Origin: Apostichopus japonicus
Taxonomy: Eukaryota; Echinodermata; Holothuroidea; Aspidochirotida; Stichopodidae
Reading direction: 5' to 3'
NCBI RefSeq assembly: GCF_037975245.1
Contig: NC_092577.1
Span: 14,067,013 to 14,131,012 of the forward strand
DNA: 64,000 bases
In this document: positions 1 through 64,000 of the stretch, piece after piece
How the letters are laid out: each line of letters opens with the position of its first letter
Numbering within the stretch: position 1 is the stretch's first letter
Translations under genes and position numbers: made by a program
The notes under the pieces: generated by a model
What the model was told of the DNA's origin: nothing
The model's input: only the letters and a program-made list of their open reading frames with translations
The model's database searches: none

Positions 1-595
1 GAAGGCCTCCTATAAGCCATATATGTGCACATTAAATTTTTCTACTACATGTATATGCATGCAGCTGTTTGACAAAAGCCATCTATGTGAACTTGCCTTT
101 CTCAAACATTTTGCTGCAGATCGGATATATTTGTTTTATGATTGATAGTGTTCAGGCAGGGATCAACAGGGATGTTAGGGAGTTGTTTACCCTCCTCCCC
201 CCCCCCTGTTTTTTGAACCACTTACAAAGAAGTATAGTAATTATTAGCATAACCAGGCTAACCTGTGTACAGTAGACCTAATTTATATCCTACAATACCC
301 CAATATGCCTCACAATTTCACATCTAAAATTTGATTTTTTTTTTTCTGGGAGCGACCCCCCCCCCCAGTCCCCCTTCTCCTGCCTATATGGGGGTCATAT
401 TCACGACCTCAGGGTCACACCTTCCTCCTCTTAAAATCCTGATTCCTCCTTCTGGTCTAACACCCTTCTGTCACAAATACTGAAACATAATATCAGAGAA
501 TAAGTTATTTTTGGTATCACATAGCAGTTTGCTATGCACAAGTGCATAGATATATAGCAGTTTTGTACATATAGAGTATTAGCCAACATTTTAAA
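1..595. other. gene-free flank
   Basis: AT-rich DNA with homopolymer C runs near 200 and 357. No exon-like reading frame, repeat boundary or RNA gene could be recognised. Confidence 0.5.
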
Positions 596-632
596 TTAGG
601 AGAACCAAAAATTTATACACCTCCAAATTGTA

Positions 633-865
633 TGTATATGTGATCTTCCCGCAAGCAGGAACTCGCGAAAGAAGCCATGGAGGCTTATAGACTCGCAAGC
701 TGACCGAAGCCAATCTCTCGGCACACATTCATTTAACGTCCATGTCAGGAAGTTGTTATTGAACAACACCCTTGCCAGACGACACACATTGCTGTCGGCG
801 GGGAATCGAACCGGGGATCTCATGACTGGGAGACGCCGGCGTTAACCACTAGGCTATACACTCCG
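633..865 (-). mobile_element. tRNA-derived SINE, family A, copy 1
   Basis: Read on the minus strand, the element starts near 865 with a tRNA-like head. Box A resembles TAGCCTAGTGGTTAACG and box B resembles GGTTCGATTCC, the two internal RNA polymerase III promoter boxes. A body follows that is shared with copies near 4868-5077, 26299-26529 and 43911-44120; its common words include GTCGTCTGG, TCGGTCAGCTTGCG and TTCGCGAGTTCCTGC. The 3' end runs into a GTAT-rich simple repeat, which also follows other copies and probably serves as the tail. The head is diverged from a functional tRNA and lacks a full cloverleaf, so it is not a tRNA gene. Confidence 0.85.
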
Positions 866-1900
866 CCAAATTATATCTAGAATTTCAAATAATGGTCACT
901 CATATTCTAATTTACTCATTTACTCAAAAGTCATTTTTTAATTTTTCTTCACTGAAGAATGTGAATTGTTTAATTTGTAACAGTATTTGATGTCAGGGAA
1001 ATAGAATATTTAGAGTATGTAGAACCACCAGGAAAGAACTTGTCAAATTTGCTGTAATCTTTTATCTTCATCCTGATGCAGGGTTCCTTGAAAAAAATCA
1101 TAAAGATGCAAATCATGTAATATAAAGTTGTAATAACCATGTTGATTATAAGCATCCATGATACAAATGAAGATATGTGGCCTAATAAGTAGCAAAAAAA
1201 CAAGGATACTAAAAAGGGACACAACCAAAATTCAAAATTATTGTTAAGCCCCTTTCCCCTCACCACCCCCACCCCGATGCTGTTAAGAGAATTATCGAAA
1301 GAGTGCGCTTAATGAAGGTCGGTTTGCGACATGTTCACAAAGTTTGTCCTGTTTCTGGTCAACTGTCACATCAAAATGTCCCTTAACCATTTTTATGTTG
1401 TCTTTTCCATTGGTTTTATGTGCAAGCTCATAAACATAAATACAAGACAGGGCTGTTCGTTAATACATCCCCGTGATATTTTATACGGTTATAGCCTCTC
1501 ACCGGAAATATCTGTCCTTAGTATAAATACACGGCCCCTGTTACGTTTCCAGAAGCACCGCGTAGCAGCCCATTGTAAGGAATGTTTGGTATGTTGGTGT
1601 CATATTTATGATCGAAAGAGATTCCTTTTGTCACCCACACGGCTAGGTTTGGTTTTTCACACAGTGGTGTATCATTCCATCTCATATTACAGTAGGTTGC
1701 CAAGGAACTGGTCGCTGGGTTTGTAGATTCCTTTTGGTAATTTTTTTTAATTTTTTTTTATTTCTGTTTTTTTTTTGGGGCATCATAATTTTTGGTGTAT
1801 TTATTCCTGGGCTTAGTGCGTGCTAATATTGTGATGTTTGAGAACCACTATAGATGTTCTTCAATGTTAACTACAGTGCACCTATGTTTCAGGTGTAAGG
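866..1900. other. gene-free DNA
   Basis: Only short chance reading frames, T-rich tracts near 1740-1780 and a G run at 1902-1915. No exon with splice sites and no element boundary was found. Confidence 0.45.
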
Positions 1901-1954
1901 TGGGGGGGGGGGGGGAGGAGAAGGACACAAGAAATACTGGGATAACTTCTATGG

Positions 1955-2470
1955 TTTGTGAGTGATGCTGTTTTTATGGGGGGGGTGGGGGTGATAATGC
2001 TGTTATCTTCCATTGTGAAGGAGGGCAGGGTGGGGGAGGGCTCACACTGTTGCACACTTTCTTTGGTTTGGGATAAGATTGTTTTCGGTTATTGTGGGAG
2101 AGATGGTTACACTGTTATCTTTGGTTTTGGGGTAACACTGTTTTATGTGATTGTGGGGGAGCGGGAGGTGGAAGGGGTGGGGGGGGGGTCATAGCGTTAT
2201 CTATGATGTTTGGGTGATACTGTTTGCTGCAATTGTGGGGTGGGGGGAGGGAGTTGTACTGTTTTTCTGATTGTGGGGGAGAGGGGTCTCTGTTATCTTT
2301 AATCTGTTATTTCTGATTGTGGGAAAGGGATGGGGTGGGGGGGTTGATGACATTCTTAGTTCCAAGGCAGCAGGGAAGGAAGGGAATGTTAGAAGAAATG
2401 GAAGTTGGAAGGAAGGCTTGGGGAGGAAAGCGGAAGATGAAGCATGTGCGGGGGGGGGGGGAGGGTGTGG
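1955..2470. repeat. degenerate G-rich minisatellite
   Basis: Imperfect units of roughly 55-60 bases alternate words such as ACACTGTTATCTTTGG and GATTGTGGGGGAG, with G runs of 6-12. The plus-strand reading frames across it are glycine-rich by-products of the repeat. The clustered G runs could form G-quadruplexes on the plus strand. Confidence 0.7.
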
Positions 2471-2599
2471 TATTATCTGGTAAGTTTGTCCATCTTGTTC
2501 CTACGATGAGTAAAATTGTGATGTTAGGAGATCACTCTTCCTCCAAAATGTCAGAAATGTGCCAAAAAAGACATGCAATGTTACTTAACATGTAAGATG

Positions 2600-3530
2600 T
2601 CAATTTCATCTCATTTTTCAATTTTGTTTATCATTATTTTTTTGTTTATCATTATTTTTTTTTTTATTTCTTAGTATTCAATTAAGGAATTTGGAAGTTA
2701 TATATGTTTTATAAGTTTTTCAAGGTGTGATCAGATAGCTGTTATTGCAGGTCAGTTAATAGCTTCAAGAAAAGAATAATGTTTTAAAATTTGAAGGAAG
2801 ACTTTGGAAATTATATCATTTTTAAACCTGATATTATTACGACACACAAAAATGCATTTAATTTAGAGATAAACTTACCTTATGAATTGACCTTTTATTT
2901 TTAGGTGACGAAATCGAATGATTGCAATGTATTCTGATAATGTTAAATGAAATCCATATTTATAGTATTAGTTTTGTTGTTGTAATTTATTCAAAAAAAC
3001 AGCTATATCTTGGTCAGACAAATTTTTGGTTAAAAAAAAAGGTTATGTATCCCAGCATTTAAATAGTCATAAAAAATGTTTTTTAGAATCTTTCTACACA
3101 TATTTGCCTGTTTTTTTGTTTTTTTTGAGAGGGGGGGGGGGTTGTTTAGATGTACTGGCTAAATGATTATGAAGAGAAGGGTAGTGAAAGTATAAAAGTG
3201 TGCTAAGTAAAACTAGTAGCTCAGTCATTCAACGTACTGACTGCCATAACTTCCATCACTGGAATATGAAATATAGTTTAAAAGTTCAATTGGCTATGTT
3301 TTCATTGTCATGTGATCTTCTAAGTTAATATATTATGAGTTTACCGATAAAGTAATATAGAAAGATTTTCTTTTTGTGATAATTTATTTTGAGGTCTGTT
3401 TTCATTACAAAGCCGAAATATTCCAACTTTTTATGATAAGCTTCAAATACAAAAATGACCCTTGAAATATGAAAAGGAGATGACCTCTATAGCTTCTTGT
3501 GTTCCTGTGTCTAGTAGAGTTACAGGTGAT
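2600..3530. other. gene-free DNA
   Basis: AT-rich sequence with T and G homopolymers (a G run near 3131). No gene or repeat family was recognised. Confidence 0.45.
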
Positions 3531-3537
3531 AAACTGA

Positions 3538-3630
3538 AAGGTGGGGGACGGGGAGATGGGGGGGGGAAGATGGGAGGGGGAGATGGGAGATGGGAGGGGG
3601 AGATGGGAGGGGGAGATGGGAGGGGACTCA
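3538..3630. repeat. GGGAGATGG-type short tandem repeat
   Basis: About seven imperfect copies of GGGAGATGGGAGG-like words. Overlapping proline/serine-rich minus-strand and glycine-rich plus-strand reading frames come from this purine-rich tract and are not genes. Confidence 0.8.
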
Positions 3631-3639
3631 AAGGGCTGC

Positions 3640-4840
3640 AGACCCACAGCTTGGTGTCAATTAGAGGGGCCTGCCGGGAAATATAGGATAAAACGTAATT
3701 CGTTCTTATTTCGGTAATACTCATAAGGTAATCTGCAGACTTCAAAGAAGGAGGGAGTGATGTAATTGACTCAGGGGCCAGACCTTGTTCTTGGTGTCAC
3801 CTGTGACTGTTACTACAGATTTGACTTCCAACTGCATATACAAACCCCACAATTACCTCTACTAATGCACAACGATGCCACTATGTAGCTGTTGTGCTAC
3901 AGTTTATGGCATAGAAGTAGTTTGAAGCTTTAAAATAACCCTTAAATATCCTGGAAATCAAGTAGTGGCCTTTCATGTCCGGCGCTTCAACACATCATAC
4001 ATTTCCGTCCGCAACTTGCAAATAGATGATTCTTAGTTTTTCTGTCACGCAACCGTCCAAATTTGGAGGCTAAAAAAATACGAATTTGCTGTTCTTTTAT
4101 TAAAATTGACCCTGTTTGTGAGTTAAAATTGTGTAGGGTTGCGATTTCTTGGAACAGGGGGCCTCTTGCTGAACTGTTATGGAGTAAAATTTAAATTATT
4201 GCCTATGATTTTACCGACGCGTATGCCACTTTGCGACGGACTGGACGATATGAATAAATGGAGTCAATGTGCTCGAAGAGAATTTAACAATGGTTTAGCT
4301 ACTATTTTGTTCTAAACTGGTAGGCCATTATCAGACGCCTCAAAACGGCCAAAAAGGCTGTTTAGCGGGAATTTTCATTTTCCTTCGGTCAAGGAAACTT
4401 TACACACACATAAAAACGCCAAACTGGCCACCATGACTAGCGCTGAAGAATTTTAAAGGTACATTCATGTGGTCAAATTTAATTGTTTAATAAAATATGT
4501 TTAACACTTTTCTGAATTAGTAGGATAAAACCACATCCTGTTAACAAGTTTACAATACGAAGACAAAATTTCTTTTTTGAAAGAGTCTATTTGATCAGCG
4601 GAAATATTATTCCAAGTGAAACTTACATGATGGCAACTAAGAGCTTCCATACTTGGACAAATATACGACATGTGTTCATACAGAATGTGATAATAATGTG
4701 ATTACTTACTATGTACGACATGTGTTCATACTGCTATGTGATTACTTACTCTGCAGCAGGACCAGTTTATTACAGATTATCACCGGTGTATTCATGCTTT
4801 TTTCCTACAGAAATGCACATTACATCCTACATACTGTAAC
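3640..4840. other. gene-free DNA
   Basis: No supported exon. A short direct duplication at about 4667-4750 repeats the word TACGACATGTGTTCATAC. Nothing else was recognised. Confidence 0.4.
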
Positions 4841-4867
4841 TATGTATGTATGTATTTATGTTTGTAA

Positions 4868-5077
4868 GACCCTCCTGCAAGCAGGAACTCGCAAAGAAGC
4901 CATCATTGGTTTATCAAAGCCGCAAGCTGACCAAAGTCAGTCCCTTAGATTCATCTTTTAACGCTGATTGGGAATTGTCAATTGTCAACAACTTTGTAAC
5001 TGGACGACATACATTAATTTTGGAGTGACTCGAACTCGGGAAAGGCACCGGCGTCAACCACTGAGCTAACACTCCCT
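4868..5077 (-). mobile_element. tRNA-derived SINE, family A, copy 2
   Basis: On the minus strand the tRNA-like head begins near 5077, with GTGTTAGCTCAGTGGTTGA as box A. Box B is partly damaged: a deletion removes bases between the GGTGCCTTTC and CGAGTTCGAG words relative to the 26.3 kb copy. The body ends in the shared TTTGCGAGTTCCTGCTTGC word near 4868-4890, and a TACA/TGTA-rich tail lies at 4838-4860. Confidence 0.85.
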
Positions 5078-5099
5078 TTTACTATAAACTATAAACAAA

Positions 5100-5720
5100 T
5101 AATATAAAATAAAAACTATAAAAAAAAAACTTTAAACAAATATTCTAGTTTGATAGCGTTGCAGTATTTAATACTTAAGATCACGAACAGCTTATCTTCG
5201 CAAAAAAAAAAAGAAAGAACAGCAGCTACGTTGATCAACCTTTTCCCTGCTGAGATGAATTCTTTGACTATAGAAACGGCGCCGGAAACCGCGAGGAGCT
5301 TGGTGTAAACAGTGGTAGCTTTTTCAACTGGGAATAGGAATCGAAGGTAGGGATTAAGGATCAGTGTATGACCAACCCCTGCCAGATCTGCTATCCATGC
5401 CCTACTGCCAAAAAAAAAAAAAAAAACAATTAAAAGAAAGCAGCTACATAACAAGGGGGTGTCGGCATAGGCGCCTAATTTGATGGGGATGGGGGGGGGG
5501 GGCTGTAACGACTTGCCCGAAAAATATAAACAACATATATTGCGCGCTCCGCGCGCGTCCAACATGTTAATGTACATATCAAATAGACTTTTTCATTAGT
5601 TATGGCGAATTAGTCATGGCTATCGTACTACATAAAATTTTCTTCAATATGTAATTATTTAGAGAGGTAGCAAAGGTATTTGCACGCTGGTTAAATACAG
5701 ACATGGTAATACTACAACAA
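5100..5720. other. gene-free DNA with A and G homopolymers
   Basis: A 153-codon minus-strand frame at 5116-5577 crosses A18 and G10 homopolymers, has no recognisable domain and no splice context, and is judged non-coding. No element ends were found. Confidence 0.5.
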
Positions 5721-5734
5721 CAAACAAAGCTTCC

Positions 5735-5895
5735 GAAAGTAATTTTTTCATCGCGAAATTTTGATGTAATTATCGAAAATTCATGAGATTAAATTCCTAA
5801 ATTTCGTGATGTAACGTCGAAGTTTCGTCATTTTCAATCAAATTTCAAGATTTTAAATCGAAATTTCGAGATTAGCATTCAAATTATTCGATTAT
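5735..5895. repeat. degenerate palindromic AATTTCG repeats
   Basis: About five diverged units built on GAAATTTCGAGATTA and its near-complement recur at irregular 25-35 base spacing. The unit is itself partly palindromic. This type of sequence is common in MITE-like repeats, but no target duplication was found. Confidence 0.5.
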
Positions 5896-6149
5896 CATTT
5901 GTTCGATATTACAATGTCCATAAAAGCCACCGTACATTTATGACGCACGATTCCAAATAGAGGTCACTATTCCTCTTTATGTACACAGGTAAATGATCTG
6001 TTTACGTATAAATCGCGGATTATGATTTTCTCCTCGGAAAGCATGACATTGGATTTGTTGCGTTTATTCGGTGACTTGATTGTATGAAAATAGACAAACT
6101 TAATATTAGTTTACGTGTAAAAGCATGGAGACCTTACGTCCTTTAGTAG

Positions 6150-7166
6150 CACTGGCGGATCCAGGGCCTTTGTTTGGGAGGGGCCAAAGTGGCATTAGAG
6201 TGATATGCGGGAGGGGTCTAAGGGGAGGGGGTGCCCCCTCCCCTTTGGAAAATTTTCTATTGCTGAATGCCCTCAGATGCAATTTGGTGCGACAAAAGTG
6301 TACAATGGTGATGTTAATTTACTTCTAAAAAAAATGTTTCCCAGGTGTAATTTTGTAAAATATTTATAAAACAAAGTTGGGATCATCTTTCTCAAGAAAT
6401 TTTATTTCTCATAGGTTATAAATTTCTTACAACCAGCCTGTAACTGCAAAATGGTGTTAACCACTGTAAATCCTCATGCTCATACATTTACATAGCTCCC
6501 AACTCTTGAGAAGGCAAATGCTGGTCCATGCCACGAATCGCCGTCCTGGGGGAGGGGTATAAGGGGAGGGGGTGTCCCCCTCCCCTTTTGATTTTTTTTG
6601 GAATCCTGGTGATGCCTACATGTAAAATGGTGGCACTTAGAAAGGCTTTTGTCACCCAAAATTTTCTGAGAAATATCCATTTTTTGTGTGTAACATCAAT
6701 AAATTGAATAGTAGGTGATAATTCATTCTTTCCCGTGGCATGAAAATGTTCGCTGCTCGCCCCAATGAAAAGATATATAGGCTAATTTGAGGTTCAAATG
6801 ATGCTGTAAAGGAGGTTTAATACTCTATTATGCTAAATGCTAAAGAAATGATGGTTGCTAAGTCAAAATTTGATGCAAATTTTTTTTATGTATACTTGAC
6901 AATTACAATGCGGTTTTTTCGGACGCTTGTGCGGGTCAGCGGGTTTGGGTGTTAGAATGCGGGTCTAATTCCCGCGAATTGCGGGTCAGTTGGGAGCTCT
7001 GCATTTAATTTTAAACCAGAAAACGAAATGGTTTAGACTAGTCTACCACTGCTATTCCTCTCGATTTTTTAAATTTCCAATCATATGATTTAGCGGATGT
7101 TCGGAAACACTTTTTGGCTCACCTTGGGGGGGGGGGGGGGCATGGCCCCCATTGGATCCGCCAGTG
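6150..7166. mobile_element. non-autonomous hAT-like DNA transposon
   Basis: The element is bounded by terminal inverted repeats, CACTGGCGGATCCAGGG on the left and the complement of CACTGGCGGATCCAATGG on the right. A perfect 8-bp duplication TTTAGTAG lies at 6142-6149 and 7167-7174. The 8-bp duplication and CAGTGGCG-type ends are hallmarks of hAT transposons. It contains no transposase frame and is 1,017 bp long. It carries two GGGGAGGGGG/CCCCTCCCC hairpin segments (6220-6250, 6548-6587) and a G17 run beside the right end. Related internal hairpins occur in the elements near 48.4, 58.1, 60.6 and 62.0 kb. Confidence 0.9.
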
Positions 7167-7426
7167 TTTAGTAGTGCAGCAAGATTCATCGATCAACAAG
7201 ACGTGGAGAACGTGCCTATACTTCCAGCCAATCAAATTACTATAATATTAGGTCACAAGATGAATTTTACCAATAGCTATACAACAACATATACTTTTCC
7301 AGTAGACACCGAAATGGCGGTGCATAGGAAGACCCCGATAAATAGTAGAAATTGACGCGCAAGATAAAAGCTTGCTAAATATATATCTACATTATTTGTG
7401 CCTGATTTTGACTGAGTAGGCCTTAA

Positions 7427-7612
7427 AGGGTGTGAAGACTCGCGCACATATATATTGACTGTACACTAGTGTCTAATTACCGACGGTAGCAAGCTGTGTG
7501 TGTATTTTTCTGGAATCGATGGTGGGGTCTAACACTTCTGTTACACCTCATTCGAAACTTGGTCAGATTAACCGGCACGAGACGTTTCTTTGTTCGCGAG
7601 TCTTCACACCCT
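7427..7612. mobile_element. TTAA-flanked MITE
   Basis: A 186-bp element with terminal inverted repeats of about 20 bp, starting AGGGTGTGAAGACTCGCG. TTAA lies at both ends (7423-7426 and 7613-7616), as expected for a TTAA target duplication, and CC/GG flank this again. TTAA targeting is typical of the piggyBac and Kolobok superfamilies, and the sequence cannot decide which mobilised it. It has no coding capacity. Confidence 0.85.
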
Positions 7613-7616
7613 TTAA

Positions 7617-9949
7617 GGATACCACATAGCGTACATGAATGCTGTTCAGGCTTGCTGCACTGCAGCTGCCCTGGGAAAAGTTGCGCAAGCCCATAATAGT
7701 AAGAGCTAGGTGTAAAATGAATATCGTGTGCGCGTGCTATATTTGGAAAGGTCTGGCAAGTTTTCACACTAGTTTGGAGGAGATTTGGTCATAAGATGCA
7801 TTACAGTTTATTGATAAGCCTCAATTAAAATAAATGATTTGTGGTGCGAATCAATACATCCTTAGCTCCAGTCCTGGTTAATCCCAGGCTTGAATCCAGG
7901 ATTTTATACTGTTAGGGCTAGACCCTGGAGTCGTTTATGCTGGATTCCGAAGTTCACCCAGTAATAACATTGTGTGAGGCTGGAAAGTGGTGGGTACACA
8001 TCCCCTCAGATGGGATCCAGTCCCAAATCCCTTACCATAGGCCTTGTGTACCATAAAAGTGTAGGGCCCCATACTGCAGATGACTAGTGTACAGTTGCAA
8101 CGTACATGATATGCAATACTCCATACCAGTTAAAGAGCTGAACTTACTTTCATGGCTAAACTTAAACTATGCATATTTATCACCCTGTGACGTACAGTAT
8201 AACACTAACGTTCTTAAAGGGCTCACATTGTTACCAAGTTACAAAGTGTAGGGTCAGGAGAAAGAAATGGCAGACAAAATGCAGAATAATTGATATTTTC
8301 TTGCAAAAGAACAACAAACAAGAAAACGTTTGTTTAATACTATCAACATCACATATATAACGATGAAGTTGTAAATTTAAAACAGTACAACATAACTTAT
8401 GAGTACTTGTAGGAATTCTTCACCCACGTCTTGAGCACAAATCAAACTATGGTTTTATGCTGTTTTGTAGTAATTTGTTATACAAACCTTCATCAGTTCA
8501 GTAATTTTATGCAGCAAGTGAAAACATCAACTTAGTACACTGAACTGTCTGTATAACAGGTCAAAAGTCTTGTATCTTGCTACCTTTCCTGTAAACGTGT
8601 CAATTGTTGGTACCCTCAGTTTTGTACCCTCAGTTTTGATAAGAGTTTTGGAACAGATGGCAATGTTACTGTCTTGGTCAAGAAGATGTACATGTTATAG
8701 CATATTTATGTGTCACATGACCAAAATAATGATCTCCTTTGCATTCATACCAGTGTTTACACAGGTTATCTACCCGGTTCCTAATTTGTTACCTGAATCC
8801 TTTAAATTTGTTTATTGAATGTGTATATTCCTTTCTTTTACTTTTTAAGAAGTTTGAAAATGTTTCAAAAGCTACAAATGTTTAATATAACAGGTTAATT
8901 GAGAGAAACAAATGCAAATTGAAATTAACGAACATGTATGAACATGGAAACATTGTCAGAGAAAAATACACTTGATATATTATAGCATTCAATTTGCAAT
9001 TTATTGATAATAGCTATACCAGAAGGTTAATAGACAAATTTCTGAGTACCCTGATACCTGACGGGTAACAGCCTTGGGTACCCGGTTCCCAATTTTTGGT
9101 ACCTGTGTAAACACTCATTCATACTGTATGTAGTATCCCATGATATTGTAAGTTGAGACTGGCCTCATTTGACTTTTACAAGGTGCTCATTACAGCAGCT
9201 GTTGTTTAATGTGTTTCACTTCTTACAACACACAGTCACTTCAGTTCTCATCACATGTAAACATGCAATGAAACAGTGGCTAGTCATGCTACCGTATGAA
9301 GATACATTTCAAACATCTAACTTAAAATAATATTCAAAAAGGATTTATAACGCATACATATCCACTCTGTTAAAGGATTTTAGCAAGATTTTAGCATAAA
9401 TATGAATCTGAAAATGAACTGAGAGGTTGCTTGTCAGTTCAGAGCAAACAGTATATACTGGCCCTATACACATGACACCCGCTAACATTTCATCAACCAT
9501 TATACATCACAGCTTTGACTGACAATATCATGGAATAGATGGTACTGGTAAAGAGACCTTATCCTTGTCTTGTATTAGGATAAATGTAACTTGTGGAGAT
9601 TACACTATAACTACTCACAGCCACATTGTCACGGTACCTTCATGTACAGTATATGTATGTACTCAATATGTTTACATCAATCAAGATCAGTCTCAAACAA
9701 GCAGCCAAATAGTTCCAGTGTTTCCTTACGACCAGGCTCAATTCCTTTCAGCACCTCTGTCTGCTAGATCCAACTTTCACAAAATCTTCAGGTATGTATG
9801 TTATCATCCATGAACCATCATTCCTAGCTTGCCAATTGCCATGCAATTCATCCTACTGGTGGTCTTGATACAAAGACCGTCAAGCTGTACCTCTGTCAAC
9901 GTCCTGAAATATTATCGAATAATAATTTCTTTCAGATTGCAAAACCTCC
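7617..9949. other. gene-free DNA downstream of GEMIN7
   Basis: No exon-like frame. This lies 3' of GEMIN7 on the minus strand and may include its 3' UTR, but no confident poly(A) signal was chosen. Short GGTACC-containing words recur at 8610-8640, 8770 and 9075-9105. Confidence 0.4.
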
Positions 9950-10213
9950 TCATGGAGTGCTTGGGAATGCAAAGGAAATAATATCTCTGGTTCTTATAAT
10001 CGCTTCTGGCACGATGCCCATCGGTGTTTCCAGAGCTGAGACATGTATTCGGAGGAAATCGATATCCATTGTTCCAAACTTTGCATTGACAACCAGACCA
10101 TTGTGCATCCTGAAGACTGCAGCCTCATTTCGCTGGGCCACTAGACACTGGAGAAACCGTCGTCTGAGGAAAGCCCTGTCTTCCTGATCGGTATTATTCA
10201 CATTAGGATTCAT
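9950..10213 (-). CDS. GEMIN7: Gem-associated protein 7 (Gemin7)
   Basis: This uninterrupted 87-residue frame matches the Gemin7 family from end to end. Gemin7 adopts an Sm-like fold, pairs with Gemin6, and works in the SMN complex that loads Sm rings onto spliceosomal snRNAs. Visible family features are the N-terminal helix RRRFLQCLVAQ (residues 17-27), the strands around FRMHNGLVVNAKFGTMDID (34-52), LETPMGIVPEAIIRTRDIIS (62-81) and a short C-terminal tail. The human protein is about 131 residues; the missing length is the variable N-terminus. The ATG lies 12 bases after a good acceptor (minus-strand TTTGATTTACAG, exon beginning at 10225). The coding region is therefore one exon preceded by a 5' UTR intron. 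A matching donor (GTGAGT, plus-strand 11053-11058) suggests a noncoding exon starting near 11059-11140. The gene is divergent from TTC39C. No frameshift or stop is seen. Confidence 0.93.
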   Translation of the reverse strand: MNPNVNNTDQEDRAFLRRRFLQCLVAQRNEAAVFRMHNGLVVNAKFGTMDIDFLRIHVSALETPMGIVPEAIIRTRDIISFAFPSTP

Positions 10214-10225
10214 TGCTTAATAACT

Positions 10226-11058
10226 CTGTAAATCAAAGAGAGAGACAAGAGAACCAAAATAAACCATTAATAATCTGCTTAAACATCCAATGCAGACATC
10301 CTGTGTAGGTAAAATAAAAAGTTAGAGGGGGGGGGGGGGGGCTGAGGTTTCTATCCCAGCAGATTGAATCTTCTTCAACGGCAAATTGAAATGGAAACTG
10401 ATTAAGAACACATTAAAAACTAGACACACGGATAGACAATTAAATTGGACCAATGAATACAGTAAATAAAGACTAAACAAAGGAGATCAAACAGTTCTAA
10501 CTCTGTAGGAAGGCAAGCAGCATGTCAATGTAAAATCCAAGCCAACCTTATTGCAAGTTGAGGAAAAATGTCAAGGATAGCAATCTGTGTAAATGTTTGT
10601 TCACAGTTAAAAGATCCACTGAGCTGGTATCAATGTGCAATATCTCTAGCAAACTAATTTTTTACACAACATTTGAATATTTAAGAAATGGTCAGATTCG
10701 GCTTTTCAAAACATCCTACATAAATTAAGAACACACCCAAGACTACTGTAGTTATGTATAGCTTTTACTAGTTGTAGGCTAGTCCTACTCTTTTCAATAT
10801 TCCTAGGCCAGGCTACATGATTTTCACACAAGATGGAGGTTGCCTAGCTAGGCCTATTGTCTTTTCTAATTAGTAATTACATAGTCATTGGGCGCGCCTG
10901 TAGGCTAACTTGGATTCTTGGAACTGTTATAGTCAGACCTAACTGTAGTGTTAGGAAAGTAAGCAATGGCCACTGCTCCCCTACACCCTAACTTAGTCTT
11001 ATTCTTAAATAGTACTGTAGGCTACCGGCCTCTCCTTCACATCAGTGACACGACTCAC
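10226..11058 (-). other. likely GEMIN7 5' UTR intron
   Basis: Inferred from a minus-strand acceptor, AG at 10226-10227 after a pyrimidine-rich tract, and a donor GTGAGT at 11053-11058. A G run and a decayed Penelope-like terminal motif (10341-10382) lie inside it. Transcript reads would settle the exact donor. Confidence 0.5.
10341..10382 (-). repeat. decayed Penelope-type terminal motif
   Basis: On the minus strand it reads TTGAAGA, a degraded stem, then AGAAAC-CTCAGC. This is a diverged copy of the hammerhead-like motif found more intact at 32426-32512 and 63461-63499. The conserved CTGA has mutated to TTGA, so it is unlikely to fold actively. Confidence 0.45.
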
Positions 11059-11688
11059 CACTGGCCTGAACTTGCTGCTAACATAAATACTGAAAGCTTT
11101 CCGTAAGTTTTCTCACAATAGTTACAATATGCCAGATGGTGGCTTTGCATAAAGTGGAGCAGATTTTTCTTAGTTATAACAATTCGCAGAAGTGGTGCCT
11201 GAACACGTTAGAGATTGTTTGTAAGTTGTGTGCGCCAAAGAACTATGGTGTGCGCAGATCACATAAATTCATACATTTTGTGGTTGCATGCAGACTTAAA
11301 ACATACTGGGGACCGTGCACATCAGTAGTTCTTTCAAGTACATTGTGTTTCATTTTAATGACTGAACTTTCATGAACATGTATGAATGTATAGAAAAACT
11401 ATCATTTTCAAATTATTTTATAAAATATAACTGTTGAAAAATAACCATGATAATTTAGAAATGAGTTTGACAATTTTTACTTCTCGCTCGGTTAGTTGAT
11501 GTACCTACATATATTTCTGGACATCGCAATGCAGCTAGAAAACGTACGAACTATGAAGTACCATGTGACTTGCTTCTCCGCGCTACTACCAAAGAAGTAT
11601 TTATTACTTCCTTGAGCACAACCGTATCCTTCTGTACCGATTCATGTAATTTGGAAATAGGCTTCTACTAGCATTTGGTTCCATGTCT
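11059..11688. other. region upstream of GEMIN7; candidate promoter interval
   Basis: Contains the candidate noncoding first exon of GEMIN7 at its left side. No TATA box or CpG-rich block is obvious. It lies between GEMIN7 and the left end of the MULE at 11699 and may carry promoter sequence for the divergent pair (inference). Confidence 0.3.
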
Positions 11689-11698
11689 ATGTATTTAA

Positions 11699-11761
11699 GG
11701 CTGAGGTTAGTTCCAAGGTGTTTCGACAACAGAGAAGTTGACCTGTGACGTACTTCCGTTT
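11699..11761 (+). repeat. MULE left terminal inverted repeat
   Basis: Begins GGCTGAGGTTAGTTCCAAGG, continues through the GTGTTTCGACAAC core and ends near TACTTCCGTTTT. The inverted partner is at 18362-18426. Confidence 0.9.
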
Positions 11762-12342
11762 TCAAGAGCCCTCTCTAGTATTGCTATGGCAATGGCGCGA
11801 AATGGAAAGTGTAAATTACTTGTACAAGTTGTTGATGACGGCTACTCAGGCTGAAGATTAACCTGAAGATGACGGCAACTGGGCAGCATGGGTTTGAAGC
11901 CTGGACGTAAAGATTAGACCTAAATGTATGCTTTTGACTTGAACTTTTAACGTTTGAGAAAATTATATGAGCCAGGCTTTGTTGCAGGTTGTAGCTGCCA
12001 CAGCTTAGGCCCCAAGACGTACTGTAGCCCTAACGGCATAACCGTTAGCCTAGTAATGGTTGGTGGATTACTCTGTTGAACAGCTATGTTTAAACGAAAT
12101 TGGGGGTCAATGGGGGCAGGCATAAATTTTGATAAGGATTATATTTCTAGTGGAGGTGCTTATAGGTGTTTTGAAAGGAAGGAAAGTCATTTCTAATAAT
12201 ATCAGGAGGCATGCTAAGGAGTAAGGTACACCTAGGCCTAGTTACACTTACACTACAGGGATAAGCTGAAGATTGTCTTTACCAATGCTAGAAGTATTTG
12301 TAAAATTTTTGCTGAATTTACTGTTCTTCTTGAGGATCTGCG

Positions 12343-12470
12343 AGGTCCGCGAGACCGAAGGTCCGCGAGACCAAAAGTAAAAAGGTCCGCAACACCGAAG
12401 ATCTTCGAGACCGAGGTCCGCAAGACCGAAACTATTACTAAATACTAGGCCCCGCGAGACCTAAACTACT
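12343..12470. repeat. GGTCCGCGAGACCGAA minisatellite
   Basis: Five or six degenerate copies of a 17-20 base unit (GAGGTCCGCGAGACCGAAG). Inverted relatives lie at 13075-13143, in words such as GACCTTCGGTCTCGTGG, so the two clusters may be the ends of a separate element nested in the MULE. No target duplication was found. Confidence 0.6.
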
Positions 12471-12634
12471 AGGCCAATAATAGCACTTGGTAAGACAAAT
12501 GTTACTACCGGTAATATTACCTTGATAAAGCGCGTAATTTAAAAGAATTTACAGCCATTTCTTTTCATAATGGATACCAGTGAGTTGCGCAAGGGGGCTG
12601 GGGCGGCTTGCATTGATACTAGGCCTCCACCAGT

Positions 12635-12660
12635 GGCGTAACCAGAGGGGGTTGCAGGGG
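12635..12660 (+). mobile_element. orphan hAT-like terminus
   Basis: CAGTGGCGTAACCAGAGGGG matches the left-end consensus of the hAT-like elements elsewhere in the window. No matching right terminus with an 8-bp duplication could be found downstream, so only this end is called. Confidence 0.4.
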
Positions 12661-13074
12661 GAAAAAGCCACCGCTCTCAAATGTCTAACCCCCCTGCTGT
12701 GTGTTTGTGCTACAAAGTGTACAAATTTTAGGAAGTAAATTAGACGTTTGGTTTATTATGAGGAAATTGTGTCAACTGTTACAGGCTAGAGGTTAAAAGT
12801 TGACCCCTAATTAATCCTGATTCATAGTAATGTGGGATAATAATGACAGTATCCGCTATAACAAGGGAACATGTTGCAGTTTTCGGTTCTACTTCTGTAA
12901 GGAGTCAAAATTCTTTAGACTACTCGAATTTCAAATAATATTTTTGTAATGTGACAATGTAAAAAAGTGTTTTAAACTGGATTAAATCGCCCGTTTTCCC
13001 TTACCTCTTCAGATTTTAAGGGGGGGGGGCAGGGACGTCCACCAGTGAAGAATTTACAGTAGGGGGCATGCTCC

Positions 13075-13143
13075 GTAGACCATTGGTCTCACGGACCATC
13101 GGTTCTCGGAAATTCGGTCCTGCAGACCTTCGGTCTCGTGGAA
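13075..13143. repeat. inverted partner of the GGTCCGCGAGACC minisatellite
   Basis: Three or four units such as GACCATTGGTCTC and GACCTTCGGTCTCGTGG are the complement of the cluster at 12343-12470. The two clusters face each other across about 600 bp. Confidence 0.55.
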
Positions 13144-14908
13144 TTCCCCTGGACGGGGTATGTTGTGTATTGTCAGGACAGGAGGGATACTCGTAATGGA
13201 ATTGGTGGGTAAGCTTGCACGGTTGTGTGAAAACTTACAATGGTTTGCCTGAGAAAGTTGTACTTGCAAGAAGTGTGAATGGGTTAAGAATGCTTTGGAC
13301 AAGCACTTTAAGCATTGTAATCGGGTCTGAGTGTTTATGTCTTCAGATTTTTCTCTCCTATAGGGTCCTTGGGAATTGAGTGCCCCTCCTGATCCTTATT
13401 TTTCTACCAAACTAAACTAATAATAACAATAAATACGTTCAGATAGGCACTACGTTAGGTCTACAGAAGTCTGGTAGACCTAGCTACAGTAATTTCAGTA
13501 TTCAAGGTGCCAGTGAACTGTCAATCTAAGTAACTTATTTCTTCTTGGTAATTTGTTTGGCCATAATAAAAGTCTGTTCAGGTGATGCAGAATTTATTCA
13601 GCAGGTGGTTCAAGTCCACCAACAGATAAGATTAAGCCACTCAGTTTCCAAGAAGAATTTGATCATTAGTGCATGTGACTTAATTGCTATAGAAAAAAAT
13701 GCTAATCCCATGATAGAAATTTGTTTGGCAATTTGGCAAATCAATCAATGAATATTCTGACATTCCTTACAGAGGAGTTTTGTCTGTGAATGTGTGATAC
13801 AATTTTTTTGTTCATCTTGGGGAACCATACACTTGGAAGTGCAATTCCAGTACAAAAAGGTCTCTTAATTTACAGTTAACTTGATACAACAATGTAAAAA
13901 AAATTGTGTAAAATTCTTCAACAACACATAAGACAGTGCCCGCCTTTTGAAACAAGAAAACTGGGAGCTGATGTTGTTAAAGCTCACTACCAGCTGCTTT
14001 TGATTGGCAAGGAAACCTTGGCGGAGTGTGTACGTTAGGTCTAAAGAAAATTGCAGCAGCTCAGTCCAGCAAACTTGGAAGGATCAAAAACATTGCCTGC
14101 TTCAGGTAGGACAAAGAGTGTAGGAACTAACAAGCAGATAAAACTTATTTATTTTATATTTCTTTGTTACACATACAATGCAAGAATCATAACATACTTA
14201 ACAATGTGAAGTTTTTATCTGGTACACAAGAGGTACAAACAAACCCACTGACAGGAATCTGGGGGTGGGGGCAGGTGCACTCTATAAGGTCTTGTCCCAC
14301 AGTTTCCCAGACCTTGAGCAAATTTTCAAATACACAACTAGAAATACAACTTTCCCAAAGGGGATGGGTGGGGGGAAGCCCTTGTTCCCTCTCCCAGGTT
14401 TTCCTCAAAAACCATTACTTGGAAATAGCTTACTAAAGCTTCACCATATTATGTATAGGGGCTTAATGAAACCACAATTTTCTCTAATGGACAGAGGCAC
14501 CTCCCTTATTTTATTCTCACTGGTACCCACTTCAGACCCAACATCATGCTTTCACTTGTATAGCTGCATAATATCTAATTGTGAAGGAAGAAGAGGCTCT
14601 GTATATATAGCCCAGATGAACAAGCATCAGGCCACATATTCAAGAAACTGATTTAGGCTGGTAGAAGTGTTGTATAGGATCAAGTCACATTGTGACATTT
14701 GTAAAAAAAATAGCAGTTTTTGCTATATTCATCGTGAAGTTAGGAACAAGATTATATAAGGAATTATGGAAAGACACTTGAGCATTTTGTCTATAATGAG
14801 CTTTGTCCTGACTCCAATCCTCTGAAACATGACAGGTGATATTTTCCCACAAACAGAACAATAAGAAACTACATACAGCTGGCACTATGTAAAGGCAGGT
14901 TTTCACAA
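13144..14908. other. MULE interior without recognisable coding sequence
   Basis: AT-rich filler between the nested minisatellite and the transposase remnant. Chance frames at 14164-14651 show no domain. It may include introns or the decayed 5' part of the transposase gene. Confidence 0.4.
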
Positions 14909-16018
14909 TTTGACCAACTCAATCTAGAAGAAAAAGTGAAGGCATGGCAAAGTGAAGACAACCGAGATTGTTTTTTTTCTTCGCAAGTGCTCAGACAAGC
15001 CAAAACAAACAGCTATCTCAGATGTGCGGATACATATGTAAATTTAGTGGTTTTCTGTACTGGCGTGCCCTCCCAAAAGTATGATGACTCAGGGGAGAGA
15101 AGTTGCAAAGATAACGCAGAAACAAAAGATTAACGGTTTACTTGGATAATTCAATAACTCAACTGGAGCAACAGTTTACTTGAATAAATTAACAACTCAA
15201 CTGGAGCAAACTAAATATAAAATATAAAGCATAATTTACTTACAAGTCACAAGCTCACTACATATGAATCAAACATACTCACTCGCTCACAAGTCTTGGC
15301 CGGTCAACCATCCGTACTCACCGCCTCATTCATAAGCTCTGCCAAACCTTTTCATACACAAGAAAGTTCTATCACACCACACGCACACACTCACACCAGA
15401 TGCACGCACGCACCACAAACAGCGCGCCGCGCCCGATACGTTTGAAACTTCTGTTACGTAATTAAACAGCGATGCGTCGCTTACAAGCGCACCATAGCCT
15501 AACGCTACACTATATACATGTACGCCCACACAAGAATACGCCTATCGTTACAATCGCTCATTTACACATAGAAAGCCCAAAACACACGGTATTGTCCAAG
15601 AAACAGATGGTAGGGATGACATGGAAGATGACAGCTATGACACCAGAGAAAGCACTACTTTCCTGTTCATCCATCAGACCAGCCAGCAACAACTGCTTTT
15701 AAAGCGTTATGGAGACATGGTACTCATTGACGCCACCTACACGACCACAAAATATGCTCTGCCTGTTCTTGGTATTTGTGAGGACCAAGGTTGGTTATAG
15801 TCCTGTGGCTGAATTCATCACAGAGAATGAAACGACTGTTGCGATAACAGAGGCCCTTGACATCATCAAAGATGGAACCTTGATTGGAACCCCAAGTTCT
15901 TCATGCTTGACTATTCCGAACAAGAATACCAAGCACTGCATGCAGTGTTTCCAGGTACACAGAAGTTTTTATATGCCTTTCACATGGAACAGGCATGGTT
16001 GCATTGGAGCAAGGAAAG
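14909..16018 (+). pseudogene. decayed MULE transposase
   Basis: Fragments in shifting frames resemble MULE-domain transposases of animals. At about 14910-14985 the frame contains EEKVKAWQSEDNRDCFF, which fits the segment before the catalytic core. At 15592-15780 the frame includes FLFIHQTSQQQLLLKRYGD and LIDATYTTTKYALP; the D in LIDATY is the expected first catalytic acidic residue. The frame then shifts near 15770 (VGYSPVAEFITENETT, AITEALDIIKD) and again near 15872 (WNPKFFMLDYSEQEYQAL, with the second catalytic D in MLDY; then AFHMEQAWLHW). A GTAAGT donor follows at 16018. At least two frameshifts and a stop at 15798 in the first frame make it a pseudogene. The third catalytic residue was not located. 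Its position inside matched terminal repeats identifies it as the element's own transposase. Confidence 0.8.
15136..15213. repeat. short tandem duplication
   Basis: Two copies of a unit of about 40 bases sharing the words AACTCAACTGGAGCAA and TTTACTTG-AATAA, inside the MULE. Confidence 0.6.
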
Positions 16019-16735
16019 TAAGTTAACTCAAATCTACACAAAGTTATTAGTACTTTTCTTTTTAAAAGTTTTTAGCAAAGCCGCACAGCAAGAGGTTCCT
16101 AGTTTGATTCCTGGTCAATGCACCTGTGTTATGTCCTTATGCAAAGCACTTATTATCTCTCTGCCGACAAAGTTGGTGAAGAGGGGACATAACACCGTTA
16201 CTGTTCATCTGTTTATTTGTCTGTTGGTCCATTTGTCTCTCTGTATGTTCACACGTTAGCCGTCCTTCTGTATGTAAATCTGTCAGATCAACCTCCACAA
16301 AGCGTCTGGAAAAGAAGTAGAGAAAAACAATAGTGTCAATAGAATAGAGTGGAAATATAATAGACTTTTATAACATTTGATTTGGTTAATAGGTAAGCCC
16401 TATTTGGTGTCTATGGGAAAAAAGTTGAGCATGTTTCTTTTAGAAACTTATGTCAGACTAAAATAAAGGCTAGGTGTGTTGAATTGCAATAGAGTGAGTA
16501 AAGGTTGTAATTAAGGTTGGACTGACTAAATGGTTAGAAGTATATTTGGTAGATCAGTGGATGGCAAAAGGTGGGTGGGGTTAGTAGGTGAATGAATGTA
16601 GGTATGTGAATGGTGTTATATGAATTGCGTATGGTAGATTAATGGGGCACGGTGAGGAATAAAGCATGGGGATTAATGGAGCATGGGAAGTGAATGAATG
16701 ATGACTTGGTGTTGCATTCTGAGGGTTTCTCTGAG

Positions 16736-18050
16736 ATTAGTGTCAAGGTGTTTCGACAACACAGCTTGTTGAGGCTAGTTTCAAGGTGTTTCGACAACAC
16801 AGCTTGTTGAGGCTAGTTTCAAGGTGTTTCGACAACAATACTTGGTAATGCATTCTGAGGGTTTAATTGAGGTTAGTGTCAAGGTGTTTCGACAACACAG
16901 CTAGTTGAGGCTAGTGTCAAGGTGTTTCGACAACAATACTTAGTAATGCATTCTGAGGGTTTAATTGAGGTTAGTGTCAAGGTGTTTCGACAACAGAGCT
17001 AGCTCAGGCTAGGTTCAAGGTGTTTCGACAACAAAACTTGGTATTGCATTCTGAGGGTTTCACTGAGATTAGTGTCAAGGTGTTTCGACAACGCAGCTAG
17101 TTTAGGCTAGTTTTAGGGTGTTCCGACAACAAAGAGATTAGTGTCAAGGTGTTTCGACAGCGCATCTAGTTTCAGGGTGTTTCGACAACGCAGCTAGTTG
17201 GTCAAGGTGTTTCGATAACGCAGCTAGTTGAGACTAGGTTCAAGGTGTTTCGAAAACAAAGATATTAGTGTGAAGGTGTTTCGACAACGCAGCTAGTTGA
17301 GGTTAGTTTGAAGGTGTTTGACAACAAAACTTGGTGTTGCATTCTGAGGGGTTTCACTGAGGTTAGTGTCAAGGTGTTTCGACAACACAGCTAGTTGAGG
17401 CTAGTGTCAAGGTGTTTCGACAACAATACTTAGTAATGCATTCTGAGGGTTTAATTGAGGTTAGTGTCAAGGTGTTTCGACAACAGAGCTAGCTCAGGCT
17501 AGGTTCAAGGTGTTTCGACAACAAAACTTGGTATTGCATTCTGAGGGTTTCACTGAGATTAGTGTCAAGGTGTTTCGACAACAGAGCTAGCTCAGGCTAG
17601 GTTCAAGGTGTTTCGAAAAAAAAACTTGGTATTGCATTCTATGGGTTTCACTGAGATTGGTGTCAAGGTGTTTCGACAACGCAGCTAGTTTAGGCTAGTT
17701 TTAGGGTGTTCCGAAACCAAAGAGATTAGTGTCAAGGTGTTTCGACAACGCAGCTAGTTTCAGGGTGTTTCGACAACGCAGCTATTTGGTCAAGGTGTTT
17801 CGACAACGCAGCTAGTTGAGACTGTAGGTTCAAGGTGTTTCGAAAACAAAGAGATTAGTGTCAAGGTGTTTCGACAACGCAGCTAGTTGAGGCTAGTTTG
17901 AAGGTGTTTTGACAACAAAACTTGGTGTTGCATTCTGAGGGGTTTCACTGAGGTTAGTCTCCAGGTATTTCGACAACACAGCGAGTTGAGGCTAGTTTCA
18001 GGGTGTTTCGACAACAAAACTTGGTATTGCATTCTGAGGGTTTCACTTAC
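16736..18050 (+). repeat. MULE subterminal tandem array (AAGGTGTTTCGACAAC)
   Basis: Several dozen copies of the core AAGGTGTTTCGACAAC occur at about 30-60 base spacing, separated by a few spacer types (CAGCTAGTTGAGGCTAGT, ACTTGGTATTGCATTCTGAGGG). All point the same way, plus strand, opposite to the copy in the right terminal repeat. Higher-order blocks recur, for example 16860-17100 against 17370-17610 and 17080-17290 against 17680-17890, showing segmental amplification. Subterminal repeats in DNA transposons commonly bind transposase; that role here is inference. The regular spacing superficially mimics CRISPR, but the spacers are repeated and the host is eukaryotic. Confidence 0.9.
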
Positions 18051-18260
18051 CAGGACACAGTGATTCAAACACTTGGAATTCCATGCAGGGTGTTTCGACA
18101 CCACATCACAGACACAGTGATTCAGACACCTGGTACAGCGCACTGAGTGTTTCGTGTACCATCTTACCTAGGGCCTAGATCTGAGGGTTTCGCTTACCTT
18201 AGTGATGCAAACAGTTAGTACCGCACACTGAGTGTTTCGTTTTCCATCATTTGTTGACTT
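18051..18260. repeat. second MULE subterminal repeat type
   Basis: Three degenerate units combine ACACAGTGATTCAAACACTTGG-like words with CACTGAGTGTTTCGT. They lie between the main array and the right terminal repeat. Confidence 0.55.
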
Positions 18261-18361
18261 GATTTTATGCATTTCGTTTTAAAAATGCTCTAAAAGTAAC
18301 TAGCATCTTCATCTCTATCCCCAACGCATCCCAAAACTCCACAATACGATCAGCGAATCTG

Positions 18362-18426
18362 AAACGGAAGTGACGCTAGAGGTCAACTAGCTGTGTTGTC
18401 GAAACACCTTGGAACTAACCTCAGCC
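18362..18426 (-). repeat. MULE right terminal inverted repeat
   Basis: Complement of the left terminus: the first 33 bases inward from 18426 are identical to 11699-11731, followed by an imperfect match through ACTTCCGTTTC. Confidence 0.9.
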
Positions 18427-18436
18427 ATGTATTTAA

Positions 18437-19477
18437 TTTTAAGAGGGCGCAGACAAGAACTATTATTTACATTGATCTTATAATTGACCGTACTGTCAAC
18501 ATGTAACTGTTGGTTGGCGCAACTGGCGTTATGCACACTGATGGGTAGCCCAGTACACTAGCACTGTACGTACTGCTCATTGAGTTACTACTGTAAGTTA
18601 ACGTTAGCACTGCAGAAGTTGTTTATGTCACTGTTATTGTGTTTCATGTTTTCACAGTTAGTATTATTTTACCAGTCGAATTCTTACATTTTACGATTTC
18701 TGAGATCAGTATCGAAGTTCCTCCCGGACATTTATCTTGAGGGCAAGATGAAGACGAAAGCCTGATCAGAAAGCTATCGAAAAGTGTAACCTAGCTTCAA
18801 TTTAGGGCCTAGCTAATGTTAGGCTACAACTTACAAGTACTAACATTACGATTGGTATCTAGTCAACAAGACAGTAAATAAGGTAAAGTAGAAGGACCGA
18901 TTAGGTGATACATTATGCCGCTTTACCTGTTATAACACCCTTAGGGAAATTTCATAATGTTACCATAGCAACATTTTATTCGGAATGTAAATAATTAGGC
19001 TAACCTAGGCTATTAAACATTCTAATCGCTGAGATTTTGACAGAATAAGTGATTGATCTAGGCTAAGGGCCAAAGCCTAGACCTAAAATATAATTCTAAG
19101 TTCTATCTAAATTATAATGATGGGAATGGCCTAAACATTTGTAGCTTAGGCCTACCTGTTTGCAAATTTCTGTTGGTACCCTGGGTACCTGTTCCCTACC
19201 TATTCAACCTAAACCCAACTTGGCCTAGGCTATGTTATAGACTAGTAATACATACATAGCCATATACACTCAAATAATGTTTTCCCTTTGACTACTATAT
19301 ACCATATAACTCAAGACTTCAATTTTGCTTCCAAGTTCAAGTAATCTTTGAAGGGAATTAGAACTCACTCACTCTTGGAGACATTCTTGAATTATATACC
19401 TTACTTTCAGAACTTTGCCATTTGCATTATTTTTTTAACCAAAGGCTCATCTGTTGATTGCTGATTTACCCATCAAA
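18437..19477. other. upstream region and 5' UTR of TTC39C
   Basis: Between the MULE and the TTC39C start codon. A possible 5' UTR acceptor (TTACTTTCAG) ends at 19410. The transcription start and any upstream noncoding exon could not be fixed. The MULE lies only about 1 kb from the ATG and may have moved upstream promoter elements away (inference). Confidence 0.35.
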
Positions 19478-37587
<18,110 letters not shown>

Positions 37588-38410
37588 GACTTACCGTAAG
37601 GGTTCAAACTACTTCACAGTAGGTTAGACTTCAGACTCTGCGGGCGAGTTCACACTCGATCTCGTACCAGATCTGAAACACTTTAGGTTTTACGAATGGT
37701 TTCACACTAGACAGTAGATTAGAAACTGGAAACTGAGTAAGGGGTTTCACAGTATAAACAGCAGACCGGAACAATTCGGACTTCACATGAGTGTTCACTC
37801 TGCCTTAAAGCAACTTTAGTATCAGTGGAAGGGCTGTTTGGGAGTTCTTGAGAGATTTCATGTCTTCGTACAGCAGATCGGGATTTGAGCAAGCGGATCA
37901 GGGAATGAGGGCTGACATTACCTTTACAGCGGATCAGGGACTCTTCAGGATTTAAGTGAGGGTTCACACTACCTTTCTAGCAGGTCATCAACTCTGGATA
38001 CTGTGTGAGTGTTCGCACTATACTTACAGCTGATCAGGGAATGAGGGCTGACATTACCCTTACAGTGAATCAAGGATTCTTGAGGATTTGAGTGAAGGTT
38101 CACACTCATGTTATTGCAGGTCATCAACCCTGGACACTGTGTGTGAGTGTTCACACTATACTTACAGCGGATCAGGGAATGAGGGCTGACATTACCCTTA
38201 CAGCGGATCAGGGATTCTTGAGGATTTGAGTGAGTGTTCACACTACCGTTACAGCAGGTGATCAACCCTGGAGACTGTGTGAGTGTTCACATTATAGTTA
38301 CAGCGGATCAGGGAATGAGGGCTCACATTACCCTTACAGCGAATCAGGACATTCCTGTGGATTTAAGTGAGGGTTCACACTACCGTTACAGCATGTCATC
38401 AACTCTTGCA
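37588..38410 (+). repeat. 137-bp minisatellite in the TTC39C 3' UTR
   Basis: Starts directly after the stop codon. The word GGGAATGAGG recurs at 37901, 38038, 38175 and 38311, a 137-bp period, with sub-units built on GAGGGTTCACACTACCTTACAGC-like text. The last coding bases (TGAGGGTTCACGCTACC and TTACAGCAGATTAGG, 37547-37579) resemble the sub-unit, so the array seems to have grown out of the end of the coding exon. Confidence 0.85.
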
Positions 38411-39187
38411 AGTTCCATCGGTCAAGCAACAGCAGACTGAAATTACTTACCAGAGGGAAGTGACCGCTGCATATGAAGGCATCACATGAAGAGGATTCCT
38501 GAATGAACGTGTAGATAGTTAGCTAGTTAAAATGATCCTATCATAATTTTCTATGGGTAACAACTGTCGCAGTTTTAGCGTTAGTTACATTGTTGTTATT
38601 GTGAGGTGGGTGTTGTTTCTAGTGTAAGTTTGATAACTTATTCCATACATTTTTTTGAAGACTTTTTTCATCAATGTATGAGTTTAATTTTTGATGCACT
38701 GAAGCGATATAGTTGTAGCGATATGATGTAGTTAGTGTTAGTTTTTAAGGAAAACAAGAGGTGGGAAGGGGGGGGATGGGGTGGGGGATGGTTACAGAGT
38801 GATTTCAGCTATCAATACCACCACCTTCTGGTATGGATGGTAAAACACAATGACAAAACAGTATATAACTTATATATAGAAATTTCACAAACAGTAAATG
38901 GGGATGTAGAAATGTCTGCTTGGAAGCTAAAACTGGTTCAGTGAAGGTTGTTTACATGTGGGCAAATGTTGCTGAATCAGACTGAAATCTTGTTTTTGTG
39001 ATATTGCTATGCTGCCATTCTTCCATGGGCCATGCATCCTTACATGTGAATCCCAATCACAGTATAGAGCCACTCGGGTTAGGCATGATGTTTGCCGTTA
39101 GCTGTACAGTGACCATTTCAGTGGTAACATTTTTTACTTGAGGTGGGCGATCATTGTAAGACTGTTAAGGGTATGTGTACATATATA

Positions 39188-39264
<77 letters not shown>

Positions 39265-40990
39265 CAATTCAATTATTCAGTTAGTCTGAGTAGGTTAGTA
39301 TTTAACAAGAAGTGTCTGTTGGTCATTGGCTGTTGGTTATGAATGATCATTCATTATGCATGATTATTCCTTATGTCCAGCATGCATTCTTACCATAGCA
39401 TTAATGATGGTGCATATCATTGTGACTGAGTCACAGCTCATCAATTTGCTAATGGGAATTGTTGTCAGTGGCATTGAGTGACAGCCGTGACATGCATTCC
39501 TCTATCACGCTATGCTCAAACAAGGAAATTGCTTCTCTTAAATCCATTGAATGGGCAGTGTTAAGTGTACACTTGCAATCCAGCTATGCTTTAATGTGTA
39601 AATGGATCAGAACTGTTAATACTAGGATCAAGCAGGGAAGTTGAAACCAGCACTCAGTCTTAAATTTGTAATGCAAATGCAGCTCGGGTTTGCATTAGCG
39701 ACCCTTGACTTCCGTCATATTTTGTAACGAACGTAAATTAACGAACTACAAGTAGCCTAGTAGGCAGGAATAGCAATGCATAACCAAACCAGGTTAAATG
39801 ATTTTTTGCAGCTTTTCTTCTAGCAAGCAAACCTTGACATCCAGTCTGGTGATCGCGACGCGGGCTCGGATACCGAGCTTAGTGTCTAACGTAAATATCA
39901 ACAAAGGTTAAAGGTCAATTGTTTAACTGCTACACACGGAATACCAAGTCTGATCCGTAATGTCAACGAATCCTCAGTGATTCTTGTCCCACAGTTGTCA
40001 TTCGTCCAATCACACGCCGAGTTTGCAATTTCTGATTACGTGTTCGAGGTCCTACCCACCAACAATTCTAACTTCTTGTAGATCAGCCCCTACGTCTAGT
40101 TTCTGTTTTTACATTTTATCACTGTTAAGTTTATGCTACAGAATGCAAAAACAGACATTAACTGTGGCTGAAATCCTGTGTGGCATGAATCATCATGATC
40201 AGGTTAATTAGTGATTATGTGACATTATTTAAATGTCAATCTTAGTTAGCAAGCAAAACTAAACACTCGTAGTTGTAAGATTTTTTTGCAAAGTGCTGCG
40301 TTTCATCCCTCCACTCTCACAATGTTGTCTATGCAATATAGTCCGATATATGCATAATTTTGGATACCTTACTATTTATTTTGGCAAAAGACCATATGGG
40401 TTATTATTCCTGTAGTCAATAGGTAGCATGAACACAGCCTATCACAACACGTAGGAGAAAATAGAGACATCAAGTAATTTTATTTGGAATGAATATGTTT
40501 CTTTTTTTTATTATTTGCTTTTATGAAACTGAGGTCTCTGGAAAGTTGGATAGTTTAAAGGAATTGTCTGGTGGAAGATTTTGATACATTGTCCTTGTAG
40601 TTATTATTTTTCTCTTTCTAACCATGTAAAAATTGACCCCATTCGACATTTTCTTCTTGTAGAAATCTGGTTTTCAAATTCATCAGTTTCTCACCAAAAG
40701 TACCGTTTGTTCGAACGCTTCAATATGGTGTTTGACGTAGTGCTTGCAGATAGGCAAAACAGGCGACTTGAAGTTAGCACTCCCAATTCCGCAGCAAATT
40801 AACTCACGTGTAAGCACATTGAATTGCCTCATATATATAACGTACATACTCGCGAACGTATATACTACGATGCTCAGTTGGTGTACTTGTATAGCGTTAC
40901 ACATAGTACACTCACACTCAAACCACAGTTCATTAACTGTTCTTCGAACTCGCTGAAATAAAATTCACGGATCAAATTAACAGTAAAAGG
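38411..40990. other. gene-free DNA; possible remainder of the TTC39C 3' UTR
   Basis: No exon is recognised. It may include the end of the TTC39C transcript, and an AATAAA is present at 40957-40962, but its use is unproven. Holds the TA microsatellite at 39186-39261. Confidence 0.4.
39186..39261. repeat. (TA)n microsatellite
   Basis: Almost uninterrupted AT dinucleotides over about 75 bases. Confidence 0.95.
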
Positions 40991-41029
40991 AAACTTATAA
41001 AGTATTCGTTAAACCGAAAGATGAAACTT

Positions 41030-41560
41030 GGCGGGATCGATGTCATCGCAGAACTGTCCGATTGTAAACGTTATAGTAGCCTATACACGCGAACATTCTT
41101 CGCGCTGGAGCTGGATACCGCGATGTATAAACAACGAAGAGCCTGCTGTTAAAACTTATCTTGTGTTACACAAAGACCACGAAACCACCGATCTACTAAA
41201 TATATTGCGGCTTAAGGAGTTTTTTAAATTATATCTAATTTATAAGAAATTTCACCGGAAATTATTGAAGAAATTGATCGAATCGTTGTCAGAGCAGAAT
41301 ATAGCGCTGAAAAGCTTAGGCTTCGCAGAACTGTCCGATTGTCAACGTTTGAGTACAGCCTACATGCGAACATTTTTCGCGTTGGAGCTGGATAGCGCGA
41401 TGTATAGCCTGAACAACTCAGAGTCTGCTGTTAAAATTTACCTTGTGTTACACAAAGACCACGGAACCACCGCTCAAGTACATGGTGGCTTAAGGAGTTT
41501 TTGAAAACATATCAAATTTTTAAGAAATTTCACCGGAAATTAAGGAAGAAATTTATCTGT
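41030..41560. repeat. tandem duplication of about 285 bp
   Basis: Two diverged copies, the first around 41044-41290 and the second around 41324-41560. Both contain CGCAGAACTGTCCGATTGT, CTTGTGTTACACAAAGACCA and AAATTTCACCGGAAATTA. A 158-codon frame (41028-41504) spans both copies but has no recognised domain, and its only protein repeat mirrors the DNA duplication, so coding is doubtful. Confidence 0.85.
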
Positions 41561-43910
41561 ATACACACGCTGTTTTTGTTGTGATTACCGTATAGGTACT
41601 GTGCGGAGGGTGGGTTATGACGCAATCTGCTATGGCAGAGCTGACGTCACGTATTGTACTGTTCAAATCATATTTGAAATGTCTATCCATAACGATTAAA
41701 AAATCGTTTCTCTGTCAAACGCAACATTAGCGTTCTCATACTTTGACAACATATTTGGAAAATTATTTACTATTTTTTAAGGTAACTTCTTTGGGCCACC
41801 AGACAATCCTTTTAAGGTGTTCAACAAGCAAGCAATGTCTATTGGTATCGTATAATTGGTATCGTATAAGCTTCACAAGCCCTGTAAAGAATGTCGGAAC
41901 AGAACCCACTTAAATACAGTAAATACTTTAAAAAGGAAAACCAAATCCAGAATAAATGTGGAAAGCAGTGCTTGTTAATAAGCATCAATGACATCACATC
42001 TGCTTGAATCTAGTTCCCTTTCGGTACGAAATGTGACAATTTCTGTCAAATGGCATGTCAGCATCATGTGCATGCTTCACCAAGAATACTAGGGTGAGCT
42101 CATATGTGATGCTGGCATTCATATTCTTCAGTTTGCAGCATTACTTTGGTGTTAATTTAGTAATAAAATACAGCTGTTTTATGTGGATGATGAGGAAATG
42201 ATGGGTGGTGAGGGGGGGGGGGTCGGGAAGGGAGGGGAGGGTGAGGGGTTTGGATGACAGTGGGATGTTTTATCATCCATGGAGATTGTTCTAACCTGAG
42301 AACTTTGGTTTTTATATGATATTTCAAGAGTGTTTTTCTTATTTCTTATAAATCAACTTTATTGGTTTTTCAAACTGCCATCTTGATTTACTTTCATTAA
42401 GTTTGAAGAAAAGACAGCAAGAAAGAAAGAATTAGCATACAATCATTTTATCTAGATAACATTATTTGATAATATTATAAGGAAAGGTGTCAATTCAGAT
42501 CAATTTTGTGCAATGTCATTTTTTTTTCTTTTTTTTCTTCTTCATGTAGCTTTTTCAAGATTTTTAAAGATAAATTTTAGTGATTTTGAAATCACAATTC
42601 TATGATCTCCCACAAAATTCAGTGGATACTATCAAAATGTATACTTTTTGCTCCAAGGTTATATATGCCGAGTTTTCCTTTAAGAATTGTCAAGTAAATG
42701 GATTCCCAGTTTTATTCTTTATTGTAACATGGGGGTGGGGGGGGGTAGGGGAGCCCTAGCCCCGATTTCTTTCATTGCAGTCATTCTATTATCTTCTTCT
42801 GTCGTAAAATATATAATTTGATATAATTTATGATCTCATGTAGAAACATGTTGAGCAAGGAAACACGTCACATCACACGTCAGTCATCAAACTATGTGAC
42901 GCGGTAAAAACGTGTGTTGTGACATTTTTCTGGTGAGTGTCCGGGGGGGGGGGGTTTGTTTGTTTTATATAATCCATTTTTATTCCTATAATAATATATA
43001 CCAAGGTAGTTGTGAATATCACATAGTTGGGTCAGAGCGAGGCAAGATCAAAACCTTAAACAAAATGGAAAAAATTTGGTAAGCAAAGTAATGTGTCTTC
43101 TCAACGTATTGTCACTACAACAGTTTAACAAGACATGCAGGCATGGAATAATATAGTGTGTAATTTTTTGTTGTGAAGGAGCGTTTGAAACCTCCAAAAG
43201 TTGGTCTCTTTTAAACGACTAGGGTTCCTGTGTGTAAATATCTTTGGAATTGTGTCGGAATTTGACCATCTTGGATAAGTTTGTTTGTATCTGATACAAC
43301 AACGTGGAAGGCTAATGATAATAGGTGATATGTGTTAGGATATAGTAACCAGCTCATCAATATTTGAGATACCGGTTGTGACGGTAGAGTAAGAAAAACA
43401 TAACCCGTTTACTTTCCGCTTGTACTTGAGTGGTGAGGAGAATTCGGTTCCAAAGAAATTGAAAACATCTTTGCTTCAATTCATTGAAATTTGTTTTCAA
43501 GAAAATTCTTTCATTTTGTTTCAATATTTTCCTTTCATGATGTTCTTTCAATACAAGTTAACGTTTGTATCCTGCATGTGGATGGCATGAGTACGCAGAG
43601 ACATATGCATAGTGCATACACGATGTAGTCGTTAAACACCATTTCCTTTCTCGGTGAACCGACTACACAGCAGTTGTGAATGGTTTCTGTTCGTATCTGC
43701 ATCTAACAGGAACTTGAGGTTGGTCAGCAGTTATTTCATAAACAAAGAATTATTATATCAAGAAATAATCTGCCTGAATTAAATGCCATAGAACAAAGAT
43801 TATATTATAAAGTATTCACATGGGGTTTTAAGGCCAGTTTTGAGGCCAGTAATGGTCTTTGTTACTAATGCCCTACATTAATCTTGAGATATAAAGAAAT
43901 AAAATATGTA
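41561..43910. other. gene-free DNA
   Basis: AT-rich, with G runs near 42212, 42728 and 42942. No exon or element boundary recognised. Confidence 0.4.
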
Positions 43911-44160
43911 GGAACTCGCGAAGAAGCCTCATTGGCTTATCAAAGCCGCAAGCTGACCGAAGTCAGTCTCTTAGATTCATATTAAAGGTCCATGATTATG
44001 AATTGTCAATTGTTCACAAACTCTGTAACTGGACGACATGCATTAATCTTGGAGTGACTCGAACTCGGGACCTTATGATTGAAAGGCACCGGCGTTAACC
44101 ACTGAGCTAACACCCCTTTACAAATACTAGAAAAAATATCCTAATTTGAGTTTTAAAATC
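43911..44160 (-). mobile_element. tRNA-derived SINE, family A, copy 4
   Basis: The minus-strand head begins near 44120: GGGTGTTAGCTCAGTGG, then box B GGTCCCGAGTTCGAGTCACT. The body ends in TTCGCGAGTTCCTAC near 43911. The upstream linker AAACTCAAATTAGGATATT (44130-44155) is shared with the 26.2 kb copy. Confidence 0.88.
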
Positions 44161-47100
44161 GACTCAAATCCAGCAACCATCGTCCTGACCTTAAATGATT
44201 ATAGAGAGGATGAAGAGAGACTGAAGAACAACTCCCTCAAATAGCTGATCTTGCTCCGTGTGGGAGCTAGCATAGTTTAATGTTGTGTCTATAGGAGCTA
44301 TCAATTTGTTAAATCTGTGATGTCATACAGCGACTAGAGGATCTGAAACGTTTGACTTATCGTTTTTGTTTCTAATCATTTTCAAGATGGAATTGTTAAT
44401 AGTTTTAGCAATGAAACCAATGACCTATACGTTACATTCAAGCATTTGCAAAAAAAAAGTCATCTCCATAACAGAAAGTTAAATATTGTTATTGTAATTT
44501 ATAAAAAGAAAAAAAACCCAACACATTGAGAATAGTTGAATCACATATATTGCTCAATGATATCATGTTTAGACTTGATCAAGTCTTCAGTCCCAGTGTG
44601 TGAAGTAACATTAAATCTGTGATATCATCCAAATGTAATAAGATTTCATCACAGCTGTTTGGGGGAAGTTGTTCATGACATTATTCTCTATCACATAGAT
44701 TAATAATGTTGGTTGGGTTAGTGACTTCTGTCTGTGGAGGTGGGGAGGGAGGGAGGAGTGGGGGAAGGGGGGAGGGGATTTGTATATGACAGTTATTCTC
44801 TATCACATAGATTAATAATTATGGTTAGTTTGTGTGTGTCTCCTTTAACACAGTGTTTTGTTTTGCTGGATGATATCCCCTCTTTAGCATCGACACTAAT
44901 AGTAATTAAACATGGCTGCATTTATCCCAGTCATTTTGTGACGATTAATTAAGAAGTTATAAACTGGAATAATCCACTCAATAAAAGACACTGTGCTTCC
45001 TTCCTAGAATTTATACCATTTCACGGTAATCAGTTGAAGATTGACATTTTTCCTAGTATATAGTGCTAAAACTGAAATCTTAATTCCCAAACATCGTTTA
45101 ATTTTTCTCACTTTTACTATAACTATGAAAATCGAATCATTTTTTTTTAAAATTTTAATCACATTTGTTTACTTACTTTCGATATAACTTGGTAGTGGTG
45201 GTGTTGGATATATGACATTTTGGGTCAGTTTTGGGAGTTATTTGGGTTGTAAGTTTAATTCATATTTTTATGTTTATTCGTATTATATAATATCCGCTTT
45301 TCTTTAGTTTGACGTATCCCACGTGTTGTCCTACAATTTGTTCCTATATTCATATTTTTCCTTTCTATTTAAATGGTGTCGTTTTCCTTTGATCACCGCC
45401 CCCCCCCCCACGCTGAAATTCACCAATGCTTGTAAAAAAAAAAGTATAACGTGTGGTTGTCGAGACCCGTATATTTGCACTCTACGCTTTAGTACATTCC
45501 AACTAGAGTTCATCTATAGCCTTTACGATAACTGATATTATTTATTTATTGTTTTTGTGTTTATATTTGTATTTACGTAGTAAACGTTAGTGCTGGACTG
45601 GTTAAAAAAATAACGTTAAAACAATTATCTTATTAATTGCAGTAATATTATCGATGCAGCCTCCCCTTTGAAAACAAGTCCAAGGTGATGTTTTGTTAAG
45701 ACAGTTGTCTTGGTTTTGTTTTCCTTTTGGCCTGGCATGTTAGACATATGCAAATTTTGAGGTCAAGAAGTCACGACCAAGCTTGATCAAACGTGGACGA
45801 GCAAACGATCAAACGTGGACATTTTTTTCGGATTTTTTAAACGAAAATTGACAAAGTTTATGGACGAGGATACTCGAAAACATATTATTTACTGCTACTT
45901 TACTGTTACTGTATACCCCTTAAAAAATGTTTTCTTTTTGTCACGATGATAAATGCTTCTTTTATACAAGTCATGTAGAGGAGCAAAGTTCCCCATCGTG
46001 GATTAAATGCCATGTGTGGTAACAGGTGTATGAAAAACACTGTCAAACTAATGTTTGTTTATTTGTGCAAAAATGTCTTCTCGCCAGAACTCCCCCCCCC
46101 CCCCACCTAAATCAAAACAAAAGGGACCTCTCACCTACTAATGCCTTAACCAAGAAAAATAAAGTGTTAGTTTTTGGTAACCCATGGGGAGCGCTTTTCA
46201 CAATAAGATGTGATTTTGTTTCCAATTGAACCTTAGTAGGGAGTTACACTCGTTTTCATTCAGATATAATTAAAAGAATACCATGCGTATTTTAATATTG
46301 AATTGATCAAATTTTACCTGAACCAAAAAATAATCTTTGTTTTTTTTTGCTTTTTCTGTTTTAGAAGATTTATTTTTGTGTGTGTAACGTTTTAACTTAT
46401 TGACATGAACCACCAGACGGTAACATAAATTATGCAGTTGGTTTATATATTAATGCTTACATATTTCCGCCTGCAAATATGCTAGAACAGCAAAACAAAA
46501 TGTGAATGAATAAATAAAATATGGTCCCTATCTGAGCCTGATATATCATTAACTCCTCACTGCCTCCAAAAAGAATCAATTCATATTTGATGAGAAAACA
46601 ATTATATATTTGAGTTTGCATTGTCAGTTTGTTTCAAGAAGTAGAAGATACAACTATCTATCCACACCCAGTTGCAATAGCTGACCACATTTGTTTTCTT
46701 TCTAGCATATTTAACAATAATAGCAATGGTCTCTTACCTCCTCTTGAATGAAGTTTAATTACATGCAATGATTTGCCTTGATTTAGTATTGTAATACATG
46801 CAATTTAGATATGTTCAAACTATGAAATAATTTCATTTATTTTACAACGACATTTTGATTCTATAATAGGTTTGCATAGTAACATCACGATTCTGACTCG
46901 AGGGGGGTGGGGTGGGGGGGGGGAGAAGTCTTTACAAGTACGAAATGTGTCTTAGTCTGTCGTATATCTGATCAAACTTGACGATATCATATAGTTGGAA
47001 GGATAATTGTACAAACAACTTTAGGGCAATCTGGGGTGGGGATTGTCATGACTGCTAACAATTTAAAGACCATTCATGCTCTTAGTGTCGCCTGATTACC

Positions 47101-48209
47101 GTGTACCGTCATACCTTTGAGAAGGTTACGGTAGAGTAGCACCTCAGTTTAATGACATATCAATCAAGTCAGGGTGGCCGATAGGGGAGGGGGTGGGTGG
47201 TTGAGGGTGGATGTGGATTATCTAGTGTCATTTACAAAAAAGTATTCATAATAAATACATAAGGAAGACTAATTTAGGTATAGATTCATTGTAGTTAAGA
47301 TAACGAGATCTTATCAACTGTGATTGGTTGGTTATATCTCATAATAGCATGTCGTCATAATACCACGTGATATCTTATTGGATAGTTAGATTTAATATTA
47401 TCCTACCGTACCATCCTACGGTTAATATGAAGGTTATATTGATAGCACGAGTATAGCACAACGGTCACGTCAGGGTGGGGGATGAAAGATGAGGTGTTGG
47501 TGCAGGAGGAGGGGTGGGAGGTGAAATCATCTTGGCTCATTTCAAAACCAGAGAGAGAAACGTACGCAGCACAATATACAAATCAATTGTATATTAATAA
47601 TATCATAGACACTGGCATATAGGTATAAAATCAATGAATTTAAGATCATAATTTAACACGATATTCTCAGTTGTGATTGGTTCTATTTAATTAATTGCAG
47701 GTCATCATCATATCATATTATTCGACATATTAGATTTTATGATAACTTATAATTAAAATATTGTTTAAAACTTTATTTGATATCAAAAGAAGGGAAGAAA
47801 GATTGGAAAGAACAGAGAAGAGTTAATCATTGACATTGTTTTGTATTCATGATGTCATCGTAATATTCGTCAAGTTTTCAGTCCTTGAATTTCTTCTTTT
47901 TTTTTCTTTTTAAGTTTTTGAGTGAAATCAATCAATTATTCCGTATTTTTAATTGTAAAGCATGGAACACAGTTCTGGTTTAAATTGTTTACGAATGATA
48001 TTATGTCTAACTTTCGTTATTTAATTTCATGTTTTTTTTTTAAATTAATGAGATGAATAAATTAAGTTTTAAATCTGCGTTCTTACATGAGATATTTCTT
48101 TGTTAGTATGTAAAAGATAACCATCTTAGAATGTTAGTCTAGACAACTGCAGTATACTGTTGTTGATATTGATGCTTGTTGATACTGTTGTTGATATATA
48201 CCATGTATA
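44161..48209. other. gene-free DNA
   Basis: About 4 kb without a supported exon. G or C homopolymers occur at 44745-44775, 45401, 46091 and 46900-46922. The stretches 47170-47340 and 47465-47690 look like diverged copies of each other (shared CAACTGTGATTGGTTGG-type words and GTCAGGGTGG starts). No mobile-element ends were identified. Confidence 0.4.
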
Positions 48210-48217
48210 ATATGAAT

Positions 48218-49058
48218 CAGTGGCGTATAGCCAGCATTCAATTGTTAGGTGGGCAAGATTTTTCTTAAGGGGGCAACCCCGTGATGGTTGATGGTAGGAA
48301 TTACCAAGAAATATATATATATGGTCGCTGGAAATGCACATGGGTTGGTAGCTTGTAATGGTTATACAACCGGGCAAATCAGTGGCGTAGGAAGGTACTT
48401 TTGAGTGGGGGGGGGGGGGGGCTGAAGACTGGTGGCCGGCCTGGGGGAGGGGTCTAAGGGGAGGGGGTTCCCCTCCCCTTTGGATTTTTTTTTGCATTTC
48501 CAGGTGGCCTCAGATGCAATTTGGTGCAATATAGCACACTTCAACACTCACTCCATTTTGTAAAGAATTTTGCATTTTCACCTGGCCTTAGATGCAATTT
48601 GGTGCTTCAAATGAGATTTTTTTCTCATTTGGAAATGAAAATGGGGTTTTCTGACTTGCGGAGCGGGGGGGGGGGGGGGGCGGAACGATACTTCCGCCCC
48701 CATATTTTTCACTGGGGGGCTGGCGCCCCCCAGCCCCCCGGTTCCTGCGCCCTTGGGCCAAATTATTGGCGCTTTTTCTGTAGGACGATATTGATCAACG
48801 GTCTCCGTATGTGGGTATGATGAAGGCCCAAAATGTTTAATATCTCGGTCTGATTACCAAGTTCCGGCTTTACATGAAGTATGAACATGAGCCCTGAGGT
48901 ATGAATACTTGTGATTAGAACTCGAAAAAATGTAAAAAAGATGTATTTTGAATACATCACTGGATTTCATTGGGGGGGGGGAGGGCAAGACTGTAGCACA
49001 AAGCAAATTTTGGGGGCGTTGCCCCCCCCCCCCCCGGCCCCCTCTGGCTACGCCACTG
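48218..49058. mobile_element. non-autonomous hAT-like transposon (outer)
   Basis: Ends CAGTGGCGTATAGCCAG and the complement of CAGTGGCGTAGCCAGAG, flanked by a perfect 8-bp duplication ATATGAAT (48210-48217 and 49059-49066). A second hAT-like element (48380-48755) is inserted inside. No transposase. A C16 run lies beside the right end. Confidence 0.9.
48380..48755. mobile_element. non-autonomous hAT-like transposon (nested)
   Basis: Ends CAGTGGCGTAGGAAGG and the complement of CAAGGGCGCAGGAACC. Flanks GGGCAAAT (48372-48379) and GGCCAAAT (48756-48763) match at 7 of 8 bases. It is the same family as 57861-58196, in the opposite orientation, sharing GGTGGCCTCAGATGCAATTTG-type interior and GGGGTCTAAGGGGAGGGGG. 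Confidence 0.88.
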
Positions 49059-49494
49059 ATATGAATCACTGAAGTCTCTCGCCTAGTGTTATTTTCTTTA
49101 GCGCAGCACATGGCAAATAATTAATACAGTGATGACTACCAACCAAAAACTGGAGAAGTCAGTTGGTAAGGCACAGGATTTGCAATGCTGAGGCTTGCTT
49201 CAAATCCTATTCCTTTTTGCTCTTTTCAATTTAAACACATTTTAAGATTAACAGTGACGAACACAATTCGTCCCCGTTTTCGCGTAGTGACGAATATGCA
49301 CTTTTGGTGAAATTGAGTTAAATATTGTTCTTACCTATTTCGTATGGAACGCGAAAAGGCCAAAAACATTTTTCGTTGTCTAAACTAAGTTTGTTGCTGT
49401 GTAAACTAAAGTTGTTGCTGCTGTTTTACCACGTTGCTCAAACTCACGTTGATGTCTTAAAATTCCGTGGTCTAAACATACGTCGTTGTCTAAA

Positions 49495-49600
49495 CTTACG
49501 TTTACAACCAGCCTGGTCATTTGACCAGGTTGGTTGGGCGAAATGACCAGGCTGGTTGGGCGAAATGGCAATTGGGCGAAATGGTTGTTGGGCGAAGTGA
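49495..49600. repeat. short minisatellite
   Basis: Four or five copies of GGTTGGGCGAAATGACCAGGC-like units of variable length (10-22 bases). Confidence 0.75.
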
Positions 49601-49732
49601 CTAGAAAGCATGTAAACCAGAATGCATTGCATTGAGGTTTCGATGACTTCAGTAGGCCTACACTAGAAAGTTCTGCTTGTTAGTATAGCAGAACTAGCTG
49701 TTACTATAGAAATGGTCCGAACCACCATTTTG

Positions 49733-49925
49733 GCCTTCTCGGCCTTTTGGCTAAGATCATGTGTAGTATCTGTTCCCTTTCGAGGGGAATTGTGATGCAC
49801 AGCCGACGATGATCACACAGTCACAGTCCCGATGCAAAGGGACTGGGGCTGAGAGCGGATCAGTCGTTTGGTAGTTTGGTTTTCGTGCCCAGGTTCTTTC
49901 CTGGGTGACTTTTTCTTAAAAAAGT
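49733..49925 (+). mobile_element. SINE with U2 snRNA-derived head
   Basis: Positions 49735-49775 match the first part of U2 snRNA (CTTCTCGGCCTTTTGGCTAA, then GATCATGTGTAGTATCTGTTC), including the GTAGTA branch-site-recognition word. After 49776 the sequence departs from U2 and enters an unrelated body of about 145 bases ending in TTTTTCTTAAAAAAGT. A perfect 12-bp duplication ACCACCATTTTG lies at 49721-49732 and 49926-49937, showing that the whole 193-bp unit was inserted as one piece by target-primed reverse transcription. SINEs with snRNA-derived heads (SINEU) have been described in crocodilians. A simple U2 pseudogene would not explain the body. It is not a functional U2 gene because most of U2 is missing. 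Confidence 0.85.
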
Positions 49926-50059
49926 ACCACCATTTTGATACAATAACACTATGGCATGATAAACACAGGTCAGTCTGTTCATGGAGGTAAAAACAGACCT
50001 CCATGGTCTGTTGTACGTGGCTATACACACAATAGGGGTCTTGGAGGTCGGCCAAGTCT

Positions 50060-50968
50060 GAGGATCTGGGCAGACAAATGGAAGGTGACCTTTGAGCCAT
50101 CGAAATGCAAGGCACTGACAATCATAAGAAAGAGGAACCCTACCAAGCTGGATCTCATGTTTGGCAACACCAAACTGGCCGAAAAAGAGGAGCTGGAAAT
50201 TCTGGGAGTCACAATTGACAGCAAGCTGACCTAGGCAAAACACATCTCCAAGGTATCATCCAGAGCTGGACAGAGACTGGGTGCCCTGAGGAAAGTTGCC
50301 AACAAATTGGACATCAGGGGACGAGCAACAGTCTACAAGGCTCAGGTCCGTAGCGTGATGGAGTATGCCTCTCTTTCATGGATGAGTGCCTCGCCCACCA
50401 CCTTAAGACTACTTGACTCGATTCAGAAGAAGGCCCTTCGCATCATTGGCACAAGTGAGGAGAAAGCACGAACTGAGTTGAACATCTCATCTCTTCACCA
50501 AAGAGTCAGGTGGCAACAGCGACTGTTCTCTATAAGATGCACACCAACTCGTACCCACCGGACCTAAAGGCAATGCTACCACAACCCTTTGTAGCTAGAC
50601 GAGCTACACGCTCTAGCTTGTCGATGCCTGGCCATGCTTTCACAGTACCAGTTTCGAGGACAGTCTCCACTGGCAGGACCTTCATTCACTCTGCGGTACA
50701 AGTATGGAATAGCCTACCAGATAGCGTAGTTGTTGACATTTCTGACAACGGTGCTCAGTCCTTTAAGTGCAGGGTGCATCAGCATCTTATTTCCTGTGCC
50801 TGATGCTGTAGTAAGCCCCTCCCTTGTTCTAAGTTGCTGTGGACCACTGATTGGCTCATGTGGATTTCCTTTATAGTACCCTGTTGTCTATATTTGGTCT
50901 TGACTTCTGTCAATCTGCATGGGCTATTGTTCACTTTAGCATTTTATAAAAAAACAAAATAAAAAAAA
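50060..50968 (+). mobile_element. 5'-truncated non-LTR retrotransposon (LINE) 3' end
   Basis: Coding remnants correspond to the C-terminal part of a jockey/CR1/RTE-like LINE reverse transcriptase protein. The frame to 50234 has WKVTFEPSKCKALTIIRKR and LEILGVTIDSKLT; after an in-frame stop at 50232-50234 come LGALRKVANKLDIRGRATVY and SVMEYASLSWMSASP. A frameshift near 50505 leads to RTFIHSAVQVWNSLPDSVV, ending in QSFKCRVHQHLISCA and a stop at 50801-50803. A 3' UTR of about 150 bp and an A-rich end (about 50947-50968) follow. The catalytic part of the reverse transcriptase is absent. The precise clade is uncertain. Confidence 0.85.
50062..50803 (+). pseudogene. LINE reverse transcriptase C-terminal pseudogene
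   Basis: Broken into at least two frames with an internal stop (TAG at 50232) in the otherwise conserved motif SKLTWAKHI. It lacks the FADD-type catalytic motif and the endonuclease. The final ORF contains the W-N-LP-D-VV pattern and QSFK typical of the C-terminus of LINE ORF2 proteins. Confidence 0.82.
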
Positions 50969-52490
50969 GTCCATTTGGATTCACCAGACGCAAAATTGTG
51001 GAAACCTTGTTTTATAAGCTACCGTATCTCCAACCGCCAGCCTATCAGATAACATGTGCGTTACAGCTCATACGAATATAGGAGCTGCACGGTAAGCAAC
51101 TTATGAAAAACTTATAAAATGTTATAGGTTATGCATATACGCTGTGAATGTCGGAAATCAAGTACGAGTGTCTAGACAAAGTATACCAGCATAAAAATAC
51201 TGCACTTTTAATATGATATCATTGAGCCCCTTCAACAATGTGTAGAGATGATCCGGGAATGTCAGAACTCCAGTAAAACAAGTGTAGAGACAAACTGCCA
51301 GCATAAATACTCTGCTTTATGATGTCTGGATATGTTGTGAATATCGGCAATCAAGTAAAACGAGTGAAAGTAATATTACTAGAGACAAAAGTTTTCGTCC
51401 CGATCGAACACCAATTGCGTTGATTATATGACATATACTTTTACTTGTGTAGTTGTAAAGATGCGATCTTATCACTGCCTGTACTTTGTGAATGCTCTAC
51501 ACTCTTCGCTGTTTAACGGGGGCGGCCGTCCGACCTTCATTTCGCCCGCCCTGCCACTCTTTCCTCCTCGCCAACTTCGTATATAGTACCTCGAACCATG
51601 CTTTTACCTGCAACGATTTCACCAGCAACCCCAACTCTTCAAATACATTAGTGTGCATTTAGTACATTTAGTGTGCATATCTCGCTAAATTCCACGCAAT
51701 TTGTATTAGGCCTGTTCGAACTTCGGAGTTTCAACTGCACATGCGCATATCCTGAAAATTTGTGGAGAAAAGATCATATCACCTTACCTACAACACATAG
51801 CCTTAGTCAAAACTCGAGTGTATCTTGGATGATTAGTTTCTTGCATAACATGTTAGCGTTCTTTTTGGTCTTAAAATTCTTAACAATGCTGAGCGGGGTT
51901 TGTGTATATTCCATTTACCCCGCAATCCCTTTCGCAAATCGAAACTCTCCGAACTGGATTGGTGTTACGAATGAACTTGCTTGGCGGGTTTAGTAAACTA
52001 GTTCAGTGAGTGTATTGCTACGTACTTCAATATTGTGTCCTTCGTGTTACTCACGAAGCGCAGACTACATCCAACCATAGAGCAACTGATCCAACATTTA
52101 CCATGGATGCTTTGCAGTATTTGGAAACAACCAACTCCACGAAAATTATAATATTTAAATTAAATTTTTACGCAATGTCGATTAATATCTCAAACTTCAA
52201 TGACTACTTTTGACGATGGATACAGTAGTTTATACACACGAATGTTGCACCAGAATCATGGCTTGAAGCACGTGGTCAAGGGACCGCGAAAATTTACGCA
52301 AGTTTGCAACGAAGAAATTACTGTGGTATGAATGCACATTTTACATTATTAACTCTCAATACGGAGTGAACAAAACATACTGTGAGATGAAAAGTCCTCT
52401 TCAGTATCAGAGATGTTGTGGTAGCTTCCCGCAAAATTCATAGATTGCCTCAACTCATAACTTTCTGTGATAAAACAACTATTCAAATAT
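50969..52490. other. gene-free DNA
   Basis: Nothing recognised. Reading frames at 51673-51993 and 52010-52213 have no domain or splice context. Confidence 0.4.
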
Positions 52491-52496
52491 TAACAT

Positions 52497-52630
52497 CATC
52501 GTTAACAACGTCCTCGGAGTTGTAGCAACTATATCATGTAAATATCGTTGACAACGTGATTTTGTTCGACAAATCCGGTTGCTAACGATATTTACATTGC
52601 TGTTGCTACAAATCAGGACGTTAACGATTT
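52497..52630. repeat. imperfect hairpin
   Basis: About 50-nt arms, 52497-52556 and 52571-52630, are inverted copies sharing ATGTAAATATCGTT, GTTGTAGCAAC-like words and CGTTAAC/GTCCT. This may be the end of a MITE, since a GAACGCGAAAAGGGG-type terminus follows at 52636-52653. Confidence 0.7.
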
Positions 52631-52924
52631 TTTCCCCTTTTCGCGTTCCATAGTTAAACCATCATAGTACTTTGCGTTCATTGAGCACTGAAGATGCAAG
52701 CATGTTTGCAGACAATGAGTAAAGTAAGGGACTATTAGCCAAACAAATCGCGGGAAATTCGAGAAAACATCATTGGCTGTATTTAGCATGAAAATCTCTG
52801 TAATAGACATGTTGTTAGCTCTGCACGGAAGCAACTTGCGGTTGATTGTTATAATTTTTTTGAAAAGAAAGAATGATGTTCGTTCACAATGTGTTACAAC
52901 AACATAAATTTACATAGCAACGAA

Positions 52925-53065
52925 AGTGTAGACATCAACGTGAGTTTAGACATCAACGTGAGTTTAGACATCAACGTGAGTTTAGACATCAACGTGAGTT
53001 TAGACATTAAGGAGCGTTTACTCACCAACGTGACTTTATACATCAACTTAAGTTTAGACATCAAC
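52925..53065. repeat. 18-bp minisatellite
   Basis: Seven or eight copies of GACATCAACGTGAGTTTA; the later units are diverged. Part of the right subterminal zone of the 49.3-53.2 kb candidate element. Confidence 0.9.
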
Positions 53066-53266
53066 AAACAACAGCAACATGGTAAAATATCAGCAACAAC
53101 TTTAGTTTAGACAGCAACAAACTTAGTTTAGACAACGAAATATGGTTGCCCCTTCGCGTTCCATACCAGACAAGATAAGTTGGATACATGGTTATCAGAA
53201 ATATCGGAAATAAAGGTTGGTGTGCCTCAGGAGGGGGGGGGGGGGAGGGGGACCATTATCTGCTAC

Positions 53267-54447
53267 CATGGGCGGGATTACGGAGGGGAGAGGGGGCATT
53301 TGCCCCCACTTTTTCCCAGACCTTAGTTCACTTTTTTTGTCGTTTTTGCAGACAAATGTGCACAACCCTAACCGAAATTATTCCCCTACAACAGCTCTAT
53401 CAAATAGGCCTATTTGTTTCGAATCTAAGTCGAAATTGTGTTTAACATCGTAACATGAAGCATGCAGAATAACTGGAGCTGGAGCTAGCACATGGTTCGC
53501 AGCACAGGTTACGAATCCTGGAGCTGTCACCTGACACCCCCCCCCCCGTGTCATTCAACATATGCAATGGCACTGCCGATGTAATTTCTTTACTGCTCGA
53601 AATCCTGGAATGATGCATGCAAATCGAATAATGTAAATTACAAATTGGCACTAACACAGTACCATTGTTACAGTATACAGCACTCGGCAGTTTCGGTAGG
53701 GGGGGGGGGGGTAAAGGTATGTTCAACCCCCAATATTTGCCAAGTGCTCCAAGAAGTGGGGACCGCGGGGAGAATTTCGAAGTGGGTGCTGAACATATTC
53801 TTGATCGGTCCAGTGCACAATATACTAATAAATTTAGGGGGAAAGAACTGTCTAGATGCGATTTATTGTTACCAGAGGTGTCATTTTTGCTGATCTAGGA
53901 TTTCCTTTTTGCTAAAATTTCGACGCGCCGCGCCAACTGATGGTGGTGCACCGCCTAAATAGTGACGTATAAGCTTCAGTTGTACATCACCATATAAGTT
54001 CTTCTATCCATTCTCCCTAAATTTACACACGTTCATTAATTGTTTAGATGCAATTTAAAGCCTATATGGGTGTTAATTTTACCGATCTAAGGGTACCTTT
54101 CATCGAAAATTTCGACGCTCCTTGCCAACCGATGATGGCGCTCCGCTTAGATAGTGACGTATAACAAAAGTTGTACATCACCATCTGACCATATGTTCTA
54201 CTATCAATCCTCTTCAAATTTTTAAACGATAATTAACTATCTAGATACAATTGCAGACATGAGATCCATATTTCAAGGATGGGCACATGCAGCTTAGAGC
54301 ACTCGGGAAGTGCCATCTGGAGGGTTTGTAAAGCCAAGAAAAAATCGTGTACGTTACGCGCCAACCGATGGTGGCGCTCCGCTTAGATAGTCTTGCTGGC
54401 AGGTTTGCCCCCCCCCCCCCACTTTCACAACTCAAATCCCGCCCCTG
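53267..54447. mobile_element. non-autonomous hAT-like transposon
   Basis: Ends CATGGGCGGGATTACGG and the complement of CAGGGGCGGGATTTGAG, with a perfect 8-bp duplication TCTGCTAC (53259-53266 and 54448-54455). It is 1,181 bp, contains no transposase, and carries an internal direct repeat at 53825-54400. Several reading frames inside (for example 53665-53898) are not coding. Confidence 0.9.
53825..54400. repeat. direct repeats inside the hAT-like element
   Basis: The word GCCAACCGATGGTGGCGCTCC recurs at 53932, 54124 and 54360, each time followed by GCTTAGATAGT. The first two copies are followed by GACGTATAA and TTGTACATCACCAT. Spacing is 192 and 236 bp. Confidence 0.85.
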
Positions 54448-54779
54448 TCTGCTACATTATTTACTATATATACTTATGAAATAACGTCTAACTCGCACAT
54501 TTCTGTTACAAAATATGCCGATTATAATACTTTATCATGCACAATTTCTAAGAGCTCTGTTGAAACTGACCAATGAAATTTTCAGTGTTTTTTAAATCAC
54601 ATGGTTCCGACAAGTGACCGCAAGACTTTATTGCTTAGCCCACCAAAATAAAGCAAATTTGTTTTGAAAATAAAAACATAAAACATGAAGGTCGCATTCT
54701 ATCTATCGCAACGTATTATTATTGAGGGATCTGAGGTGGCTAGAACCTCCAAAACTGAGTACTGGGAGTATACAGCGTC

Positions 54780-55265
54780 GACAGTTTGACCTTGTCTTGC
54801 AATGTATCAAGGTATTAAAAAAGTATGTTACAAATTATCTAGTGTGGCTTACGTTGTGTCTTTCTTTTACCAAAATGCTAAGGAAAAAGTTTCCAATACT
54901 ATTAAGTATTATTCTACCCTGGCACATGTGATCTATACAGTGCCTGTATGGTACCATTTTATATTGCAAGAAAGCAAAGAAAGAAGAATGAAGTTGCTTA
55001 AATACAGATCAGCTATATTTACTTTTAGATTACAATATACTTGTAGATAAAGCAAATGCTGCTGCAAGAACTGAGTTTACAAGAATGGCTAATAAGATTT
55101 ACTGTGATCAGAATCACCCTTGTATACTGTACTATAAAGTCTCCCGAACAAATCGAACAGAAATCTAAAAATTCCCCACAAAATACAAAACAATAAGTTT
55201 ACAGAAACTCATTTATTGACCGTGCTGCATGCATTCCATCCGAGCACTTAGAATGTTTGTTGTAG
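54780..55265 (+). pseudogene. probable retroelement C-terminal coding remnant
   Basis: Frames in 54802-55040 and 55043-55265 read VSNTIKYYSTLAHVIYTVPV, then ANAARTEF-like text, CDQNHPCILYYKVSRTNRTE and finally RNSFIDRAACIPSEHLECLL followed by a stop. The layout (a segment like the post-catalytic part of LINE ORF2, then an N-SF-I-RA motif before the stop) fits the C-terminus of a non-LTR element. Identification is tentative because no catalytic motif is present and frames shift. Confidence 0.4.
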
Positions 55266-56850
55266 TCTGTTTGTTATATCGTTTTATGTATTAACTTTTG
55301 TATGTGTAAATGTATTTGATATGATATCCAATCATCTTAACATTTTTTCCCCTTTATCATAGTTATTCTTGGACTGTTTGTTGTAGTCTGTTTGTTATAT
55401 CGTTTTATGTATTAACTTTTGTATGTGTAAATGTATTTGATATGATATCCAATCATCTTAACATTTTTTCCCCTTTATCATAGTTATTCTTGGACTGTTT
55501 GTTGTAGTCTGTTTGTTATATCGTTTTATGTATTAACTTTTGTATGTGTAAATGTATTTGATATGATATCCAATCATCTTAACATCCCCCCCCCACCCCC
55601 TTTATATTAGTTATTCTTGGACTGTTTGTTGTAGTCTGTTTGTTATATCGTTTTATGTATTAAATTTTGTATGTGTAAATGTATTTGATATGATATCCAA
55701 TCATCTTAACATTCCCCCCCCCCCTTTATATTAGTTATTCTTGGACTGTTTGTTGTAGTCTGTTTGTTATATCGTTTTATGTATTAACTTTTGTATGTGT
55801 AAATGTATTTGATATGATATCCAATCATCTTAACATTCCCCCCCCCCCCTTTATATTAGTTATTCTTAGAATGTTTGTTGTAGTCTGTTTGTTATATCGT
55901 TTTATGTATTAACTTTTGTATGTGTAAATGTATTTGATATGATATCCAATCATCTTAACATTCCCCCCCCCCCCTTTATATTAGTTATTCTTGGACTGTT
56001 TGTTGTAGTCTGTTTGTTATATCGTTTTATGTATTAACTTTTGTATGTGTAAATGTATTTGATATGATATCCAATCATCTCAACATTTTTTCCCCTTTAT
56101 CTTAGTTATTCTTGGACTGTTTGTTGTAGTCTGTTTGTTATATCGTTTTATGTATTAACTTTTGTATGTGTAAATGTATTTGATATGATATCCAACCATC
56201 TTAACATTCCCCCCCCCCCCTTTATATTAGTTATTCTTGGACTGTTTGTTGTAGTCTGTTTATTATATCGTTTTATGTTTTAACTTTTGTATGTGTAAAT
56301 GTATTTGATATGATATCCAATCATCTTAACATTCCCCCCCCCCCCCTTTATATTAGTTATTCTTGGACTGTTTGTTGTAGTCTGTTTATTATATCGTTTT
56401 ATGTTTTAACTTTTGTATGTGTAAATGTATTTGATATGATATCCAATCATCTTAACATGTTTTCCCCTTTTATATTAGTTATTCTTGGACTGTTTGTTGT
56501 AGTCTGTTTGTTATATCGTTTTATGTTTTAACTTTTGTATTTGTAAATGTATTTGATATGATATCCAATAATCTTAACATTTCCCCCTTTTATATTTGTT
56601 ATTCTTGGACTGTTTGTTGTAGTCTGTTTGTTATATCGTTTTATGTATTAACTTTTGTATTTGTAAATGTATTTGATATGATATCCAATAATCTTAACAT
56701 TTCCCCCTTTTATATTTGTTATTCTTGGACTGTTTGTTGTAGTCTGTTTGTTATATCGTTTTATGTATTAACTTTTGTATTTGTAAATGTATTCGATATG
56801 ATATCCAATAATCTTAACATTTCCCCCTTTTATATTAGTTATTCTTCCTG
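55250..56850. repeat. about 120-bp minisatellite, 13 units
   Basis: Units run GGACTGTTTGTTGTAGTCTG, TTTGTTATATCGTTTTATG, ATTTGATATGATATCCAATC, ATCTTAACAT, a T/C homopolymer block and CTTTATATTAGTTATTC. The only fast-changing part is the homopolymer block, which is TTTTTTCCCC in some units and C8-C12 in others. The first unit overlaps the last codons and stop of the retroelement remnant at 54780-55265, suggesting a LINE 3' UTR that expanded. Reading frames at 56310-56854 are products of the repeat. Confidence 0.95.
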
Positions 56851-56914
56851 TTGAGGTATTATATGACTCCTCTCTATATATTTTTGTTTATATGTATACA
56901 GGAAGGAAATAAAA

Positions 56915-57852
56915 AAAGGAACAACATACTATAGTACAACGTGGAAACACTTTAACAATGGCACAGTTGTTGGGTTGGATATTATGAATGTGCCTATGAG
57001 CGTAAGAAAATTTTCACATTCCGTTAAAGGGGATCGTATAGTGGAAAAGCTTCCAAAGCGTTTGAAGGATACTTAGAAACTATTGTCAGAGACATTTCAC
57101 GTAATACACTAACTTGAAAATGAAGAATTGCACACAATTTTCCGTAGTCTGTGTGCTTTATGAAATGCCCGTGCTTCATAAGATTACACCACTGGAACTA
57201 TTATTTTGCAACTGCATGTGTTCACATTTCATCAACCTTTGTCTATTTTAAACATTTTAGAAAATGGTGGGGGTTCTTTTTAAAATAAATAAGACCAATG
57301 TACCACCCTTTCAGCAGCCGGCTTACCTTGCCCACCCTACCCCCAACATCCCCCTATTCGACACCATCCATGTCACCGCAGAAAAACATAATAAAACACT
57401 TATATCCGCCCATAACCCATACAAATTCCCTGTCTATTTCATAGATTGCAACAAAACGGGGGCGTTCTTTTTAAAAATTAATAAGACCAATATACCACCC
57501 CTTCAACAACCGGCTCTCCTTGCCCTATACCCCCACCCCTCATCATATCCGACCCCATCCATGGACGTTCTTCTTAAACTCAAGTAGACCAATACCAACC
57601 CTTCGATTATTTTCTTCTATCCTATAAGGTTATTCCACCTACCCCCCCCCCCCGCTTCTCCTCATGTGACAGTGAACATTCACGGTGAACCCTATGGCTA
57701 CTACACACAAAAGTGACGAATCATACTATAGTCTGTGACAGGAAGAAACTTCAAAATTTAGTTCGAGCATAGTGACGAATGTATGACGAATGTCTAAAAT
57801 TAACTGAAAAATGGCATGACATAACGACGAAAATTACTACTTTGTAAGAAAT
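56915..57852. other. gene-free DNA
   Basis: Includes a diverged direct duplication, 57262-57345 and 57460-57540, sharing AATAAGACCAAT, TACCACC-TTCA and CAACCGGCT words. GTGACGAAT words recur at 57711-57790. No gene recognised. Confidence 0.45.
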
Positions 57853-57860
57853 GTTTCGAT

Positions 57861-58196
57861 CAAGGGCGTAGGAACCGGGGGGGCTGGGGGCGCCAGGGGA
57901 GGGGCGGAAGTACCATTCCGCCCCCCGCTTCGCAAGTCAGAAAACCCCTTTTTCATTTCCAAATGAGAAAAAATTCTCATTTGGAGAACCAAATTGCATC
58001 TAAGGCCAGGTGAAAATGCAAAATGATATACAAAATGGAGTGGGTGGGTTGAAGTGTGCTATATTGCACCAAATTGCATCTGAGGCCACCTGGAAATGCA
58101 AAAAAAAAACAACCTCCCCTTAGACCCCTCCCCCAGGCGGGCCATCAGCCTTTAGCCCCCCCCCCCCCCACTCAAAAGAACCTTCCTACGCCACTG
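57861..58196. mobile_element. non-autonomous hAT-like transposon
   Basis: Ends CAAGGGCGTAGGAACC and the complement of CAGTGGCGTAGGAAGG, with a perfect duplication GTTTCGAT (57853-57860 and 58197-58204). At 336 bp it is the reverse-oriented sister of 48380-48755. Confidence 0.92.
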
Positions 58197-58588
58197 GTTT
58201 CGATGAGCAACAAATTATGAGAATTCAAAGTTCTATTTGTTATATTTCAATATATTGACAACTTTCGGTACAAACAAATCCTTCTTTAATTACGATATAC
58301 TCAAGTCAAAATGTGAAAATCTTTAGAGCGCGTTTTTCTCGAAACTCACATTTTGCACATTCGTCACTACGCCAGAATGGGGACGACTAAATCAGTTCTG
58401 ATAGTTTCAAGGTTTGGTCTCGTGTGAAAAGATATATTGAGATTTGGACCTACATAACTGCATGTTGGCCAGATCTGTAATGTTATGTTAGCCAAGTTAT
58501 AGTAGGCATACTAACTATAGGTCTACTGTAAGTGCAGTTGCACCGCCACATCAAAACATATAGTCACGTGAAATGGGAGCCATGTTAC

Positions 58589-58644
58589 TGTGACACCAGG
58601 GAGCTGCTACTCTAACGTTAGAGTAGCAGCTCCCTGGTGACACA
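58589..58644. repeat. spacerless 56-bp palindrome
   Basis: Two 28-nt arms (58589-58616 and 58617-58644) are exact inverted copies apart from one base pair, with no loop; the centre is AACGTT. The arm contains CACCAGGGAGCTGCTACTCT. Confidence 0.97.
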
Positions 58645-59627
58645 TTGCTTTTCAATTCACTGTGGGTATGCATTGACACAGTGTCCCAGTTGACCAGCAC
58701 TGTACCCTGTAGGTTATTGGTGGTTTCCCTTTCACAGCTGCGACTGCCAGTGTGCCACTACTGCAGGTCGTAAGTGTAATGAAATAATGCAGGCCAAGGC
58801 CAAAGTAATAAGTTTGGTTGTACAATGGCGGAAACAAACCAGTGGTGGAAACGAATACCCCCATGTAAAACATACAATGTACACTGCGGCCAAAGGGAAA
58901 CACGTCATGGCCGGCGTACGTAACCTAACGTTGTGTCCTAACAGCCACATGAGGTGGAAATAAAATGAGCATTGACAGTTATTTCTAGCCTACGCTAGTA
59001 AAATTTCTGCAGTGGTAACTTTATAACAGCATGCGGGCAAACAGAACTTGAAAAGGCTGTTGCCATAGGATAGAGTTTCAAATAGACTGTAGGAGAGAAG
59101 AAATGCATCCAAATATGCCATCTGCCAAGTCAATAACCAGTGTGGATTACAGGAACAGGATTGAAATAGGCCTGGTAATAACTTTTAACTGAAAGTCAAT
59201 ACATTTTGAACAAACTGAGCGAAGTCACAACTTGAATACACTTATAAGGATGGTAAACCAGATAAAATATTGTTGGCATGTGTGTATAGCTACATCTATA
59301 TAAAACTCTTGTGCGCAATATAATGTGCTGCATAAGAACACTTATTGATGCTACTATACTAGTAGACTACTACCAGGTTATACCTAACGTTAGGACTGTG
59401 TAGCTTTGCCTAGCTATGCATAAAGTTGGCAACATTGTAGCCTGTATAGTGGTCACATCCACTGCTCTAATATCCTGCAGTATACTATACACACACGAAC
59501 ATTGTGGTAGATTTCTTGAAATAGCCGATTTTCAACAAAGTCATACAACAACATTTTCTGCAATTTTACTAATATTTTTTTGACAGGTATTATTATTATC
59601 GAAGTCTGTTCTCAACTCCTTTCAAAT
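58645..59627. other. gene-free DNA
   Basis: No exon, repeat family or element boundary recognised. The minus-strand frames 58652-58950 have no domain. Confidence 0.4.
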
Positions 59628-60504
59628 ATGGTAGTCAGGGGCGGATCCAGGGGGGGGGGCCGACCCGGCCCGGCCCCCCTTTTTGGAAATCAGTTGCGTT
59701 TTTTTTTATGTGGGAGTACTTCAAATCCTAATAGGCATAACTTGGTGATAGAAAAGCCTAATATATATCCAGCTGCTCTTACCTGAAACGCGATCGTTTT
59801 TATTCCAAATTTGAAACTAAGGCAATTATCAGGCCTACGCGACATCACGTATTAATTAGATACGGCTCAGTACTATAGTGCTGACTATTACTGTCAGGGA
59901 AAATCAATGCACAGTTAGCAAGTATATCATAATTATCTGAATGAAAGGGGGTGTAGGCGGTTTTACACTATCTAACGCAACGTAGTCGCCAAGAACCTGA
60001 AGTATTTTTAAGGGAGGGCCCGAGGAACATGAACTTATAGCATGCTCCTCGTGGTGAAACATAATTGCACCTATTAGGTGAATTGAGTGTACTGTTAATA
60101 GTAGGAGAGACTAGTGTAGGTTCTTATGACCAACTAGACCGGTTTCTGCTCTCAAACTTTATAGGAGGAGCTTCATCAGTAGTAGCCTTTGAATATTTTA
60201 TATTCGGCCTGGGCGTCTCGTTTTCAAAATGCATCTATTTTCTGTGCACGAGATTTTATGGACTCATTGTGCAGCTATAAGAGCATCTAAAAGAGCTTCG
60301 TGTGAACCTTGAGAATCAGCTGATTGAATGTTGTTGTTTCTCGTTACCGGAAAGTTTTCTGAACATTTTCATCACGAAGTTTCACTATTTCAACGATCGG
60401 TGAAAGAGAAAACATAGTTCGATAATTGGTCCCAATTAATTCTTCTTCTGCCGACTGCCATAAAAATAATATCGAAATGGAAATTCTACGGTGCTAAATT
60501 TGAC

Positions 60505-60677
60505 TTAAAATATGCACCAGATTGCATCTAAGGACGTTTCAAAACTAAAAATTGTCCAAAGGGGAGGGGGACACTCCCTCCCCTTAGACCCCTCCCCCAT
60601 TTCAGTCACCACTTCCAGATCCGTCGGCAAATCAAATCCTCCACCCCCTAACAAAAAAAACTTCGCTACGCCCCTGT
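60505..60677. mobile_element. partial hAT-like terminus
   Basis: TTCGCTACGCCCCTG at 60663-60677 is a hAT-like end, and the interior hairpin GGGGAGGGGG/CCCTCCCC with TTGCATCTAAGGAC precedes it. The opposite end was not found. It is inside the Penelope-like element, so it is a third insertion layer or a transduced fragment. Confidence 0.5.
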
Positions 60678-60787
60678 CCACGTGTTGCGAGATTAAGTGC
60701 CAATGTTTCAAAAGTACATTTTTTAAATGCGTGGTTTTGATATGGGGTGTATAGGTAAGCTTGAACACCATTGGTGGTTCCTTTTAT

Positions 60788-61575
60788 TTAGGTTTGGTAG
60801 TGAGGTATTGCCCGCGGTTTTAAAATTTTATGCCTTTCGTTACGGAGTAACAGTTTCTCTGTGAACGCATTCTTTTTCTGTAAGAAATCAGTCTCATTGT
60901 TACATAGACGTGCGTATCGTAAGACTTCCCCTTTAATGAAGCCTTTAAATGTGGCAAGTGGGTGTGCAGAGTTTCTGTCGAGGTATTGGAAGGTTTCCGT
61001 GGGTTTGGTGTAGACTTTGGTGTCTAATAACCCATTGGTTTCGAACCTTGTACCTTTGAAGATTTTCAAATCTAGGTATGTTACCTCGGTGTTTGATATT
61101 TCTACCGTAAGCTTTAAGAAGCGGTGAATTTCATTCAACCTTTTTACTAGGTGTTCAAGTTCCTGATATGTACCGTCGTAGAGCAATAGAATGTCATCTC
61201 TATAGCGGAGCCATTTTAAGATTTTATTATCTGTCGGTAAAATCTGGTTTTCAAGTCTATGCATGACGATATCGCAGATTTCCGGAGAGGCTTGGCTACC
61301 CATGGCGCAACCGATCTTTTGTAGATAGAATTGGTTATTGAACTCGAAACAGTTTCTTGTTAAGATGAGTTCAATTAGTTTGCGCATGGATATGGAAGAT
61401 ATTTTATTTATTCCATATTCGCTTTTGTCCGCCTTTTCATAGACTTCTTGACATATATCTAATGCCTCCTCTTGGGGAGTATTGGTATACGTGGCGACGA
61501 CATCGAGTGTAGCAAGTAGGCTACTACTGCTAATGGTAATGGGGTGGCTTCCACAATTTACAGAATGTAATTTGT
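60788..61575 (-). pseudogene. Penelope-like reverse transcriptase (5'-truncated)
   Basis: The open frame 61387-60788 (199 residues from its first ATG) extends in frame upstream to about 61575. There LLATLDVVATYTNTPQEEAL is the motif-A region, with the catalytic D in LDVVATYTN (the usual form is LDV-SLYTNIP). QKIGCAMGSQASPEICDIVM (motif B region) and WLRYRDDILLLYD (motif C; YRDD in place of the common YVDD, both catalytic D present) follow. The thumb includes HPLATFKGFIKGEVLRYARL. It ends at a stop after IPHYQT. No GIY-YIG domain is encoded before the terminal repeat. The N-terminal fingers are lost at the inverted repeat. Confidence 0.88.
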
Positions 61576-62639
61576 GTCTTTCACATAGGTGCTTTGTTTT
61601 AATACAATAGGAAGCACGAAATAGTCCACAAATTGCGATATTTTTTCGGTCGGTGATCCGTTTCCGCTTATTATCGGGCCCTCCCTTAAAAATACTTCAG
61701 GTTCTTGGCGACTACGTTGCGTTAGATAGTGTAAAACCGACTACACCCCTTCTTTCATTAATAAGTATATCATAATTATCTCATTGAATATATCTTGTTT
61801 TATGTTTTTTCCTTGGGGTGAATCTGGTGTCATAATTTCGCGCAAAAGAAAAAACGAATCGACGCAATAATAGTGTATCCATTGTACATGCACTGTTGAG
61901 CGTTGTTAAATATGTGTCTATCGAGAAAAAATATGTGCACAAAAAAAGCGTGTCTGCAACGTTTCTGGTTTTTCTAGTTTTTGGCGAAATGTTTCACCAT
62001 TTTGCATCTAAGCACTCACAATTAACCAAAAATTTCCAAGGGGGAGGGGGAGAACCCCTCCCCTAGACCCCTCCCCAGGTTGCAGATCACTAAAGTGCTA
62101 CCATCGGGATGTCGGCCCCCCCCCCTTTCTCAAAATCCTGGAGCCGCCCCTGGTAGTAGTACATTCACAGAAAGTATTTTATTTCCTTTTTTCAAAAACT
62201 GAAGTTTTGGGGCCCGTGTGAAATGGTCTATGTTTTACGCATTAAACACCATTGACAATTCAGTATATAGGCTATGACCTATATATAGGTTCACTTGAGT
62301 TATGGTGGCATGCTAGTGTTAGAGCAGCAGGAGAACATCTTGATTGATACATTATCAATCGGGATCTTGTGCTTTGTGGCTTGGGTGTTGGAGAGCAAGA
62401 ATGGAAGTACAAATGGTGGAAAAATTGGGTCAACTGAGGCAATTTAAGACCACTTCAGGCCTCCCAGGAGCAGCGTACGAAATTTTGTTTACAATACCGG
62501 CAATAATTCTCAGCCGGTATTAAATTGAATCAAGCGGTATTAAATAGAATTAATACCGGCATCAAATAGACCAATCACATTATAGCGAATTTTGAAGCTG
62601 TTATGCTCTGAGCTAGTGTTAATCCCTCTTGCCGCCTCG

Positions 62640-62752
62640 TGTATGGTAGGCCATACGGGAAGTAATTGCTGATTTATTGTCCATACGATTTAAATTATTA
62701 CCGGTACGGGGACATTTAAGCAGCAATTATTTCCCGTATGGCCTACCATACC
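62640..62752. repeat. inverted repeat hairpin
   Basis: About 30-nt arms, GTATGGTAGGCCATACGGGA and its continuation AGTAATTGCTG (62641-62671) against 62723-62752, with about 50 bp between. The outer 16 bases are themselves nearly palindromic (GTATGGTAGGCCATAC). This is a MITE-like fold-back. Confidence 0.85.
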
Positions 62753-62940
62753 CGGTGATCGATTGCTATTTGGGTTGGTGGTCGTCCTTACCTTTAAGCA
62801 TCGAAGAAGTAGTTTGTAGCTGGTTAAATGAATAGAAAAAGAAGAATAAAACCTGTTTCTGCCCAAAGCATAGATATAATTTCGTGCTCCGTTATTGTCT
62901 GAGTGTGGCTCGCGCGGCGTATCATGGTGTACATCTAGGC

Positions 62941-63342
62941 CAGGGTTGTCCAGCCTACGGCCCGCGGGCCACAGTGCGGCCCGCCGCAAGGTCCCGTCCG
63001 GCCCGCCAACCTCATTTATTTACAATGTACTTTTACCCAGGTATTCTTTCTTGATAAATTTCAGAGATCAGTATATCTCAATATGAAGATTGTTTTGATA
63101 CAGATCAAAAGGCTTGTGAAGTTTCATTTCCTGCAATATGGGGGTCTTTTTGGCGATTCTTTTCCTCCGCTTGTATAGTAACTTAATTTCCCATACCCCC
63201 TAACAGACCCCTGGCCGGGCCACTGAAATTTGCCGCTCTGGCACGAAAACCTGGATATGCCACAGGATATAGGCTCACGCGGCCCCTCCTTTATCATAAT
63301 CATTCGAGGTGGCCCTCCTTATCAAAAGGTTGGACAACCATG
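62941..63342. mobile_element. hAT transposon relic (Charlie-like ends)
   Basis: Ends CAGGGTTGTCCAGCCTACGG and the complement of CATGGTTGTCCAACCTTTTG, with a perfect 8-bp duplication ATCTAGGC (62933-62940 and 63343-63350). At 402 bp, with GGCCCGC-rich subterminal text near both ends, it is non-autonomous. Confidence 0.92.
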
Positions 63343-63356
63343 ATCTAGGCCTATAC

Positions 63357-63358
<2 letters not shown>

Positions 63359-63421
<63 letters not shown>
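63359..63421. repeat. (TA)n microsatellite
   Basis: About 62 bases of uninterrupted TA. It directly precedes the second Penelope-like element, which may have inserted into or beside it. Confidence 0.95.
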
Positions 63422-63426
<5 letters not shown>

Positions 63427-63460
63427 GTGATTGGAAGTAAAACAGCCAATGTTAGGTTTT

Positions 63461-63499
63461 TGCAGAGCTTTCGAGCAAAACTAGCTCTTCTTCAGTGCA
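63461..63499 (-). ncRNA. hammerhead-ribozyme-like motif
   Basis: The minus strand reads TGCA, CTGAAGA, A, GAGC-TAGTTTT-GCTC, GAAA, GC, TC, TGCA. CTGANGA and GAAA are the two conserved hammerhead core strings. GAGC/GCTC forms helix II, TGCA/TGCA forms helix I, and the two-base GC loop gives a minimal helix III, as described for Penelope-like elements. One extra A lies between CTGAAGA and helix II, which departs from the textbook core. Activity is unproven. Confidence 0.5.
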
Positions 63500-63525
63500 T
63501 GATCACCGAAAGTGACAAGGAGTAG

Positions 63526-64000
63526 CAGGAATTGAAACTGTTTTATAGAGGAGATGTCGGCATGGTTGTAAGGGCAAAGCGACTTACTACTCAAGAAATC
63601 ACACAAAACGTGAAAAGAGTCATCCAAAAGATTGTCTCTAACGGTTCCATTGACCGCAAGTTAGGCCAAAACCTCCTGGAAAACGACCCAAAACCTGGTC
63701 GCTTTTATTTTCTGCCTAAAATTCACAAAGAAGGCAATCCCGGGAGGCCCATAATATCGGGTAATGGCACAGCGACTGAAAAAATTTCCAAATTCGTGGA
63801 TCTCCTCATCCAACCTCTCGTTTCGGCCCTACCGTCCTATGTGCAGGACACTACGGATTTCATCCGGAAAATTGGGGAAATAAAAAATCTTCCCTTATCT
63901 TCTCTGTTAGTTACCTTGGATGTGTCTTCGTTATACACAAATATCCCTAACGAAGAGGGCATTTCGGCCTGCACAAAAGCATTCAAACCGAAACGTGGCA
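63526..64000 (+). CDS. Penelope-like reverse transcriptase, partial
   Basis: Open from after the stop at 63523-63525 to the window edge; the first ATG in frame is at 63562. Conserved blocks are RFYFLPKIHKEGNPGRPIIS (the finger motif before motif A), FVDLLIQPLVSALPSYVQDT, and motif A LLVTLDVSSLYTNIPNEEGI with its catalytic D. No stop or frameshift is seen in the 158 codons present, so this copy may be more intact than the one at 60.8-61.6 kb. The two differ clearly in motif A and belong to different subfamilies. The expected YVDD motif and any endonuclease lie beyond the edge. Confidence 0.88.

Follow-up and report, generated by a model that had tools for sequence, protein, structure and literature searches.

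A SINE copy with a U2 snRNA-derived head in the genome of the sea cucumber Apostichopus japonicus raises the question of where such a head comes from and how an element of this kind is switched on. An internal Pol III promoter is generally considered necessary for SINEs. To our knowledge, snRNA-headed SINEs have no obvious internal Pol III promoter, and the acquisition of their heads remains an open issue. Kojima is said to have described, in 2015, crocodilian SINEU elements that have U1 or U2 heads and are mobilized by Tx1-Mar into a Mariner. The copy addressed here lies in a 64,000-nucleotide stretch of A. japonicus DNA, which was analyzed as a whole and is referred to as the window. Genomic searches covered 671,581,487 bases in 35 contigs, including C16 (46.04 Mb), C4 (29.64 Mb) and C18 (20.39 Mb).

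Results

Organization of the U2-headed SINE in the window

The SINE copy of the window combines a U2-derived head with an unrelated body and a 3′ hairpin between two target site duplications (TSDs; Table 1). The original prediction of a SINE with a U2-derived head is borne out by a 41/41 identity between the head and the fetched U2 genes (seven gene starts from five U2 loci), and the coordinates, the head, the body and the perfect 12-bp duplication were all correct as first noted. The head contains CATGTG, as do the fetched U2 genes, at the place of CAAGTG in the Rfam consensus. U2 nucleotides (nt) 1–4 are missing from the window copy, which has GC at positions 49733–49734 instead. U2 is the sole Rfam family that reaches its gathering score within the window. 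The Rfam U2 alignment of the window SINE depends on the 5′ end; its score is 47.4 bits (gathering score, 46), or 45.5 bits when the SINE neighbourhood is searched alone. Membership of the body in a known RNA gene, which would have refuted the prediction, fails in the Rfam scan, where the body gives no match beyond chance level.

The predicted A-rich tail could not be upheld, since the element does not end in poly(A) and has a fixed family end, AAAAAGTA, instead. The consensus 3′ end is a constant ...CTTTTTCTTAAAAAGTA, which directly follows the hairpin CCCAGG-TTCTTT-CCTGGG. In the window copy, the first A of the right duplication is also the A of the family's terminal GTA. The window copy is 97.9% identical to the consensus of 39 copies over 188 bp, and the whole element has a strong predicted fold (z −4.4 to −4.5). 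The U2 nt 38/39 position that is retained in the head corresponds to the site at which SINEs and U2-specific LINEs are joined in U2 genes and in the heads of other copies.

Table 1. Parts of the U2-headed SINE copy and their positions in the window
Feature	Position	Strand	Basis or remark
Left TSD, ACCACCATTTTG	49721..49732	+	Perfect 12-nt direct repeat
U2-headed SINE copy, older subfamily S3, junction TTCCCTTTCGAGGGG	49733..49925	+	
Head, U2 snRNA nt 5–45	49735..49775	+	U2 gene identity; Rfam RF00004
Head position matching U2 nt 38/39	49768..49769	+	Read off sequence
Body, origin unknown	49776..49887	+	Rfam matches at chance level only
3′ hairpin CCCAGG TTCTTT CCTGGG	49888..49905	+	Predicted folds; conserved among aligned copies
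3′ end TGACTTTTTCTTAAAAAAGT; family form ends AAAAAGTA	49906..49925	+	
Right TSD, ACCACCATTTTG	49926..49937	+	

Other features were observed in the window. Short direct and inverted repeats of TTGGGCGAAATG (49505–49603) are located directly upstream of the SINE, and an LGVTIDSKL-like reverse transcriptase remnant, read by eye, is located downstream (50050–50300). A minus-strand RVT_1 match (60791–61696) represents a reverse transcriptase remnant, and positions 23786–24514 contain part of an Iml2/TTC39-type gene (Pfam PF10300, 1.7e-39).

Family size and subfamilies

The U2/body junction of the window copy has 637 + 618 matches in the genome (1255 in total; ≤2 mismatches), and its reversed control has 0. 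The same junction is thus shared by many copies, and the multicopy family that had been suspected is confirmed. A second, younger junction type, TTCYYYT(A/C)GGGAATGG, is found 122 + 109 times (231 matches; control 0), and the SINE tail has 1041 + 960 genomic matches (control 0). The window element itself gives at least 47 matches among those listed, and the best 40 of 2676 first-look candidates were scored. At least part of the U2 head is present in 20/20 loci drawn by the exact tail; these were chosen from 100 listed loci, two of them as apparent clusters. The loci were selected for their best match or for an exact junction or tail, which biases the sample towards young copies.

Thirty-nine full-length copies comprise 28 of subfamily S3, which has the window junction type, six of S2, three of S1 and two that are unclassed. 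The S1 head extends to U2 nt 49 or 50. S1 and S2 are regarded as young because their nine copies diverge from their own consensus by only 0–2%, compared with 1–13% for the S3 copies. The element satisfies the definition of a SINE, being ∼195 bp long, non-coding, multicopy, flanked by TSDs and present in 5′-truncated copies. The U2 snRNA-derived head common to the family also satisfies that of SINEU, which is a known class of SINEs with snRNA-derived heads according to two reports (PMC5753468, PMC8010984). The requirement for a Pol III SINE (SINE1/2/3) is unmet, as Rfam and tRNA scans of the window reveal no 7SL, tRNA or 5S head, and no tRNA was found anywhere in the window.

SINE copies embedded in U2 genes

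Forty-six U2 places were scored, of which 42 are on C16 and four on C15, and most of the C16 places form a tandem array with a 645-bp spacing. The SINE end is joined to U2 nt 39 onward in eight matches (six in the C16 array, one on C20 and one on C5). The C5 match has 2 mismatches and lies beside other SINE matches; the other seven joints were read in sequence. The search patterns were limited to insertions on the same strand as U2 and to joints near nt 38/39. The exactness of the 3′ joint is therefore no independent test, since the search pattern required that joint.

The embedded copies differ in their 5′ organization. L068 and two units in L069 are arranged as U2 1–45, SINE and U2 39–194. 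L062 is a double insertion in which U2 1–40 is followed by a truncated SINE, a SINE from nt 39 on and U2 39 onward. A truncated copy in L069 has U2 1–53 upstream and U2 39 onward downstream, with a 15-bp duplication. Another truncated copy, in L067, is preceded by U2 35–53 and, before that, by a LINE A end. L070 on C20 contains an S3-type copy in a diverged U2 gene. When 200 bp upstream were compared with the upstream region of the array U2 genes, the identity was 100% in four units (L068 and three in L069) and 99.5% in L062, and the region was absent at L067 and L070. Consequently, 5/7 embedded units consist of the U2 promoter, the 5′ part of U2, the SINE and its AAAAAGTA end joined to the rest of U2. 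The last four bases of AAAAAGTA equal U2 nt 35–38, and every 3′ U2 remnant in the array stretches that were read, which had been selected for joints or reverse transcriptase hits, resumes at nt 35–38.

The truncated embedded copies each have a breakpoint of their own. The junctions of the four full-body embedded copies differ by one to three bases, and duplication of a unit followed by mutation is not excluded for these four. With regard to subfamilies, the young form that occurs in U2 genes downstream of the U2 promoter is S2. None of the joints found at U2 nt 38/39 provides an embedded source with the S1 junction. S3, the subfamily of the window copy, has a single embedded copy, the diverged one (87%) on C20; the absence of S3 from the C16 array is consistent with turnover without proving it. 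The embedded copy E69b is identical to L040, one of the 39 full-length dispersed copies, and this identity gives no direction of transfer.

LINE families joined to the same U2 base

Three LINE families are joined to U2 at nt 38/39 in the array that also holds the SINEs. LINE A has 12 joints (...GAATAAACTTGAAAGAAAAGTA followed by TCTG), with U2 1–50 upstream in the copy read. LINE D has four joints (...GAATAAACTTGAAAGAAAGTA followed by TCTG) with U2 1–25 upstream, and LINE B has seven joints with U2 1–30 upstream. Except for the copies read, LINE A and LINE D joints were assigned from their last letters. LINE A has a zinc-knuckle ORF1, and its ORF2 contains Exo_endo_phos (APE endonuclease), RVT_1 and zf-RVT domains; LINE B has the same domains, with a partial endonuclease match. 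The ORF2 of LINE A is 51% identical to that of LINE D and 36% identical to that of LINE B. Its nearest solved relative is LINE-1 ORF2p (5.6e-82), and R2 is matched at 3e-20. PMC4640811 describes a common 3′ flank from U2 nt 39 on for Utopia and Keno, and an APE endonuclease in Keno and not in Utopia. LINE A meets both Keno characteristics, the APE endonuclease and the 3′ flank from U2 nt 39, and for this reason looks Keno-like by sequence; its clade was not placed by a reverse transcriptase tree.

The LINE C locus (L063, G000:C16:31041000-31050900) has a different arrangement. LINE C, with a 961-aa ORF2 and a long A run, lies between the U2 upstream region and the U2 start; downstream of its 3′ part come GTTAGTTATCGTT and then U2 from nt 1.

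With respect to mobilization by a Tx1-group LINE, the SINE shares a U2 site with LINE-1-like LINEs, and no shared 3′ hairpin was found. When the tail is compared with LINE 3′ ends, as originally proposed, only the ∼11 terminal nt of the SINE resemble those of LINEs A and D (CTTGAAAGAAAGTA versus CTTAAAAAGTA). A partnership of the SINE with LINE A or D remains unproven because this terminal likeness is too short. The SINE consensus has no blastn match to LINEs A–D at E ≤ 0.05, and a looser search against LINEs A and B gave a best value of 0.044, to LINE B. The SINE was also considered as a SIDE, an internally deleted LINE, and this candidate was rejected for lack of similarity to LINEs A, B, C and D.

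A genome search with an exclusion pattern detected no abundant LINE that has the 3′ hairpin of the SINE and a different upstream sequence. The pattern has 26 matches, of which eight were fetched and 18 were judged by their letters only. Longer SINE matches are present in L056, L060 and L061. Only the last 36–41 nt are in common with the SINE in L054, L055, L057, L058 and L059, and the upstream DNA of these five loci is unrelated except between L055 and L058. None of the eight fetched loci was shown to be a LINE. L055 (G000:C18:9022846-9023272) and L058 (G000:C18:8975229-8975655) are 87% alike over 302 bp; of the SINE, both contain no more than the last 39 nt, and they may represent either a duplication or another element with this tail.

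Ends and target sites of dispersed copies

Nearly all SINE copies reside outside U2 genes. Forty copies extend to U2 nt 7 or less. The exact U2 +1 start, ATCG, is present in 15 of them; of the remaining 25, four have three of U2 nt 1–4 and 21 have one or none. U2 upstream sequence was not found in the 5′ flanks tested of these dispersed copies. TSDs were resolved in 39/60 copies, with lengths of 8–19 bp in 38 copies and 25 bp in one. For the target analysis, 12 array or low-complexity rows (L024, L030, L040 and L045) were dropped. GTA is present at the 3′ joint in 24 of the 27 remaining copies, and position −1 of the target is an A in 22 of these 24. Pyrimidines occupy the next position in 20 and the one after it in 21. 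This dispersed target, A^YY, is a relaxed form of the GTA^TC that U2 has at nt 38/39.

Nested, dimeric and clustered copies

Eleven matches, including the embedded L062, connect the SINE end to nt 39 of a SINE head, and seven of the ten dispersed joints of this type were read. L043 combines a young S2 copy (95% to consensus), which has one difference from the embedded E69c, with the remainder of an old S3 copy (82%) downstream of it. L075 has a young truncated copy (98%) within an old one (88 and 89%), and the insertion duplicates U2 nt 39–45 of the older head. The younger insertions of L043 and L075 are later than their host copies and are located at the U2 site in the head. L073 looks like a retrocopy of a dimeric RNA made in a U2 gene that holds two SINEs, and the dimers L074, L076, L077 and L078 could equally be such retrocopies.

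Head-to-tail strings of 5′-truncated SINEs were observed in L040, L045, L011, L029 and L081. In L040 (G000:C2:21947345-21948895), new copies appear to have inserted one after another at AAAAAGTA^TC. This sequence, composed of the SINE end and a TSD starting with TC, imitates the U2 site and is generated by the SINE itself. L081 (G000:C5:11042000-11046000) contains a tandem ∼3 kb unit that bears a SINE cluster, and further junction matches in this region extend up to C5:11065986.

Palindromes with one SINE per arm were observed in L079 (G000:C3:5844900-5848200; inverted repeats of 740 bp, 100%) and L080 (G000:C7:5898900-5902800; inverted repeats of 1566 bp, 99.9%). The ∼99% likeness of L079 and L080 suggests that passenger transport contributes to the spread of the SINE as well. 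The younger-junction matches include two further inverted pairs (C2:13.10 Mb and C3:25.41 Mb).

Discussion

Residency in U2 genes as the probable source of the head

The SINE family is probably a non-autonomous parasite of U2 snRNA-gene-specific LINEs, with its expression and its LINE partner being inferred. In our best reading, the U2 genes serve the SINE as a home, a promoter and a head source, where transcription is again an inference made without expression data. A U2-specific LINE would carry SINE RNA into a U2 gene at nt 38/39, and the U2 promoter, which is of the snRNA type and uses Pol II, would drive transcription of the embedded copy into a U2–SINE chimeric RNA starting at U2 +1. The protein of a U2-specific LINE would then reverse transcribe this RNA from its AAAAAGTA end. 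Landing in a U2 gene would create a new source gene, and landing elsewhere would leave a promoterless dead copy, as the window copy may be. A 5′-truncated copy that lands in a U2 gene would obtain a fresh U2 head and a new junction, and the head would thus be the upstream part of the target gene.

The SINE copies in U2 genes probably explain both the origin of the head and the switching-on of the parasite. Their location within U2 genes, at the position used by U2-specific LINEs, makes capture of the 5′ part of the target gene a likelier origin of the head than the template switching that was first considered. We also favor, with less assurance, the general proposal that U2-headed SINEs arise by residency, in which a U2-LINE site, a chimera behind the U2 promoter and head renewal by truncated landings are combined.

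The most durable alternative is that another, loosely specific LINE is the main mover and that the U2 insertions are rare visits through a U2-like AGTATC target. It is compatible with the U2 promoter as a source, and it draws support from the dispersal of nearly all copies and from the failure to find a U2-specific LINE with a matching 3′ hairpin. We nevertheless judge it unlikely, given that seven insertions occur at one U2 base versus ∼0.0002 expected at random (assuming 2000 copies and 110 genes) and that ten joints between a SINE tail and a dispersed head are found versus ∼0.002 expected. Among these ten, L043 and L075 alone are clear cases of separate insertion; retrocopied dimers may account for the rest.

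An ordinary SINE with an internal Pol III promoter, for which the copies in U2 genes would be mere side products, is more doubtful. Its promoter would comprise the A-box-like TGGCTAAGATC in the head and a weak B box in the body. The A-box-like string was read by eye against the A-box consensus, and inspection by eye revealed no usual B box. Pol III would moreover have to pass a TTTTT that ends 11 nt before the SINE 3′ end in the consensus, and the CCTTTTGG and GGTTTTCG strings in the SINE are also Pol III stop-like. Placement of the S2 form behind the U2 promoter, when the nine S1/S2 copies are the young ones, likewise argues against an internal promoter.

Little room is left for an explanation resting on sequence identity between the consensus head and the U2 gene, which have 45 identical bases in common. 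The 3′ side has only AGTA in common with U2, and the joint between the SINE and U2 is the same as the LINE joints. The explanation is further weakened by the 15-bp target duplication of a truncated insertion and by the L075 insertion in a dispersed head, which duplicates U2 nt 39–45. A one-off chimera made by template switching during LINE reverse transcription, offered in the original prediction as the alternative to a family, can be discarded despite the R2 template jumps to U12 snRNA and tRNA recorded in PMC3414825, because the junction is shared and inherited, with two related junctions common to 1255 (reversed control, 0) and 231 copies.

Relation to known elements

Residency in U2 genes sets the family beside, and apart from, several known systems. 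Like SINEU elements, the family has the 5′ part of an snRNA as its head, is flanked by TSDs and comprises subfamilies whose junctions hint at changes of the head. Unlike SINEU, which is reported from crocodilians, it has an echinoderm host, copies in U2 genes and candidate source genes.

R2 and R2/R1 SIDEs are short non-autonomous elements in Drosophila 28S genes, as described in PMC3414825. Like these SIDEs, the SINE is short and non-autonomous and is found in a multicopy RNA gene, where it shares the insertion site of a target-specific LINE, whose machinery it presumably uses. SIDEs are internally deleted LINEs, whereas the SINE has a U2 head, lacks similarity to LINEs A–D and is dispersed in over 1000 copies. 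The integration site and the 3′ flank from U2 nt 39 are shared with Keno and Utopia (PMC4640811); Keno and Utopia are autonomous and protein-coding, in contrast to the non-coding SINE of ∼195 bp.

Among the publications listed by the literature searches, none describes a U2-headed echinoderm SINE or a SINE inside U2 genes, which does not show absence. The new elements here are the host phylum, the U2 residency and the candidate source genes; the class SINEU is already known.

Implications

Rfam-based counts of U2 genes may be inflated in such genomes because the window SINE passes the U2 gathering score. A single assembly displays most of the joints predicted by residency, namely SINEs within U2 genes downstream of the U2 promoter, truncated insertions that have fresh U2 heads, LINEs joined to the identical U2 base and related copies dispersed in the genome. 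If residency is true, the head would be a captured target together with a borrowed promoter. Next to internal Pol III promoters and template switching, this would be a further way for SINEs to arise, and it could account for the repeated additions of heads reported for SINEU.
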